This document shows positions 1 through 64,000 of a stretch of DNA of 64,000 nt, one piece after another; position 1 is the first letter of the stretch; every line of letters begins with the position of its first letter. Source of the stretch: Eubacterium ventriosum (GTDB taxonomy: Bacteria; Bacillota; Clostridia; Lachnospirales; Lachnospiraceae); NCBI RefSeq assembly GCF_025150745.1, contig NZ_CP102282.1, positions 2,305,501-2,369,500 of the forward strand, read 5' to 3'. The position numbers were made by a program, and so were the translations under genes. The notes under the pieces were generated by a model. It did not search any database, was not told the DNA's origin, and saw only the letters and a program-made list of their open reading frames with translations.

Positions 1-531
1 AGTATTCTCTTTCACATATGTATCAACAACTGCTAATGGCTTGTCATCTTTAACCTTGTTGTCTTTGCCTAAAATACTCAAACGCATACTTTCAGCCGTA
101 TCCTGTAATTGTGTGTTTTTAATATCACAAAAGCTAACTCTTTCATCATATTCGCTCTGGAGCTTATACTGGATTCTTCGCTCAAAGTCTGCTTCTCCAT
201 CATATGCGCCACCACCGCGTAGTCTGCTTCTAAGTGAAATTGCTCCGGCTACGGTAAATTTGCCATAAGATGTAGATATTTCTGTTTTTGCATTGGAATC
301 AACAATAGCTGCATCAATTGTCTGAAACCTTTCTATAAGATCAGTTATCTGCTGATATGCTGCTGTTGCCTCTTTAACATAGTCTTCTTTTTTAACTCTC
401 TTTTCAAAAACTTTATCTTCATTAGGTTTAATTGTGTCTATGAAGCTGGCTTTTTCTATTTTATCGTTTATCTTCTTTACTAATAAATCCCTTTCGTCCA
501 AAGCCTGTGTTACTAACATTTTTTCGCTCAT
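1..531 (-). CDS. Unrecognised protein, N-terminal 177 residues (3' end outside window)
   Basis: Open frame running off the left edge; starts MSEKMLVTQAL at 531 behind a strong AGGAGG. The visible part is hydrophilic and rich in charged and Gln residues, with a helical pattern (residues about 1-85) and then a Gly/Arg-rich stretch around RSRLRGGGAYDG. It has no signal peptide, no membrane segment and no catalytic motif I recognise. The SD is paired in a perfect hairpin directly upstream (534-583), so translation may be regulated. The XRE gene 92 bp upstream on the same strand may be co-transcribed. That it is a gene is fairly sure from start, RBS and length; the function is unknown. Confidence 0.75.
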   Translation of the reverse strand, partial: MSEKMLVTQALDERDLLVKKINDKIEKASFIDTIKPNEDKVFEKRVKKEDYVKEATAAYQQITDLIERFQTIDAAIVDSNAKTEISTSYGKFTVAGAISLRSRLRGGGAYDGEADFERRIQYKLQSEYDERVSFCDIKNTQLQDTAESMRLSILGKDNKVKDDKPLAVVDTYVKENT

Positions 532-533
532 AA

Positions 534-583
534 AAAACCTCCTTCGAAATCATTGTCTATACAATAATTCTAACGGAGGTTTT
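534..583 (-). promoter_or_regulatory. Hairpin that base-pairs the SD of the gene ending at 1
   Basis: On the minus strand AAAACCTCC (575-583) pairs perfectly with GGAGGTTTT (534-542), which is the SD of the gene starting at 531. An inner ATTGT/ACAAT stem closes a 4-nt loop. The hairpin would hide the SD until melted or bound. It lacks a GC-rich stem plus U-run layout and sits on the start, so a terminator is less likely. Regulation is inference. Confidence 0.5.
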
Positions 584-623
584 CTACTCTGTCATTGAAC
601 TTGTAGTATAATAATTTTTATTA

Positions 624-938
624 TTATGCTGCACGTCCATTCTTTATTCTTTCATAATATTCATATACTCGCTCATTGATTTCATTATGTGCATTATCAC
701 ACAGTGTAAGTGGCTTTCTATTTCCACAAACAAGCAAATCTATTGGTACGTGAAACAAATCACTAAGTGCATACAAATTATCTATTGTTGGCATGCTGAT
801 ACCATTAATCCAATGATATATACTCTGCACACTTCCAAGTTCAAGATATTCCTGCACATCCTTCACTGTCAAGCCACGCATATCCATGATTCTGCGGATG
901 TTAATTCCTGTTTTTCGTTTGTCAATTATTGGAAACAT
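624..938 (-). CDS. XRE-family helix-turn-helix protein
   Basis: Small DNA-binding protein of about 104 residues. The HTH runs over about residues 10-60 (NIRRIMDMRGLTVKDVQEYL, then SVQSIYHWINGISMPTIDNL), the usual XRE/Cro pattern, followed by LYALSDLFHVPIDLLVCG as in Cro/C1 proteins. The ATG at 938 is chosen because AGAGG lies 5 nt upstream; the earlier in-frame ATG at 953 has no SD. No effector domain is visible; the tail (about 30 residues) is charged. The next gene on the same strand is the unrecognised protein at 1-531. Target unknown. Confidence 0.8.
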   Translation of the reverse strand: MFPIIDKRKTGINIRRIMDMRGLTVKDVQEYLELGSVQSIYHWINGISMPTIDNLYALSDLFHVPIDLLVCGNRKPLTLCDNAHNEINERVYEYYERIKNGRAA

Positions 939-1084
939 TATTACCTCTTTCATTTCAAAAAACTACATTGTAACTTTAAGAGTGCTAGCCTTTGAATTAT
1001 ACACTTCTTATATTTAATAAACAAGCCATAATATTTCCAATTCACATCCAATCTTCAACATTAATTCATTTTCAATAAAAAACG

Positions 1085-2869
1085 TTACTTTCTAGTCCTA
1101 ACCTTCTTCACACTACTCCACTTACTATTATAAGTCTTTCCCGCAACCACTTTGTACGCTCTAACCTTTATGTAATAGGTTTTCTTTTTTAGCTTGCTAA
1201 GCATTTTTGTAGTGTTTTTAGTCTTAACCGTTTTTGTTACCTTTTTGCCAAACTTCTTTGAAGTTGAATATTTTATCTCATATCCTTTTGCACCGGCAAT
1301 TTTCTTAAATTTAAGTTTGATTTTCTTATTATTCTTTGTACGTGTAACCTGTTTGAATGTAACTTTCTTAACACTTAATTTAGTATTGATATTGTTGTTA
1401 ACTGTAGTGTTTGTATTACTACCTTTATTATCATTATTGCTGGTTGTTATTTCGACCTGCTTTTTAGTTGCAACAATACCATAATTGCTTAAATGTGTTG
1501 TTTCAAAAATTATATATCCATCTTCAACAGTTGCATCTAACTGTTCAATGATTTTCCCATTCCTTGTAAATACAATTTTATATGTATCATAATCTTTCAG
1601 GTTATCAGGCATTTTGAATTTAACTTTAATTTTGAAGCCATTGACTTCTACTATTTCCTGCTTGTCGTTTAAGAAAAATATATCAACCAGATATTTTACA
1701 TTTTCCTTTGAAAGACTCTCCGGTACATCCAATTCTTTTATTTGCAAACTATAATTAATATCATCAACCCACTCTAAAAATGTCACACTTCCATTTATAC
1801 CGCTTGTAGACGTAATTTCCCTAGTTTCTGAATAGTTCGGATCTTTCTCCCAAGTTGCATACAATGTAATATTTGTAAATACATTTCCATCTTCACTTAA
1901 ACCATCTTTGTCAAACTGTGAACTTTCATCGTTACTGTTTCGCCATGAGCCCCAATACATATATTTTAAGGATTCTCCTGAACCATCTTTCTTAGCATTC
2001 CATCCTTTAAAAATGTATCCTCTTCTTTCAGGAACGTATTGGAATATTTTCATTTCTGTTCCACTATCTGCTCCACCAAGATAATCATACTTCTGTGATT
2101 TCTGTCCTTCAATTGTTCCGCCATTGGCATCTAATGTAAGTACATATGAAAATGGTCTCATATCCTCTGGAAGATTTGGATCATTTAAACATCCATTCGC
2201 ATCTACTCCGTAGAAAATATTACTTTTATACACGGCAGAAATAACCACATTAGAAGTTTTACTAAAATACGATTTATCTATTGACATTACAACCTTCCCA
2301 TGGTAATCCCAACCACAAAATGTGCATCCTTCTCTTTGTGCAACGTACTTGCTTAAATCGATTGTTTTAAATTCATCTTTGTTTATTACAAGTAAAATCG
2401 AATATTGTCCATTAACTTTTCCACCAAAACCATCTATTTTCAAATAGTAGTTTTCTGTTTCATCTAAACTCTTATCAGAGAATCTGGCATATAAACTGCA
2501 TCCATTCTTGTATGATACACCATTCATTTCACCCTGAGAAATAAAATCATCAATCTTAAGTTCTGTAACTATTTTATCTATGGTGTCATTCCTTGTCATT
2601 GTCCAACCTGCAAAAGCAGTTTCCCCATTATATGGAATAATGCCTTTTGTTATATCAGATACTTTTATGGATTTTTCGTTCTCATCAAAATTAAATTTTA
2701 TAACCTTTCCATAAGTTCCGTCAATTTCCCCTTCTCCCGTTTTTAATACCACAGCGTATTCTCCGTCATCCGTGATTGTAAAAGCCTTCGCCTCCTGTGT
2801 CATAAATGGTATTGTTAATATACTTAACACTAACAAAAACATAATTTTCAAAAAATAATTTCTTCCCAT
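1085..2869 (-). CDS. Secreted protein with InlB-type (Listeria-Bacteroides) repeats and FnIII-like C-terminus
   Basis: About 594 residues. The N-terminus (MGRNYFLKIMFLLVLSIL, cleavage probably after AKA) is a signal peptide, so the protein is exported. Residues about 25-340 carry repeats of the InlB B-repeat type, seen as YVLTLDANGGTIEG and RRGYIFKGWNAKKDGSG. A beta-rich region and an Asn/Thr linker follow, then a Lys-rich FnIII-like domain of about 95 residues ending in WSSVKKVRTRK. That last domain recurs in the proteins at 43250 and 51091. No LPXTG motif or C-terminal membrane segment is seen, so attachment may be through the basic C-terminus. The start at 2869 is set by AGGAGG; the ATG 30 nt upstream precedes that SD. 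Role in adhesion is inference. Confidence 0.8.
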   Translation of the reverse strand: MGRNYFLKIMFLLVLSILTIPFMTQEAKAFTITDDGEYAVVLKTGEGEIDGTYGKVIKFNFDENEKSIKVSDITKGIIPYNGETAFAGWTMTRNDTIDKIVTELKIDDFISQGEMNGVSYKNGCSLYARFSDKSLDETENYYLKIDGFGGKVNGQYSILLVINKDEFKTIDLSKYVAQREGCTFCGWDYHGKVVMSIDKSYFSKTSNVVISAVYKSNIFYGVDANGCLNDPNLPEDMRPFSYVLTLDANGGTIEGQKSQKYDYLGGADSGTEMKIFQYVPERRGYIFKGWNAKKDGSGESLKYMYWGSWRNSNDESSQFDKDGLSEDGNVFTNITLYATWEKDPNYSETREITSTSGINGSVTFLEWVDDINYSLQIKELDVPESLSKENVKYLVDIFFLNDKQEIVEVNGFKIKVKFKMPDNLKDYDTYKIVFTRNGKIIEQLDATVEDGYIIFETTHLSNYGIVATKKQVEITTSNNDNKGSNTNTTVNNNINTKLSVKKVTFKQVTRTKNNKKIKLKFKKIAGAKGYEIKYSTSKKFGKKVTKTVKTKNTTKMLSKLKKKTYYIKVRAYKVVAGKTYNSKWSSVKKVRTRK

Positions 2870-2996
2870 AGTCCATCCTCCTAGTCTTTTAATTTTCAAA
2901 GCTTTTGTACTATTCCATAAGGTCTTGTCTTTAACATTATAAGTTGTCTAAATTATAATATTTTTTTAGTTTTTACACATCGTACTTTTTAAAAGA

Positions 2997-3028
2997 AAAA
3001 TGGACATTTCCACTGAGACACATCCATT
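2997..3028 (-). terminator. Weak intrinsic terminator after the XRE-LuxR gene
   Basis: Read on the minus strand, AATGGA pairs with TCCATT across an 18-nt loop and is followed by a T-run. It lies 34 nt after the stop of the gene ending at 3062. The stem is only 6 bp. Confidence 0.4.
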
Positions 3029-3061
3029 ATTCTCTATTCGATATTAAGCCTATTGTATTTT

Positions 3062-4300
3062 TTATCTAAGCATAAAATTCTTTAACTGCTTGCGATTTTC
3101 TATATTTAATTTGTTAAATACACAGGTCAGATGTTGCTTAACTGTTCTTGGAGTGATTTCCAAATATTCTGAAATTTCTTTATTTGTCCAACCTCTGTTA
3201 GCAAGCATTGCAATAGTAAATTCAGTTGTTGTCAGATTATCAGCCACATCCTCATTAGTATCAGGATTATGTATTCGGCGCCATCCTGCACTAAACTTGT
3301 ATGTAATATTAATTATCCTTGCATAATCTTCAGGATAATCTTTCTTCATGCAAGTTTCTATTAATCCCTGCAAAAGCCCATGATGTTCACCTATACCTTC
3401 TATTAGATTATCCGGCCTTGAAATCTCCCATACTTTCATAAAGTATACCTTAGCTTTATCCGTTTCTTTAAGGTTCATTAAATCCATTGCAACAACAAGA
3501 TTTAAATAAATCATAGCTATTGGATATACCTTGCTACAAGTCATAAGACAGGTCTGTACTATTCCTAAAGAACGCTGATAATCTTTAACCAAATATGCTT
3601 TGTGTGCCAAAACATAGGCTCCCCACAACTGCATTCCCTTAGTAAATTCTGATAAATATTCAGCTAAAGGTGGTAAATCTCCAACAGGAATATGTAACAA
3701 CGTATGTGCTGCTGTTGCTACAAATACACAACAGGCTCTTGTTTTCTTATCTGTTTCTTCTAGCATTGCTTCTTTAAGATATTCCTTTAACCTTTCAAGT
3801 CCAAATCTTGCCGAATGTATTCTATCAAGAGAAAGATTGGCAAATGTATATATCAGGCTTGCTGACAATTTAAGCATTATATCTTCGCAATTTAAATACA
3901 TTTCAGCATATTCAACTGCTTTTTCGTGCCTTCCACTAAAATAATAGTATTCAGCATATGCCATTTCTTTCTGTGGAACATCATCTATACTTTCTATAAA
4001 TTCTATGCACCTTCCTAGTGGAAATGCCGAACTCATAAGTAACATTGGTACTCGTGTTGTATGCTTTTCTTTTATTATTTCTTTTTTATCTGTAATCCCC
4101 AGCAAATAATCTGCAGAAACTCCAAACAACTTTGTTAACTTAATAAGTATGTCGCTACTTATAGTCTTGGTATCTCCGTTTAATATTCGTGTGATTTGTG
4201 ATGGTGTAATTTCCAGCCTTCTTGCCAATTCACTTTTTGAAATACCTGCTTCTACACATAATTCTGCAATAATTTCTGACGGTGTTTTATTTGAGTCCAT
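3062..4300 (-). CDS. Chimeric regulator: N-terminal XRE HTH, helical middle, C-terminal LuxR HTH
   Basis: About 412 residues with two different DNA-binding domains. The XRE HTH (about residues 3-60) shows ELCVEAGISKSELARRLEIT and ITRILNGDTKTIS. A long helical region (about 80-340) looks like TPR repeats. The LuxR/GerE HTH (about 345-410) shows TEFTIAMLANRGWTNKEISE and RTVKQHLTCVFNKLNI. The ATG at 4300 has AAGGAG 9 nt upstream; upstream in-frame Met codons do not. A perfect palindrome overlaps the -35 of its promoter (4325-4361), pointing to autoregulation. The gene stands alone, with a terminator-like hairpin after it. The signal sensed and the targets are unknown. Confidence 0.85.
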   Translation of the reverse strand: MDSNKTPSEIIAELCVEAGISKSELARRLEITPSQITRILNGDTKTISSDILIKLTKLFGVSADYLLGITDKKEIIKEKHTTRVPMLLMSSAFPLGRCIEFIESIDDVPQKEMAYAEYYYFSGRHEKAVEYAEMYLNCEDIMLKLSASLIYTFANLSLDRIHSARFGLERLKEYLKEAMLEETDKKTRACCVFVATAAHTLLHIPVGDLPPLAEYLSEFTKGMQLWGAYVLAHKAYLVKDYQRSLGIVQTCLMTCSKVYPIAMIYLNLVVAMDLMNLKETDKAKVYFMKVWEISRPDNLIEGIGEHHGLLQGLIETCMKKDYPEDYARIINITYKFSAGWRRIHNPDTNEDVADNLTTTEFTIAMLANRGWTNKEISEYLEITPRTVKQHLTCVFNKLNIENRKQLKNFMLR

Positions 4301-4324
4301 TCCAAACATCTCCTTTATTTCTAA

Positions 4325-4361
4325 AATATAACACATCTAAAACACCGTTGCAAATTTGCAA
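4325..4361 (-). promoter_or_regulatory. Promoter with palindromic operator upstream of the XRE-LuxR gene
   Basis: On the minus strand, -35 TTGCAA (4348-4353), a 17-nt spacer and -10 TATATT (4325-4330) precede the gene starting at 4300. The -35 is one half of the perfect 14-bp palindrome TTGCAAATTTGCAA (4348-4361), so a dimer bound there would block RNA polymerase. The XRE-LuxR protein itself is the obvious candidate ligand (inference). Confidence 0.6.
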
Positions 4362-4378
4362 AACATCTGTCCAACTTT

Positions 4379-4954
4379 CTACCAATCCCCATCATCATAG
4401 TCATCCAACGCATCATCTACTCCATCTGCATAATCTGAATCACTATTATATCTGTCATCGTCATAATCATCATCCATATAAACATCTTCATATCCATCGT
4501 CATAAGACTTGTATGGATTGCTATATTTCTTCTTTGAAGAACTACCAGAAGAATTGCTCTTATATGAACTGCTTGATGAACTATTACTATATGTACCACT
4601 TGATGAACTGCTGTTTGAGTAACTACCTGAATAACTGTTGCTATCGTCTGATGAACTATTATCATAACTGCTATTTGAACTATTAGAATCCACTTCGTAA
4701 TAACTATCTGTAGTTGCCTCTTCTAAAGCAGTAGTCTTGCTCTCCTGACTGTCTGATTCAACTTCATAATTTTCATCATTAACCCTATGATGATAACAAT
4801 AGTCGCTACCATAAATTGGCTGATCCTTACATCCCGGTGCAGCACAGCTTCTTTTCTGCTCACTGTTAACTTCGTAAATAAACATTATTAAAAATAAGCC
4901 TCCCAAAACAATTGCCATAAATTTTATAAATGGTTTCAATGAATTATTGTTCAT
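4379..4954 (-). CDS. Membrane-anchored Cys/His protein with Ser/Tyr/Asp low-complexity tail
   Basis: 191 residues. One N-terminal transmembrane segment (about residues 9-26, FIKFMAIVLGGLFLIMFIYE) anchors the protein. A short Cys/His knuckle follows (CAAPGC, then YCYHHR), probably zinc-binding. From about residue 60 the chain is Ser/Tyr/Asn-rich (SYSGSYSNSSSSSG) and ends in an acidic Asp/Tyr stretch finishing DDYDDGDW. The start has AGGAGG. The short Cys/His motif near a membrane segment is common in small Firmicutes proteins; the long disordered acidic tail is the unusual part. The function is unknown; a tail exposed on the cell surface or a metal-binding role are both guesses. Confidence 0.75.
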   Translation of the reverse strand: MNNNSLKPFIKFMAIVLGGLFLIMFIYEVNSEQKRSCAAPGCKDQPIYGSDYCYHHRVNDENYEVESDSQESKTTALEEATTDSYYEVDSNSSNSSYDNSSSDDSNSYSGSYSNSSSSSGTYSNSSSSSSYKSNSSGSSSKKKYSNPYKSYDDGYEDVYMDDDYDDDRYNSDSDYADGVDDALDDYDDGDW

Positions 4955-5053
4955 GATCTTTTCCTCCTATAATTATCCAAATTTAACTACTCATCATTTA
5001 GTAATTATTCAATACTTGATTGAAAAACTCATCGCAAAATCGAAGTTTTTTCC

Positions 5054-5073
5054 AATACATTATATAATGTATT
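5054..5073. other. Perfect 20-bp palindrome
   Basis: AATACATTATATAATGTATT reads the same on both strands. It lies about 100 bp upstream of the gene starting at 4954 and 330 bp before the IS30 left repeat. It is all A/T except two pairs, so it resembles an operator more than a terminator. The rest of 4955-5403 holds only short hairpins (for example near 5190-5215) and no gene. Confidence 0.45.
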
Positions 5074-5403
5074 TTCGGTTTTTCTGATATTTTATGTGAT
5101 ATAATCCTAATAAAACTGTTGAAAAGAGCTTAATTGTTTGTATGCAAAAATAGCGGCTCGCATTTTCTTCTGCAAAAGTTATTGCAACAACTTTTCAGAA
5201 ATCACAATGATTTTGTTGCGTTAAGTTTTTCAATTAAAGGTGTACTTGTTGTTGATAAGTAAATTCTACTTTTTTAGCTGTCCCAAAAACACCCCTTGCA
5301 ACGCTAATCTCGCAAAATTTAATTGCAATTTAAACTGCTAGTTTTTCCATGCTACTACTTTTGCAAACTAGCAGTTACCTTTGCAAAAGTGTATATTTTA
5401 AGT

Positions 5404-6770
5404 AGTCTTTGTTTGATCAGAAAGGAGGCTTTTATGCCAAAACAATTATCCTTATCTGAACGAATAATTATTGAACGTATGATTAGTAAAGACTACTCTT
5501 TTGCCTCTATTGGTAGAAATCTTGAACGTTCAGCTTCTACCATTTCTAGAGAAGTAATTAAATATCGATGCTTTGTTGATAGAATTCCTCTCCCTGGCGA
5601 GAATGATTGTACTCACAAAAACTCTTGCCTAAAGAATTCTATCTGCGATGATGTTGGAGTACATGGATGTTATGGATATCGTTGTAAGCGATGTCCTGAA
5701 GATCGTATATGCACAAATATTTGCGCTTCTTATGAATCTTCTCAATGTCCTCTTTTAGATAAACCTCCTTATGTCTGCACTAATTGTTCTATGCTTAAAC
5801 AATGTAAACGTAACAAGGCTTACTATACAGCTCACAGAGCTGATGCTGCTCATCACAAAAGCATTCGCAATGCTCATTCCGGTGTCAGAAAAACTCCATC
5901 TGAATTAAGAGCAATTGCTGATATAATTGAACCTCTTATTGCTAAAGGTCAATCTCTAAATCACATTTGTGCTACGCACTTAGATGAATTGGGTATATCA
6001 GAGAGAACTCTCTATAATTACATTGACCAGGGTGTTTTTAAGGTTCGTAATATTGACCTTCCTAAAAAGGTTGTTTACAGGCAACGTAGGCCTAAAAAGG
6101 TTCTTACCAAGCTTGAATACCAATATAGACAAGGTCGCACCTATGAAGATTTCAAATCCTTCATGGAAGCAAACCCAGATCTACCTGTTGTAGAAATGGA
6201 TACTGTAAAGGGTGGTCGTAATAAGGGAAAAGTATTTCTTACTATGATTTTTAGAAGGACAAGTTTTATGCTTATCTTTCTAATGAACGATGGAACTCAG
6301 GATAGTGTAATTCAGATTTTTGATTCCTTAACTGAGATTCTTGGAGTCTCTCTATTCAAGAGATTATTTCCTGTTATCTTGACCGATAACGGCGTTGAAT
6401 TCAAAAATCCTCAAGCACTTGAACACACAAGAACAGGGCTTTCCAGAACTCGTGTATTCTTTTGTGATCCTCAAGCTTCGTGGCAAAAACCACAGGTCGA
6501 AAACAACCATCGTTTAATACGAAGAATACTTCCTAAAGGTGTTAGTTTTTCACCCCTCACTGTTGCTGACGTAACGTTAATCTGTTGTCATATAAACAGT
6601 GTTCTTCGTGAAAATTTAGATAACAAAACACCTTTTGATTTAATGGACTCCAAAGACGGAAAAAAGTTATTGTCTTTGCTACAACTTTCACCTATTCCAC
6701 CCGATGAAGTTACTTTGAGTCCAAAGCTACTTAAGCGTTAATTAACATTTTAATTGATCAAACAAAGACT
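5404..6770 (+). mobile_element. IS30-family insertion sequence
   Basis: A single IS30-type transposase gene (5434-6741) is bracketed by perfect 16-bp terminal inverted repeats: AGTCTTTGTTTGATCA at 5404-5419 and its reverse complement at 6755-6770. The length between repeats, about 1.37 kb, fits the family, and the frame is intact, so the element may be active. No short target duplication is evident next to the repeats (AGT on the left, CCC on the right), so the true tips could lie a few bases outside. It is one of few plus-strand genes in the window. Confidence 0.85.
5434..6741 (+). CDS. IS30-family transposase
   Basis: 435 residues; catalyses cut-and-paste movement of its element. The N-terminal HTH (LSLSERIIIERMISKDYSFA, then STISREV) is the IS30 helix pair that binds the ends. 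Residues about 55-125 are Cys-rich (CKRCPEDRIC, CTNCSMLKQC), probably a zinc-binding insert seen in clostridial IS30 enzymes. The DDE catalytic triad is visible as D256 (VVEMDTV), D318 (LTDNGVEF) and E356 (PQVENNHR). The ATG at 5434 has AAAGGAGG 5 nt upstream and lies just inside the left inverted repeat; the in-frame start at 5323 would be outside the element. No frameshift or stop, so it looks functional. Confidence 0.93.
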   Translation: MPKQLSLSERIIIERMISKDYSFASIGRNLERSASTISREVIKYRCFVDRIPLPGENDCTHKNSCLKNSICDDVGVHGCYGYRCKRCPEDRICTNICASYESSQCPLLDKPPYVCTNCSMLKQCKRNKAYYTAHRADAAHHKSIRNAHSGVRKTPSELRAIADIIEPLIAKGQSLNHICATHLDELGISERTLYNYIDQGVFKVRNIDLPKKVVYRQRRPKKVLTKLEYQYRQGRTYEDFKSFMEANPDLPVVEMDTVKGGRNKGKVFLTMIFRRTSFMLIFLMNDGTQDSVIQIFDSLTEILGVSLFKRLFPVILTDNGVEFKNPQALEHTRTGLSRTRVFFCDPQASWQKPQVENNHRLIRRILPKGVSFSPLTVADVTLICCHINSVLRENLDNKTPFDLMDSKDGKKLLSLLQLSPIPPDEVTLSPKLLKR

Positions 6771-7031
6771 CCCATATCTTTTAAAGAAGCGGGGTTGCAG
6801 TTATTTTTTCAAAACTAATGTTATGCCGCTTATTAACTATGCACGAAAATATAGCAAAACAATAACTTTTTTATTATTATACACCATTTAAAGCTCAATT
6901 TTCACCCCATTTAAGGTTTAAAAAATTTGGTGTCAATATGTTCGTGCAGTTGCTTTTTCATTTAAAGCTAATCTCGCAATTTTTTGAGTTTTTTCAACAT
7001 TTTTCTCGTTTTTTTGATTTTGTACTCCAAT
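6771..7031. other. Intergenic stretch right of the IS30 element
   Basis: No gene seen. It holds an 8-bp inverted repeat TGCACGAA/TTCGTGCA (about 6840-6953) and the 13-mer GCTAATCTCGCAA at 6967-6979. The same 13-mer occurs in direct orientation left of the element at 5303-5315. These may be remnants of an older insertion or local repeats; I cannot tell. Confidence 0.35.
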
Positions 7032-7081
7032 AAAAAAACCAATCTTTATATGCCAGACTAATTTCCAACATTTAAAGATTG
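7032..7081 (-). terminator. Intrinsic terminator after the VOC-family gene
   Basis: On the minus strand CAATCTTTA pairs with TAAAGATTG and is followed by GGTTTTTTT. It lies 67 nt after the stop of the gene ending at 7148. Confidence 0.65.
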
Positions 7082-7147
7082 ACTTGTTTTTCTTCATAAA
7101 TTATTATTTTATGCTATTTGAATATTAATTTTCTATTTTGTGCTTTT

Positions 7148-7513
7148 CTAATTAATTGGAGTGCCAACTTCAATCAGGTTTCCATCTAAATCGTAAAACC
7201 TAACCATTTTCTGTCCCCAACTATGTTCCATCAATTCATTCACATACTGAATTTCATATCTGCTATTATTAAGCTTTTCAACAAAATCCTCAATGTTCTT
7301 TTCTTCAAAATACAACTCAGTCATATTATTTTGTGGAACAACATCTTTCTCAAGAAAATCTTTCCAAATATTCTTGTCCTGAAGTACCAAACCTTCTGTC
7401 ATTATTACGTTTCCATCATTGTTAAGTACAACTTGAAGTCCAAACAAATCTCTATAAAAATTAATAGATTCTTCTATATCAGAAACCACAATAAGTACAT
7501 TTCTAAGTTTCAT
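7148..7513 (-). CDS. VOC-superfamily (glyoxalase/bleomycin-resistance fold) protein
   Basis: 121 residues, the usual length of one VOC domain made of two beta-alpha-beta-beta-beta modules. The N-terminus MKLRNVLIVVSDIEESINFY followed by RDLFGLQV is the classic module start, and the C-terminus MVRFYDLDGNLIEVGTP carries the YDLDGNLIE metal-site strand, whose Glu is the usual metal ligand. The N-terminal ligand position, usually His, is not obvious here. The family includes glyoxalase I, antibiotic-binding proteins and dioxygenases; the sequence does not decide among them. The gene has its own terminator and no functional neighbour. Confidence 0.85.
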   Translation of the reverse strand: MKLRNVLIVVSDIEESINFYRDLFGLQVVLNNDGNVIMTEGLVLQDKNIWKDFLEKDVVPQNNMTELYFEEKNIEDFVEKLNNSRYEIQYVNELMEHSWGQKMVRFYDLDGNLIEVGTPIN

Positions 7514-7585
7514 TTTTTTATATTCCTCTCACTAAATCTACTTTCATTATAGCAAATCTGTCCGGTGTTTAAAATATGAATTATT

Positions 7586-7789
7586 CTATTCTGCTTCAAT
7601 ACACTCTGCATTTGCTCGCATTTCTGCTGCCATATCAATTGCCTCGCCTACATTCATACCTTCCTTTGTCAACTTCATAGCTGTGTTAAGCTCATAAATA
7701 TCGCCCATTGTTGCATTATCTCTTTCTAATTCACTTTCAATCTTTCTAATTCTGTGGTCTGCTACTGCATTTTCAATAAATTTAAACAT
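7586..7789 (-). CDS. Small conserved-looking helical protein, 67 aa
   Basis: Starts MFKFIENAVADHRIRKIESE behind AGGAGG with 6-7 nt spacing, so it is very probably translated. It is highly charged and helical throughout, with no Cys, no membrane segment and no known motif. It stands just before the first hairpin array. I do not recognise it. Its size and composition fit a small cytosolic protein of unknown role. Confidence 0.65.
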   Translation of the reverse strand: MFKFIENAVADHRIRKIESELERDNATMGDIYELNTAMKLTKEGMNVGEAIDMAAEMRANAECIEAE

Positions 7790-7964
7790 ATCAAATCCTC
7801 CTAATAATACTGCTTTCTATAAAATTTCAATGATTCAATACAAGACAACTTCTTAGCATCTGCGGGATTTGGTTAATTCCTGCGTTATCTTGTAATTCCA
7901 ATATATCAGGAGAAAATGACATTATTTGTCATTTTGAAATGAAAGTTTGAAAATTTTTGAAATC

Positions 7965-8432
7965 TGTACCATATATGATGTTTTTCACTTGTATGGTACA
8001 GATTTGTTCTTCCCTGAGCTGGACAAGCTCTCTATCTGTACCATATGCGAATTTTTCTACTTATATGGTACAAATTTCTTCTACTCTGAGTCGGAACAAA
8101 CTTTCATTTGTACCATGTGCAAATTTTTTCTCTTGTATGGTACAGATTTGTTCTTCCCCGAGCTGGAACAAGCTCTCATTTGTACCATATGCGAATTTTT
8201 TCTCTTGTATGGTACAGATTTGTTCTTCCCCGAGCTGGAACAAACTTTCATATGTACCATATGCAAATTTTTTCTCTTGTATGGTACAGATTTGTTCTTC
8301 CCCGAGCTGGAACAAGCTTTCATATGTACCATATACGAAATTTTCTTCTTATATGGTACATATTTCTTCTGCTCTGAGCTGGACAAGCTCTCTATCTGTA
8401 CCATATATGAAATTTTTCGCGTATATGGTACA
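7965..8432 (+). repeat. Hairpin array A, copy 1: seven units, exact 72-bp period
   Basis: Seven copies of a 36-nt hairpin (TGTACCATA ... TATGGTACA, loop about 16-18 nt) start at 7965, 8037, 8109, 8181, 8253, 8325 and 8397, always 72 bp apart. The 36-nt spacers carry a weaker TTGTTC/GAACAA pair. Units differ by many substitutions but no indels. Because 72 is a multiple of 3, long frames stay open on both strands (repeating 24 residues such as VPYANFFSCMVQICS), but the arms are better conserved than the spacers and no SD precedes them, so coding is doubtful. A reverse-complement copy lies at 57003-57398. Confidence 0.85.
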
Positions 8433-8477
8433 GATTTCTTCTAGTTTTAATTTGAGAATAAACTCAAACTTATAATC

Positions 8478-8588
8478 TGCCTCATAACAAACAATTCTTT
8501 AGTTCCATGGGGTAATTATCATTTAATTTCAATAGATTCAATCTTATAATCTGCTCCATAACAAACAATTCTTCAATCTTATGGGGTA
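8478..8588 (+). repeat. Hairpin array B, copy 1: two units, 74-bp period
   Basis: Two 37-nt hairpins, at 8478-8514 and 8552-8588, have 5' arms TGCCTCAT and TGCTCCATA and 3' arms ATGGGGTA and TATGGGGTA. They are 74 bp apart (37-nt hairpin plus 37-nt spacer). On the plus strand the arms pair using G-U wobbles. The units are the reverse complement of those at 56814-56998 and lie directly beside array A in both loci. Confidence 0.75.
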
Positions 8589-8631
8589 ATTCTGCGTCAG
8601 ATTAGCCAGAACAAGCTTTATAACTTATCAC

Positions 8632-8673
8632 AAAAAAACTGTTGCATTAATCTCTCACTAACACAACAGTTTT
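8632..8673 (-). terminator. Intrinsic terminator after the first AGCS symporter
   Basis: AAAACTGTTG (8635-8644) pairs perfectly with CAACAGTTTT (8664-8673). On the minus strand a run of seven T follows. It lies about 60 nt after the stop at 8731. Confidence 0.75.
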
Positions 8674-8730
8674 ATTTATTCCGTAACTCCCTATGTAATT
8701 ATATTTTAAGTTTCATTATTTGTAATTTCC

Positions 8731-10167
8731 CTATTTACTTTCCTGTTTCTTTTTTTCAAAGTGTTCTTTTGTTTCTTTTGCAACTACACCACTTAATGTA
8801 AATAATGCAATAATATTTGGTATTGCCATTAATCCGTTAAAGATATCGGCAATTGTCCATACTGCCTTTACAGTCATATATGGTCCGATAAATACTGCTA
8901 AGATGTATAACCATCTGTATACCTGAACTGCTGTTTTGCTCTTGTTTGATAAGTATTCCAAACATCTTTCACCATAGTAATCCCAACCAAGGATTGTTGT
9001 GAATGCGAAGAATACCAAACATACCATTAAGATAAATGATGAAACTTCGGCAGGTAAGAAACTTAAACCATTCTGGAATGCATGTGTTGTTACCTGAACT
9101 CCTTCAAGTCCTACCACTTTATATGAGTCCATCATTACAATTGAAAGACCTGTTAATGTACAAACAATGATTGTATCAATAAATGTACCTGTCATTGTTA
9201 CAAGTCCCTGACGAACAGGTTCTTTTGTTTTTGCTGCTGCAGCTGCAATAGGTGCTGAACCAAGTCCGGCTTCGTTAGAGAAAATACCTCTTGCAATACC
9301 TTTCTGCATTGATATTGCTATTGAAGACAATACACCACCTGCCACTGCTTTAACACCAAAAGCATATTCAACAATTGTTGCTAATGCTCCCGGAAGTTTT
9401 TCAATATTAGTTACAATCAAAACTAATACTGTAACGATATATAATATAGCCATAAATGGTACTATAACCTGAGAAACACTTGATATTCTCTTAATACCAC
9501 CAATGACAACTAAACCTACACAAATAGCTAATGCAAAAGCTGTAATAACTATGGCTATTGAATAATCAGTTCCTAAAATACTAACTGTATCTTCTTTGTT
9601 AGGATCAAAAAAAGACTGAACTGCTGATGCGATTCCGTTAACCTGTGTAAATGTTCCGATACCAAATAAACCTACACAAGCTCCAAAAAACGAAAAAACT
9701 TTTGCAAGCCATTTCCACTTATGTCCCATACCATTTTCTATGTAATAGAACGGTCCACCAAGAACATGACCTTCCTCATCAATAGTTCTGTAACGAACTG
9801 CCAAAAATCCTTCTGCATACTTAGTAGCCATTCCAAAGAATGCTGCTACCCACATCCAAAATAACGCTCCCGGTCCACCTACTGCAGTACCAAGTGCTGT
9901 ACATCCGATGGCTGTTGCTACACCTACAATGTTACCTGTACCGATTGTTGCTGATAATGCTGTACATAGTGCTCCAAAACTACTAACTTCCCCATGTCCG
10001 TCTTCTTCGTTCTTAAACATATACTTAAGTGCCTTAGGCAAATGCACTATCTGTAATAGTCTTAACCGAAAAGTAAGGTAGATGCCTGCTGCAAGAATCA
10101 ACACAATAAGTGGGATTCCCCAAACTAAATCATCTACCTTAACTAAAAAATCTGTAAAATCGCTCAT
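8731..10167 (-). CDS. Sodium:alanine/glycine symporter, AGCS family
   Basis: 478-residue integral membrane protein with about 10-11 hydrophobic helices; it imports small neutral amino acids with Na+. Family hallmarks are TALSATIGTGNIVGVATAIG, GGPGALFWMWVAAFFGMATK and the GIFSNEAGLGSAPIAAAAAK loop. A glycine riboswitch lies immediately upstream (10179-10325), which points to glycine as a substrate or to export or import tuned to glycine level. The start at 10167 has AGGAGG right after the riboswitch. A second AGCS gene is divergent at 10984-12366 (about 40-50% similar by eye). Substrate choice between Ala and Gly is inferred only from the riboswitch. Confidence 0.92.
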   Translation of the reverse strand: MSDFTDFLVKVDDLVWGIPLIVLILAAGIYLTFRLRLLQIVHLPKALKYMFKNEEDGHGEVSSFGALCTALSATIGTGNIVGVATAIGCTALGTAVGGPGALFWMWVAAFFGMATKYAEGFLAVRYRTIDEEGHVLGGPFYYIENGMGHKWKWLAKVFSFFGACVGLFGIGTFTQVNGIASAVQSFFDPNKEDTVSILGTDYSIAIVITAFALAICVGLVVIGGIKRISSVSQVIVPFMAILYIVTVLVLIVTNIEKLPGALATIVEYAFGVKAVAGGVLSSIAISMQKGIARGIFSNEAGLGSAPIAAAAAKTKEPVRQGLVTMTGTFIDTIIVCTLTGLSIVMMDSYKVVGLEGVQVTTHAFQNGLSFLPAEVSSFILMVCLVFFAFTTILGWDYYGERCLEYLSNKSKTAVQVYRWLYILAVFIGPYMTVKAVWTIADIFNGLMAIPNIIALFTLSGVVAKETKEHFEKKKQESK

Positions 10168-10178
10168 AATATTCCTCC

Positions 10179-10325
10179 TGTCCTTTTGCCTGAGAGATTA
10201 GTGATGCTTCTAAAAATTTAAATATCACCTTACACCTTCGGCGCCTGAGTTAACACTGCCATATTCAAAATCTTATTTCCTGCACTTCTTTAACTCCCCT
10301 ATCTAATCTAAAGAATCTCTCCAAA
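10179..10325 (-). promoter_or_regulatory. Glycine riboswitch (gcvT motif)
   Basis: Read on the minus strand: 5' P1 GGAGAGATT, a variable region, the core GCGCCGAAGGTGTAA, then 3' P1 AATCTCTCAGGCAAAAGGAC, all diagnostic of the glycine aptamer. P1 AGAGATT pairs with AATCTCT. The aptamer ends at the SD (CAGGAGG) of the symporter gene, so control is probably at translation initiation. A further TGGAGAGGTC about 20-30 nt upstream looks like the start of a second aptamer, but no second core follows it, so one complete aptamer is supported. Confidence 0.9.
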
Positions 10326-10389
10326 ATAAATTCTGAAACGTTTGTGTCATCAGACCTCTCCAGTGGTTGTCTATTCTACTTTTTTTGAC

Positions 10390-10596
10390 AACGCAACTAT
10401 TATTGTAAGACCATATGGAAAATTATGCAATATATTTTTAGCAATTCTTTAGCATATTAAAGTTTTACAACATTACATTGCTATTTTGACTGCTATTTAA
10501 TACTTAAACTTAATTTTTTAAAGTTGATTTTGTAAATTTTTAACGTTTTTATTATTTTTATAGTTTATAATTTAAATTTTTAAGCACTCCTTCACA
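10390..10596. other. AT-rich gap, nothing recognised
   Basis: Between the riboswitch leader and the kinase remnant the sequence is very AT-rich. I see no gene, no stable hairpin and no convincing promoter; the promoter of the riboswitch transcript must lie here or just downstream. Confidence 0.3.
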
Positions 10597-10800
10597 TTAA
10601 AATTCTACTGTAATTCTTAAGCTCTTTCCATCATCACTGAAAGCATTAATCTTGCCCTTGTGGTTTTGGACTATTCCCTTGGCTATTGAAAGACCAATTC
10701 CTGTTCCACCTGTTTGTGAATTTCTTGATTTATCAGTTCTGTAAAATCTTTCAAACAACACATTGTTGTTTCCTTTCCGTTTTTCATAACTTATTTTTGT
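10597..10800 (-). pseudogene. C-terminal remnant of a sensor histidine kinase
   Basis: An open frame of about 67 codons without a usable start reads FERFYRTDKSRNSQTGGTGI, then GLSIAKGIVQNHKGKINAFS, and ends in ITVEF and a stop. This is the F-box/G2-box end of a HATPase_c domain. The H-box, the N-box and everything upstream are missing, and a stop interrupts the frame at 10801. It is a decayed fragment of a two-component kinase left between the two symporters; no response regulator is nearby. Confidence 0.8.
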
Positions 10801-10983
10801 TTACAATGGCAGTATACTTAGCGAAGCTTAAATGAACTTTAAAGTTTGCATAGTTTTTTGAGAACTTTTTGTGTTTTATTTTGGATTTTTTATTTCCAAT
10901 TAATTGCGTCGATTACTTTTTTCTGCTATCATATTAAAGTATTTGCGTTTACAAAATCCGACACGCATTTTAGAGAGGTTAAT

Positions 10984-12366
10984 ATGTTAGAAACAATTGA
11001 AAAAATCAACTCTGCCGTCAACAACTTTATTTGGGGTGTTCCGGCAATGATTTGTATTATTGGCGTTGGTTTATATTTAAGTATAAGAACTAACTTTTTA
11101 CAAATCAGAAAATTTCCATATGCCATCAAAACTACAATTGGGCGTATGTTTAAAAAGAAGGAAGCAAGTGATGGTTCCATTACACCATTTCAGGCTGTTT
11201 GTACCGCTCTTGCGGCAACTGTAGGTACGGGTAATATTGCAGGTGTTGCAGGTGCTATTGCCATTGGTGGTCCGGGTGCTGTTTTCTGGATGTGGATTTC
11301 AGCGCTTCTTGGTATGTGTACTAAGTTTACAGAAGTTACTCTTGCTGTTCATTTTCGTGAAAAAAATGCAGAAGGCGACTATGTTGGTGGTCCTATGTAT
11401 TACATCAAAAACGGGCTTGGCAAAAATTGGCAGTTCCTTGCTGTTTTGTTTTCAGCTTTTGGTGTTTTAACTGTTTTCGGTACAGGTAATGCCACACAGG
11501 TTAACACTATTACTACCGCCATTGATTCTGCTCTTTTAAATTATAATGTTATTTCAAAAAATGGTGTTTCAACACTTAATTTAATTATGGGTATTGCAAT
11601 TACTGTTCTTGTTGGACTTGTTTTATTAGGTGGTATTAAAAGAATCGGTAAGGTTGCCGAAAAGCTTGTTCCTTTTATGGCTTTGTTTTATGTAATTCTT
11701 GCCATCGGCGTAATTATTTTAAATTACAGACATGTTCCTACTGTTTTTGCTTCTATTTTTGAAGGAGCTTTTAAACCTTCATCTGTTACAGGTGGAGTTG
11801 TTGGCAGCATCTTTATTTGTATGAAAAAAGGTGTTTCACGAGGTATCTTTTCTAATGAAGCTGGTCTTGGTACAGGTTCAATTGCTCATGCATGTGCCGA
11901 CACAAGAAAACCTGTAAAGCAGGGATTCTTTGGAATCTTTGAAGTTTTTGCAGATACTATTGTTATTTGTACTTTAACTGCCCTTGTTATTCTTTGCAGT
12001 GGCGTTAACATTGATTTCGGTAAAGCCGGCGGAGCAGAACTTACAATTCAGGGATTTACTTCAACTTATGGTAACTGGGTTTCACTCTTCACTGCTGTTG
12101 CAATGTGCTGTTTCGCATTTTCAACAATTATCGGTTGGGGATTGTATGGTGCAAGATGTATTGAATTTCTTTTCTCATCTAAGGTCATCAAACCTTTTAT
12201 GGTTGTTTACTCATTGGTTGCCATTCTTGGTGCAACAGTAGACCTGGGACTTATTTGGAACATAGCTGACACATTTAACGGACTTATGGCAATTCCAAAC
12301 TTGATTGCCTTGTTCTTATTGTCAGGTACAGTAGTTAAACTTATAAAAGAATATACTGAATTTTAA
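10984..12366 (+). CDS. Sodium:alanine/glycine symporter, AGCS family (second copy)
   Basis: 460 residues, about 10-11 membrane helices. Family motifs: ALAATVGTGNIAGVAGAIAI, GGPGAVFWMWISALLGMCTK and RGIFSNEAGLGTGSIAHACA. The ATG at 10984 (MLETIEKINSAVNNFIWG) has GAGG upstream and aligns with the paralogue's start; the longer frame from 10846 would add a non-homologous stretch. It is divergent from the riboswitch-controlled paralogue, without a riboswitch of its own, so the two are likely used under different conditions. A strong terminator follows at 12390. Substrate is Ala/Gly by family. Confidence 0.92.
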   Translation: MLETIEKINSAVNNFIWGVPAMICIIGVGLYLSIRTNFLQIRKFPYAIKTTIGRMFKKKEASDGSITPFQAVCTALAATVGTGNIAGVAGAIAIGGPGAVFWMWISALLGMCTKFTEVTLAVHFREKNAEGDYVGGPMYYIKNGLGKNWQFLAVLFSAFGVLTVFGTGNATQVNTITTAIDSALLNYNVISKNGVSTLNLIMGIAITVLVGLVLLGGIKRIGKVAEKLVPFMALFYVILAIGVIILNYRHVPTVFASIFEGAFKPSSVTGGVVGSIFICMKKGVSRGIFSNEAGLGTGSIAHACADTRKPVKQGFFGIFEVFADTIVICTLTALVILCSGVNIDFGKAGGAELTIQGFTSTYGNWVSLFTAVAMCCFAFSTIIGWGLYGARCIEFLFSSKVIKPFMVVYSLVAILGATVDLGLIWNIADTFNGLMAIPNLIALFLLSGTVVKLIKEYTEF

Positions 12367-12389
12367 GGATTTAAGATTTTATTTGGTTG

Positions 12390-12423
12390 AACAACCCCGG
12401 GCGATGTCCTGGGGTTGTTTATT
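12390..12423 (+). terminator. Strong intrinsic terminator after the second AGCS gene
   Basis: AACAACCCC (12390-12398) pairs with GGGGTTGTT (12411-12419), followed by TATTTG. It lies 24 nt after the stop codon. Confidence 0.85.
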
Positions 12424-12436
12424 TGTTCAGTTAACA

Positions 12437-12470
12437 CCACAACATTTTATACATTTTCTTATTGTTGTGG
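12437..12470. other. Perfect 8-bp stem hairpin
   Basis: CCACAACA (12437-12444) pairs with TGTTGTGG (12463-12470) around an AT-rich 18-nt loop. No T-run follows on either strand. Role unknown. The rest of 12424-12583 holds no supported gene. Confidence 0.35.
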
Positions 12471-12583
12471 CACATTCTCTTAATTTACGGATACCCACGA
12501 CGTTTTTACTCTTCACCCATATTAACTCTTTTAAATGCCCTATATAATGTTGCCACACAAAAAGTATCTCCCATCCACATAAT

Positions 12584-12610
12584 AAAAAGTCGGCTTCTCG
12601 CCGACTTTTT
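12584..12610 (-). terminator. Intrinsic terminator (usable in both directions)
   Basis: AAAAAGTCGGC and GCCGACTTTTT form an 11-bp stem with a 5-nt loop, starting 1 nt after the stop codon at 12612 on the minus strand. Confidence 0.85.
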
Positions 12611-12611
12611 A

Positions 12612-12938
12612 TCACTGCATCATTCCATAAAAAATGCCTGACAATATTATCACTAAAAATATAACAAGTGTAATTCTTGCTGCCCATACATAGGTTCTAT
12701 CTATCTTTGTTGTGTTTTTCTTCTTTTCGAAGCCATTCTCTTTCGCTATGCTTAGTGCTCTGCTCCAATCTTCATCTCTAACTACAACTCGTTTGAAAAT
12801 ATTAAAATCTGCACCTTGGACTCTAAGATATCCACCTGCTCCATCTGCATGTACCTGTGCAAAAATCCCCTGACTTTCCAAAAGACCTACAAGCATCTGA
12901 ATCTCAACTTCGTTGTTTGTTGCGTATACTTCTTTCAT
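12612..12938 (-). CDS. DUF2007-like protein with C-terminal membrane anchor
   Basis: 108 residues. The first about 65 residues (MKEVYATNNEVEIQMLVGLL, then ESQGIFAQVHADGAGGY and VVVRDEDWSRALSIA) match the pattern of DUF2007, a small ferredoxin-like domain called a putative signal transducer. Residues about 82-106 (AARITLVIFLVIILSGIFYG) form one membrane helix. SD GAGGGG precedes the start. The NUDIX gene ends 20 bp upstream, so the two are probably one transcript ending at the 12584 terminator. The molecular role of the family is not established. Confidence 0.75.
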   Translation of the reverse strand: MKEVYATNNEVEIQMLVGLLESQGIFAQVHADGAGGYLRVQGADFNIFKRVVVRDEDWSRALSIAKENGFEKKKNTTKIDRTYVWAARITLVIFLVIILSGIFYGMMQ

Positions 12939-12958
12939 ATGTTTTTCCCCTCATTCTG

Positions 12959-13585
12959 TTATTCAAATATTGTTGGCATTTCAGGATTTCCATATGCTTC
13001 AAAACACATCAACAACTGCTCTCTTGTACATTTTTCCACAGCAAGATTTTCAGGTATTTCATCTTTCCCAAAAAATCCTATCTCCGTTGTTTCTATGTTT
13101 TTCTCAAACTCACCGAATTCATATTTACACTGAACAAAAATCTTGATTACACCATAAGCATAATTTGTCACGTTATGTTTTCGCCAATCCTGAACTGCAA
13201 TGATTTTTTCTGATTTTACAGTTAATCCTGACTCTTCTCTAACTTCCTTCTCCGTATTAGAAGCCACCGACTGGTTAACATCACACCAACCTCCCGGCAA
13301 AGACCATGTGCCATTATTTTCGTGAACAAGAAGAATCTTTCCGTCAATGAATACTGCTGCTCTCGTATCAACCTTAGGTGTTTGATACCCTGTTTCATTG
13401 CAAAACAAGTCATAAACTCTTTCTACCGAAATGTCCGTTTTAACTGAAATCATTTCAGCCGCAATACTCCTTATTTCCTCATAACGCTCCTTATCATATT
13501 TATCTTTTCCATATTGCAATCCTGCCTGCGCTATGCTTTGAAGACGAATTGCAAAATCAATCCATTTATCGTTTATTGTTATCAC
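12959..13585 (-). CDS. NUDIX hydrolase with N-terminal helical domain
   Basis: About 205 residues. Hydrolyses a nucleoside-diphosphate-linked substrate, not identified here. Residues 1-65 are the helical extension typical of this subfamily (NDKWIDFAIRLQSIAQAGL); the NUDIX fold follows, with LPGGWCDVNQSVASNTEKEV continuing REESGL as NUDIX box. Against GX5EX7REUXEEXGU the first Glu is Gln and the RE is KE, both unusual. Start: the GTG at 13585 overlaps the GGAGG SD; the codon 8 nt after that SD is ATA at 13576, which also matches where homologues begin (M-N-x-K-W), so a rare ATA start is possible. Confidence 0.85.
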   Translation of the reverse strand: MITINDKWIDFAIRLQSIAQAGLQYGKDKYDKERYEEIRSIAAEMISVKTDISVERVYDLFCNETGYQTPKVDTRAAVFIDGKILLVHENNGTWSLPGGWCDVNQSVASNTEKEVREESGLTVKSEKIIAVQDWRKHNVTNYAYGVIKIFVQCKYEFGEFEKNIETTEIGFFGKDEIPENLAVEKCTREQLLMCFEAYGNPEMPTIFE

Positions 13586-13638
13586 CTCCAGATTTAAATT
13601 ATTTTCCTTGTTTTGTAAAATACAATAACATATTTTTT

Positions 13639-13815
13639 TTACTTAATCAATCCCATTACAAGTGTCGTAATTCCTGCTAATATTGCAGCAATCACTGCCA
13701 AAATCCGCTCAAAAAATCTCTGGCGTCATTTATTCCATAAACACATACCAAAATGTATAACACATATCCCGGAACGCAAATCAATTTAAAAACCTTACTG
13801 TTTTTGCTTATTTTT
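13639..13815 (-). pseudogene. Possible frameshifted small membrane protein
   Basis: Two overlapping minus-strand frames give hydrophobic peptides: upstream SKVFKLICVPGYVLYILVCV and GINDARDF, then, after a one-base shift near 13724, FERILAVIAAILAGITTLVM and GLIK followed by a stop. Together they look like a protein of about 60 residues with two membrane segments, broken by a frameshift. No good start or SD is visible. Not recognised. Confidence 0.35.
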
Positions 13816-13843
13816 TCTCACATCACTATTAATACTGCTATCT

Positions 13844-15211
13844 CTAACTCAAACTTTCCACTCTATCCTTTATTATTCTCTTTAAGAACACATATCCTAC
13901 CAGACACGCCACAATCTCTGTTATTGGAAATGCCCACCATATTAATGATACTCCCATCTGGCCATTTCTTACAAATATTGAGAAAATTCCTGCCAATGGC
14001 AATATAAGTACTAGCTGCCTTATTAATGAAATTATAAGTGACTCAATTCCTCCGTCCAGTGCCTGATAAATTCCCTGATATGCCACATTTATTCCTGCGA
14101 AAATAAAGCTAATAGAAATAATTCTCATTGCCCAGATAAAATATTCTCTTGACTCTCCTGCATTAAATAATGTTGCAAAAGCTCCCGGAAATACTTCTGT
14201 AATAGCAATTCCTAGAATCATTAACGCCATTGTGTATGCAAGACCATATTTGATGCCATCTTTGATTCTCTTTTTGCTACCCATTCCATAAGCAAAAGCT
14301 ATTATAGGTGTTATAGCATCTCTAAGTCCAAATGCAAGGAATAGTACAAACTGCTGCACTTTGTAGAAAAGTCCATATGCTGTCTGGGCTGACGGACTAA
14401 ATTTCAAAATCAGGTTCATTACATAAACCATTATCGACATAAGTGCCTGTGCAATAATTGCCGGCAGTCCAATTGAATATATTTCCTTAATTATTCTGCC
14501 TTCAGGCTTCATATATTTAAATTCATGCTCAAATTCTTTATTTAACTTTATATGAAAAACAAACAATAACAGTGCTGATGAAATCTGACCTATTACAGTT
14601 GCATAAGCAGCTCCCTCTACGCCCATTTCAGGAACAGGTCCAATACCATAAATCATAATTGGATCTAAAATAATATTTACCACTGCTCCCACAACCTGAC
14701 CTATTGTAGAATAAAGTGAACGACCTGTTGCCTGCAATAACTTTTCAAATAATGAAAAGAAAATAATTCCAAAAGAAATAACACAACATATTCTAAGATA
14801 ACTTGTCCCCATTGAAATAACTTGTGAATCAACTGTCTGTGATGAAATATATATTTTCACCCCAAAAATTCCAAACAGCAAACATACTGCATAAATAATT
14901 GCTCCAAGAAATAAACTGTTTCCTGCAACTTTTGCGGCTTTTTTATTATTTCCCTGTCCCAAAGTTCTTGCAAGAAGTGCGTTAGTTCCAACACCTGTAC
15001 CAATACCAACTGCAACCATAAGCATCTGAACCGGAAAAACCAGCGTAAGTGCATTAAGTGCCGCCTCACTTCCTGTCTTCATATTTCCTACAAAAGCACT
15101 GTCCACAATATTGTAAACTGCCTGCAATGCCATTGACAAAATCATTGGTAACCCCATCTGAACCATTAACTTATTTACCGGCATTTTCCTCATCTTGTTA
15201 CTTTCTGCCAT
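13844..15211 (-). CDS. MATE-family multidrug/toxin efflux protein
   Basis: 455 residues with 12 predicted membrane helices in two MatE halves. Typical signatures are the N-terminal [20 protein letters not shown] followed by NIVDSAFVG, and the second-half start [20 protein letters not shown]. Exports cationic drugs or metabolites using an ion gradient. The upstream leader holds two terminator-like hairpins sharing a loop motif (15235-15293, 15341-15386), which could attenuate transcription from the FabT-like gene 224 bp upstream. The SD AGGAGGG is 11 nt from the ATG, rather far. Substrate unknown. Confidence 0.9.
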
Positions 15212-15234
15212 TTTAATTTAACCCTCCTAACTGC

Positions 15235-15293
15235 AAAAAAGTGTGCACTTATCTTATAAGTTGGACTTACGCTGATAAGCTACACACTTTTTT
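15235..15293 (-). terminator. Terminator-like hairpin in the MATE leader, loop motif copy 1
   Basis: On the minus strand AAAAAAGTGTG pairs with CACACTTTTTT; inside, CTTATC pairs with GATAAG, and the loop carries AGCGTAAGTCCA. The T-run ends 10 nt before the SD of the MATE gene. Together with 15341-15386 it forms a tandem pair; whether it is a terminator or a regulated attenuator is open. Confidence 0.55.
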
Positions 15294-15340
15294 AGTGACT
15301 TTATATAATTTCTATAATTCCAATGGATTTTCCATAAAAG

Positions 15341-15386
15341 AAAAAACGAGTAGCAAAAACTGGATTTACGCTAGTTCGCTACTCGT
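15341..15386 (-). terminator. Terminator-like hairpin after the FabT-like gene, loop motif copy 2
   Basis: On the minus strand ACGAGTAGC pairs with GCTACTCGT and is followed by TTTTTC. The inner AACT/AGTT stem closes a loop with AGCGTAAATCCA, one base different from the motif in the 15235 hairpin. It lies about 50 nt after the stop at 15435. Confidence 0.65.
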
Positions 15387-15434
15387 TCAGTAGTTTATTA
15401 TATTTGTCATTTTCAAAAAAGTCAAACGAATTTT

Positions 15435-15878
15435 TTATTCATTATCATATGAATGAAAGAACTTTGACAGATTATTCAGGCTTTTTAGAAGTACCTTTAC
15501 TTCATCTTCGCTCATTTCACTAATAGCTGCCTGTGACATTTTCTCATGAAACTCTTCATGATGTTTATAAGCCTTTATACCTTTTTCTGTTAAAGTTATA
15601 TTAACAATTCTTCTGTCTTCCTCGCTTCTGTTTCGCTCAACATAGTGCTTCTTTACAAGACTGTTCATAGAAGTTGTAAGCGAGCCCACAGTTATCTTCA
15701 TCTTCTTGGCAATTGTTGTCATATTATTGCCTTCGCCAAGTCCTACGGCCTCAATAATATGCATATCATTGTTTGTTATATCTTTAAATTCTTCAGTTAT
15801 AATCGCCTTTTCTTCCAGTTCCCATATTTCCTGGAATAAATGCACTAATACATCATTAATTTTTTCAAATGTTGTCAT
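15435..15878 (-). CDS. fabT: MarR-family fatty-acid synthesis regulator, FabT-like
   Basis: 147 residues. In streptococci FabT represses the fab genes when acyl-ACP is plentiful. The winged helix (about residues 35-110) reads IAKKMKITVGSLTTSMNSLV, then KKHYVERNRSEEDRRIVNIT, very close to the FabT pattern, and the N-terminus (FEKINDVLVHLFQEIWELEE) and the DMHIIEAVG stretch also fit FabT. The start at 15878 uses GGAGAG; the ATG at 15890 overlaps that SD. Here the gene follows the last gene of the fab cluster rather than heading it. A FabT-like palindrome overlaps the fabH promoter (26954-26966), consistent with control of the cluster. Confidence 0.8.
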   Translation of the reverse strand: MTTFEKINDVLVHLFQEIWELEEKAIITEEFKDITNNDMHIIEAVGLGEGNNMTTIAKKMKITVGSLTTSMNSLVKKHYVERNRSEEDRRIVNITLTEKGIKAYKHHEEFHEKMSQAAISEMSEDEVKVLLKSLNNLSKFFHSYDNE

Positions 15879-16049
15879 CAATCTCTCCATTAAATTTATC
15901 TACGGTTTTGCATCTACTTTTAATACTAACATTATTTAAGCCTATTTTCAAATAAGAATTTAAAATAAAACAATTCAAAATGCAAACTTCCAAATAAAAC
16001 TTTCAAAATAATTTCATTAAAATAATTCGGTATACAAAAATAAATCAAT

Positions 16050-17114
16050 TTAAACTTCTTTTTCTTCCAGCAGTTCTTTAAATACCTTCTTTACAGTTGT
16101 AATTTTATTAACTTTGTACGCATCTGCTCCGCAAAAAAGTAACGCCTCATCTGTTTTTCCCTTTGCTGCATATATTAATCTTTCTGTTATGCAATAAGGA
16201 ATTTCTTTAGGATTACATCTTGCAAGGCAACCTAAACATTTCTTTGGTGTAAATTTTTCACCATTTATTACTTTTTCCATAAATTTATTTTTTATGGCTC
16301 GGCCTGGCATTCCAACAGGACTTTTTACTATTACTATATCTTCTTTTTTGGCCTTGATATATTCTTTTTTGTAATTTTCATCTGCATCACATTCTTTAGT
16401 TGGCACAAATCTTGTTGCTACCTGAACTCCTTGTGCCCCCAAGTCAAAAGCATGTTTTACCTTATTTTTGTCACTTATTCCACCGGCAACAACTACAGGA
16501 ATGTCTTTGTTGTATTTTTTTTCATATTCTTTTACAACATCTATTATTCCTTTAATTTCATTGTCATAATCAAGTTCACTTTCAAGTTCTTCCACTGAAA
16601 AACCTAAATGCCCTCCGGCTTTTGGTCCCTCAATTATAATCATATCTGCTGTTGCGTTATGTCTTCTGTCCCAATATTTTAAAATAACTTTTGCCGACTT
16701 TACACTTGAAACAATTGGAGCCATCTTTGTTTTAAAACCTTTAAGATATTCCGGAAGTTCTGTTGGAAGACCTGCCCCTGACACTATAATATCTGCCCCT
16801 GCTTTTGCAGCTTCAATAACATGCTCCCTGTAATCTTTCAGGGCAACCATTATATTAAATCCTATAATTCCATTTGGTGAAATTCGTCTTGCTTTTTCAT
16901 ATTCTTTCTTTATTGCTTTTTTGTTGGCAAGTCTTGGATTATTTTCAAAATCCTCTTCCTTAAATCCGATTTGTGCAGAAGAAATAATTCCCACTCCACC
17001 TTCTTTTGCCACGGCTCCTGCAAGATTTCCAAGGCTGATTCCTACCCCCATTCCACCTTGTACTATAGGCCTTTCTGCTATTAAATCTCCAATCTGTAAA
17101 GGTTTATAATTCAT
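16050..17114 (-). CDS. FMN-dependent nitronate monooxygenase / FabK-like oxidoreductase
   Basis: 354 residues, TIM-barrel flavoprotein. Motifs: the N-terminal RPIVQGGMGVGISLGNLAGA, the mid GAGLPTELPEYL, and IPVVVAGGISDKNKVKHAFD with LGAQGVQVATRF for FMN phosphate binding. The C-terminal extension has a Cys cluster (CLGCLARCNP) not present in the FabK at 24516. It lies 26 bp after accDA, at the end of the fatty-acid operon, so either a second enoyl reductase activity or a nitronate detoxification role is possible; I favour NMO-like from the Cys-containing tail. SD AAGGAG. Confidence 0.8.
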   Translation of the reverse strand: MNYKPLQIGDLIAERPIVQGGMGVGISLGNLAGAVAKEGGVGIISSAQIGFKEEDFENNPRLANKKAIKKEYEKARRISPNGIIGFNIMVALKDYREHVIEAAKAGADIIVSGAGLPTELPEYLKGFKTKMAPIVSSVKSAKVILKYWDRRHNATADMIIIEGPKAGGHLGFSVEELESELDYDNEIKGIIDVVKEYEKKYNKDIPVVVAGGISDKNKVKHAFDLGAQGVQVATRFVPTKECDADENYKKEYIKAKKEDIVIVKSPVGMPGRAIKNKFMEKVINGEKFTPKKCLGCLARCNPKEIPYCITERLIYAAKGKTDEALLFCGADAYKVNKITTVKKVFKELLEEKEV

Positions 17115-17140
17115 CCATAACTCCTTATTTAAACTGCTTT

Positions 17141-18868
17141 CTAATATCCATTGCTAAAAAAGTTGTATCTTTCATCTACTAATTGTTCCTTAGTAATTTT
17201 TGTTTTTTCAGCAAGGAATTTCACAATTTCTTTATCCATTTTTTCCGTAATTTTAGGTAACGTATCCGTTGTATATTTTTCAGGTTCAAAGAAAACCTTC
17301 TTAACTATTCCCATTTCTTTTAAATCTTTTGCAGTCATTTTCATTGCTCCTGCGGCTTCCTTAGCCCTCTTGCTGTCCTTCCAGAGAATACTGGCATAAC
17401 CTTCCGGAGACAAAATTGAATAAACTGCATTTTCCATCATCCATACTTCATCTGCAACAGCCAAAGCCAACGCACCGCCACTTCCACCTTCTCCAATTAC
17501 TATTGAAAGAATCGGTGTTCTAAGTGATGACATTTCAAAAAGATTTCTTGCAATTGCCTCTCCCTGACCGCGCTCCTCTGCTTCCAAGCCACAGAATGCT
17601 CCCGGTGTGTCCACAAAACAAATTACCGGTCGGTTAAATTTCTCTGCCTGTTTCATCAATCGTAAAGCCTTTCTATATCCGTCAGGTGATGGCATTCCAA
17701 AATTATGTTCAAGATTCTCTTTTGTGTTATGACCTTTTTCCTGTGCAATTACCGTAACCGGCATTCCATGAAAAGATGCAATGCCACCGATTATTGCCTG
17801 ATCATCCTTAAAATATCTGTCTCCATGAAATTCTACAAAATCATCAAAAAGCAAATCTATATAGTCGCTGGCAATAGGTCTATCATTCATTCTTGACGCC
17901 AAAACCCTATCCCAAGCTGACTTTTTAACTGACTCAGTAATCATTTTAATCGATTCTCTTTTCTTCTGAGCCATTGTTGATTTTTCTTTTTTTATGTTAA
18001 AATTATCTGTGTAAGACTTATCATCTTTTTTATGCAAAGTAAGAATTGTTATTAACCTATTTCTTAATTTTTTTCGCTCCACTATCCCATCAATAAAACC
18101 ATGTTCCAAAAGAAACTCTGACCTTTGAAAACCTTTAGGCAATTTCTGCCCAATAGTCTGCTCAATTACCCTTGGTCCCGCGAAACCGATTAACGCTTTA
18201 GGCTCCGCCAAAATAATATCACCAAGCATTGCAAAGCTTGCAGTAACGCCTCCTGTAGTTGGATCAGTCAAAACTGAAATATATAAATTTCCTGATTCAC
18301 TATGTCTTTTCAACGCTGCTGAAGTCTTTGCCATCTGCATAAGAGAAACCATTCCCTCCTGCATTCTTGCTCCACCTGAGCAGGCAAAAATAATAACCGG
18401 AATATTTTCTTTTGTTGCATACTCCACAGTTTTTGCAATCTTCTCCCCTACAACTTCACCCATACTTGCCATAAGGAAACGCCCGTCACAAACGGCAATA
18501 GCCACCGAATTGCCACCAATTGTGGCTCTTCCTGTTGTAACAGCCTCATCAAGCCCAGTCTTATCCCTTAACGCCTGAACTTTTGCTTCATAGCCTTTCA
18601 TCTTCAATGGATTTCTTGTATTAAGTCCTTCAAACATAGGCTCAAAACTATCCTTATCCACAACCATCTCAATTCTCCTGTAAGCATGAACCCTGAAATA
18701 ACCGCCACACTTAGGACAAATATAATTATTATTCTTCACATCTTCAGCCAAAACAATAGAGCTACACTTCTTGCACTTTCTGAGAAGACCGTCTGGCACA
18801 TTGGAAGTGTTGACCTTAATTGTAACGTAATCTTTATTTTTTCTATCAAATAACTTTTTAAATTTCAT
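17141..18868 (-). CDS. accDA: Acetyl-CoA carboxylase carboxyltransferase, fused beta (AccD) and alpha (AccA) subunits
   Basis: 575 residues in one frame; makes malonyl-CoA from carboxybiotin and acetyl-CoA. The AccD half (about 1-285) starts with a zinc ribbon (C32, C35, C51, C54: CKKC, CPKC) and has [20 protein letters not shown] and [17 protein letters not shown]. The AccA half (about 290-575) has [30 protein letters not shown] and the oxyanion site [18 protein letters not shown]. The subunits are usually separate genes in other bacteria; fusion is seen in some Clostridia. SD GGAGAGG decides 18868 over the ATG at 18880. A 185-bp palindrome separates it from accC. Confidence 0.93.
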
Positions 18869-18897
18869 AAACCTCTCCATCTGCTACTTTTTATCCC

Positions 18898-19082
18898 TTC
18901 TCGCGGAAGAATTTTTCTGACGCAAACACGTTGAATTTCTTATTTTGCTCCGCCGCCTATTGTACAGTGAAAACTTAAACTCGCCTTCGGCTCAAACAGT
19001 AAGTTTATCACTGTACGCTATGCTCGCAAAATTGCAAAATTCTGCCTATTGTTTGCTTGTCAGGAAAATTCTTCCGCGAGAA
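18898..19082. repeat. 185-bp imperfect palindrome inside the fatty-acid operon (GCAAACACGTT family, copy 1)
   Basis: Perfect 16-bp ends TTCTCGCGGAAGAATT / AATTCTTCCGCGAGAA bracket nested inverted repeats: GTACAGTG/CACTGTAC and a GCC-TTCG-GGC centre. The left arm contains CGCAAACACGTTGAATTTC, found also at 45959 and 52424. It is non-coding and transcribed with the operon between accC and accDA, where it would fold into one long hairpin. Its MITE-like shape and related copies elsewhere suggest an inserted element. Confidence 0.8.
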
Positions 19083-19109
19083 ATAGCAAAATAATAGCTC
19101 CATCAATTT

Positions 19110-20465
19110 TTATGCTATGTTTTCAATGTTTTTGTTGAAATTTTCTATAAAGTTTACATCAAAGTGTCCACTTTGGAAAACTGAATCATTGAGAATGCTA
19201 TACAAGTAGTCCACGTTTGTGTCGATTCCTTCTACGATTACTTCTCCCAGTGCGCTTATCATTTTCTTTATGGCTTCTTCTCTGTTTTCTCCATGTACTA
19301 TTAGTTTGGCCAGCATTGAGTCGTAGTATGGTGTTACTTCATAGCCGTTGTATACTGCTGAGTCTATTCTGACTCCGTTACCTCCCGGTAGGTATAGGTC
19401 GGTTATTACTCCCGGTGATGGTCTAAAGTTTAGTAGTGGATTTTCTGCATTTATTCTGCATTCTATGGCATGACCATTTATTTTTATGTCTTTTTGTTTG
19501 TATGATAGTGGTTGCCCATCTGCTATTTTTATTTGTTCTTTTATTAGGTCTATTCCTGTTACTGTTTCTGTTACAGGATGTTCAACCTGTATTCTTGTGT
19601 TCATTTCCATAAAATAGAATTTGTCTTTATCCAAAAGGAACTCTATTGTTCCTGCGTTTTCGTATTTTGCTGCTTTCGCGGCACGTACTGCTGTGTCGCC
19701 CATTTTTTTTCTTAATTCATCTGACAGAATTACACTTGGAGATTCTTCTATCATTTTCTGATGATTTCGCTGAATTGAACAGTCACGCTCTCCTAAATGG
19801 ATTACATTGCCAAATTTGTCTGCTAATATTTGAAATTCTATATGTCTTGGATTTTCCACAAAATGTTCTATATACATTGTTCCATCATCAAAAGCTGCTT
19901 CGCTTTCTTTTTTGGCTGCGTTAAATGCCTGTTCAAATTCTTCAGGGTCATACGCCACACGCATTCCTTTTCCACCGCCACCTAAAGCTGCTTTTATGAT
20001 TACCGGATATCCAACCTGGTCTGCTATTTTCTTTCCCGTTTTGCTATCATATATCTGTTCTTCACTTCCTGGAATTACAGGTACATTGGCCTCTATCATT
20101 GTTTTTCTTGCAACTGACTTGTTTCCCAGATTATACATTACATCTGATTTTGGTCCAATAAAAATAATATTGCACTGCTCGCATAATCTGGCAAATTTGC
20201 TATTTTCTGATAAAAAACCAAATCCGGGATGAATTGCATCTGCACCTGTTGCAATTGTTGCGCTAATTATACTTTCCATATTTAAATAACTTTCACTTGC
20301 CTTTGTTTCCCCTATACAAATAGCTTCATCTGCTAATTGTGTGTGAAGTGCATCTTTGTCTGCCTTTGAATATACAGCTACAGTCTCAATACCCATTTCT
20401 CTACATGCTCTTATTATCCTTACTGCTATTTCACCTCTGTTTGCAATTAAAAGTTTCTGAATCAT
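19110..20465 (-). CDS. accC: Biotin carboxylase subunit of acetyl-CoA carboxylase
   Basis: 451 residues, usual length. ATP-dependent carboxylation of the biotin on AccB. ATP-grasp signatures: MIQKLLIANRGEIAVRIIRA, GGGGKGMRVAYDPEEF, EHFVENPRHIEFQILAD, FYFMEMNTRIQVEHPVTETV. C-terminal AccC domain with GHAIECRINAENP. The ATG at 20465 has GGAGA upstream; the TTG four codons earlier is part of the SD region. Spaced 32 bp after fabZ in the operon; a long palindrome lies between it and accDA. Confidence 0.95.
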   Translation of the reverse strand: MIQKLLIANRGEIAVRIIRACREMGIETVAVYSKADKDALHTQLADEAICIGETKASESYLNMESIISATIATGADAIHPGFGFLSENSKFARLCEQCNIIFIGPKSDVMYNLGNKSVARKTMIEANVPVIPGSEEQIYDSKTGKKIADQVGYPVIIKAALGGGGKGMRVAYDPEEFEQAFNAAKKESEAAFDDGTMYIEHFVENPRHIEFQILADKFGNVIHLGERDCSIQRNHQKMIEESPSVILSDELRKKMGDTAVRAAKAAKYENAGTIEFLLDKDKFYFMEMNTRIQVEHPVTETVTGIDLIKEQIKIADGQPLSYKQKDIKINGHAIECRINAENPLLNFRPSPGVITDLYLPGGNGVRIDSAVYNGYEVTPYYDSMLAKLIVHGENREEAIKKMISALGEVIVEGIDTNVDYLYSILNDSVFQSGHFDVNFIENFNKNIENIA

Positions 20466-20497
20466 ATCATTCTCCAATTCCAGGCGGGTTAAAGTTG

Positions 20498-20920
20498 TTA
20501 CCCAACCATAAATGTAAGTTCTGCTTTTGCCACAACTTTTCCGTCTACGCTTGCTATTGCCTGGCCTATTCCCATAGGTCCTTTCTGCTTAATAATTTTT
20601 GTTTCAAGTTTTAATTTGTCCCCTGGCACTACTTTTCCTTTAAATCTACATTTATTTATTCCACCAAAGAATGCAGTCTTTCCCTTAAAACCTTCCTGAC
20701 TAAGTATTGCCACCGCTCCAACCTGCGCAAGGGCCTCTATAGTAAGTACTCCCGGCATAACCGGCTCCTGTGGAAAATGCCCCCTAAAAAAATCTTCTCT
20801 AAAGGTTACGCATTTATAACCAACGGCATACTCCCCCGGCTTATAGTCTTCAATATAATCTATTAAAAGAAAAGGATGTCTATGGGGAATAATTTCTTCT
20901 ATTTCTTTAATTCCTAACAT
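20498..20920 (-). CDS. fabZ: 3-hydroxyacyl-ACP dehydratase FabZ
   Basis: 140 residues, hot-dog fold; removes water from 3-hydroxyacyl-ACP in each elongation cycle. Catalytic His48 (FRGHFPQEP) and Glu62 (MPGVLTIEALAQ) are present; N-terminal IIPHRHPFLLIDYIEDY is the FabZ signature. SD GAGGAA. It is 18 bp after accB and 32 bp before accC. With no FabA-like or FabM gene in this cluster, how unsaturated chains are made is not shown here. Confidence 0.95.
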   Translation of the reverse strand: MLGIKEIEEIIPHRHPFLLIDYIEDYKPGEYAVGYKCVTFREDFFRGHFPQEPVMPGVLTIEALAQVGAVAILSQEGFKGKTAFFGGINKCRFKGKVVPGDKLKLETKIIKQKGPMGIGQAIASVDGKVVAKAELTFMVG

Positions 20921-20938
20921 TTTTTAATTCCTCTTTTT

Positions 20939-21379
20939 CTACTCTACTTCAAATAATGGCTGACCATATTCTACTGTCTGCTCATTTTCAACTAAAACTT
21001 TTGTTACAACGCCATCAAATTCACTTTCGATTTCATTCATCAGCTTCATTGCCTCTACTATTGCAACTACCTGACCTTTTTTCACTGTGTCTCCTACCTG
21101 AACAAACGGCTTTGCCCCTTCTTCCGGTGCAAGATATACAGTTCCAACCAATGGAGAATTAATTACATTGCCTGTTAAAACTTCTTTCTGTTCGATACTT
21201 TCTTCTGCATTTTCCTGTTTGACTAAAACATCTTGTGCTACAGGTTTTGGTGAAGCAATAACTTCAACTTCTGTCTTTTTTTCCAAATGCAGTTTTGCTC
21301 CATTTTCTTCATAATCAAATATGTCAATTTTAGAATTTGAAATAGCATTAATTAAATCTTTTATTTCACTTATATCCAT
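20939..21379 (-). CDS. accB: Biotin carboxyl carrier protein
   Basis: About 146 residues. The N-terminal domain (MDISEIKDLINAISNSKIDI) and a Pro/Ala/Val/Glu-rich linker lead to the biotinyl domain, with EAMKLMNEIESEFDG carrying the biotinylated Lys112. Carries CO2 between AccC and AccDA. Start: the ATG at 21379 has AGGTG 6 nt upstream, preferred over the adjacent ATG at 21385 and GTG at 21388. Stops 9 bp after fabF's stop region, tightly packed in the operon. Confidence 0.92.
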   Translation of the reverse strand: MDISEIKDLINAISNSKIDIFDYEENGAKLHLEKKTEVEVIASPKPVAQDVLVKQENAEESIEQKEVLTGNVINSPLVGTVYLAPEEGAKPFVQVGDTVKKGQVVAIVEAMKLMNEIESEFDGVVTKVLVENEQTVEYGQPLFEVE

Positions 21380-21388
21380 TTTCATCAC

Positions 21389-22627
21389 CTATTTTTCATA
21401 TTTTTTAACTGCTAATGTTCCATTATGTCCGCCAAAACCTAATGAATTGCTTAAAGCTACTTTCACAGTGCATTTTTCCCCTGAACCTTTCATATAATTA
21501 AGGTCGCATTCTTCATCTTCGTTTTCAAGACCTATTGTCTGATGTATGTAATTGTCCTGAATTGACTTAACACATGTGATAAATTCAACTCCACCTGCTG
21601 CACCTAAAAGATGTCCAATCATGGATTTTGTAGAATTAATTTTCACAGACTTAGCAGCTTCTCCCAATGCCAACTTTATTGCTCTTGTTTCAAATAAGTC
21701 ATTATGATGTGTGCTTGTTCCGTGAGCGTTAATATAATCTACTTCCTCAGGTTTAACTCCTGCTTCTTCCATTGCAAGGGTCATCGCCTTAGCTGCACCA
21801 CTTCCATCTTCTGCCGGAGATGTAATGTGATAAGCATCACATGTTGCACCGTATCCCACAACTTCTGCAAATATGTTTGCGCCTCTGTTTATTGCATGTT
21901 GTAATTCTTCTAACACAACAATTCCGGCACCTTCACCCATTACAAAACCGCTTCTATCTTTGTCAAAAGGTCGTGAAGCTTTTGTTTTATCTGTTTCTTT
22001 TGTAAGTGCGGTAAGACTTGAAAAACCTGCCACGCCAATAGGTGTTATGGCACTTTCTGTTCCACCTGCTACCATTACATCAGCCTCGCCATATTTTATT
22101 GTTCTAAAAGCTTCTCCAATACAATGAGTTCCTGTAGCACAGGCTGTTACAATGTTTACGCATTTTCCTTTAAGACCTAAGTCTATAGCCACATTTCCTG
22201 CTGCCATATTTGTAATCATCATTGGCACAAGCAAAGGTTTTACCCTTGAAGGTCCTTTTTCAAGAAGCTTAGCATGTTCCTCTTCCATATCTCCCAGGCC
22301 TCCAATTCCCGAGCCCACACTTACACCTACTCTGTATGGATCTTCCTTTTCCATATCTATACCTGACTGAACAAAAGCTTCTTTTGCAGCAGCTACTGCA
22401 TATTGTGAAAAAGGTGAAAGTCTTTTCGCCTGTTTAAATCCTAATACTTCTTTTGCATTAAAATCCTTAACTTCCGCTGCAAGTTTTGCACTATAATCTG
22501 TTGTGTCAAACTTAGTTATTTCGTCTATTCCAAGAACTCCTGCCTTAACGTTGTTCCAGAAAGTTTCTACATTATTTCCAATAGGTGTAATTGCACCCAT
22601 TCCTGTTACTACAACTCTTCTCTCCAT
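21389..22627 (-). CDS. fabF: 3-oxoacyl-ACP synthase II FabF
   Basis: 412 residues, usual length; condenses malonyl-ACP with acyl-ACP for chain elongation. The Cys-His-His triad is visible: C163 (VTACATGTHC), H302 (INAHGTSTHHND), H339 (KSMIGHLLGAAGG). N-terminal RRVVVTGMGAITPIGNNV and C-terminal LSNSLGFGGHNGTL are standard. SD AGGAGATAGG. Neighbours: fabG 17 bp upstream, accB 10 bp downstream. Confidence 0.96.
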   Translation of the reverse strand: MERRVVVTGMGAITPIGNNVETFWNNVKAGVLGIDEITKFDTTDYSAKLAAEVKDFNAKEVLGFKQAKRLSPFSQYAVAAAKEAFVQSGIDMEKEDPYRVGVSVGSGIGGLGDMEEEHAKLLEKGPSRVKPLLVPMMITNMAAGNVAIDLGLKGKCVNIVTACATGTHCIGEAFRTIKYGEADVMVAGGTESAITPIGVAGFSSLTALTKETDKTKASRPFDKDRSGFVMGEGAGIVVLEELQHAINRGANIFAEVVGYGATCDAYHITSPAEDGSGAAKAMTLAMEEAGVKPEEVDYINAHGTSTHHNDLFETRAIKLALGEAAKSVKINSTKSMIGHLLGAAGGVEFITCVKSIQDNYIHQTIGLENEDEECDLNYMKGSGEKCTVKVALSNSLGFGGHNGTLAVKKYEK

Positions 22628-22643
22628 TACCTATCTCCTATAA

Positions 22644-23384
22644 TTACATTACCATTCCGCCATCTATGTTAATAACCTGACCTGTTATATAATCGCTTTT
22701 CTCTGAACTAAGAAAAAGTGCCAGTTCTGCTATTTCCTCAGGTTTGCCAAATCTTCCAAGTGGTATTTGTCCTTTAGCACCCTCTTTAACTTTGTCTGAT
22801 AATGTAATTGTCATATCAGTATCAACAAAGCCCGGTGCAATTGCATTAACATTAATATTCCTTGAAGCCAATTCTCTTGCTGCCGACTTTGTAAGCCCAA
22901 TAATACCTGCCTTTGATGCTGAATAATTAGCCTGTCCTGCATTTCCCGTAACTCCTGATACAGAAGAAATATTAATAATTTTTCCTTTTCTCTGCTTTAC
23001 CATTGCTCTTGAGGCAAATCTTATAGTATTAAATGTTCCTTTTAAGTTAACATTAATAACACTGTCAAAATCTTCTTCTTTCATTCCCATCAAAAGTCCG
23101 TCTCTTGTTATTCCCGCATTATTTACAAGGATATCGATTCTTCCATATTCTTTAACAATATCTCCAATAAACTTTTCACACTTGTCAAAGTCTGAAACAT
23201 CGCATTTATATGTAACTGCTTTACCACCCTTTTCTCTAATCTCTGCTTCCAAAGCTTGTGCCGCCTGAACTGAGCCCTGATAATTGATGATTACAGTTGC
23301 ACCATTTTCTGCCATTTTCTTTGCTATGGCTGCGCCAATGCCTCTTGACGCTCCCGTAATTACAGCTATTTTTTCATTTAACAT
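22644..23384 (-). CDS. fabG: 3-oxoacyl-ACP reductase FabG
   Basis: 246 residues, short-chain dehydrogenase; NADPH-dependent reduction of 3-ketoacyl-ACP. Cofactor loop TGASRGIG (residues 10-17), NNAG at 88-91, and catalytic S141, Y154, K158 (YSASK). C-terminal ITGQVINIDGGMVM is the FabG ending. The start at 23384 is set by GGAGAG; the earlier ATG at 23396 overlaps that SD. In the fab operon between fabD and fabF. Confidence 0.95.
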   Translation of the reverse strand: MLNEKIAVITGASRGIGAAIAKKMAENGATVIINYQGSVQAAQALEAEIREKGGKAVTYKCDVSDFDKCEKFIGDIVKEYGRIDILVNNAGITRDGLLMGMKEEDFDSVINVNLKGTFNTIRFASRAMVKQRKGKIINISSVSGVTGNAGQANYSASKAGIIGLTKSAARELASRNINVNAIAPGFVDTDMTITLSDKVKEGAKGQIPLGRFGKPEEIAELALFLSSEKSDYITGQVINIDGGMVM

Positions 23385-23467
23385 AAAACTCTCCATACTG
23401 TTTTTATTTTAATATGCTCTCTCCATATGATTTACAAACTTTTCGTCATAGTTTTTTATCATAATAT

Positions 23468-24400
23468 TTATAAACTGATTTCCTTTAGTTTATCTAAATC
23501 ATCTACCGTGCTAATATTGATGCATTTAACATTTCTGTCTATTTTTCTAATAAATCCTGCTAAAGTTTTACCAGGGCCTATCTCAACAAAAGTATCAACA
23601 CCATTATTAATCATATTTCTTACACTTTGCTCCCATTTAACAGGTGAAGAAATTTGTTTAACCAAAAGTTCTTTTGTTTTTGAAATATCGCTCACATATT
23701 CCCCTGTTACATTTGTAACATATGGAATTTCTAATTCTGTTAAATTAATTTTTTCCAACTCCACAGACATTTTTTCTCCGGCAGTTTTCAAAAATTTTGA
23801 ATGAAACGGACCGCTAACATTAAGTTCTATTACTCTTTTTGCTCCACTTTCATTTAAAACTTTTGCTGCTTTTTCAACTGCAGGTTTTAAACCTGTAATA
23901 ACAATCTGCCCCGGGCAATTGTAATTAGCTATGTCCACATCATCTATGTCTAAAATTAATTCTTCTATCTTAGATGTTTCCATTCCTAATACTGCTGCCA
24001 TAGCTCCTGCTTTTTTAGGATTGTCCGTTGGAACCGCTTCATCCATAAAAATTCCTCTTTTTCTAACAGCCACAATCGCCTCTTTTTCTGTCATTCCATG
24101 CGCTGCTACAATTGCCGCGTATTCTCCAAGGCTTAAGCCCGCTGCTACATCAGGCTTTATACCAAGATTTTCAACTTCTTTTGTAATTGCAAGACAGGTT
24201 GTAACCAAAGCCGCCTGTGTATATTTTGTGTTATTTATAAGTTCATTTTCTTCAAAACAAATATTTTTTATGTCAAAATCCAAAACTTTATCAGCTTCAT
24301 CAAAAATTCTTTTTGCATTAGGTTTTGTTTCATAAAAATCTTTTCCCATGCCAATTTTTTGAGCACCCTGTCCCGGATAAATAAATGCTATCTTTCCCAT
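23468..24400 (-). CDS. fabD: Malonyl-CoA:ACP transacylase FabD
   Basis: 310 residues. Moves malonyl from CoA to ACP. The nucleophile S90 lies in AAGLSLGEYAA and the catalytic His200 in VSGPFHSKF; the N-terminal MGKIAFIYPGQGAQKIGMG and Q-loop fit FabD. SD AAAGG. 83 bp separate it from fabG and 115 bp from fabK, a little looser than the rest of the operon, but no terminator is seen in either gap. Confidence 0.95.
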   Translation of the reverse strand: MGKIAFIYPGQGAQKIGMGKDFYETKPNAKRIFDEADKVLDFDIKNICFEENELINNTKYTQAALVTTCLAITKEVENLGIKPDVAAGLSLGEYAAIVAAHGMTEKEAIVAVRKRGIFMDEAVPTDNPKKAGAMAAVLGMETSKIEELILDIDDVDIANYNCPGQIVITGLKPAVEKAAKVLNESGAKRVIELNVSGPFHSKFLKTAGEKMSVELEKINLTELEIPYVTNVTGEYVSDISKTKELLVKQISSPVKWEQSVRNMINNGVDTFVEIGPGKTLAGFIRKIDRNVKCINISTVDDLDKLKEISL

Positions 24401-24515
24401 TTTATGCCTTTCTTAAAATCTTGTTTTAAACATTATTTCAAATCAATATTTAATTACAATCTTCGTTATATTGTAATTGCTTTGTATTTCAACTTCTTTT
24501 TATTGAATTAGAATT

Positions 24516-25448
24516 TTAATCAAATCCTTTGCTTAAAAGTTGTTCTCCTTGTGTCATAACTTTTGTAATCAAATCTTTACAGGAACATATTTCTTTAACT
24601 AGCCCTGCGCTTTGACCTGCCATTACACTACCATTATCTACATCTCCGTCCACAACTGCTTTTCGCAAACCGCCAAGCGTAAGTTTTTCAAGCTGTTCCA
24701 GACCTGCACCCTCTGCCTCAAGTTTAAGGTATGTATTAGTCTGTTTGTTTCTAAGATTTCTTACGGGATGTCCCGTGCTTCTGCCTGTAACCTTTGTGTC
24801 AATATCCTTAGCTTTTACGATTTTGGCTTTATAATTGTCATGAACTGTTGATTCTTTTGTTGCCACAAAAGAAGTTCCCATTTGAACACCACTGGCTCCC
24901 AGCATAAATGCCGCTGCAAAACCTCTTCCATCTGCAATTCCTCCTGCCGCAACAACAGGAATGTTTACTGCATCTACAACCTGTGGCACAAGAACCATTG
25001 TTGTTATTTCACCAATGTGTCCTCCGGCTTCTGTTCCTTCTGCAATTACCGCATCTGCACCGCACTTTTCCATCATTCTTGCCATGGCTACTGAGGCAAC
25101 AACAGGCATTACTTTTATTCCTGCATTTTTCCACATTTCCATATATTTTCCCGGATTTCCTGCTCCTGTAGTAACAACCTTCACATTATGTTTTGCTACT
25201 ACTTTCGCAATTTCATCAGCTTGTGGATTCATAAGCATTATATTCACGCCAAAAGGCTTATCTGTTAATGTTTTTGCTTTAATAATCTGATCTTCAACCC
25301 ACTTAGCATCTGCGCCACCGGCTCCTATAATTCCAAGCCCGCCTGCATTAGATACTGCCGCTGCAAGATTGGCTTCAGCAACCCAAGCCATGCCTCCCTG
25401 AATAATGGGATATTCAATTTCTAAAATTTCTGTTAAAGCTGTTTTCAT
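24516..25448 (-). CDS. fabK: FMN-dependent enoyl-ACP reductase II FabK
   Basis: 310 residues, TIM-barrel flavoprotein that performs the last reduction of each cycle in place of FabI. Seen: EYPIIQGGMAWVAEANLAAA, the VTTGAGNPGKYMEMWK loop, EGTEAGGHIGEITTM with the conserved His, and IPVVAAGGIADGRGFAAAFM for FMN phosphate. No FabI or FabL gene is in the window, so this is the likely main enoyl reductase. Placed as in streptococcal clusters (fabH-acpP-fabK-fabD). Confidence 0.93.
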   Translation of the reverse strand: MKTALTEILEIEYPIIQGGMAWVAEANLAAAVSNAGGLGIIGAGGADAKWVEDQIIKAKTLTDKPFGVNIMLMNPQADEIAKVVAKHNVKVVTTGAGNPGKYMEMWKNAGIKVMPVVASVAMARMMEKCGADAVIAEGTEAGGHIGEITTMVLVPQVVDAVNIPVVAAGGIADGRGFAAAFMLGASGVQMGTSFVATKESTVHDNYKAKIVKAKDIDTKVTGRSTGHPVRNLRNKQTNTYLKLEAEGAGLEQLEKLTLGGLRKAVVDGDVDNGSVMAGQSAGLVKEICSCKDLITKVMTQGEQLLSKGFD

Positions 25449-25536
25449 AATCGCCTCGTTTTGTTTTCTGATTTTCTAATTATTTTTAGTTATCTTCTAT
25501 TTTTTTACTAGCTTTTAATTATCTTTCTGACTATTT

Positions 25537-25761
25537 TTATTTGTTCTTTTCAATGTAATCACAAACATCTCCAACTGTCTTAATATTTTCAAGTTCTTCT
25601 GTTGGAATCTTTACTTCAAATTCATCTTCAAACTTCATTACTAAGTCAAATAAGTCTAATGAATCAGCTCCTAAGTCTTCATCAAAAGTTGTTTCCTTTG
25701 TAATTGTTGCTGCGTCTGCTCCTAATTCTTCTGCTATTAATTCTTTAATCTTTTCAAACAT
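25537..25761 (-). CDS. acpP: Acyl carrier protein
   Basis: 74 residues, acidic four-helix protein. The phosphopantetheine site is Ser34 in LGADSLDLFDLVMKFEDEF. The ATG at 25761 has GAAAGG upstream and gives the standard MFEKIKELIAEELG start; the longer frame from 25785 adds eight basic residues foreign to ACPs. Between fabH (90 bp) and fabK (88 bp). Confidence 0.95.
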   Translation of the reverse strand: MFEKIKELIAEELGADAATITKETTFDEDLGADSLDLFDLVMKFEDEFEVKIPTEELENIKTVGDVCDYIEKNK

Positions 25762-25851
25762 TTTATTTTTCCTTTCATTTTTCATTTTTATTTTGTATGT
25801 AATCCGGCTAACCGGTAATTACCTATGTTTTATAATTTGTTTTAAAATTTT

Positions 25852-26808
25852 CTAAAACTCCAAATAAACTGCTGACCATGTAAGCCCTGCGCCAAAACCT
25901 GCCATTATTATTTTGTTTCCTTTTTGAATCTTTCCATCCCTTACCATTTCGTCAAGTAAAATTGGAATACTTGCCGATGATGTATTTCCATACTCGCTAA
26001 CATTTTCAGGAATTAAATCCATTGAAACTTTTAATCGTTTTCCAATACTTTCAAGTATTCTTTTGTTAGCCTGATGTAACAAAAACAAATCAATTTCTGA
26101 TTTTTCAATTTTCATCTTTGAAATCAGTTCTTCAATACACTCAGGGACTTTTCTTACTGCAAATCTAAAAACTTCCTGCCCATTCATAGATACGAATGTT
26201 TTTTTAGAATCATTTATTTCCCTGTACTGTATTGAATTCTCACATGTTAATGCACCTCCCATTGAGCCATCCGAATGCATTACTGTTTCAAATCTTGCTT
26301 TTTCATCTTTTTTAATAATTGCAGCTCCTGCTCCATCTCCAAAAAGAATTGCTGTTGTTCTGTCTGTCCAATCAACTATTTGTGACAAGCCTTCAGCTCC
26401 AATGACTAATGCCGTTTCAACCAAGCCTGCGTTTATATAACTTTGTGCAATGTTATATGCTGTAATAAAACCTGTACATGCCACATTGATGTCAAAGCAC
26501 ATGGCATTCGTTGCCTTTAACTGATCCTGTACAATACAGGCTGTACTTGGCAAAATAGTGTTCGACGATACAGTTGATACAATTATCAAATCAATTTTTT
26601 CACAACTTATTCCGGCATTCTCTATTGCCTTTTCTGCCGCCCTGCACGCCATATAACTTGTACTCTCATTGGTCATAATATGTCTTCTCTTTATTCCTGT
26701 CCGCTCTCTTATCCACTGGTCATCTGTTTCAAAGAACTCTTTTAAGTCATTATTACAAACAACATTATCCGGCGCATAAGAACCTGTTCCTATAATCTTT
26801 CCAAACAT
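25852..26808 (-). CDS. fabH: 3-oxoacyl-ACP synthase III FabH
   Basis: 318 residues. Starts chain synthesis by condensing acyl-CoA with malonyl-ACP. Catalytic triad C111 (NVACTGFI), H245 (LLHQANKRI), N275 (EYGNTSSAS). First gene of the fab operon; the promoter with a FabT-like box lies about 150 nt upstream (26954-26994). The SD is weak (TGAG), but the start MFGKIIGTGSYAPDNVV aligns with the family. The 5' leader holds a 19-21 bp inverted repeat. Confidence 0.95.
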   Translation of the reverse strand: MFGKIIGTGSYAPDNVVCNNDLKEFFETDDQWIRERTGIKRRHIMTNESTSYMACRAAEKAIENAGISCEKIDLIIVSTVSSNTILPSTACIVQDQLKATNAMCFDINVACTGFITAYNIAQSYINAGLVETALVIGAEGLSQIVDWTDRTTAILFGDGAGAAIIKKDEKARFETVMHSDGSMGGALTCENSIQYREINDSKKTFVSMNGQEVFRFAVRKVPECIEELISKMKIEKSEIDLFLLHQANKRILESIGKRLKVSMDLIPENVSEYGNTSSASIPILLDEMVRDGKIQKGNKIIMAGFGAGLTWSAVYLEF

Positions 26809-26865
26809 AAACTCAAAAATCAGATTGAATTCCCAAAGTAATTCATTATCCTTTCAAAAATTATT

Positions 26866-26957
26866 CAAAACACTTTAATCAAAATAGGTTAAGCAATCAC
26901 ATTTATTTTTATTTAAAATTATTTTGTATTAAAATTTTTTGATTTTAAAGTGTTTTG
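26866..26957 (-). other. Inverted repeat in the fabH leader
   Basis: CAAAACACTTTAATCAAAA (26866-26884) is repeated inverted at 26937-26957 with a 2-nt insertion. The right arm abuts the FabT-like box. In RNA it would form a long hairpin in the 5' leader; as DNA it could give extra regulator half-sites (TTTTGATTA). Confidence 0.5.
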
Positions 26958-26994
26958 ACTTTCAAAGTATATTATTAAAAAAATAATTTGTCAA
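26954..26994 (-). promoter_or_regulatory. fabH promoter with FabT-like operator
   Basis: Minus strand: -35 TTGACA (26989-26994), 17-nt spacer, -10 TATACT (26966-26971). Directly after the -10 lies TTTGAAAGTCAAA, a palindrome TTTGA-N3-TCAAA (26954-26966), matching the published FabT box style. Binding there would block initiation, giving repression of the whole fab operon by the FabT-like protein encoded at 15435-15878. Confidence 0.75.
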
Positions 26995-27143
26995 CACCTT
27001 TTTTAAGATTTCTCTCCTCCTTTTCTGTACAAAGTCGCCCAGGACGTTGTCTACGCTCATTGGATACAATAAATCTGCCCTTCTAGTGTCATTACATGTC
27101 ATATGATAAAAATGTTGTAGCTTTCGTAATCCCCAAGCTTCAC

Positions 27144-27245
27144 AAAAAAACCGGGCTACGCATTTGTACCGACCTCCAATCGTTAGATTTTTAGGTCTAA
27201 CTTTTGGGGGGCGGTACAATTTTCAATGCGTCTCCCGGCTTTTTA
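27144..27245 (-). terminator. Large nested terminator between atp and fab operons
   Basis: A 102-bp nested palindrome: outer AAAAACCGGG/CCCGGTTTTT, then ACGCATT/AATGCGT, TGTACCG/CGGTACA and an inner GTTAGA/TCTAAC. T-runs follow on both strands, so it can stop transcripts either way. It ends the atp operon (atpC stop at 27294) and keeps it apart from the fabH promoter. It is far larger than a usual terminator. The stretch 27000-27140 holds no supported gene. Confidence 0.75.
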
Positions 27246-27293
27246 TTCTATCTGGTTTATGGCTATTCCCTGCCATCTCTCCAGACTTATATT

Positions 27294-27719
27294 CTAATAG
27301 CCATAAGGTGTTCCCTTACCGCTTCCTTCCTTTAATCTTGCCATTGCTCTTGCTAATGATGCCTTTGAAATATGATATTCAGCAATACTTTGCTTCTGAC
27401 GAAGCTGTTCTTCTGCTCTTTCTTTGGCTTCCTCAGCTCTTCTTAAGTCGATTTCTTCAGGATATTCACAAGTGTCAACTATAACTGTAGCTCGATTGTT
27501 TACCATCTGGGCAAAACCAGTCCCTGTTACACCTACAATAGTGCTACCGTCTTCCTTTGTGATTTTTATTTCTCCTACCTCAACAGAAAATACCATATTT
27601 TCATGATGAGCCTGAATGGCTTTTGAGCCATCACGAAGAGGTAAAACTAACTGAGTGCATCTTCCATTATAGAATATCTTATCGCAAGCAATAACTTTTA
27701 TACCAAATGAATTACTCAT
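27294..27719 (-). CDS. atpC: ATP synthase epsilon subunit
   Basis: 141 residues: N-terminal beta sandwich (SFGIKVIACDKIFYNGRCTQ, GVTGTGFAQMVNNRATVIVD) and C-terminal helical hairpin (EEAKERAEEQLRQKQSIAEY, ASLARAMARLKE). Part of the central stalk; couples rotation and restrains ATP hydrolysis. Last gene of the operon, 13 bp after atpD, SD AGGAGG. Confidence 0.93.
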   Translation of the reverse strand: MSNSFGIKVIACDKIFYNGRCTQLVLPLRDGSKAIQAHHENMVFSVEVGEIKITKEDGSTIVGVTGTGFAQMVNNRATVIVDTCEYPEEIDLRRAEEAKERAEEQLRQKQSIAEYHISKASLARAMARLKEGSGKGTPYGY

Positions 27720-27731
27720 AGCTCATTCCTC

Positions 27732-30043
<2,312 letters not shown>

Positions 30044-30059
30044 TATCTATCACCTGCTT

Positions 30060-31565
30060 CTAAATTCTGCTCTTATATTCTTTAGCTGCTTCAACTATTC
30101 TTTCTGTAAGTGCATCATCAAGAACTTTCTTTTCATTAATTTCATCAACAATATCCTCATGTTCTGCCTTAAAGAAGTCTAACATTCCCAGCTGTACTTC
30201 CTTAGTTTTCTTGACATCTACATCTAAGAATATACGGTTTGTTGCTGCAACCAATGTGATAACCTGTTCAGCAAGACTCATTGGATTACAAAGTGGCTGC
30301 TTTAATAATTCCATAAGTCCTTTACCATACTGTAACTGTTCCTTAGTTGTATCATCTAAGTCAGAACTAAACTGTGTGAACACTTCCATTTCACGGTACT
30401 GTGCCAAATCAATACGAATAGTTCCTGCCGCTTTTTTCATAGCCTTAGTCTGTGCCGCACCACCTACACGGGATACAGAAATACCAACGTTAATAGCCGG
30501 ACGCATACCTGAGAAGAATAAGTCACTTTCAAGGAAAATCTGACCATCTGTAATAGAAATAACGTTAGTCGGAATATAGGCAGATACATCACCATCCTGC
30601 GTTTCAATAATAGGAAGTGCTGTAATCGAACCTCCACCTAATTCATCACTTAACTTACTTGAACGCTCTAACAATCTTGAATGTAAATAGAATACGTCAC
30701 CAGGATAAGCTTCACGTCCAGGAGAACGCTCTAACAAAAGTGAAAGCGCTCTATAAGCTACTGCGTGTTTTGAAAGATCATCATATACAATAAGTACATC
30801 TTTGCCTTTGTACATAAAATATTCAGCTAATGCTGTACCTGCATATGGTGCTATATACTGCAATGATGCTGATTCACTTGCTGTTGATGATAAAACAATT
30901 GAATAATCCATTGCACCATGTTTCTTTAATGTGTTTACTAATTTGGCAACTGTAGATGCTTTCTGACCTATGGCTACATAAATACAAATAACATCTTTAC
31001 CTTTCTGGTTAAGAATTGTATCAATTGCTATTGAAGTCTTACCTGTCTGTCTATCGCCGATAATTAATTCTCTCTGTCCTCTACCAATAGGAAGCATTGA
31101 GTCTATTGCCAAAATACCTGTTTCCATAGGCTGGCTTACTGACTGTCTGTCAACAATACCAGGTGCTTCCTGTTCAATGGCTCTATAGTCATCTGCCTTA
31201 ATCTCACCCTTTCCATCAATAGGTGCACCTAATGCATTAACTATTCTTCCAAGAAAAGCATCACCTACAGGAATTCCTGCTTTCTTCTTAGTTCTTGTTA
31301 CTTTTGTACCTTCTTTTATCTCAGTGTCTTTACCGAAAATAATACATCCAACCTGGTCACGCTTAATGTCCTGTACCATTCCCTTAACACCATTTTCAAA
31401 AATAACGATTTCTCCATACATAGCATGTTCAATACCATAAACTGTTGCGATTCCGTCACCAACCCAGATGACTGTTCCAACTTCCTGGTCCTTACATACT
31501 GTATCGTAGTTCTCTATCTCTGTTTTTAAAATAGAAATAATTTCTTCCGAATTAATGGAACCCAC
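30060..31565 (-). CDS. atpA: ATP synthase alpha subunit
   Basis: 501 residues. Walker [16 protein letters not shown] (non-catalytic nucleotide site), [20 protein letters not shown], and [20 protein letters not shown]. The initiation codon is GTG at 31565, preceded by GGAGGTGATAAC, a good SD. Four nt after atpH. Standard length. Confidence 0.96.
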
Positions 31566-31569
31566 GTTA

Positions 31570-32073
31570 TCACCTCCATGTTAGTTTTTTCTCTAACCTG
31601 TTAAGTCTGCCTCTAATGCTGTTGTCTTCTTCAATATCTCCAACTTTCAAAACAAAGCCACCAATAAGTTCCGGCTGCTCAACCATTGTAAGTTCAACCG
31701 TCTCTTTATTGTACTTCTTTGCAAGGTAATTTTTAATCTGACTTAACTGATTTTCATTTGGCTCTACTACGTAAGATAATGTAGCTGTTAAAATATTGTT
31801 AGCTTCATTATATTTTTTATAGTAAGCTTCTATAATCTCATCTATATAAGACATTTTTTCATGGTCACATACAACCTTTAAGAAATTCTCTATTTCTTTT
31901 GGAAAAACTTTTTCTATAATAGAATATTTTTCATTCTTTGAAATAATGGGACTCTCCAAAGTTCTATGCAACTGCTCTGTCAAAGAAAAAATTCTTTTAC
32001 TCTCTTCAACTGTATCTTTCTTTATGCCTAATTCAAAAAGAACTTCTCCATAATTATTCGCTGTCTGTGTCAT
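31570..32073 (-). CDS. atpH: ATP synthase delta subunit
   Basis: 167 residues. Helical N-terminus ([20 protein letters not shown]) and C-terminal part LVGG-like [16 protein letters not shown] and [13 protein letters not shown], the OSCP/delta pattern. Joins F1 to the b stalk. Its start overlaps the end of atpF by 20 nt, indicating translational coupling. Confidence 0.93.
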
Positions 32074-32560
32074 TTACACCACCTGCTTTAGCCAAAAACT
32101 GATCATACATTAACTGATTGCTTTCCTTTGTACCGGATTCACCCAATACTTTTTCTGCTGCTGCAACAGCAAGTCCTGCAATCTCTGACTGTAAATCCTG
32201 TACTGTCTTTTCTCTATCCAGTTCTACAGCTTTATGTGCATCCTTTATAATTCTGTCTGCCTCTGCACTTGCCACAGAAACCTTGTTATTATATTCAGTC
32301 TGCGCACTCTTTCTAGCTTTCTCGATGATTTCTGAAGATTCCTTATGTGCCTGTGTAAGCTTATCTTCATACTGAGCTTTCAAGTCATACGCTTTATCCT
32401 TTTCTTTTCGGGCATCAGCAATATCTCCTTCAATCATCTGCTTACGCTGTTCCATAATATTAGTTACCGGTTTGATTAAAAACTTTCTAAGTGCAAGGTA
32501 AAGTACAATTAGATTGATGATGGTAAATACAACGTTCCAATCTATTCTTAATAACTGCAT
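32054..32560 (-). CDS. atpF: ATP synthase b subunit
   Basis: 168 residues: one N-terminal membrane helix (NVVFTIINLIVLYLALRKFL) and a long charged coiled coil (residues about 30-150), the peripheral stalk. Two copies per enzyme are expected since no b-prime gene is present. Overlaps atpH by 20 nt. Confidence 0.94.
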   Translation of the reverse strand: MQLLRIDWNVVFTIINLIVLYLALRKFLIKPVTNIMEQRKQMIEGDIADARKEKDKAYDLKAQYEDKLTQAHKESSEIIEKARKSAQTEYNNKVSVASAEADRIIKDAHKAVELDREKTVQDLQSEIAGLAVAAAEKVLGESGTKESNQLMYDQFLAKAGGVNDTDSE

Positions 32561-32578
32561 TCTCTACCAAATCCTTTC

Positions 32579-32803
32579 TTATCCTAAGAATAAAATAATT
32601 AAAATAGCTACAACCATACCGAAAATTGCAGTACCTTCTGCAAGGGCACAACCAAGTAATAATGCCTTAGTAATCTTTCCTTCTGCTTCCGGCTGTCTTG
32701 CGATTGCATCTGTTGCCTTTGATGTTGCAATACCAATACCTACACCTGCTCCAATACCTGTTAATGCTGCTAAACCTGCTCCAATTGCTACTAATGATGT
32801 CAT
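32579..32803 (-). CDS. atpE: ATP synthase c subunit
   Basis: 74 residues, two membrane helices joined by the polar loop ARQPEAEG. The ion-binding carboxylate is E56 (GCALAEGTAIFG). The Na+ signature of Na+-type rings (Gln in the first helix at GVGxG, and Glu-Ser/Thr in the second) is absent: I23 and G57 occupy those places. H+ coupling is therefore the better guess (inference from the known Ilyobacter-type site). Confidence 0.95.
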   Translation of the reverse strand: MTSLVAIGAGLAALTGIGAGVGIGIATSKATDAIARQPEAEGKITKALLLGCALAEGTAIFGMVVAILIILFLG

Positions 32804-32818
32804 AATATTTATCTCCTT

Positions 32819-33505
32819 TTACTCTATACTTTCTTTAATAAATAGCGATGTTAAAAATACAAACACATATGCCTGTATAAAACCATCAAATAAATCAAAA
32901 TACAAACTTAATGGAACCGGAACCAAAACCGGCGCTACGATTTTAATAAGTTCCATAATAACGAATGCGCCTAAAATATTACCAAATAAACGCATACACA
33001 ACGACAGTGGTCTGATAAACACTTCCAATATGTTCATAGGAAGCATTATTATTATCGGCTCTGCAAAGCTTTTCAAAAATCCCTTTACACCTTTCTGATG
33101 TATTCCTGCATATTCTACAAGAATAATACTCATCAGTGCCAACGCTCCTGTTACACCTACATCTTTAGTTGGTGATTTCAGTCCAAACAGACCAATCATG
33201 TTTGAGATTGCAATGTAAATTCCAACTGTCATCATATAAGGAATATACCTTTTTCCTTTTTCTCCTAACATATCGTAGAAGAAATTGTGTAATCCTCCGA
33301 TAACAGTTTCCACAACCAGTTGTCTTTTTCCAACGTTTTCTACCTTTAGATTTCTTCCAAGGAAGAACGCTGCCACAATTAATACTGCCATAATAATCCA
33401 CGTGACCACGACAGATTCGGCAACCGGAATTCCTCCAAAAATCGGAATTTTAAATGCTGTCTCACAATTTAATTCTGCCATTAATTCCTCTGACAGATTT
33501 CCCAT
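32819..33505 (-). CDS. atpB: ATP synthase a subunit
   Basis: 228 residues with five or six membrane helices. The essential Arg is in RPLSLCMRLFGNILGAFVIM. Forms the ion channel beside the c ring. The ATG at 33505 has GAGGAGG upstream; the frame could extend to 33535, but that adds the SD region. First gene of the operon; no atpI is seen before it. Confidence 0.94.
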   Translation of the reverse strand: MGNLSEELMAELNCETAFKIPIFGGIPVAESVVVTWIIMAVLIVAAFFLGRNLKVENVGKRQLVVETVIGGLHNFFYDMLGEKGKRYIPYMMTVGIYIAISNMIGLFGLKSPTKDVGVTGALALMSIILVEYAGIHQKGVKGFLKSFAEPIIIMLPMNILEVFIRPLSLCMRLFGNILGAFVIMELIKIVAPVLVPVPLSLYFDLFDGFIQAYVFVFLTSLFIKESIE

Positions 33506-33739
33506 TTTTGAACCTCCTCTCTTAGTATTGAACATATTTACGTGTCTGACTTATTTATCGGACATCAAACATCCAAATTTTAATCGCACGAATTACTTCG
33601 CACCTTACACTTAAACATGTTACCTTGAAAATTGATTTCTCAGTGTAGAACCTTTGGCTGTTAATTGCCCACACTAACATATATTATGTACAAATACCAT
33701 ACTTTTTTTATTATATTTACTATAATATTTTTTCTCATA

Positions 33740-33892
33740 TAGTATAAAAGAGCAGATGCCACAGCCCTTCATCCGACCGTAACTCCACTCCCTTGCGTAT
33801 ATGTCATTGCCTATGCAATTATTGTCAAATATCTCTCACAATTCGCAATTATACTACTTTCTCCAAATAATGGTAGTCTTTTTTTTACTAAT
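33740..33892 (+). ncRNA. Candidate non-coding RNA: GC-rich island in the gap before the atp operon
   Basis: The 582-bp gap 33506-34087 is very AT-rich except for about 33750-33815, which contains GCCACAGCCCTTCATCCGAC and CCACTCCCTTGCG, then a perfect ATTGC/GCAAT hairpin. On the plus strand a short ACTAC/GTAGT stem followed by eight T ends at about 33888, like a terminator. Local GC enrichment plus a terminator is a typical sign of structured RNA in such genomes. No known family recognised; it could also be part of the atpB leader on the minus strand. No protein frame seen. Confidence 0.35.
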
Positions 33893-34087
33893 TGTGATTT
33901 TTTGTCAATTTGTCAATTATGTATATTGGCTATTTTTTACATTTTTAAGATTATAAAGATACTTTTTTTAGTGTATTTTGTATATTTTGTACACATTTTC
34001 ATTATACATATGTCTAATTCTTATTCTTGTGATTATGCTTTTTTCGTCTATATTTTGTGAGTTTTTCACAAAAAAATTAATGGTTTT

Positions 34088-35416
34088 TTATGTTAAATTA
34101 CTGCTAATGTTTGCCATCATAATAAAAACATTGAACTCTCCATTGGTATGGTCTACTTCCATTCTGCCATCATATTTTTCAACTACGGCACTAACCGAAG
34201 ACAGACCTATTCCTGTATCTTTAAACTCCCGTTTTCTTGAATAATAACCCGAATGACCTTTCTTAATTTCACCATTGTACAAGTTCGAAACTAACATACA
34301 TATATACTCATTACTTCTGTTTATTCTTAATTTTATTCTTTTATTTTCTTCTTTTTCGCTTGCTTCAATGGCATTTTCCAGAAGATTTCCTATTACAATA
34401 CATAAGTCTGTATCACGTATCTTTAATTCTTCCGGTAATGCCACATTTAAATGTACCTCTATTCCATTATCTTTTGCCAGCAAAATATAATGATTCAAAA
34501 TTGCATCAACTGTACTGTTATTACAATAAACCATTGGCTCTTTTGTAGAATAAATCTTATTATATTCTTCCAAATATTCTATTAACTGCTCTATTTTATT
34601 TTCCTTTGCTAACTGATAAACAACATTAATATGATGATGTATGTCATGTCTGCTTTTTCTGGTTTTTTCTATTTTTTCAGTAATCATATTGTACTGCTCA
34701 GATTTCATGTCAATAAGCATTTTGCTTCTCTTAGCCTTCTCCTCTGCTCTGACAAATTTTTCCTCCGTATTCATATTGGAAAACTGCATTACACTAACAA
34801 TTACAACACCTATACTTAATGTAAATCTTGCAATTACCTGATTAAAACGCATATATGTAATTTCGAAGTTGTTTTCACAATATGCCAAACTTACTATAGA
34901 GAAAATTATTGGAATAATCCAGGCCTGCCTCCACTGTCTTCTATTATCAGTTTTTACAACAGGAACTATATATTTCTTCCATAATATGTACATAAAAGGA
35001 AAACATATTGCTGATATTATAATTCTTAAAACTGCCGTATCCAAATAAGTCGCCGACTGCCTTATGGTTATATAATTATTAATATGACTTGCCCAAACCA
35101 ATATAACAACACTTATGGGCAATAATAATCCATACACAAACAATGACTTTTCTATATAATCATCCACTAAAAAAATAACCAACGTCAAAACCACAAATAT
35201 TTGGACCACTCGATAGGAAAACATAACATCCAAATTGTAAAACTCTGCCGTGGTTATCTTTTTAAATATTAACAAATATATTGTTAGTGCAATATAATTT
35301 AAAACTCCTGTTGTTATTACAGAAAATCTTAATCTGTCTTTAAATGGCATATATAAAAGAAATATCCATGGGAATACATCTAAAAAAACATTTGTAATTA
35401 ACCAAAAATTGCTCAT
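34088..35416 (-). CDS. Sensor histidine kinase with GHKL ATPase domain (AgrC/CitA-like layout)
   Basis: 442 residues. Six or seven membrane helices in residues 1-215, a coiled linker, then the DHp box with HDIHHHINVVYQLAKEN and the GHKL domain with N-box VIGNLLENAIEASEKEE and G-box FKDTGIGLSSVSAVVEKYDG. This is the layout of peptide-sensing AgrC-type kinases. No LytTR regulator or peptide gene lies next to it, so it is an orphan here; the next gene upstream is a GGDEF-REC protein. SD GGGGGAAAG. Confidence 0.85.
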   Translation of the reverse strand: MSNFWLITNVFLDVFPWIFLLYMPFKDRLRFSVITTGVLNYIALTIYLLIFKKITTAEFYNLDVMFSYRVVQIFVVLTLVIFLVDDYIEKSLFVYGLLLPISVVILVWASHINNYITIRQSATYLDTAVLRIIISAICFPFMYILWKKYIVPVVKTDNRRQWRQAWIIPIIFSIVSLAYCENNFEITYMRFNQVIARFTLSIGVVIVSVMQFSNMNTEEKFVRAEEKAKRSKMLIDMKSEQYNMITEKIEKTRKSRHDIHHHINVVYQLAKENKIEQLIEYLEEYNKIYSTKEPMVYCNNSTVDAILNHYILLAKDNGIEVHLNVALPEELKIRDTDLCIVIGNLLENAIEASEKEENKRIKLRINRSNEYICMLVSNLYNGEIKKGHSGYYSRKREFKDTGIGLSSVSAVVEKYDGRMEVDHTNGEFNVFIMMANISSNLT

Positions 35417-35478
35417 ACTTTCCCCCTACTACTTTATGACTGTAATTTTGACTCTATTTCATCTCTCATTTCCAAGAC

Positions 35479-35592
35479 TCATTCCATCAAAATAGGATTA
35501 AACTGTCCACGCTGTCCTGTTTTAATCATTTCAACAGCTTTCTTGTGACTTATTGCTTCATTATAAATGTCTGCTAATATAGTCAATGACTC
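35479..35592 (-). pseudogene. Leftover C-terminus of an HD(-GYP) domain from the adjoining GGDEF-REC gene
   Basis: In a frame shifted against the gene ending at 35561, the sequence reads ESLTILADIYNEAISHKKAV then EMIKTGQRGQFNPILME and a stop. This is the tail of an HD-GYP domain (family pattern: ADVYDAL...SHEEAVEMI...FNP.L.E). The catalytic part of the domain is missing, so a deletion seems to have fused the REC end to this tail and shifted the frame. Confidence 0.65.
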
Positions 35593-36781
35593 CAAGCTCA
35601 TAAGCTTTTCTAATAAATGATGCTGACTTTTCATCAGAAATCATTATTACAGGAACATTTTCTGAGAGACTTTTCTGCTTCATATAAGTCAAAACTTCAA
35701 ATCCGCTCATTCCACACATTTTTAGGTCAAGAAGTACCAATGCAATGTCTTCTCCATATTTGTTCAACATATCTATTCCCTGTTCGGCATTTGACCCATT
35801 AAGCATATCAAACTCTCCGCCTAACATTTCTGTCAATTCATCACAATCACTTTCTGAATCGTCAATTATAAGTATTTTAAATCTGTTAACATCACTAACA
35901 TTATTGCCAATTACGTTCTTTTCATTTTCAGTTACAACCATATTCTTTTTAATCTTAGCCTTATACATTAACTTATCAGCCTTTTCAACGGCTTTCTCTA
36001 TAGGCTGTCCACCTGAAATTACTCCACCTATACTTACTGACAATTTAAGTTTAGGATATCCCGGAACCTTGGTATTATCAATTGTCTCTCTTATGTGTTT
36101 TATTTTCTTAACAAAAGTATTTTCTTCAATTCCCGGCATAACAATAAGAAATTCATCACCACCATATCTTATTATTAAGTCTGTCTTTCTTATTTCCTTC
36201 TTTATTACACTTACAACTGTTTCCAGTGCAACATCCCCTGCCATATGCCCAAATGTATCATTATATAATTTGAAATCGTCAAGGTCTAACATGGCAATTC
36301 CCGAAACTCTTGTTGTCATCTTAATATTCTCTTCATAATATTTTCTGTTATATGCACCTGTCAGAACATCAATATAAATCTCTTCATCTATTCCTGCTAT
36401 CTTTTTTATTATTTCCTTACGTCCGTCCTGATCTATTAAAACATCGCTGTCTAAGCAATTAATCATCTCCATAATATGAGGCACATTATCTATTTCAATA
36501 TATTTTGATATCACCTGATACATATCAGAATTAATAAATTCAATCTTAGTTCTCTGCTTCTTATCAGCTAATACTCTTGCTGAAATACAATTTTCACAGC
36601 GTTTATCTCTGTTCCAAAATGAATAGCATTGGCATGGATTGTCCGGCATTTTTTTCTTTCTTAATGAATTAGCTGTCTCAAATCCTTCAATATCCAATAT
36701 TCTTACAATTGAAAAAACTTTTTCAAGCTGCTCCATCATTTCTTTTGTTTCCTGCTTAGTCATACTTTCGTCCATTCCCAT
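35561..36781 (-). CDS. GGDEF diguanylate cyclase with C-terminal receiver domain, truncated
   Basis: 406 residues. N-terminal Cys-rich sensor-like part (CQCYSFWNRDKRCENC), then GGDEF (about 125-285) with DVLTGAYNRKYYEE, RYGGDEFLIVMPG and a normal active site, so c-di-GMP synthesis is possible. A receiver domain (about 300-406) has IIDDSESD, ALVLLDLKM with the phospho-Asp, MISDEKS and the end GVIDYISR. The family usually continues into an HD domain after YISRPF; here it stops at HL, and the HD tail lies out of frame downstream. So c-di-GMP breakdown is lost (inference). SD AAAGAGGA. Confidence 0.85.
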   Translation of the reverse strand: MGMDESMTKQETKEMMEQLEKVFSIVRILDIEGFETANSLRKKKMPDNPCQCYSFWNRDKRCENCISARVLADKKQRTKIEFINSDMYQVISKYIEIDNVPHIMEMINCLDSDVLIDQDGRKEIIKKIAGIDEEIYIDVLTGAYNRKYYEENIKMTTRVSGIAMLDLDDFKLYNDTFGHMAGDVALETVVSVIKKEIRKTDLIIRYGGDEFLIVMPGIEENTFVKKIKHIRETIDNTKVPGYPKLKLSVSIGGVISGGQPIEKAVEKADKLMYKAKIKKNMVVTENEKNVIGNNVSDVNRFKILIIDDSESDCDELTEMLGGEFDMLNGSNAEQGIDMLNKYGEDIALVLLDLKMCGMSGFEVLTYMKQKSLSENVPVIMISDEKSASFIRKAYELGVIDYISRHL

Positions 36782-36833
36782 GTTTTTCCTCTTTCCTATT
36801 TATATTTATAGATTTAGTCTAAAAGTATATAAT

Positions 36834-36902
36834 AAAAAAATAGAGCTAATCATATTTTAGCATTCATACTCCGTATTTCTAAAACATTAACTAGCTCTAT
36901 TA
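36834..36902 (-). terminator. Terminator of the GlcNAc operon
   Basis: On the minus strand AATAGAGCTA pairs with TAGCTCTATT, followed by TTTTTTATT. It starts 31 nt after the nagA stop at 36933 and lies before the GGDEF gene's start. Confidence 0.75.
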
Positions 36903-36932
36903 TAATAAATTACACTATAATTTTAAATAGTT

Positions 36933-38045
36933 TTATATAATCTTTCCATTCTTTATTATGTGTTTAATTTCTAAATTTTTATCCAGCAATACTAAATTTG
37001 CGATTTTTCCCGGCTCTATGCTCCCAAATCTGTCATATATACCTATGGCTTTTGCCGGATTAACCGCTGCACACTTTATTGCACTTTCCAACGGAATATT
37101 CATTTTTTTAACCGCTGTTCTTACACAATTCATAAGATTAGTAACTGAACCTGCTATATTTCCTTCCTTTGTAAGTGTTGCCACATTTCCCTTCACTGTA
37201 ACATCCAATCCTCCAAGTGTATATTGACCATCATCTAATCCACAAGCCATCATACTGTCACTTATCATTATGATTCTGTCATCTCCAAACATTTTAAATG
37301 TTGTTCTAACCGTTGAAGGATGGCTATGTACACCATCCACAATCAATTCCACTGTCACATCTTCATTGTCACATGCTGCTCCTATAACTCCCGGACTTCT
37401 ATGGTAGAAATCATTCATTCCATTATATAAATGTGTTACGTGTTTTGCTCCATTATCAAAAGCAAGCTTTGCCTCATCATAATCTGCCGCCGTATGTGCT
37501 ACTGAAACTCTAACATCATCTTTAATAGCCTTTATGCATTCAATTGCCCCATCTGTTTCAGGTGCAATATCTACTAATTTAATAAGTCCTCCTGCTGCTT
37601 CCTGCAATCTGTAAAACATATCTGCATCAGGTTTATGAATAAATTTCGGATTTTGTGCTCCCTTCTTTTCCATTGAAATAAAAGGGCCTTCCATGTTTAT
37701 TCCAACAAGTTCTGCTCCTTCTTTTCCATCATACTCTCTTGCTGTCTTATAAATTTCACTTAATTTTTCTTCCGAAAAAGTCATTGAGGCAGGACAAATG
37801 GTTGTAATGCCGTTTTTCAATTCATATTCAGCCATTTTTGAAATAGCCTCCTTTGTTCCATCGCAAAAATCGTATCCTACACATGCATGAAAATGAATAT
37901 CTGTAAGACCCGGTATTACATATAAACCTGTTGCATCAATTATCTCTCCTTCACCTGTCTTAGATATTTTTTCATCTTCAACATATACTTCTTTTTCTTC
38001 AAATCTACCCTCTGCATTAAATACTAATCCATTTTTTATAATCAT
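36933..38045 (-). CDS. nagA: N-acetylglucosamine-6-phosphate deacetylase
   Basis: 370 residues, amidohydrolase superfamily. GlcNAc-6-P to GlcN-6-P plus acetate. Metal and active-site motifs: PGLTDIHFHACVGYDFCDGT, NMEGPFISMEKKGAQNPKFI, SVAHTAADYDEA, THLYNGMNDFYHRSPGVIGA, and the catalytic Asp in IIMISDSMMACGL. Last gene of the operon, 61 bp after nagB; product feeds NagB. Confidence 0.95.
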   Translation of the reverse strand: MIIKNGLVFNAEGRFEEKEVYVEDEKISKTGEGEIIDATGLYVIPGLTDIHFHACVGYDFCDGTKEAISKMAEYELKNGITTICPASMTFSEEKLSEIYKTAREYDGKEGAELVGINMEGPFISMEKKGAQNPKFIHKPDADMFYRLQEAAGGLIKLVDIAPETDGAIECIKAIKDDVRVSVAHTAADYDEAKLAFDNGAKHVTHLYNGMNDFYHRSPGVIGAACDNEDVTVELIVDGVHSHPSTVRTTFKMFGDDRIIMISDSMMACGLDDGQYTLGGLDVTVKGNVATLTKEGNIAGSVTNLMNCVRTAVKKMNIPLESAIKCAAVNPAKAIGIYDRFGSIEPGKIANLVLLDKNLEIKHIIKNGKII

Positions 38046-38106
38046 CTTTAATACCTCTTAATTTCTTTCACTCTTTTGTAATTTTCTTTGATGTAATTAC
38101 AACTTA

Positions 38107-38835
38107 TTATAGGATTCCTGCCAAAGCCTCTTTATCTCCCACTAACGTTACATCATTGTGAAGTTGTAATACTGATGCGGGAACTTCCGGTGTTACAGGT
38201 CCCAAAAAGGCTTTCTTCACTATATCTGCCTTATCTTTTCCCGATACAACTATTATAATTTTTTTTGCCTGCATAATAGATTTTATTCCCATTGTATATG
38301 CCTGTTTTGGCACATCTTCCTCTCTTTCAAAAAATCTCTTATTTGCTTCAATTGTGCTCTTCGTTAAGTCAACACAATGCGTTTCCTTTTCAAAAGCCTC
38401 TCCCGGTTCATTAAATCCAATATGTCCGTTATGACCAAGTCCTAATAACTGCATATCAATTCCACCAAACTTTTCTATTATGTCGTTATACTCCTGACAC
38501 GCCTTTTTTGAATCAGGTTCCAATCCATTTGGAACATAGGTATTTTCTTTCTTAATATTTATTCTGTCAAATAAATGTTTGTTCATAAAATATCTGTAAC
38601 TTTGGTCATTATCTCCTGATAATCCTTTGTATTCATCCAGATTAATTGATACAACACTTGAAAAATCCAAATCACCTTTTTCATACCATTTTACAAGCTG
38701 ATCATAAATTCCAATTGGAGTGGAGCCTGTAGCAAGTCCCATAACACTATCCGGCTTTAAAATAATCTGAGCTGAAATGATATTTGCTGCTTTTCTGCTC
38801 ATTCCCTTATAATCCTCACCTACATAAATTCTCAT
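38107..38835 (-). CDS. nagB: Glucosamine-6-phosphate deaminase
   Basis: 242 residues. Converts GlcN-6-P to fructose-6-P and ammonia. Motifs: GLATGSTPIGIYDQLVKWY, SINLDEYKGLSGDNDQSYRY with the catalytic Asp, and LLGLGHNGHIGFNEPGEAF with the catalytic His. Short form lacking the allosteric C-terminus of the E. coli enzyme, usual in Firmicutes. SD AGGAGG. Confidence 0.96.
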   Translation of the reverse strand: MRIYVGEDYKGMSRKAANIISAQIILKPDSVMGLATGSTPIGIYDQLVKWYEKGDLDFSSVVSINLDEYKGLSGDNDQSYRYFMNKHLFDRINIKKENTYVPNGLEPDSKKACQEYNDIIEKFGGIDMQLLGLGHNGHIGFNEPGEAFEKETHCVDLTKSTIEANKRFFEREEDVPKQAYTMGIKSIMQAKKIIIVVSGKDKADIVKKAFLGPVTPEVPASVLQLHNDVTLVGDKEALAGIL

Positions 38836-38866
38836 AACTGATTCCTCCTAATATATTTTTTTTATT

Positions 38867-39910
38867 CTATTTTGTTCCGTTTTCTTCGCTGAACAAATCT
38901 GTAACAGACAAATTTCTTGCCATTAAAGTTTCACTAATATATCTCTGGTTCCAAAGGTCATCTTTTTTATATCCTGACGCATCTATATAAACCTGTTTTC
39001 CTGCAAAGTCTACCTTAACCAAAGTATAACTTCCTGAATATTTCCAATTACCTAAAACTATATGAGCCGATATTCCTGCCTTATTGCACAATCTTGCAAG
39101 TACCTTGCTATATCCTGTTGCAATAGCCTTTCCATTAACCACACATGATGTGCATCCCTCAAAGTAATTCTTTTCAAAAGCTTCCGTCATATTTGAAACA
39201 CTGTCAGAGCTTTCCATCATTTCATTATCCATAGTCAAATTATCATCCATCCATTTAAGGAAATAATCAATTGTCTGTTTTTTGCCATATTCTTTAGGAA
39301 TTTCTTCCACTACTTTATTAAGTATTTTATCTGCCTTCTGTTTCATATCCAAAACTTTTTTCTTTTTTGTTTCATCTATTGTTTCTAATGGTTTCTTTAA
39401 TTGATCAAGATTATTTACATATCCGTCATCATCAATATTACCCTGCTTATTTAAACCTTCTGCCGGGTATAATAAAATTAAACATTTTACAATCTTTTTT
39501 TCTTTTATATCAGTAATATTTTTTGTTATAGAACTAATACTTTGATTTTTTTCTGTCATAGGGACATTTACCATTGCATAAAACAAATCATCTTCTCCGC
39601 AATACAAAGCCTGAGTTACCCTTGAATATTCTGTTCCGTTAAGTGGATTGTCAAAATAAAGTTCTCCACCTTTAAAATTTATAATTGCCTCTTTTATTTT
39701 TTCATAAGCCTTTTTCTCATTATCACTAAGTTTTTCATAATAATATGTATCATTAAATACCTTATCTTCCCTCGGAGGATTTCCAATCTGGTTCTCATAT
39801 GGATTAGCTTTATACTTTTGTTTTTCATAAACAGATAAAATGCTCACTAATATTATTAAAATTATTATTGCCCAAAAAACTTTTGGATGGTCCCTTACTA
39901 CTTTAAACAT
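38867..39910 (-). CDS. Membrane-anchored transglutaminase-like protein, catalytic residues apparently lost
   Basis: 347 residues. One N-terminal membrane helix (VFWAIIILIILVSILSVY), then an extracellular part. Residues about 245-330 resemble a transglutaminase-like domain: GKAIATGYSKVLARLCNKAG, then ISAHIVLGNWK and VKVDFAGKQVYIDAS. In active members the Cys precedes GY (GVCxGYA) and a His follows; here Ala stands for Cys and no His is seen at GSYTLVKV, only the Asp remains. So a binding rather than catalytic role is likely. It sits between the PTS gene and nagB in the GlcNAc operon. Confidence 0.65.
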   Translation of the reverse strand: MFKVVRDHPKVFWAIIILIILVSILSVYEKQKYKANPYENQIGNPPREDKVFNDTYYYEKLSDNEKKAYEKIKEAIINFKGGELYFDNPLNGTEYSRVTQALYCGEDDLFYAMVNVPMTEKNQSISSITKNITDIKEKKIVKCLILLYPAEGLNKQGNIDDDGYVNNLDQLKKPLETIDETKKKKVLDMKQKADKILNKVVEEIPKEYGKKQTIDYFLKWMDDNLTMDNEMMESSDSVSNMTEAFEKNYFEGCTSCVVNGKAIATGYSKVLARLCNKAGISAHIVLGNWKYSGSYTLVKVDFAGKQVYIDASGYKKDDLWNQRYISETLMARNLSVTDLFSEENGTK

Positions 39911-39985
39911 TTAATCCTCCCTTTGTTTATATTAATAGTTTTATTTTTTTCTTGATTTTGCCACAAGAAGCTTATTCTAAAAATC

Positions 39986-40017
39986 TCAAAGGGATGTCTT
40001 AACAGACACCCCTTTGA
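39986..40017 (-). terminator. Hairpin after the GlcNAc PTS gene
   Basis: On the minus strand TCAAAGGGGTGTC pairs with GACATCCCTTTGA (one bulge) around TGTTAA, followed by GATTTTTAG. The T-run is interrupted, so it may only partly end transcription and lower expression of the downstream genes. Confidence 0.6.
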
Positions 40018-40033
40018 TTTAAATATAATTAAA

Positions 40034-41506
40034 TTATTTACAAAGTTTCTTAAATTCATCAGCTACAAACTGTACTTTTGTTCCAATAATAACCTGAACA
40101 TTATTCTTGCCCGGTCTGAGAACCCCTGCTACGCCTGCTGATTTAATCTTCTTTTCATCTACGATTGTATTATCTTTTACTTCGAGACGAAGTCTTGTAA
40201 TGCAGTTATCAATTTCAACAACATTTTCTTTTCCACCGATACCTTCTAATATAATAGAAGCAACCTGTGTATAATCATTATTTCCAAGTTCTGCCTGTTT
40301 TTCAGCTTCAACATCGTCATCTTCACGACCTGGTGTCTTAAGGTCAAACTTTGTAATTGCAAATCTGAATACTACATAGAATACTATAAATGCTGCAATT
40401 CCCAAAGGAATGATTAACCATGTCTTTGATGCTGCAGGAAGTGTTGATGAGAATACTAAGTCTGTACAACCTGCTGAGAATGAGAATCCTGCTCTAAATC
40501 CTACATAATATGTAATTACTGTAAAGATACCGTAAAGGATAGCATAAATTAAGTAAAGTACAGGTGCTAAGAACATAAAACCAAATTCAAATGGTTCTGT
40601 AACACCACATACGAATGCACAAATTGCTGCTGAAAGTAAAAGACCTGCTGCTACTTTCTTCTTATTATCCTTTGCACAGTGAAGCATTGCTAAAGCTGCA
40701 CCCGGAACACCAAACATCATACATGGGAAGAAACCTGACATATACATACCAAGTGACCAGCTTACATCTGCTGAAGTCTTACCACCCCAGAAGTTTGTTA
40801 AATCACCAAGTCCGATTGTATCGAACCAGAATACATTGTTAAGTGCGTGATGTAATCCTGTTGGAATTAACAATCTGTTAAAGAATGCATATAAACCTGC
40901 TCCAACACCACCTAATTTAACGATTCCTTCACCTAAAGCAATAAGTGCACCGAATACTAATGGCCATACAAATAATAATACTACTGATACAAGAATTGAA
41001 ACAACTCCTGCTACAATGGCTACACATCTCTTACCACTGAAGAATGATAACCAATCAGGTAATTTAGTATCTTTAAACTTGTTATAGCATGTTGAACCAA
41101 TAATACCTGCCAAGATACCGATAAATGGGTTTACAATCTTGTCAAATGCCAATGTCTTATTAGCATTTTCAGCAATTGCCGGCATAATAGTTGTAACAAA
41201 TCCTGTGTTTAATAATGTTGTTATCATTAGCCATGATGCTAATGCTGCAACACCACCTGTACCATCATTATCCTTGGATAAACCAACACCAACACCGATT
41301 ACAAATAAAAGTGCCATATTATCAATCAAAGCAGCACCGGCCTTAACCAAAAATAAACCAATCAAAGGAATAACTCCTTTGATATCACCACCCTGCATTG
41401 TTGCAGGACATAAAGCGTAACCGATACCCATTAAAAGTCCACATATTGGAAGTACGGCTACTGGAAGCATTAATGCCTTTCCTAATTTTTGAAGATATTT
41501 CATCAT
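40034..41506 (-). CDS. nagE: PTS transporter EIICB, N-acetylglucosamine/glucose type
   Basis: 490 residues. EIIC (about 1-365) has about 10 membrane helices with the family's VAVLPICGLLMGIGY and GVTEPFEFGFMFLAPVLYLI; EIIB (about 410-490) has the phosphorylated Cys in NCITRLRLEVKD. Imports and phosphorylates the sugar. Specificity for GlcNAc is inferred from nagB and nagA in the same operon. EIIA is a separate gene 71 bp upstream. The start at 41506 is 9 nt after AGGAGG; the ATG at 41515 touches the SD. Confidence 0.9.
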   Translation of the reverse strand: MMKYLQKLGKALMLPVAVLPICGLLMGIGYALCPATMQGGDIKGVIPLIGLFLVKAGAALIDNMALLFVIGVGVGLSKDNDGTGGVAALASWLMITTLLNTGFVTTIMPAIAENANKTLAFDKIVNPFIGILAGIIGSTCYNKFKDTKLPDWLSFFSGKRCVAIVAGVVSILVSVVLLFVWPLVFGALIALGEGIVKLGGVGAGLYAFFNRLLIPTGLHHALNNVFWFDTIGLGDLTNFWGGKTSADVSWSLGMYMSGFFPCMMFGVPGAALAMLHCAKDNKKKVAAGLLLSAAICAFVCGVTEPFEFGFMFLAPVLYLIYAILYGIFTVITYYVGFRAGFSFSAGCTDLVFSSTLPAASKTWLIIPLGIAAFIVFYVVFRFAITKFDLKTPGREDDDVEAEKQAELGNNDYTQVASIILEGIGGKENVVEIDNCITRLRLEVKDNTIVDEKKIKSAGVAGVLRPGKNNVQVIIGTKVQFVADEFKKLCK

Positions 41507-41576
41507 AAAAAACATCCTCCTTTCTCATTATTATAATATTATTTTTAAAATCCCGTCTTTTAGGACTTTATTTACT

Positions 41577-42065
41577 TTATTTTGTAAGTTCAATTATTGT
41601 GTCACCCACACTAACTTCCTGACCAACATTTGTTTTCACTTCTTTATAGATGTCCGAATTGCAGATTATAATAGGGGTAATTACATCAAATCCTTCACCT
41701 TTAAGTGCATCAATATCAAACTCTAAAATCAAATCTCCTTTTTTAACCTTGTCTCCTACACTAACTTTAGGTGTAAAATACTTTCCTTTTAATTTTACAG
41801 TATCAAGACCTACATGCATTAATATTTCTGCTCCATTATCTGAAACAATACTTAGAGCATGCTTTGTATCAATAACTACTGCCACGCTTCCGTCTATTGG
41901 GGAATATAGTTTTCCTTCACTAGGCTCAATTGCCATTCCTTTTCCTAACATTTCCTGACCAAATGTTGGATCGTTAATACTTGAACTTGGAACAGCCATT
42001 CCTTTTATTGGTGCTGCCAAAACATCATCAGGCGCTACCACTTTTTTTTTCAAAAATTCAAACAT
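41577..42065 (-). CDS. PTS EIIA, glucose (Crr) type
   Basis: 162 residues, all-beta domain. The phosphorylated His is H84 (EILMHVGLDTVKLKG); the helper His is H69 (DTKHALSIV). Takes phosphate from HPr and gives it to the EIICB encoded next. Standard single-domain length; SD AGGAGG. Directly after licT (19 bp). Confidence 0.93.
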   Translation of the reverse strand: MFEFLKKKVVAPDDVLAAPIKGMAVPSSSINDPTFGQEMLGKGMAIEPSEGKLYSPIDGSVAVVIDTKHALSIVSDNGAEILMHVGLDTVKLKGKYFTPKVSVGDKVKKGDLILEFDIDALKGEGFDVITPIIICNSDIYKEVKTNVGQEVSVGDTIIELTK

Positions 42066-42084
42066 TTGATAATCCTCCTATCGC

Positions 42085-42924
42085 TTATATTTCAATATTT
42101 GGCTGAATACGTTTAATGTAAACTGCCAAATATACTTTTTCCTCTTTAGGAATATCATATCCATATTTACTTTGTACAAACTGACTTATTTTCTCACTTA
42201 TATCATATTCCTTAGGATACTTATTAATAATCATATCTAAAAATTCCTGATCCTGATTGTCCAACAATTCTCCGGCAAACATACGTTGTGCAAAGAATTT
42301 CAAATGTGTTATAAACCTTGAGTAATGTAAACCTAATTCATCAAGTTTTATACCTAATTCTTTTTCAACAATACTAATACATTCCCTAATCATTGTTGTA
42401 GCATTAACTGTATCACTCATTCCCATATTGTACTCTGCAATTACAAAATGAAGTGCTATAGATGCAGCTTCATCTTGTGGCAATTTTATTCCTGCCTCAC
42501 TCTCAATAAGTTCCAGTGCCTTTTTACCAACCAAATATTCACTAGGATAAAAGCTCTTAATCTCATTAAATAAAGGATTTTCAAATAATTCTCCTTTGGT
42601 TGACCGTTCAAGTAAGAAATTAATATGATCCGTCAATGAAATATATATACTTGGACTTAATCTTTTAGGCATAACCTGCTGCGCATATGAAATAATGTCT
42701 ACAGAAAGATTCAAATAATTATGTGGAATCATTTCAATCAATTCACTAAACTTACCAACTTCATCTTCACTATCCAAAACGAATTTCTTTTCAATCTTAT
42801 CCTCAGCTACTTCGTCCCCAACCTTCTTTTGAAATCCTATTCCTTTCCCCATAAGAACAATCTCCCTATTGTTTTCGTCATGGGTACTTAACACATTGTT
42901 GTTTATTACTTTGTTTATTATCAT
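42085..42924 (-). CDS. licT: BglG/LicT-family transcriptional antiterminator
   Basis: 279 residues: CAT RNA-binding domain (1-58; MIINKVINNNVLSTHDENNR, GKGIGFQKKVGD), PRD1 (about 70-170; SLTDHINFLLERS) and PRD2 (about 175-279; LHYSRFITHLKFFAQRM). When unphosphorylated by its PTS it binds the RAT element and melts the terminator. Both lie in its own leader (43003-43080), so it controls this whole GlcNAc operon. The usual LicT sugar is a beta-glucoside; here the linked PTS and nag genes say GlcNAc. Confidence 0.92.
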   Translation of the reverse strand: MIINKVINNNVLSTHDENNREIVLMGKGIGFQKKVGDEVAEDKIEKKFVLDSEDEVGKFSELIEMIPHNYLNLSVDIISYAQQVMPKRLSPSIYISLTDHINFLLERSTKGELFENPLFNEIKSFYPSEYLVGKKALELIESEAGIKLPQDEAASIALHFVIAEYNMGMSDTVNATTMIRECISIVEKELGIKLDELGLHYSRFITHLKFFAQRMFAGELLDNQDQEFLDMIINKYPKEYDISEKISQFVQSKYGYDIPKEEKVYLAVYIKRIQPNIEI

Positions 42925-43002
42925 AATTTTTCCTATTTTATTATCTATATCATATAATAGCTTTACTAAATCATTTGCTTTTTTTCATAAAATTGTTTTT
43001 GT

Positions 43003-43080
43003 AAAAAAAATAGACCTAGCCTCGCAAAAGATAACTTGATTTGCGAAATCCGGTCTTGCCTAACAAAATAGTAACAATCC
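43003..43080 (-). promoter_or_regulatory. RAT antiterminator element overlapping an intrinsic terminator
   Basis: On the minus strand GGATTGTTACTATTTTGTTA followed by GGCAAGACC (43052-43080) matches the RAT consensus bound by LicT/BglG proteins. It overlaps the 5' arm of the terminator AGACC...TCGCAAA / TTTGCGA...GGTCT followed by eight T (43003-43057). The two folds exclude each other, as in known systems. Located between the promoter and licT. Confidence 0.9.
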
Positions 43081-43109
43081 ATAATAACGTTCCCTCAACT
43101 GTTAAAAAC

Positions 43110-43138
43110 AGTTTAGCATTTATTTCCAAATATGTCAA
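43110..43138 (-). promoter_or_regulatory. Promoter of the GlcNAc operon
   Basis: Minus strand: -35 TTGACA (43133-43138), 17-nt spacer, -10 TAAACT (43110-43115). Initiation would fall about 25-30 nt before the RAT element. Confidence 0.75.
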
Positions 43139-43177
43139 CAAATTTTCAAATTTTTTTGCACTTTTGCACAATCATTC

Positions 43178-43206
43178 AAAAAAAGGGTCTGACATTGCCA
43201 GACCCT
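43178..43206 (-). terminator. Intrinsic terminator after the GH16 gene
   Basis: AGGGTCTG pairs with CAGACCCT around a short loop; on the minus strand seven T follow. It starts 44 nt after the stop at 43250. Confidence 0.85.
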
Positions 43207-43249
43207 CAAAAATTCAATTCTTCCTAATTTAATTTTTCTATTATTTTTA

Positions 43250-44992
43250 CTATTTTCTTACTTTAACTTTCTTAATTTTACTCCAATCACCTGTTACTTT
43301 CACATTGCCTGACTTAACTACATATGCACGTACCTGAATATAATAAGTTTTCTTCTTAAGTTTCTTCAAAGTCTTTTTTACAGATTTTGTTGTTACTGTT
43401 TTAGCCTTTTTCAACTTTTTGTTTGTTGAATATTTTATCTGATAGCCTGTAACACCTTTTACCTTTTTAATATTTATCTTAATATTTCTGTTGTTCTTTG
43501 AACGTACTACCTTTTTTACGCTTACTTTTCCCGGCCTGCTTACTACAACCTTAGATGTAGTTGTCACTCCATTACCAGTTGTTGTTACTCTATTCCCCGT
43601 TGTTGTCACTCCATTATTAGTTGTTGTCTTTTCTTCACTTGGTAGTGTTGTTTTATTTGTTGTGCTTTCTCCTTTATTATAATTAGGATCAGGAATCTGT
43701 GTTGTTGTCTTAAATGATACATTAGATAAAGTAATGTTTGCTGCTGAATTAGTTGCTGCTGCATCACCATCACACTTTCCCATTCCAAAGTATAAGTCAA
43801 GGACGCCTTCCATATCTTCTGCCAAAGTTACTTGTCTTGAGAAGTTATAAGGCACTCTGGCTTTTAAGTCAATATATTCACCAAATATTTCTTCGTCGCC
43901 ATCTCCAGCTACTTTTACAAAAACCCTCTTATTCACATCAGATGTCATTGTAAAACTATAGTTATATGTTCTGCCCGGATAGTAATGTAATCCTTTTAAG
44001 TACTGCTGAACTCCCCACTGTGAATTACCTATTGATGTAATGTTCATTGTTGCGCCTGTTACTGCTTTGTCTGTAGATTTTGATGTACCTGAAGCCCCTG
44101 CCCAGTCAGAGCCGAAATAAGACCCCCATTTTTCACTACATGTTTCAACAGCATCTTCTGTTACAGTAATCATAGGTCCCGTATACTTAGTTGTTGTTTC
44201 TTCAACTTTCTTATATGCTCTAACCCAGTCAACTTCCATTGTTGCCGGGAAAGCTGTTTCATCAATGTCATATCCCGGCCACTGACCGCCAATTGCCATA
44301 TTAAAGATAATAAAGTATTCCTTTCTTACCTCGCTAAATGAGTCGTTTGAAACATCCATCGTTCTATAAACTTTACCATCCACATACCATCTTAACTTGT
44401 CTGCTGTCCATTCAACTCCATATACATGATATTCTGTTCTGTCTGCCACTGCTACTTGACTTCCTGAATCTGCGTTATTATTTCCCGGATCATTAAACCA
44501 ATGCAATGTTCCATATACAAGATTTTCATCATTAATTGCTTCCATAATGTCTATTTCACCACATTTAGGCCAACCTACAGAATCCTGATTTGCTCCAAGC
44601 ATCCAAAACGCAGGCCAAACACCTTTAAACTTTGGCATTTTAATTCTCGCTTCAATCTTTCCATATTTGAAGTTCTTCTTATTCTTTGTTGTAATTCTTG
44701 AAGATGTATATTTCATTCTGCCATAGTCTTCACGCTTGGCTGTAATCTTCATAGTACCATTACTTACCGTAATATTTCTGTCAGTATAATACTGCTGTTC
44801 GTTATTACCCCAGCCCCAGCTTCCTGTTCCTATTTCATAGTTCCATGTGTTGGTGTCAAGAGAATTACCATTAAACTCATCTGACCAAACCAATTCATAA
44901 TTGTCTGCTGCTTTAACAGTATTACTAAAAGCAAATACCGTTCCAATGACAGAAAATGTCAATAAAGCCTTTGTCAATAAACTCTTCTTCAT
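43250..44992 (-). CDS. Secreted GH16 beta-glucanase with carbohydrate-binding and FnIII-like domains
   Basis: 580 residues. Signal peptide (MKKSLLTKALLTFSVIGTVF, cut after VKA). GH16 catalytic domain (about 30-275) with the active-site GEIDIMEAIN: nucleophile E146, D148, acid/base E151, the laminarinase (beta-1,3) type. Residues about 290-440 look like a carbohydrate-binding module. A Thr/Asn linker with TTTGNxV repeats leads to the C-terminal FnIII-like Lys-rich domain shared with the proteins at 1085 and 51091. AAGGAG sets the start at 44992. Likely digests beta-1,3- or mixed-linked glucans outside the cell. Confidence 0.9.
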   Translation of the reverse strand: MKKSLLTKALLTFSVIGTVFAFSNTVKAADNYELVWSDEFNGNSLDTNTWNYEIGTGSWGWGNNEQQYYTDRNITVSNGTMKITAKREDYGRMKYTSSRITTKNKKNFKYGKIEARIKMPKFKGVWPAFWMLGANQDSVGWPKCGEIDIMEAINDENLVYGTLHWFNDPGNNNADSGSQVAVADRTEYHVYGVEWTADKLRWYVDGKVYRTMDVSNDSFSEVRKEYFIIFNMAIGGQWPGYDIDETAFPATMEVDWVRAYKKVEETTTKYTGPMITVTEDAVETCSEKWGSYFGSDWAGASGTSKSTDKAVTGATMNITSIGNSQWGVQQYLKGLHYYPGRTYNYSFTMTSDVNKRVFVKVAGDGDEEIFGEYIDLKARVPYNFSRQVTLAEDMEGVLDLYFGMGKCDGDAAATNSAANITLSNVSFKTTTQIPDPNYNKGESTTNKTTLPSEEKTTTNNGVTTTGNRVTTTGNGVTTTSKVVVSRPGKVSVKKVVRSKNNRNIKINIKKVKGVTGYQIKYSTNKKLKKAKTVTTKSVKKTLKKLKKKTYYIQVRAYVVKSGNVKVTGDWSKIKKVKVRK

Positions 44993-45134
44993 ATCATTCT
45001 CCTTAATTTTAATTATACGTTCCAAGGTCTTCGTCCACCATTATTCAAACATAGGTAGTAAAATACCTTTTGATTCCATAATATATCTAAACAAATAAAA
45101 ACGTTTTTCGCAAGAGTTTATTGTTATTTTGCAC

Positions 45135-45172
45135 AAAAAAATAACACGCAGGTAATTTCCACGTGCTATTTT
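45135..45172 (-). terminator. Terminator after the lipoprotein gene
   Basis: On the minus strand TAAAATAGCACG pairs with CGTGTTATTTTT, with T-run. It is about 105 nt after the stop at 45280. The gap between holds degenerate AT-rich repeats of ATAAATCTATGTAAA type and nothing else. Confidence 0.6.
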
Positions 45173-45279
45173 ACTTAATATGTAATTATTTTAATATTAT
45201 TCTATGATAAATCTATGTAAATAAATATATATGAATAAATCTATATAAACAAATCTTTGTAAATAAATCAGTATGAAAA

Positions 45280-45864
45280 TTAATCTACTGAATTAATAAT
45301 CCACTGACCATTCTTAGTTGTAGCAGATACTGTAAAACCATCATAATAGAAGAAGCCATCATACTCACCTTCTTCAAGACAGCTCTTATCCTTATCCATA
45401 CTCTTATACTTTCCAATTGCAGCTACTAACTCATCCATATTCTTTCCAATATACTTTTTAGCAGTACTCTTACCATTGCTATTTGACTTAGCCTTAGTTG
45501 CCTTTTCAGAACTCTTCTTTACAACCTTCTTAGCCTTCTTAGTTGTGGTTTCAACCTTTTTAGTTACCTTTTCAGTAGCCGTCTCTGTTACCTTCTCCGT
45601 TGTTTCTTCTTTATTTTTTTTCATAATGGCTGTTTCACCCTTATCAGCCTTCTTCTTTGTTTTCTTTTTTGCCTTTGTAGTAGCCTCTTCCACAGCTGTA
45701 TTTTCAGCAACAGTAGTTGTTTCCTCCACAGTAGTCTCCTGCACAGTTGTTTCTGCAACCGTAGTTGCTACAGCTGTAGTTGCCTCTTCCTTCTTGCCAT
45801 TTCCACAACCTACTGTTAAAACCATGGCTACCATAACAGTTCCAATCATAAAATACTTTCTCAT
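45280..45864 (-). CDS. Lipoprotein with Thr/Lys-rich linker and small C-terminal domain
   Basis: 194 residues. The lipobox ends in VGC (Cys20), so it is a membrane-bound lipoprotein. Residues about 25-125 are a repetitive linker of TTVAETT-like, then KKTKKK and TEKVT units, which would span the cell wall. The C-terminal part (about 130-194; KKYIGKNMDELVAAIGKYKS, GFFYYDGFTVSATTKNGQW) is a compact domain I do not recognise. The skewed composition opens the opposite strand as a false frame. SD AGGAGA. Stands alone. Confidence 0.8.
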   Translation of the reverse strand: MRKYFMIGTVMVAMVLTVGCGNGKKEEATTAVATTVAETTVQETTVEETTTVAENTAVEEATTKAKKKTKKKADKGETAIMKKNKEETTEKVTETATEKVTKKVETTTKKAKKVVKKSSEKATKAKSNSNGKSTAKKYIGKNMDELVAAIGKYKSMDKDKSCLEEGEYDGFFYYDGFTVSATTKNGQWIINSVD

Positions 45865-45897
45865 TCTCTATTATCTCCTTAACTTACAATATTTAAC

Positions 45898-46009
45898 AAC
45901 TTAATATACGTTATTCCATATTCCAAAACATTTTTTAACATTCCAAAACATTTTTTAACGCAAACACGTTGATTTTCTTGTTTTGAAATATACCGACGTA
46001 TATTAAGTT
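45898..46009. repeat. 112-bp palindromic repeat (GCAAACACGTT family, copy 2)
   Basis: Perfect 14-bp ends AACTTAATATACGT (45898-45911) and inverted (45996-46009), with further pairing CAAAACA/TGTTTTG inside. It contains a tandem duplication of ATTCCAAAACATTTTTTAAC and the core CGCAAACACGTTGATTTTC shared with 18898-19082 and 52404-52477. Its right end touches the stop codon of the gene at 46012. Confidence 0.75.
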
Positions 46010-46011
46010 TT

Positions 46012-47415
46012 TTATTCTTCTAGTTCTAATGATGTTTTTACACCGGAAGAATAGTATTTGTTATCCTTCTGGGTTATTACATCTATGTCGTATGTTCCTG
46101 CTTCTACTTGGGATGTGTCTAAGTACATGCCGTAGTCATATCCTTCATTTTTTGACGTTACGTCTATTGGTGCCGGAAATGCTTCATATGTGTATTCATT
46201 GTCTTCACTTTTTAGGCGTACATAGATTTTGCTATCGTCGTCTATGTATTTTGAATCCACTTTTCCACTTATTGGTACATATTCTTCATCATCGCCAATT
46301 TCTGCAGTTGTATTGCTGTTTACTTCCATTGTGTTTAAGTTACCTGCTCTTAATGGGGCTGCCATATATGGTGCCTCTTCTATAAGTGAATGTATGTGTC
46401 TTTCTACAAGTTCAATTACTACTTTGTCTGCTTTTTTTTCATTTTGCAGATTCCAGTTGTATGGAACTGCCTTTGTAAAATAGCCATTGTGAAATTCATC
46501 TGCCACAAACGGTATTAAAGCATTTCCAAATGAGTCACGGTACATTACAATTGATTCTTTTTTGTCTTTGCTTTCTGTTTCAATTGATATATCTGTAACT
46601 TTTTTGTTGTTTGAAGTTACTTTGTACGAACTTTTTTTATTGTAGATTACATTTGTATCTTTTTTGTTTCCTTTTGGAAATAACATTCCATACAAGTCCC
46701 CTGAAAAGTTTTTCTTTATGGTGTGCCTTTCATTAGTATAATCGTAGTGGTCTTTTCCTAAATAGTTAAGTATGGCATTACAGCCCATTGCCGCTCCCTG
46801 ATTATTCCAATGGCTATCCAGCTTGTGATATACTTCTTTTCCGGAATCAATGAACATTTTCTTTAAATCAACTGTGTTTATATTTTCTTTTTTCATTTCT
46901 GCCTGTAATAAGCTGTAATTATTCTGCTCACTTGTTTTTATGTATCGCTTTGGCATATATTCAGGATAAAGCGAGTTCTTATTTGGTGCTATTACAAATA
47001 GAAACTGTCTGTTGTTCTGTTCCACATTTTCCTGCAATAAAGATAAAACTCTTCCACAGGAATAGATTTCTCTTTTTGACAAAGTATTTTGTCCAAGATA
47101 ATCATCTAATGTTTCACTGAAAAACAAATAGCCTTTACTGCCAACTATAACTTTCTCATTTCCTGATTGTCTGAAAACATTCTTCTTTATTATAGCATCT
47201 GCTTCAATTAAATTCTGCCTAAAAGCAAAATTGTCTGAAAAATAGTCGTTTAACTGATCAAAAAACTTTACATTTAACTTTCCGCCTGTCTTAATTGACG
47301 GGAAAATCTGTACCTGTCTCTGCTCCACGCTTACATCTGTTTTAAAAAATAACATTCCAAGAGATGGTAGACACAGTAAACAGAAAAATATTATTACAAA
47401 TATTTTTTTCTTCAT
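46012..47415 (-). CDS. SGNH-type (DHHW/AlgX-J-like) O-acetyltransferase partner protein
   Basis: 467 residues. N-terminal membrane helix (KKIFVIIFFCLLCLPSLGML), then an extracytoplasmic SGNH-like domain. Motifs: VGSKGYLFFSETLDDYLGQN, the catalytic Asp-His pair in LDSHWNNQGAA, and MYRDSFGNALIPF with the nucleophile Ser. Such proteins pass acetyl groups to a polysaccharide with a membrane MBOAT partner, which is the gene 12 bp upstream. The C-terminal about 90 residues form a beta-rich extra domain (SGKVDSKYIDDDSKIYVRLK). The ATG at 47415 follows GAGGTGA. The target polymer is unknown. Confidence 0.85.
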   Translation of the reverse strand: MKKKIFVIIFFCLLCLPSLGMLFFKTDVSVEQRQVQIFPSIKTGGKLNVKFFDQLNDYFSDNFAFRQNLIEADAIIKKNVFRQSGNEKVIVGSKGYLFFSETLDDYLGQNTLSKREIYSCGRVLSLLQENVEQNNRQFLFVIAPNKNSLYPEYMPKRYIKTSEQNNYSLLQAEMKKENINTVDLKKMFIDSGKEVYHKLDSHWNNQGAAMGCNAILNYLGKDHYDYTNERHTIKKNFSGDLYGMLFPKGNKKDTNVIYNKKSSYKVTSNNKKVTDISIETESKDKKESIVMYRDSFGNALIPFVADEFHNGYFTKAVPYNWNLQNEKKADKVVIELVERHIHSLIEEAPYMAAPLRAGNLNTMEVNSNTTAEIGDDEEYVPISGKVDSKYIDDDSKIYVRLKSEDNEYTYEAFPAPIDVTSKNEGYDYGMYLDTSQVEAGTYDIDVITQKDNKYYSSGVKTSLELEE

Positions 47416-47427
47416 TTCGGTCACCTC

Positions 47428-48849
47428 TTAAAATCTAAAATAAATAAACGGATTATAGGTTGCTGTTGCAAGACTTATAATACATACAAGTAGTAATCCT
47501 ATATCTGCTATGTGAATTATTGTTTCATTTATGTTGCTGCCAATCTTTTTAGAAATGGTATTTTCCAACTTCTGTCTTAACGGATATGCAAAAATAATTG
47601 CCATTATTATAACAAATATATAATATGGACTAAGAAGTCCTGCCACAAAGCTGATTGACTTTACTTCCATATTAAAGCCGGTAAACATTGTTTTTAACAT
47701 CGTAAGACCAAGTCCTACTGAATCTGCCCTGAACATTACAAATCCGCAAACCACAACTATCCATGTAATAATATTTTTTATAATGTTATTTTTTATTTTA
47801 ATTATACTGCCCAATGTGTCTTCTATTACATTGGCAACTCCGTGGATTAATCCCCATATTACAAACGTCCAGTTGGCTCCGTGCCATATTCCTGTCAGAA
47901 GAAATACTATCATCTTGTTAAATTCACATCTAAACTTTCCTTTTCGATTTCCACCTAAAGGTATGTAAACATATTCTCTAAACCAAAGTGATAGGGAAAT
48001 ATGCCATCTTCGCCAAAAATCCTTTATTCCTTTTGCGCTGTATGGGTGGTTAAAGTTTTCATTAAACTCAAAACCAAATATTTTTGCCATTCCTATTGCC
48101 ATATCAGAATATCCACTAAAATCATAATAAATCTGAAGTGTATAGGCTATTGCTCCAACCCATGCCACAAGGAAATTATAATCGGTAATCTTTAATGCAA
48201 ATATTGAATCCGCCATATATCCTGTGGCATTTGCAATAATAAGCTTCTTTGTAAGGCCTCTTATAAATCTGCTAATTCCTTCAGTTGTTTTTTCAATACT
48301 GCTTGTTCTGTTGTTAATCTGTTTCGCTATTTCATTGTATCTGATAATAGGTCCGGCAATAAGTTGCGGAAAGAATGATACATAAAGCATCAGGTTAAAT
48401 AGATTCTTCTGAACCATTTCAGGATTTCTGTACACATCAATTACATATGACAATGCCTGAAATGTAAAAAATGAAATTCCTATTGGCAGGGCAATTCCCG
48501 GAATCTTTATATTAAGTCTTCCTGCATAATTAATATTTTCCAAGATAAATGCTGTGTATTTAAACACACACAGCACACCTATATTACAAATAACTGCTAT
48601 TATTAAGACAATCTTTTTTCCTGCTATATTATTAGCCTTACTAAATCTTCCCTCCATCAAACCAAATATGTAATTAGCTATTATTGAACCAATCATTAAT
48701 AATACATATATTGGTTCTCCAAATGCATAAAATATTAGGCTTGCGATAATCAATAATGTATTCTTCCCCTTTATTCCCGGCACTATAAAATATAATGCGC
48801 AGACAATAGGCAAAAACACAAAAAGGAATATTGCCGAACTAAAAACCAT
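47428..48849 (-). CDS. MBOAT-family membrane O-acyltransferase (AlgI-like)
   Basis: 473 residues, about 11-12 membrane helices. Family motifs: SYVIDVYRNPEMVQKN, FYDFSGYSDMAIGMAKIFGF, FNHPYSAKGIKDFWRRWHIS, and catalytic His in LLTGIWHGANWTFVIWGLI. Moves acetyl groups across the membrane for the SGNH partner encoded next. Could act on a capsule, exopolysaccharide or wall polymer; no polysaccharide synthesis genes are adjacent. Confidence 0.92.
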   Translation of the reverse strand: MVFSSAIFLFVFLPIVCALYFIVPGIKGKNTLLIIASLIFYAFGEPIYVLLMIGSIIANYIFGLMEGRFSKANNIAGKKIVLIIAVICNIGVLCVFKYTAFILENINYAGRLNIKIPGIALPIGISFFTFQALSYVIDVYRNPEMVQKNLFNLMLYVSFFPQLIAGPIIRYNEIAKQINNRTSSIEKTTEGISRFIRGLTKKLIIANATGYMADSIFALKITDYNFLVAWVGAIAYTLQIYYDFSGYSDMAIGMAKIFGFEFNENFNHPYSAKGIKDFWRRWHISLSLWFREYVYIPLGGNRKGKFRCEFNKMIVFLLTGIWHGANWTFVIWGLIHGVANVIEDTLGSIIKIKNNIIKNIITWIVVVCGFVMFRADSVGLGLTMLKTMFTGFNMEVKSISFVAGLLSPYYIFVIIMAIIFAYPLRQKLENTISKKIGSNINETIIHIADIGLLLVCIISLATATYNPFIYFRF

Positions 48850-48904
48850 AATCTGCTCCTCGTAAACGTTGTCTGTATTTTTTAACGTCTTATCTATGTT
48901 TTTA

Positions 48905-49858
48905 TTAGATTTTTCTCTTGTCTACCGGATGACAATTGTAATTCTTATACGATAAATTATAGTACTTGTTATAATCCTTTGCTCTTGCAAATAAAGCATC
49001 ATATACTTTTCCGTTTAATTCAACCCATGCATGTTCTGAATCATGTGCCACATAAACATCCTTGTATCCTGCTTCGTGAAGTAAAAATGCAAGTGCTGCT
49101 GATTCTGAAACACAACAGCCATCTCCGTGGATAAAAATATCGTCTGCGAAAGTTGACTCCCAACCTTTCTGCTTATAAATCTTTTTAAGGAATCTATATC
49201 TCTTATATGGACGTTTTGCAATCCAGTCAAAACATTTTCTTAGTTTCTGCTGCTTTGTATCTGTATATTTGCATAATTCCTTTAACTGCTTTCTTGCTCT
49301 CATCATTGTTTTGATTTTGGCAACACTAAGGTCAGTCTGCTTAGCCTTTCCGGCTTTGTCAAGTTTAATGCCGTCAACAGTACATTTCTTAGCCATCTTT
49401 CCATTAGTACGTCCGAAATAGTAATAGTCCTTTTTGTACTTAGCCCAACCTGTAACCATTACTCCTTTTTTATCAAAAAGGTATGTTTTATTCTTTACTG
49501 TAACTAACTGGTTCTTTATTTTTTTGCCTGATATCTTGCAATAAGTCTTGCCCTTTTTAGTTTTAAATTTTGCAACAGGTTTTTTCTGTTTCTTACTGTT
49601 TGCTTTTATTTTTTTATTATTTGAATCTGTGTTATTTTTGTTTACAGTTTCTTTATTGTTTAAATCTGTATTGTTTTTGTTTACAGTTGTTTTCGTTACG
49701 TTACTTTTGTTTTCCGCCTGATTTGTTGTAGTTGGTGTTTTGTCATTTGTTACTGCTGTCGTCGTTACTGCGCTTATCATTCCTACGCAAATCATTACTA
49801 CCAGAAAAATCATTATTTTCTGTGTCATCTTTTTCATTCTTGTGTTCTTCTCTTTCAT
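48905..49858 (-). CDS. Secreted protein with wall-binding-like repeat and active transglutaminase-like domain
   Basis: 317 residues. Signal peptide (TQKIMIFLVVMICVGMISAV), a Thr/Asn-rich linker with NKNNTDxNNK repeats, then a glucan/choline-binding-like repeat (KTYLFDKKGVMVTGWAKYKK, DYYYFGRTNGKM). The C-terminal transglutaminase-like domain keeps its triad: Cys in DGCCVSESAALAFLLHEAGY, His in DSEHAWVELNGKVYD, and the following Asp. Could be a cross-linking or protease-type enzyme at the cell surface. Near the MBOAT/SGNH pair on the same strand (55 bp). Confidence 0.8.
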   Translation of the reverse strand: MKEKNTRMKKMTQKIMIFLVVMICVGMISAVTTTAVTNDKTPTTTNQAENKSNVTKTTVNKNNTDLNNKETVNKNNTDSNNKKIKANSKKQKKPVAKFKTKKGKTYCKISGKKIKNQLVTVKNKTYLFDKKGVMVTGWAKYKKDYYYFGRTNGKMAKKCTVDGIKLDKAGKAKQTDLSVAKIKTMMRARKQLKELCKYTDTKQQKLRKCFDWIAKRPYKRYRFLKKIYKQKGWESTFADDIFIHGDGCCVSESAALAFLLHEAGYKDVYVAHDSEHAWVELNGKVYDALFARAKDYNKYYNLSYKNYNCHPVDKRKI

Positions 49859-50132
49859 CTTTCTGTGCTCCCTTCATTTTCCATAACCTTAGTTATCCCG
49901 TTATGTCAATCGTAAAATATCAGATAACCTTCCCCATATTTTAATCAAGTAATATCATGTGATGTCATTGTGATATTTGCTATGTACATAATAGCACTAA
50001 AAGTTTTATTTTCAAGCTGTTTTTTCCGTAATTTTGTAATATTTTTATATTGTTTCTTAATGTCATATTTTAACTACATTTAGGCTACATTTTGGAATAA
50101 TCTTATTACATTTTCGTTACATTTTTAACAAA

Positions 50133-50226
50133 GAAAAAACTATTTTCATAACATTTATTTAATCTGGCTTCGATGTTCCAAAAGAACAATCTATGAATCA
50201 GATTTACCTTATGAAAATAGTTTTTC
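50133..50226 (-). terminator. Large intrinsic terminator after the SDR gene
   Basis: GAAAAAACTATTTTCATAA (from 50133) pairs with TTATGAAAATAGTTTTTC (to 50226); inside, AATCTG/CAGATT and GTTC/GAAC give further stems. On the minus strand it ends in TTTTTTC. The remaining gap 49859-50132 is AT-rich, with nothing else seen. Confidence 0.75.
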
Positions 50227-50260
50227 TATAATCATTTAAATTATATTTTTACGATATGTT

Positions 50261-51061
50261 TTACGGACGCTGTCCAAGTCCACCTTCCAATGTTATTGTT
50301 TCGCCTGTCATAAATTTAAAATCCGGTGAAGCAAGCTGAACGCAAACACGACCGATTTCTTTTTCTACATCGCCATAATGTCCCATAGGTGGCATTTTAA
50401 CGTTAGCCTTAAATGCTTCCGGATAAGCTTTTTCAAAGTTTTCAAGTTGTGCTGTCCATGCTAGTGGGCAAACAATGTTAACATTAATTCCATCCGGTCC
50501 CCATTCTGTTGCTGCAACTCTTGTCAAACCTCTGATTCCTTCCTTAGCCGCCGCATATGCGCACTGGCCATAATTTCCAAACAAACCTGCGCCTGATGCA
50601 AAGTTGATAACTGACCCCTTAGTTTTTTTCAAATATGGATAGCATGCCTTCATATAATGAAATGTTGCATATAATCCTGAGTAAACTGCTAAATCAAACT
50701 GTTCAGTTGTATGGTCTGCCAATGTTACACCTGAGGCAGATGCCTGTGCATTATTAATTAACACATCAATTCTTCCAAAGGCATCCATTGCCTGCTTTGC
50801 AACGCTTTCAGCTAATGCTTCATTATCAGCACCTGCACTTATGTCTGCCTGGACCGGAAGAACCCTAATTCCATATTTTTCTTCTAATTCTTCCTTGGCA
50901 TCAGTAAGCTTTTTAACATTTCTACCTGTAATTACAAGATTGGCACCTTCCTTGGCATATGCTGTAGCTATACCATATCCTATAGATCCACAACTTCCGT
51001 CGCTTAAGACTGCTCTTCCTCCGCCTGTAATAATTGCTGTTTTCCCTTTCAATGTAGCCAT
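50261..51061 (-). CDS. Short-chain dehydrogenase/reductase
   Basis: 266 residues. Rossmann cofactor loop is unusual: TGGGRAVLSDGSCGSIGYGI, an insert of about six residues between the TGGG and GxIG parts. NNAQ replaces the common NNAG. Catalytic Ser (NFASGAGL), Tyr and Lys (CAYAAAKEG) are in place, and the end FMTGETITLEGGLGQRP is standard. The substrate is not evident; the family has steroid, sugar and keto-acid members. Alone between terminators, SD AGGAGG. Confidence 0.88.
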   Translation of the reverse strand: MATLKGKTAIITGGGRAVLSDGSCGSIGYGIATAYAKEGANLVITGRNVKKLTDAKEELEEKYGIRVLPVQADISAGADNEALAESVAKQAMDAFGRIDVLINNAQASASGVTLADHTTEQFDLAVYSGLYATFHYMKACYPYLKKTKGSVINFASGAGLFGNYGQCAYAAAKEGIRGLTRVAATEWGPDGINVNIVCPLAWTAQLENFEKAYPEAFKANVKMPPMGHYGDVEKEIGRVCVQLASPDFKFMTGETITLEGGLGQRP

Positions 51062-51090
51062 ATCATTACCTCCTACAAAATATGTTACTA

Positions 51091-52095
51091 TTACTTTATA
51101 TTAATTTTTTTGTAAGAACTCCAGTCACCATAATAATTCTTATTGTCTGACTTATAATATGCTCTTACCCTTACAAAATAATTCTTTCTATTTTTTATTT
51201 TTGATAAAGTTCCTGTACTCTTTCTTGCAGAAATTCTTCTATATTTGGCTCTGGATGTTGACTTTCTTCGACCATATTGAAGCTGATATCCGGATGCATT
51301 ATAAACATTGTACCAGCTTACTTTAATTTTCTTCCTGCCTGTACGTTTAATTTTTAAATTTGAGACTTTTGATGGTTTAATTATAACAGTAAAAGTTGCT
51401 TTTACACCACTTCCGTCTGTTGCCTTAGCTATTACATTGACTTTTCCCGGTTTATAAGCTCTTAAAATTCCTGTGTTTGTATCAATAACAGCACTTCCCG
51501 TATTACTTACTTCCCACTCAATATCTTTTGCAGTTGCATTGTCAGGTTTTACAATAGCCTTCATTCTTATTGTTTTGTTAACTGAAACCGTCTTATTTCC
51601 TGTAACGGTTATGCTTTTCACGTAATTATTAAATGAATAAGATATTGAATATATTCTCTTATACTTTCCTGTGCTCTCCTCATCTTCAGTTAATACTTTT
51701 ATGTAATACACACCAGGCTTTAAAGTAATCTCTTCGCTATACTTAACTGATTTTCGATATCTTCCGCCTTTAACTTTTTCTTCTTTTATAAGAGACAATT
51801 GGTTGTCATATAGTTGAAAAGTGGACTGTCCTGCATTGGATTTATAATTGATAATAACTTTGCTTTCTTCGTCTATAATTATCTTATAATATTCACACCC
51901 ATGTTTCTCTGAAAGTGTTGTAGTTACACTTTCATCTTTCTGCAACTCTCCTGCATTCCCAATAGTCTGACTTATATCGTTATTATCTGAATTATCCAAA
52001 TCTGATTCTGCTGCATTAGTCTGTATCATCAAGGCAAACACTACACAAAATACTAATATAATTCCTGTCAATGTACTCTTAACTATATCCTTCAC
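51091..52095 (-). CDS. Secreted protein with Ig-like (Big2) and FnIII-like domains
   Basis: 334 residues. Signal peptide (STLTGIILVFCVVFALMIQT, cut after NAA). Residues about 40-150 form a beta-rich domain (LSEKHGCEYYKIIIDEESKV) of the pre-peptidase C-terminal type. Big2 domain (about 152-235: KSITVTGNKTVSVNKTIRMK, AYKPGKVNVIAKATDGSG). The C-terminal FnIII-like domain (about 240-334) ends GDWSSYKKINIK. The same C-terminal module occurs at 1085 and 43250. The start codon is GTG with AAGGAGA upstream. No enzyme motif; adhesion or structural role inferred. Confidence 0.8.
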   Translation of the reverse strand: MKDIVKSTLTGIILVFCVVFALMIQTNAAESDLDNSDNNDISQTIGNAGELQKDESVTTTLSEKHGCEYYKIIIDEESKVIINYKSNAGQSTFQLYDNQLSLIKEEKVKGGRYRKSVKYSEEITLKPGVYYIKVLTEDEESTGKYKRIYSISYSFNNYVKSITVTGNKTVSVNKTIRMKAIVKPDNATAKDIEWEVSNTGSAVIDTNTGILRAYKPGKVNVIAKATDGSGVKATFTVIIKPSKVSNLKIKRTGRKKIKVSWYNVYNASGYQLQYGRRKSTSRAKYRRISARKSTGTLSKIKNRKNYFVRVRAYYKSDNKNYYGDWSSYKKINIK

Positions 52096-52146
52096 TTTGT
52101 CTCTCCTTCATACCCCTGATTATAACACATTTATGGTACGTTTTCT

Positions 52147-52374
52147 TTATTTTTGTTGCATATTTTTTATCATTTGCAGTAGCTCCATATCCTCAGCCTG
52201 TACCTTAATATTAGCCTTTAATGGTTCACCGTCAGGTGGGGTAACAGTTAGTTCGATTACACTGCCTTCTTTTACTTCCGGCTGGATTCTTGCAAAAAAT
52301 TTTGGAAGCATTGGATGGCGTGTGACAAACTTTTCAAACATGCCTTTAAATTTCATCATATCTAATGGATTCAT
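52147..52374 (-). CDS. Small conserved-looking protein, 75 aa
   Basis: Starts MNPLDMMKFKGMFEKFVTRH behind AAAGGAGA; the frame could extend ten codons upstream but that covers the SD. Helical N-terminal half, then a strand-rich half (EGSVIELTVTPPDGEPLKAN) and a helical end. Cytosolic, no known motif. A palindromic repeat (52404-52477) lies in its leader. Not recognised. Confidence 0.65.
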   Translation of the reverse strand: MNPLDMMKFKGMFEKFVTRHPMLPKFFARIQPEVKEGSVIELTVTPPDGEPLKANIKVQAEDMELLQMIKNMQQK

Positions 52375-52403
52375 TGTTTTTCTCCTTTCCGCTAACTTTT
52401 CCA

Positions 52404-52477
52404 AATAAATTCAGATTTTTTTATGCAAACACGTTAATTTACTTATTGTTTGCTAATAAAAAATTTCTGAACTTATT
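52404..52477. repeat. 74-bp palindromic repeat (GCAAACACGTT family, copy 3)
   Basis: Ends AATAAATTCAGA and TCTGAACTTATT (one mismatch) bracket ATGCAAACACGTTAATTTAC and a closing TGTTTGC that pairs with GCAAACA. This is the smallest form and may show the basic unit of the family. It lies in the leader of the gene starting at 52374. Confidence 0.75.
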
Positions 52478-52602
52478 ATAAATCTTAACAGTAAAGTTAG
52501 TTATGTGTCAACGATATTCAATCTAGGCTATGTAATATGAATAAGATTTGATGGTATGATAGTTTTGCGAATGTACCTAAAAAAACGGGCAACTTGAAAT
52601 AG

Positions 52603-52674
52603 CGGGGTACGTTTATTGCAAACTCAAACTATATGTTATATAAATTTGATTGCTTTTTAGGTGAGTATACCCCG
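52603..52674. other. Inverted repeat CGGGGTA/TACCCCG
   Basis: A 7-bp perfect pair, 72 nt from end to end, in the non-coding gap 52478-52710 before the ABC transporter terminator. The gap holds no gene. The neighbouring bases AAATAGC occur near both arms. Role unknown. Confidence 0.35.
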
Positions 52675-52710
52675 AAAAATAGCCTTTTTGAAATGTCGGG
52701 TGCATAACGC

Positions 52711-52770
52711 AAAAAGGGCTCCAATGCTGATTAGCGTATTGCAATAAACTAATTAGCATCGTGCCCTTTT
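52711..52770 (-). terminator. Terminator of the ABC exporter operon
   Basis: AAAAAGGGC (from 52711) pairs with GCCCTTTT (to 52770); inside, AATGCTGATTAG pairs with CTAATTAGCAT. On the minus strand it ends CCCTTTTTG. It starts 33 nt after the stop at 52803. Confidence 0.8.
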
Positions 52771-52802
52771 AATTAGAATTGATTATTATACAATATTTAT
52801 TC

Positions 52803-54626
52803 TTAATTTTGGTAGTGTTTTGCCTGTGTATTGTACATATTGTAATAGAAGCCTTTTTGGTTTTCCATTAGTTTGTCATGGCTTCCGTCTTCTATTATTG
52901 TACCGCCATCAAATACTATTATTCTGTCACAGAATCGGCATGATGATAGTCTATGTGATATGTAGACTGCAGTTTTGCCTCCTACCAGTTTATCGAAGTT
53001 GTTATATACTTCAAATTCAGCAATTGGATCTAGTGCTGCTGTTGGTTCATCAAGTACTACTATTGGTGAGTCTTTGTACAGGGCTCGAACTATTGCAAGT
53101 TTTTGTGCCTGCCCGCCTGACGGCTCTATTCCCGATTCATCAAACATCTTGTATAAATTTGTATTTTGTTTGTCTTTCAATGAGTTAATCCAACTGTCTA
53201 TTTCTACTATTTCACATAGTTCATTTATCTTATTCTCAACATCTGGATATTTGTTTTGTCCCATATCTATGTTGTCTTTTATGGAAAATGCCATAAGTTT
53301 GTAATCCTGAAATACTACTGAAAGCAAATCAAGATATTTGGAGTATTCTATGTCGTTTATATTCACTCCATTTACAAGTATTTCTCCTTCCGTTACTTCG
53401 TACAGTCTGCAAAGTAATTTTATGAAGGTTGTTTTTCCTGCACCGTTTTTTCCTACTATTGATAAGTGCTCTCCTGAATGAATTATTGTATTTATGTTTT
53501 TTAGAATATAAACATCTGTATTAGGATATTTAAAACTTACATTTTTAAATTCAATTGAAACACCATTATTAATATTAGGAACTACTGCATTTTTGCTTTC
53601 TTCGTATTTTCTGTCGATTTCTGCCTGTTCTATGTAATCAATATAATATTTCAAAACTGATGCCGTATATTTTAATTCCAACAAGCCTCTTGAAATACCA
53701 TTAAGTGCTTCCGTAAACTTAAGTATAGCCTGTACCAAACTGCTGAAATCACCTACTGCAATCTTTTCTGTCAAAGTATTTATGCCAAGAATAATATAAA
53801 CTACAATATCGCAGACTTCTGTTGTCATTACTGCGGCTTTATCCTTATTCCATATTTTCATTTCACTTTTCTTTGACAGATTATAAATGCCGTTGCTCTG
53901 CTTTTTCTGGTTGTCTATAATCATATCGTCTGAAAGATATATTCTAATGTCCTTAGCATATTCACCTGTTGTAAGTTCATCAATATAATAATCAACAACA
54001 CGGTCCATTTCCATAGCTTCTGAAAAATACTGTTCCTTTATTTTTGTTGTTTTCATTGTTATATATGTGTTAACTACGAAGCTTAACAATACAGGAATTA
54101 TCAGCCACACAGAGCATTTAACTACTATGTAAATAACACCTGCAAGGACTAAAATATTACTCAAAAGTCCTACTATACCATCTGTAAGTCCCTGAATTAA
54201 ATTTGTCTGCTCAAATGCACGTCCTGCTTTATTTATACTGTCTAACATTTCTGAATTTTCCGTGTATTCAAACTTCATTTTCATAGTGTTAGAACTAATT
54301 TCCATATGAAGCATTCTGTCAAACTGGTCATTACAATAATTCTGCTTCTCATTGGCAAACTTGTTTCCTACTACGTGAATGTATGTACCAATACATATGA
54401 ACGCAACCCAGAATATTATCATATTCATGTTTCTGTTCTGCTCATATACAATCTCGTTAATCAAATACTTTGAGCCAATAATTGAAACAAAAGGTCCTGC
54501 CGTACTGATTATGACTGACATTAATATGTATAAATAATATATAGGAAGATGTTTCCATGCAAACTTTGCAAAATATTTTGTGCAAAACCAAATATCTTTT
54601 ATTCCGCCAAAAAATTTGTTTAACAT
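52803..54626 (-). CDS. ABC exporter half-transporter (permease-ATPase), second subunit
   Basis: 607 residues. Six membrane helices (about 20-320), then the ATPase domain: Walker A GKNGAGKTTFIK, signature PSGGQAQKLA, Walker B IVVLDEPTAALDP, switch His in YISHRLSS. Overlaps the partner gene by 7 nt, so the two form a heterodimer in all likelihood. Linker and helices lack any peptidase domain. Cargo unknown; peptides or lipids are typical of the family. Pro replaces the usual Leu of the LSGGQ signature. Confidence 0.9.
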   Translation of the reverse strand: MLNKFFGGIKDIWFCTKYFAKFAWKHLPIYYLYILMSVIISTAGPFVSIIGSKYLINEIVYEQNRNMNMIIFWVAFICIGTYIHVVGNKFANEKQNYCNDQFDRMLHMEISSNTMKMKFEYTENSEMLDSINKAGRAFEQTNLIQGLTDGIVGLLSNILVLAGVIYIVVKCSVWLIIPVLLSFVVNTYITMKTTKIKEQYFSEAMEMDRVVDYYIDELTTGEYAKDIRIYLSDDMIIDNQKKQSNGIYNLSKKSEMKIWNKDKAAVMTTEVCDIVVYIILGINTLTEKIAVGDFSSLVQAILKFTEALNGISRGLLELKYTASVLKYYIDYIEQAEIDRKYEESKNAVVPNINNGVSIEFKNVSFKYPNTDVYILKNINTIIHSGEHLSIVGKNGAGKTTFIKLLCRLYEVTEGEILVNGVNINDIEYSKYLDLLSVVFQDYKLMAFSIKDNIDMGQNKYPDVENKINELCEIVEIDSWINSLKDKQNTNLYKMFDESGIEPSGGQAQKLAIVRALYKDSPIVVLDEPTAALDPIAEFEVYNNFDKLVGGKTAVYISHRLSSCRFCDRIIVFDGGTIIEDGSHDKLMENQKGFYYNMYNTQAKHYQN

Positions 54627-56506
54627 ACCTCACCCTCCTTATCTTTGTAATATTGAGCCTGAACCTGGAACATATTTCTGTATTTTCCATTGGTTTTAAT
54701 TAGCTGTTCATGAGTACCCTCTTCAATAATTCTGCCATCTTCAAACATAACTATTTTGTCACAAAATCTTGTACTTGAAAGTCTGTGTGAAATAAAAATA
54801 GCAGTCTTTCCCTTTACCATTTGATTAAATTCCTGATACATTCTGTCTTCTGCCAATGCGTCAAGTGCCGCTGTCGGCTCATCCAAAACAAGAACTTCTC
54901 TGTTCTGATAAAGCGCCCTTGCCATGGCAAGTCTTTGTCTTTCTCCACCTGACAAATCAACACCGTTAGGGTCAAATATTCTAAGAAGCATAGTGTCTAT
55001 TTTGTTTTCATATTTGTTAATCTTTTCATCCAAACCACTTCTTTCCAAAGCCTCCATTGTTCTGTTTTTGTCCGTCTCATTTTCAGGCTTCATTGAAATA
55101 TTCTGCCATACCGGAAAAGCAAAAATTTCAATGTTTTGGAACACAGGCGCAAATATTTTAAAATATGTATCTCTGTCATACTTCTTTACATCAACTCCAT
55201 TAAGAAGAATCCTTCCCTCTGTTGGCTCATAAAGTCTCATAAGAAGCTTTGTTAAAGTTGTTTTTCCTGCGCCGTTAATACCAACTACCGCCAACTTGCT
55301 TCCCGCTTCAATAGTCAGATTAATATTCTTTAGAACATATTTTTCGTGTCCCGGATATTTAAAAGATACATTTTCAAATTTAAACTCAAATTGCTTCAAG
55401 CCTATATTCTTACTTACGCCCTGACCTTTTTCAATGTCAGGCTTGTCCTCATTCCAGTCCATAAATGTTCTAAAATCGTCAAGTTCCATTCGGTTCATAT
55501 TCATCCAAACCATATTGCAAAACATATCTGTCATAGCTGTGGAAAATGATGCAACCAAACCTATGTATAAAACAAAATCAGAAATGCTCATTCCCTTATT
55601 TAAAACCATATAAATCAATACTACGTATAGTAATAAATTCTGAAAAAGGCGAAGAAAACTCATCTTTGCCTCGCACATTACCCATTTTCTGTGATTTTTT
55701 TTGCAGGCTGCATAATAAACTGTATTTATGTCTTTCCACGTCTGTTCAATAAAATCCTGCATTTTAAATAATCTTATGTCTTTGGCATATTTAAAATCTC
55801 TTGCTGTGGAAGAAAAATAATAATTTTTTCTAAAATTAGATGACATTGCATCTCTAAAATTTACTTTCGTCCACTCCATTGTTGAATCAAGGATTTTATA
55901 TATAAAATATGAAATAACTACCAGCACCAAAATTATCAAAGGATTAATTACTGCTATTGCCGCACCTGCTATAACTACAAGTACAATATTTGAAAGAATA
56001 TTACTTCCTCTTTTACAGTAACCACTAATTCCCTGATAGTTATACATTGCATGTTTTGATCTTTCAATCAAATCAAGGAAATCCGGATTTTCCATATTTT
56101 TAAAATCTGTTGTAAATGATTTTCTAAGATATTTTGAAACTAACCCCTTATATACCTTGTCCCAGGCATACTCACCTACATATTGAGCCTTTGTGTTAAT
56201 AAGCTTTACTACAAGAATTATAATTCCCACTGCTACCAACACTTTTATCATTGTGTCTGTTGTAACTTTATTTTCTACTAATGCCAATACAATCTTTGGA
56301 ATATAAATTCCAATAAGCATATACAATGCCGACAATACTCCCATTACAATCATTGCTATAATGAACTGATTGTTTAACTGCCATGTCAGCTTTACTGCAT
56401 ATACGAAATTGTTAAACATTCCATGCTTAGTCGCCTGTATTCCTTTTCGCTCCCTTTCGTGAGATGCAGAAAAGAAATTCTTAATTGCCTCCAATATTTT
56501 CTTCAT
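54620..56506 (-). CDS. ABC exporter half-transporter (permease-ATPase), first subunit
   Basis: 628 residues. A basic N-terminal extension (LEAIKNFFSASHERERKGIQ), six membrane helices (about 35-330), then the ATPase: Walker A GINGAGKTTLTKLL, signature LSGGERQRLA, Walker B VLVLDEPTAALDALAEDRMY, IFISHRLSS. Start at 56506 after GAGGG, which is 7 nt upstream; the frame from 56530 covers that SD. Overlaps its partner by 7 nt. A block of GCAACTC repeats lies 47-113 nt upstream. Substrate unknown. Confidence 0.9.
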   Translation of the reverse strand: MKKILEAIKNFFSASHERERKGIQATKHGMFNNFVYAVKLTWQLNNQFIIAMIVMGVLSALYMLIGIYIPKIVLALVENKVTTDTMIKVLVAVGIIILVVKLINTKAQYVGEYAWDKVYKGLVSKYLRKSFTTDFKNMENPDFLDLIERSKHAMYNYQGISGYCKRGSNILSNIVLVVIAGAAIAVINPLIILVLVVISYFIYKILDSTMEWTKVNFRDAMSSNFRKNYYFSSTARDFKYAKDIRLFKMQDFIEQTWKDINTVYYAACKKNHRKWVMCEAKMSFLRLFQNLLLYVVLIYMVLNKGMSISDFVLYIGLVASFSTAMTDMFCNMVWMNMNRMELDDFRTFMDWNEDKPDIEKGQGVSKNIGLKQFEFKFENVSFKYPGHEKYVLKNINLTIEAGSKLAVVGINGAGKTTLTKLLMRLYEPTEGRILLNGVDVKKYDRDTYFKIFAPVFQNIEIFAFPVWQNISMKPENETDKNRTMEALERSGLDEKINKYENKIDTMLLRIFDPNGVDLSGGERQRLAMARALYQNREVLVLDEPTAALDALAEDRMYQEFNQMVKGKTAIFISHRLSSTRFCDKIVMFEDGRIIEEGTHEQLIKTNGKYRNMFQVQAQYYKDKEGEVC

Positions 56507-56552
56507 ATACATTCCCTCTTTTACTTTCATTGTGGGGTTCTATGGTAACTAT

Positions 56553-56619
56553 TGCAACTCTTTTAATTTTCGCAACTCTATGCAACTTTTTTTGCAACTC
56601 TTACAACTCTTTTTGCAAC
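56553..56619. repeat. Degenerate GCAACTC repeat block upstream of the ABC operon
   Basis: Within 67 bp the motif (T/C)GCAACT(C) occurs at 56553, 56571, 56581, 56593 and, partly, at 56603 and 56614, spaced 10-21 bp. On the minus strand this is GAGTTGC before the first ABC gene, so the block could bind a regulator. It may equally be simple slippage repeat. Confidence 0.5.
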
Positions 56620-56813
56620 GAACTTTTCGGGGATAAATAATAGATCTTAACAAATTTAGAATTTGATTAGAATAAATTATTGATTTTTCAATACTCCCTC
56701 TTTTCTACACTAAAAACAGTATAACATAATATATATGATTTTGGGAAACTATTTAAACTTCCAGTTTATGTAGTTTGGTAGAAGACAAGGTTAATTCAAT
56801 TCAAGTAGGTAAT

Positions 56814-56998
56814 TACCCCATAGAAGCAAGTTTATGCATACTATGGGGTAGATTTCAAGATTCATTGTTATTGAAAATAATATGAATTGCCCCATATGAT
56901 TAAGTTTTCTCTTTTTATGTGGCAGATACAAAGATTCATCATATTCAAACTAATATGTAACTACCACATAGAACCGAGTTCTCATATTCTGTGAGGTA
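56814..56998. repeat. Hairpin array B, copy 2: three units, 74-bp period
   Basis: Hairpins of 37 nt start at 56814 (TACCCCATA/TATGGGGTA, perfect), 56888 (TGCCCCATA/TATGTGGCA) and 56962 (TACCACATAG/CTGTGAGGTA), each 74 bp apart. The units correspond to the reverse complement of 8478-8588. Array A copy 2 begins 4 nt after the last hairpin. The gap 56620-56813 holds nothing recognised. Confidence 0.75.
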
Positions 56999-57002
56999 AG
57001 GT

Positions 57003-57398
57003 TGTACCATACGAACAAGAAATTTCAAATATGGTACAGATATTAGCTTGTTCCTGCTTAACGCAGAAGAAATCTGTACCATACAAGCAAGAAATTTTAC
57101 ATATGGTACAAATACGAGCTTGTTCAATCTCAAATCAGAACAAATCTGTACCATACGAGCAACAAATTTCATATATAGTACAAATACAAGCTTGTTCAAT
57201 CTCAAATCAGAACAAATCTGTACCATATGAGCAAGAAATCTCATATATGGTACAAATATAAGTTTGTCCCAGCTCAAATCAGAAAAAATCTGTACCATAC
57301 GAGCAAGAATTTTCATATATGGTACAGATATTAGCTTCTTCCAGTTCAAACCTGAACAACTCTGTACCATATAAAAAAGAATTACCGTATATGGTACA
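57003..57398 (-). repeat. Hairpin array A, copy 2: six units, exact 72-bp period
   Basis: Hairpins TGTACCATA...TATGGTACA of 36 nt start at 57003, 57075, 57147, 57219, 57291 and 57363. Spacers of 36 nt (for example AGCTTGTTCAATCTCAAATC then AGAACAAATC) match the reverse complement of the copy-1 spacers. The third unit has TATAGTACA, the only arm mutation. The minus frame 57526-56945 stays open through it but has no SD. Just right of the array (57448-57464) is a CTTGTCC-TTT-GGACAAG hairpin. Confidence 0.85.
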
Positions 57399-57524
57399 AA
57401 TATAAGTTTTACGCGATGTTTATTAGCTTCACTCCAGTCCACATCTCCTTGTCCTTTGGACAAGAAGCATTCCTTGCATTCAGCTCGGTCAAATATAATA
57501 TGTTTATATCCTTTCCATAAATGC

Positions 57525-57576
57525 AAAAAAAAAGAACTATGCTACAATAAATTTCCAGTATCAAACATAGTTCTTT
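57525..57576 (-). terminator. Terminator after thrH
   Basis: On the minus strand AAAGAACTATG pairs with CATAGTTCTTT, followed by a run of nine T. It begins 31 nt after the stop at 57607. Confidence 0.8.
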
Positions 57577-57606
57577 ATTACTCTGATTTAATTTAAATTT
57601 CTTATA

Positions 57607-58206
57607 TTATAATGCTTCCTTGATTGCAGCCATTAATTCATCATATGTTTCAAAAGCTGGAAGTTCAGGATATTCTTTCTTGATTTCATCTGTGCTTCTG
57701 AATAAAAATCCTGCCTTACTTGCCTTAATCATTCCAAGGTCATTGTGGCTGTCTCCGCTGGCAATTGTGTCATATCCGATTGACTGCAATGCCTTTACCG
57801 TAGTAAGTTTTGAGTTTTCAATTCTCATCTTAAATCCTGTGATTTCTCCATCTTCTGCTACTTCCAATGAGTTACAGAAAATTGTAGGATAACCTAACTT
57901 CTTCATTAAAGGTCCTGCAAACTGTGTAAATGTATCACTAATAATAATTACCTGAGTAATCTCTCTTAATTCATCTAAAAATTCTTTTGCACCAGGCATA
58001 GGATCAATCTTTGCAATTGTTTCCTGAATTTCCTTAAGTCCTAATCCGTGCTCTTTTAAGATGTTAATTCTATAATTCATAAGCTTATCGTAATCAGGCT
58101 CATCTCTTGTTGTTCTCTTAAGTTCAGGAATTCCTGTTTCTTCTGCAAATGCAATCCATATTTCAGGAACTAATACTCCCTCTAAATCTAAACAAACAAT
58201 ATTCAT
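57607..58206 (-). CDS. thrH: Phosphoserine phosphatase / homoserine phosphotransferase ThrH
   Basis: 199 residues, HAD superfamily. Starts MNIVCLDLEGVLVPEIWIAF: the catalytic DLEG (Asp6) and the EIWIAFAEETGI and RDEPDYDKLM stretches are close to Pseudomonas ThrH. Motif II IIISDTFTQFAG, motif III/IV SGDSHNDLGMI. Dephosphorylates phosphoserine and can move the phosphate to homoserine. Single gene with its own promoter and terminator. The family name is from similarity in memory; dual activity is not shown by sequence. Confidence 0.88.
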   Translation of the reverse strand: MNIVCLDLEGVLVPEIWIAFAEETGIPELKRTTRDEPDYDKLMNYRINILKEHGLGLKEIQETIAKIDPMPGAKEFLDELREITQVIIISDTFTQFAGPLMKKLGYPTIFCNSLEVAEDGEITGFKMRIENSKLTTVKALQSIGYDTIASGDSHNDLGMIKASKAGFLFRSTDEIKKEYPELPAFETYDELMAAIKEAL

Positions 58207-58263
58207 TTTCTCGTTTCTCCTTTAGTCCATTAAAAGTCGTACATTCACACTGTACAGTTCAAC

Positions 58264-58292
58264 ATTGTAGCATACTTTTTTTGATTTGTCTA
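58264..58292 (-). promoter_or_regulatory. thrH promoter
   Basis: Minus strand: -35 TAGACA (58287-58292), 17-nt spacer, extended -10 TGCTACAAT with hexamer TACAAT (58264-58269). About 58 nt before the thrH start. Confidence 0.6.
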
Positions 58293-58380
58293 AAAGTTAT
58301 GATATGCTACTTTGTAACTCATTTGCTTTTTTTATGATTTTACAAACTTTTACCTTTTACAAATCTACTAATTTAAGGTC

Positions 58381-58414
58381 AAAAAATGGGCATAGTTTTT
58401 ACTACACCCATTTT
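58381..58414 (-). terminator. Terminator of the cellobiose-type PTS operon
   Basis: AAAATGGG pairs with CCCATTTT around a 16-nt loop; on the minus strand TTTTTT follows. It is 32 nt after the HPr-like gene's stop at 58446. Confidence 0.75.
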
Positions 58415-58445
58415 CATTTATAGCATTTGAAAGTTATTAATGTAT

Positions 58446-58703
58446 TTACAGATTATTTTTTATGTATTCTTTTACTAATTCTGATGCATTATCTTCATTA
58501 TAACCATTTACTACAATAGTTATTTTTTGACCATATCTTGCTCCAAAAGATATAACCTCTGTAATGTTTTCAACATTTGTTATTTTTTCTCCTTTAAGAA
58601 TAAATATCTGTGTTCCAAGTTTTTTCGCAATGTCAGCCAATTCTGCTATTGGTCTTGCATGCAATCCGTCCACATTATTTATTATATGGTCTATTTGAAT
58701 CAT
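58446..58703 (-). CDS. HPr-like phosphocarrier protein, lacking the regulatory Ser46
   Basis: 85 residues, HPr fold. His15 (NNVDGLHARPIAEL) is the phosphate-carrying residue. At the position of Ser46, the HPr kinase target (usually KSIMGVMS), the sequence reads NVENITEVISF with Asn46, so regulation by HPr kinase is unlikely. It is the last gene of a PTS operon, a place where dedicated HPr-like carriers (FPr/Crh-type paralogues) are sometimes found. The general HPr gene should be elsewhere. SD AAGGAG. Confidence 0.9.
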   Translation of the reverse strand: MIQIDHIINNVDGLHARPIAELADIAKKLGTQIFILKGEKITNVENITEVISFGARYGQKITIVVNGYNEDNASELVKEYIKNNL

Positions 58704-58762
58704 AACTACATCTCCTTACACTTATAATTTCCGTAATTACTTTTATTCATACTTTCTTAGTC

Positions 58763-59056
58763 TTATAATTCCTTTAATGCTTCATCAAGGACTTTCTTTG
58801 CATTCATCATTCCAAAGTCCTGAGCTGCAATTGCCATTACAGGAATACCTTCTGCCTGTTTTTTAATGTCATCTAATGCGAATCTAATCTGAGGTCCTAA
58901 CAAAATAATGCTTGTTTCTTCAAGATTATCGCCTAACTCTACCATAGGGGTGGCATCAACACTTGCTTCTAAACCTCTTGCCTTAGCTTCCTGCTCAAGT
59001 TTCATTTTCATGATACCCGTACTCATTCCTGCATTGCAAACTAATAATATCTTCAT
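58763..59056 (-). CDS. PTS EIIB, lactose/cellobiose type
   Basis: 97 residues. Phospho-Cys7 in MKILLVCNAGMSTGIMKMKL, the P-loop typical of the Lac/Cel family EIIB. Passes phosphate from IIA to the sugar held by IIC. Standard length; SD AGGAG. Between IIC and the HPr-like gene. Confidence 0.94.
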   Translation of the reverse strand: MKILLVCNAGMSTGIMKMKLEQEAKARGLEASVDATPMVELGDNLEETSIILLGPQIRFALDDIKKQAEGIPVMAIAAQDFGMMNAKKVLDEALKEL

Positions 59057-59087
59057 GCCTTGCTCCTTTCCACATAATTAAATGTAT

Positions 59088-60404
59088 TTATGCCTGAACA
59101 CTTTCTTCCAGCTGTTCTTCTTTAATTTTCTGTTTCTCATAAATTTTAAAGAATGGTAAGTATATAATCATATCTATAATAATTAATACGCAAACCAATA
59201 TCAACGCCTTAACGTCCATTGTATCAATTAGACCACCTATTGGACAGAACATATTCCAGCTTGCATATGCAAATGTTTTTGCTACAATTCCTGTACTCAT
59301 GGCGATGTATGTAATTACACCATTTAAAGGCATTACTACTATAAATGGCAACATCATTGTTGAATTATACATAAGTGGCAATCCGAATATTAACGGTTCA
59401 TTAATATTGAATAATGATGGGATAATTGCAAGCTTACCAATTGTTTTAATCTGTTTTGACTTACTGAATAATGTAAGAATTGCAAGTCCTAATGTTGCAC
59501 CACTACCACCGATAGCCATAAATGTCCACCAGAAAGGTTCTGTAACAATATATGGAAGTGCTATTGCTGCTGTTCCTGCTGCAAATGCGGCCTGGTTTGC
59601 TGTATAATTGTTCATTAAGAATGTATCCAATGGTCCTGTGATAACAGTATCATGAATACCGAACCACCAGAAAATCATTACAATTACTGCTAATATAACA
59701 ACTCCCCAAACACTGTCTACCATCTTAACAACAGGTGTCATAATAAGCTGCATAATTGCCGGAATCCCTGCACCTGTAAAGTTTAATAATATTGCGTTAA
59801 CTGTTCCAACTGCTACCAAAACAATTACGATTGGCACAAGGTTTCCTATTGATTCAGCTAATGCAGGAGGTACTCCGCCACCTTCCAAGTTAATATATCC
59901 GATTTTTCTATCAGATAAAAATCTATATAATTCAAATGATACAATAGTTACCAAAATCGCTGTAAACAATCCTTTTCCATCTAAATAATCAAAAGATAAT
60001 GCTCCATCTTTATTCATAGTTGCTGCAATCATAAAAGATGCAACTGAGACAGCAATAGTTACCCATGACTTTTCCATTTTGTAATGTTTGCTTAAATTAA
60101 TTGCTAACCCTATTGATGACCAAAGCGCAATTAACGACATTGTTACCGAGTAAACATACCCCAAAGCCGGTCCTGTAAATGCGGCAACATTTGCCCATCC
60201 GTGCATAATTGCTTTAAGTACACCTGAATCCATGGTTGTATAATCCATTGGTGGTGATATAATAATAAGAGCAAAACTTCCTATAGTAAATAGTGGAATT
60301 AAAGCTAGGAATGTGTTTTGCAAAGCCTGAAGATATTTCTGTCTTGCTAATTTATTTGCAAGTGGAGATATCTTCTTTTCAATCCAGTTACTAATTTTTT
60401 CCAT
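59088..60404 (-). CDS. PTS EIIC, cellobiose/diacetylchitobiose type
   Basis: 438 residues, about 10 membrane helices. N-terminal KISNWIEKKISPLANKLARQ and the conserved FNINEPLIFGLPLMYNSTMM are Cel-family EIIC signatures. Sugar is a beta-linked disaccharide by family and by the GH1 partner. The ATG at 60404 is set by AAGGAGGAA; it overlaps the end of the GH1 gene by 14 nt. Confidence 0.93.
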   Translation of the reverse strand: MEKISNWIEKKISPLANKLARQKYLQALQNTFLALIPLFTIGSFALIIISPPMDYTTMDSGVLKAIMHGWANVAAFTGPALGYVYSVTMSLIALWSSIGLAINLSKHYKMEKSWVTIAVSVASFMIAATMNKDGALSFDYLDGKGLFTAILVTIVSFELYRFLSDRKIGYINLEGGGVPPALAESIGNLVPIVIVLVAVGTVNAILLNFTGAGIPAIMQLIMTPVVKMVDSVWGVVILAVIVMIFWWFGIHDTVITGPLDTFLMNNYTANQAAFAAGTAAIALPYIVTEPFWWTFMAIGGSGATLGLAILTLFSKSKQIKTIGKLAIIPSLFNINEPLIFGLPLMYNSTMMLPFIVVMPLNGVITYIAMSTGIVAKTFAYASWNMFCPIGGLIDTMDVKALILVCVLIIIDMIIYLPFFKIYEKQKIKEEQLEESVQA

Positions 60405-61800
60405 TGTAACTTCCTCCTTTTTCATTTATAAATTTTTTATACCAATGATAACTGTCTTTTGGAATTCTCTTACAATTATCATCAAAGTCTATGTATACTA
60501 AGCCGTAACGCTTTTTGTATCCGTTTATCCAACTATACACATCCATTGTTGACCATACAAAATACCCTCTGCAATCACAACCATTGTCTATAGCCTTTTT
60601 AATCCAATCTACATATCCCTGTAAGAAATCAATTCTATATTGATCATGGATTTCTCCGTTTTCCACCTTATCATATTCACCTAAACCATTTTCTGTAACT
60701 ATAATAGGTGTGTCAGGATATAGTTCTTTAAACTCCATAAGCATATCATATACTGACTTAGGATAAATTTCAGTTCCCCAAGGAGTTTTTTCTGTATTTG
60801 GATCATCATCTAAAGCACACCAATCCTTGATTTCCATCTCTTCGTTTTTAGATGAATCACCTGTATTATTTGCTTCCATTTTTGTTTCTCCACCTGAACA
60901 AGGTTTAACTAAAAATCTGCAATAGGCATTAACTCCAAGGTAATCAACTGTACCTTCTTGAAATACTTCCTTATCTTCCTCTAACATATATGATAAATCA
61001 TATCCTAACTTTGTAAGATGTGACACGTATTCATCAGGATAATATCCCTTTATGCAAGTATCATTAACAGATGTATTAAAGAAAATATCAGCTAATCTTT
61101 TAGCTTCTCTATAACCTTCATTATCTTTTAAAATCTCAATAGGATAACTGTCACTTACAAGTCCAATCATTCCCTTAAAGCCCATATTTCTATATGCCTT
61201 AATGGCTCTTGCACTTGCCAACATTAAGTGATACATTGCTTTCCAACGTCTTTCCAAGTTTTTAACATTAGGAGGGTAGTTTCCAAAACCATAACAGCAA
61301 AGTGTTTCATAATTTGGTTCATTAATTGTTGCCCAGTAATTAACTTTATCTCCAAACTCTTTAAAACATACTTTTACATATTCTTCATATGCATCAACTG
61401 TGGCTCTGTTTTCCCAGCCACCCTGTTCAAACATTGGTTGTGGCAAATCGTAATGATATAAAGTAACTAAGGGTTCAACATTATATTTTCTACATGTATC
61501 AATTACTCTGTTGTAAAAATCTATTCCCTCTCTGCTTACTTTGCCTACTCCATTTGGAATAATTCTTGTCCAGGCTATTGAAAATCTGTAAGCATTCTGA
61601 TTACCTTCCGCTAACATTCTAATGTCCTCTTCGTATCTGTGATAATGGTCATTTGCCACATCGCCGGTAACAGGATTAACATTGTTTTTTTCACTGTGGC
61701 AGAAAGTGTCCCAGTTAGACATTCCCTTACCGCCTTCTTTCCATGCGCCTTCACATTGATATGCTGCAGTGGCACTTCCCCATAAAAACTTTTTGTCCAT
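60391..61800 (-). CDS. GH1 beta-glucosidase / 6-phospho-beta-glucosidase
   Basis: 469 residues. Acid/base E161 (WATINEPNYETL) and nucleophile E370 (IIVTENGLGEYD). Cleaves the imported disaccharide. In phosphate-recognising members the C-terminal loop is W-S-N-G-Y-x-K-R-Y-G, with Ser, Lys, Tyr binding phosphate; here it is SWINGYKKRYG, so Ser is Ile while Lys and Tyr remain. PTS context argues for a phosphorylated substrate, the Ile leaves doubt. Start shares a base with the IIA stop (TAATG). SD AAGGAG. Confidence 0.92.
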   Translation of the reverse strand: MDKKFLWGSATAAYQCEGAWKEGGKGMSNWDTFCHSEKNNVNPVTGDVANDHYHRYEEDIRMLAEGNQNAYRFSIAWTRIIPNGVGKVSREGIDFYNRVIDTCRKYNVEPLVTLYHYDLPQPMFEQGGWENRATVDAYEEYVKVCFKEFGDKVNYWATINEPNYETLCCYGFGNYPPNVKNLERRWKAMYHLMLASARAIKAYRNMGFKGMIGLVSDSYPIEILKDNEGYREAKRLADIFFNTSVNDTCIKGYYPDEYVSHLTKLGYDLSYMLEEDKEVFQEGTVDYLGVNAYCRFLVKPCSGGETKMEANNTGDSSKNEEMEIKDWCALDDDPNTEKTPWGTEIYPKSVYDMLMEFKELYPDTPIIVTENGLGEYDKVENGEIHDQYRIDFLQGYVDWIKKAIDNGCDCRGYFVWSTMDVYSWINGYKKRYGLVYIDFDDNCKRIPKDSYHWYKKFINEKGGSYNGKN

Positions 61801-62117
61801 TAACTTAATTTCTCCTTATACAATGTTATAAACTCTTTTGCCACACGTTCATACATTATTGTTGTCATTAAATGGTCCTGTGCGTGAACTAACATTATGC
61901 TATACTCAATATCTTTTCCCTGAGCTTCCTTTGCCAGCAACTCTGTCTGTGCATTGTGAGCATTTGTTAATTCACTTTCTCCTTTTTTGATTAACTCATC
62001 AGCCTCATCAAACTCACCATTTCTGGCTTTTTCAACTGCTTTAAAGAATGATGAAAATGCATCTCCTGCATAACTTATAAGCTGAAAAGCAACCATCTGT
62101 GCTTCTTCTCTATTCAT
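61800..62117 (-). CDS. PTS EIIA, lactose/cellobiose type
   Basis: 105 residues, helical. Phospho-His78 in MLVHAQDHLMTTIMYERV. First gene of the operon IIA-GH1-IIC-IIB-HPr. Preceded by a promoter (62151-62179) and the 16-bp palindrome. SD AAAGGAGA. Confidence 0.94.
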   Translation of the reverse strand: MNREEAQMVAFQLISYAGDAFSSFFKAVEKARNGEFDEADELIKKGESELTNAHNAQTELLAKEAQGKDIEYSIMLVHAQDHLMTTIMYERVAKEFITLYKEKLS

Positions 62118-62150
62118 TGCTTTCTCCTTTCGTTTTTTGTTTATGCCATT

Positions 62151-62179
62151 ATTATATTTTATAAATTTTTCATTTACAA
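62151..62179 (-). promoter_or_regulatory. Promoter of the cellobiose-type PTS operon
   Basis: Minus strand: -35 TTGTAA (62174-62179), 17-nt spacer, -10 TATAAT (62151-62156). The palindrome ends 9 bp upstream of the -35, the place where an activator would bind. Confidence 0.7.
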
Positions 62180-62188
62180 ATCATCTTT

Positions 62189-62204
62189 TGCGGTGTACAC
62201 CGCA
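62189..62204. promoter_or_regulatory. Perfect 16-bp palindrome between divergent promoters (likely LicR-type operator)
   Basis: TGCGGTGTACACCGCA reads the same on both strands and stands out as GC-rich in AT-rich DNA. It is 9 bp from the -35 of each of the two divergent promoters, so one bound dimer could act on both. Confidence 0.75.
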
Positions 62205-62213
62205 CCTATATAT

Positions 62214-62242
62214 TTGCCTGTACTTTTCTAATGTTGTATAAT
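62214..62242 (+). promoter_or_regulatory. Promoter of the LicR-like regulator gene
   Basis: Plus strand: -35 TTGCCT (62214-62219), 17-nt spacer, -10 TATAAT (62237-62242), 55 nt before the start at 62297. Confidence 0.7.
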
Positions 62243-62296
62243 TTAATTACTTTAATAATTTATGATTACATTTTATATTTTTAAGGAGATATTTGT

Positions 62297-64000
62297 ATGA
62301 ATAGATTTACTGATCGTCAGAAAAAAATAATTAAGGAAATACATAATTCCAATACTTTCATTACAGGTAAATCTCTAAGTCTGATTCTTAATGTTTCACT
62401 TAGAACTATTCAATCTGAAGTTTCTGCCATTAACAAAGTACTGCATTTAATACTTTCTACTAACAGAGGCTATAAGATTGATGATAATCTGTATAAAACA
62501 ATGGATTTTACCGCCATTGAAAAAGAGCAGAATTTAGAACATATTATTGTCAAAAAAGTATTTTTCCATAATCCTCATTATAACATTGATGATTTGGCAG
62601 AGGTTCTTTACATAAGTACCACAACTTTAGAAAAATACTTTAAAAAGATTAATGATACTCTTTCTGATTTTGATTTAAAAATAGTCAGAACTAATAATAC
62701 TGTTTTTGTTTCAGGAAATGAATTAAATAAGCGAAAATATTTAAACAAAATTATTTTTGATGAAATCAATCCTGCCTTTAACAGTATTGATAATTTGAAT
62801 AATTATTTTGAAGGAATTGACGTTGACAAAATTAAAATTATTATTCTTAATTCAATCAATAAGTATCACTATTACGTCGACAATGCTTACTACAACAACA
62901 TAATTGTAAACATAACTATTGCTCTTTACCGTATGCGTACCGACCACTATGTTTCAGAACCTTTAAGAAATATTAGTGATAAGGCTGAAACTGTAGAATC
63001 AAAAATTGCTACAGAAATATGCACTCAGTACTCAGCCCATTGCAATATTGATCCTTCTGAAGATGATATTTTTTATATTTCATCACTTCTTGAAGGCATA
63101 ATCAAACCTATAAGCAATGATGCACAATCTGTTTCACAGGATATTTTGACATCTGATTTTATTGAAGAAATCCGTGAAATTTTGTTAAATGTATTTTCTT
63201 CTTATATGTTGGAAATTAACTTTGATGAATATCTTTATAGTTTTGCCCTACATATACATGGTTTAATTAAGAGAGCAAACAGTATACAGTCTTCAGGCAA
63301 TGACTTTTTAAATAACATAAAAAAGAATTGTCCTTTTATATATGATGTTTCTGTTAGCATTGCTCAGAAATTAAATAAAAAATATAATATTAGCATTGCT
63401 GACTCTGAGATTGGATATATTAGCATACACATAGGTTACTTAATTGAATCTTCCAACAGTGATTCAGATAAAGTTTCCGTACTGCTTTTATGTCATGATT
63501 ACCATCATATTAATTCGAATATTGAAAAGAAATTATTAGACAATTATCAGAATTTTATTACTTTAAAATTATTTACAACTGATAATCGTTCTGCTTTGAT
63601 TAATGCTTATTCAGATTTAATTGTAACAACAAAACCGTTAAACCTCATCGGCAAAGAAGTTATTGTTGTTTCTCCATTTTTTACAATGATGGACCAAATA
63701 AATGTTGATAATGCCATTCACAAATGTTTGGAAAATAAGCAAAAAATTAAACGCAACAATATTTTGTCCTCTTTTTTCGATGAAAAACTTTTCTTCAAGT
63801 CTAATGATTTTGGAAATAAAGAAGATGTTATTAGATTTTTAGGACAAAATGTTATTGATTATGGATTGTGTGAAGAAGGTTTTGTTGAATCTGTTTTAGA
63901 ACGTGAGCAACTTTCATCAACTTGCTTTTTTGATACTTTTGCAATTCCACATGCCCTTGACATGAATGCTACCCATACAATGATTTGCGTTCTCACAAGT
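62297..64000 (+). CDS. PRD-domain PTS-controlled transcriptional activator, LicR/CelR type (3' end outside window)
   Basis: 568 residues visible, frame open to the window end. Starts MNRFTDRQKKIIKEIHNSNT behind AAGGAGAT. Two N-terminal HTH parts (GKSLSLILNVSLRTIQSEVS; LAEVLYISTTTLEKYFKKIN), two PRD domains (about 180-390; DEYLYSFALHIHGLIKRANS, GYISIHIGYLIESS), a GatB-like EIIB part (about 395-480; VSVLLLCHDYHH) and the start of an EIIA-Fru part with the His in TFAIPHALDMNA. Normal length is about 640. It probably activates the divergent PTS operon when its PRDs are phosphorylated by HPr. Confidence 0.9.
   Translation, partial: MNRFTDRQKKIIKEIHNSNTFITGKSLSLILNVSLRTIQSEVSAINKVLHLILSTNRGYKIDDNLYKTMDFTAIEKEQNLEHIIVKKVFFHNPHYNIDDLAEVLYISTTTLEKYFKKINDTLSDFDLKIVRTNNTVFVSGNELNKRKYLNKIIFDEINPAFNSIDNLNNYFEGIDVDKIKIIILNSINKYHYYVDNAYYNNIIVNITIALYRMRTDHYVSEPLRNISDKAETVESKIATEICTQYSAHCNIDPSEDDIFYISSLLEGIIKPISNDAQSVSQDILTSDFIEEIREILLNVFSSYMLEINFDEYLYSFALHIHGLIKRANSIQSSGNDFLNNIKKNCPFIYDVSVSIAQKLNKKYNISIADSEIGYISIHIGYLIESSNSDSDKVSVLLLCHDYHHINSNIEKKLLDNYQNFITLKLFTTDNRSALINAYSDLIVTTKPLNLIGKEVIVVSPFFTMMDQINVDNAIHKCLENKQKIKRNNILSSFFDEKLFFKSNDFGNKEDVIRFLGQNVIDYGLCEEGFVESVLEREQLSSTCFFDTFAIPHALDMNATHTMICVLTS

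Follow-up and report, generated by a model that had tools for sequence, protein, structure and literature searches.

The two repeat arrays in the analysed window (a stretch of 64,000 nucleotides from Eubacterium ventriosum) belong to a dispersed class of modular, intergenic palindrome arrays, with conserved half-sites, unit lengths near whole numbers of helical turns, and a location at the ends of genes. The class resembles BOX and BIME repeats and appears to be a new intergenic family of that kind. The arrays may provide a phased platform on duplex DNA for a putative sequence-specific protein; this reading, in which both the binder and the function are deduced from sequence patterns, is given a probability of about one half.

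Organization of the two arrays in the window

Array 1 begins with a type-A block (7965..8432, + strand) of seven 36-bp palindromes, TGTACCATA-N18-TATGGTACA, repeated every 72 bp; one of the left arms reads TGTACCATG. The following type-B block (8478..8588, + strand) is composed of two imperfect 37-bp palindromes with a period of 74 bp. Their left arms, TGCCTCAT and TGCTCCAT, are both paired with ATGGGGTA; such imperfect arms (TGCCTCAT versus ATGGGGTA, for example) are frequent in type B. Array 2 includes a type-B block of three 37-bp palindromes every 74 bp (56814..56998, - strand; single palindromes at 56814-56850, 56888-56924 and 56962-56998), and a type-A block of six 36-bp palindromes every 72 bp (57003..57398, - strand). 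Five of these six are exact, and the copy at 57147 has one base changed in the right arm. The window contains 12 exact type-A palindromes, against a chance expectation of 0.00 in 100 shuffles. The two arrays are oppositely oriented and have the A-then-B order in common, the A-to-B direction being + in array 1. Inverted repeats of 328 nt (74% complementary) and 351 nt (72%) were found between them. The sequence-only reading had described two real, non-chance composites, placed in opposite orientation with equal internal order; the coordinates and shuffles confirm the former, and the coordinates and inverted repeats the latter.

Several other features of the window were observed. An ORF of 472 aa (5323-6741, + strand), located 1.2 kb from array 1, has an HTH_38 domain, presumably as in the IS30-type transposases. 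A glycine riboswitch aptamer (10168-10334, - strand) lies upstream of a Na/Ala symporter gene (8731-10167). Other short tandem repeats are found at 43557-43627 and 49609-49688, with periods of 21 and 39 bp, respectively. A mobile island bounded by the two arrays was rejected: in a domain scan of 26 window ORFs, those scanned between the arrays were ordinary (fatty-acid, ATP-synthase, PTS and others).

Copies across the genome

The genome of this strain (G000) is one contig of 2,856,089 bp, and contains 32 exact type-A palindromes, all within six arrays and spaced by 72 bp or double that. The genome-wide covariance-model search that the sequence-only reading had proposed was run, and it recovered 35 type-A units, again in the six arrays. 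Further copies therefore exist, and the arms are their best-kept part; neither units confined to the window with decaying arms nor a match to a known transposon or gene family, the outcomes named as refuting, was found. The best type-A match outside the six arrays had 22.8 bits (E 0.24; 150 of 6314 first-look candidates scored) and revealed no further copy. Moreover, no solitary type-A copy was found in G000 by the exact-palindrome and covariance-model searches. The six arrays form three pairs, whose members are 49-122 kb apart. Type B lies on one constant side of type A in five of the six; in the sixth (162.8 kb) its place is taken by a third type, ACCACAA...TTGTGGT, repeated every 95-96 bp. 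The proposal that the composite is an inherited unit is thus supported by six dispersed arrays, five of which have the A-then-B order.

Single TGTACCATA half-sites occur at 106 places in G000. Among 100 of these listed, 63 are inside arrays and 37 outside, compared with 20 for the reversed pattern and about 25 obtained by scaling the window shuffles. There is possibly a mild excess of scattered half-sites, and this excess over the control suggests that the scattered TGTACCATA sites may matter too.

The exact type-A palindrome was found in none of 22 other genomes of the same genus. A same-arm search over 40 genomes gave matches only in G000, plus one 28-nt match in G030; under stricter filters, model R1 had a single match among 397 genomes of the family, which was G000 itself. 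The HAD locus was inspected in 14 relatives (15 loci, some truncated by contig ends), and none of them had an array there. In a Ruminococcus MAG (L020 2068-2142), two TATGGTACA-type palindromes are located in the gap before a secreted-protein gene; these are probably ordinary operators.

Conservation of half-sites, loops and spacers

The type-A half-sites read TGTACCATA in 64 of 68 cases, counted in 34 of the 35 units (one aberrant unit with an extra base was excluded). Between the six arrays, the identity is 97-100% in the half-sites, 52% in the loops, and 39% in the spacers; about 28% is the estimate for unrelated sequence of the same composition. The earlier claim that arms and spacers match between loci consequently holds for the arms, whereas the spacers match only in part across the six arrays. 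Within an array the loops are 75% and the spacers 80% identical, and units inside one array are more alike than units from different arrays. Half-sites that are kept at separate loci, while their surroundings have drifted far, favour sequence recognition at each locus; the same pattern counts against neutral repeats and decaying dead insertions. A gapped type-B alignment was left unused for model building.

Related arrays in other loci and genomes

Two further loci with other arms were found in a sample of the same genome (20 spread stretches totalling 400 kb, partly masked and taken from outside the type-A loci); three rounds of block-shuffled stretches from this genome gave no arrays. One locus, beyond a prs-like gene, has TACCCCG arms with a period of 94 bp. 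The other is also a composite, in which units with TTACGTG arms (period 71 bp) precede units with ATTACGG arms (period 72 bp). In the same-genus sample (80 stretches from 16 genomes, about 1.5 Mb), the choice of stretches was not fully random because some contigs were known from another search; it contained 12 array loci in five of the 16 genomes (G020, G004, G008, G022 and G007), each with its own arms. No arrays were found in 333 kb from 10 genomes of other genera. A Clostridia MAG (L019) has one 94-bp array with three GTACCA-type motifs per unit (425-872), and a second array nearby, of a 27-bp repeat (1208-1350).

Six whole genomes were searched for two of the palindromes. GGCATAT palindromes numbered 27 in G020, and G000 has one, shorter; TTACATAT palindromes numbered 209 in G022 and 0 in the other five genomes. 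The reversed-pattern controls were 0 in both searches. By exact match, most of the palindromes among those listed sit in arrays, and at least one is alone in each genome (G020 C2:122613 and G022 C2:158302). Among the G022 places listed, 50 sites fall into 15 loci, which extrapolates to about 60 loci in that genome.

Some detector hits were discarded. These include two-unit hits of low complexity or other stem-loops, which were left uncounted (L083, L086, L089, L102 and L143), coding-type tandem repeats (L096, L099, L139 and a 26-bp repeat in L082), weak tandem signals (L111 and L168), and the CRISPR-like L188. In L083, a 130-bp segment with strong stem-loops occurs twice (3480-3720), just beyond an apparent T-box leader. 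The L188 array (40-640), from the same-genus genome G002, has 36-bp repeats with differing spacers. A phage origin of the arrays was also rejected: in 13 viral contigs the TGTACCAT repeats are laid out differently. The BLAST search of array 2 against plasmids and phages gave no matches. As judged from search listings, no report of such arrays in this bacterial group was found in the literature covered, which included few subscription journals.

Modular ends and turnover of the arrays

Fourteen G022 arrays were read with their flanks, three from the sampling and eleven as the first places listed. They share their ends: the right cap unit is present in 9/14, the right flank in 11/14, and the left module, by a lenient match, in 11/14. 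No target duplication was noticed by eye at these 14 arrays. By analogy, the A-then-B succession of blocks in G000 may play the same part as the G022 end modules.

The gap flanked by a purF-like gene and a radical-SAM gene (both named by eye from translations) contains an array in G008 and G007 and none in G004 and G010, in which the purF terminator almost directly abuts the promoter-like sequence of the next gene; G006 and G012 have a different arrangement there. The G008 array consists of six ATACGGTA-armed units, of which the last is imperfect, and the G007 array of four ATACCGTA-armed units. One of the eight G007 half-sites has the G008 form. The difference would follow from either a point change or inversion of the half-site, as the half-site is nearly self-complementary and the altered base lies at its centre.

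The Y1 transposase family (PF01797), to which the RAYTs belong, was also searched. The array-bearing genomes G000, G020 and G008 gave no match; among the other array-bearing genomes, G004 has two matches, G022 a broken piece, and G007 one match below the cut-off. G014 and G015, whose sampled stretches gave no counted array, have matches too, and G005 has a broken piece. This mismatch in both directions indicates that the transposase and the arrays do not track each other.

Genomic location

The location was counted for 20 of 21 loci with both neighbours called by simple ORF calling (L019 was dropped). Twelve arrays lie between tandem genes, eight between convergent genes, and none between divergent genes. 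The 80 control gaps of at least 150 bp in the same stretches (stretch totals minus arrays) comprise 57 tandem, 7 convergent and 16 divergent gaps. The convergent excess (Fisher, p=0.0018) and the divergent deficit (p=0.037) are both consistent with the position of the arrays, which sit at the 3' ends of genes. Their direction relative to the neighbouring genes is variable, and several are positioned beyond a terminator-like hairpin, read from sequence, of the neighbouring gene.

Helical phasing of the unit lengths

The periods of 14 families are 53, 62.8-64.3, 71-74 and 94-95.5 bp, which correspond to about 5, 6, 7 and 9 turns of a 10.5-bp helix; the average periods of two G004 families were read by eye. 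The resultant length is maximal (0.812) at a trial helix of 10.3-10.4 bp, and is 0.808 with phase 0 at 10.5 bp. None of 20,000 random sets, with periods drawn evenly from 50-100 bp, reached the observed phasing; this idea arose after the first eight periods, the classes are few, and related families are not independent. The phasing has p=0.001 when the four period classes alone are used, and p=2e-5 for eight species-by-class values. For the five families found after the idea it has p=8.5e-5, with four of the five in classes already seen. G020 also has 64- and 73-bp steps (about 6 and 7 turns) within one array, which stands outside the phasing test.

Folding, covariation and coding potential

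Both strands of array 1 fold more strongly than their shuffles, with z of -8.6 and -11.9 (20 shuffles each); any palindrome array must fold so, and repeats of this type can be predicted to fold strongly without forming a working RNA. Covariation of the stems beyond shuffles was found in none of three families. In type A, 94.4% of the stem cells are paired versus 95.1% in shuffles, and one pair is changed on both sides versus 2.3. In type B (14 units), 101/126 cells are paired versus 104.0; for the inner pairs of G022 (47 distinct palindromes), the values are 219/329 and 223.4. The second position of the type-B stems is A-C in 5, A-T in 4, G-T in 3 and G-C in 2 units; the half-sites vary independently, like duplex binding sites. 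The covarying arms that the sequence-only reading had hoped for did not appear within a family, and the arms differ between families and species.

The absence of covariation in the three families speaks against the multi-hairpin RNA that had been offered as one option. So do the independent type-B half-sites, the promoter-like sites, which are not in excess at the window arrays, and the terminator-like sequences, of which array 1 contains one weak match (8160-8175). A known RNA family was excluded for the window arrays, as neither has an Rfam match at gathering score; the sole match in the window is the glycine riboswitch. A protein-coding array was rejected as well: synonymous codon changes exceed non-synonymous ones in 0/36 frame rows (six arrays, six frames), and the type-B period of 74 bp is not divisible by three.

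Possible roles of the arrays

In the duplex-platform reading, the two window loci represent a dispersed modular repeat that is non-coding and located where transcription units end, on their 3' side. Its tandem units vary in number, are enclosed by end modules, and each contain a single palindrome made of two inverted half-sites (here TGTACCATA). A species-specific putative DNA-binding protein would recognize the half-sites in duplex DNA, occupy one palindrome after the next along the same helix face, and assemble along the array. Most likely, the array would then act locally at gene ends, as a topological or nucleoid platform. The modular element may have spread by copying, and individual arrays may have gained or lost units. 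The phased protein-binding site is the option of the earlier reading that survives best, with a protein and a function that remain putative. It is rather doubtful, and more speculative, that each species of the genus has a private half-site whose helically phased arrays lie where transcription units end, and that a putative fast-evolving protein reads it, such that site and reader would change together and the arrays would organize or insulate the chromosome. A genus with species-own arms, arms kept while the rest drifts, and units near one helix face offers natural replicates for finding the reader protein, and also for testing a role at gene ends.

The arrays might also be purely selfish, non-autonomous (MITE-like) mobile repeats, whose half-sites serve a transposase or recombinase without any use to the host; we regard this as a minority possibility that deserves some weight. 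The species-specific arms, the high numbers in G022 (209 palindromes) and G020 (27), the end modules, and the presence or absence at one orthologous gap are consistent with it. Gene ends might simply be tolerated sites, and Y1 transposase matches exist in the array-bearing G004 (two) and, as a broken piece, in G022. However, dispersed copies of a selfish repeat should decay evenly, whereas the arms are 97-100% identical between arrays and the spacers 39%. The missing solitary type-A copies in G000, the missing target duplications by eye at the 14 G022 arrays, and the PF01797 searches without a match in G000, G020 and G008 also argue against it. Neutral minisatellites, kept uniform through slippage and gene conversion, would account for units that are more alike within arrays than between them; homogenization between loci would have preserved the loops and spacers too, but only the arms are preserved, so that this explanation is scarcely credible.

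A transcribed multi-hairpin RNA working through its stems, as a sponge, stabilizer or attenuator, is improbable. Its predicted folding is strong on both strands of array 1, one inner position of the stem shows both U-G and U-A pairs on the A-to-B strand, and a location at gene ends would suit it. However, no compensatory change exceeds the shuffles in the three families, the direction relative to neighbouring genes is inconstant, several arrays lie beyond the terminator-like hairpin of the neighbouring gene, and the window arrays have neither an Rfam match nor enriched promoter-like sites. The arrays are very unlikely to be chromosomal sites of a centromere or domain type (compare sopC) at which a partition protein or a loop-anchoring protein binds. 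Tandem units with one inverted repeat each, the phasing, and the three pairs of type-A loci 49-122 kb apart would agree with such sites; several arm families in one genome and about 60 extrapolated loci in G022 would not.

Comparison with known repeat systems

The statement that no element of this kind has been described was too strong, because pneumococcal BOX elements and BIMEs share much of the anatomy. To our knowledge, no agreed function has emerged for BOX and BIME repeats, although both have been known for a long time. In the sopC site of plasmid F, a single locus beside sopAB, every tandem unit has a short inverted repeat to which one protein binds. The arrays here also have tandem units with one inverted repeat each, but they occupy many chromosomal loci and have several arm families. 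A CRISPR array combines identical repeats and unique spacers with cas genes. The present arrays do not fit this, their spacers being 80% alike within an array; the CRISPR-like L188, with its differing spacers, provides a contrast.

REP/BIME elements are described (PMC2817692, PMC3733652) as regularly spaced palindromes, including hybrid arrays of two palindromes, which are species-specific and located mainly in tandem or convergent gaps. The present arrays are likewise regularly spaced and species-specific, have two palindrome types, and lie mostly in tandem or convergent gaps. They differ in several respects: by inspection, the unit edges of types A, B and G022 have no GTAG/CGTC tag, the type-A loop is 18 nt long (those of G022 are longer too), whereas most REP loops are very short, and no solitary type-A copy was found. 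The tag, the very short loop and a cognate RAYT transposase (PF01797, without a match in G000, G020 and G008) are defining marks of REP/BIME. Complementary stem changes, as reported for some REPs, are absent from the stems here. A REP/BIME family would be expected to exceed 100 copies per genome; the counts here are 35 type-A units in G000 and 209 palindromes in G022.

The pneumococcal BOX element (boxA-boxBn-boxC; PMC3049150) has end modules flanking a variable tandem array, is intergenic with an excess between convergent genes, can be crossed by open frames, and varies in complement between strains. The G022 arrays resemble it in having a left module, variable tandem units and a right module, and the arrays of G000 in the A-then-B order of five of six. 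The excess between convergent genes is also shared (8/20 versus 7/80, p=0.0018). The stems here show no covariation beyond shuffles, in contrast to a conserved RNA fold with compensatory pairs. Unlike BOX, the present arrays come from another bacterial group, have arms that differ from species to species, and have unit lengths near whole helical turns.
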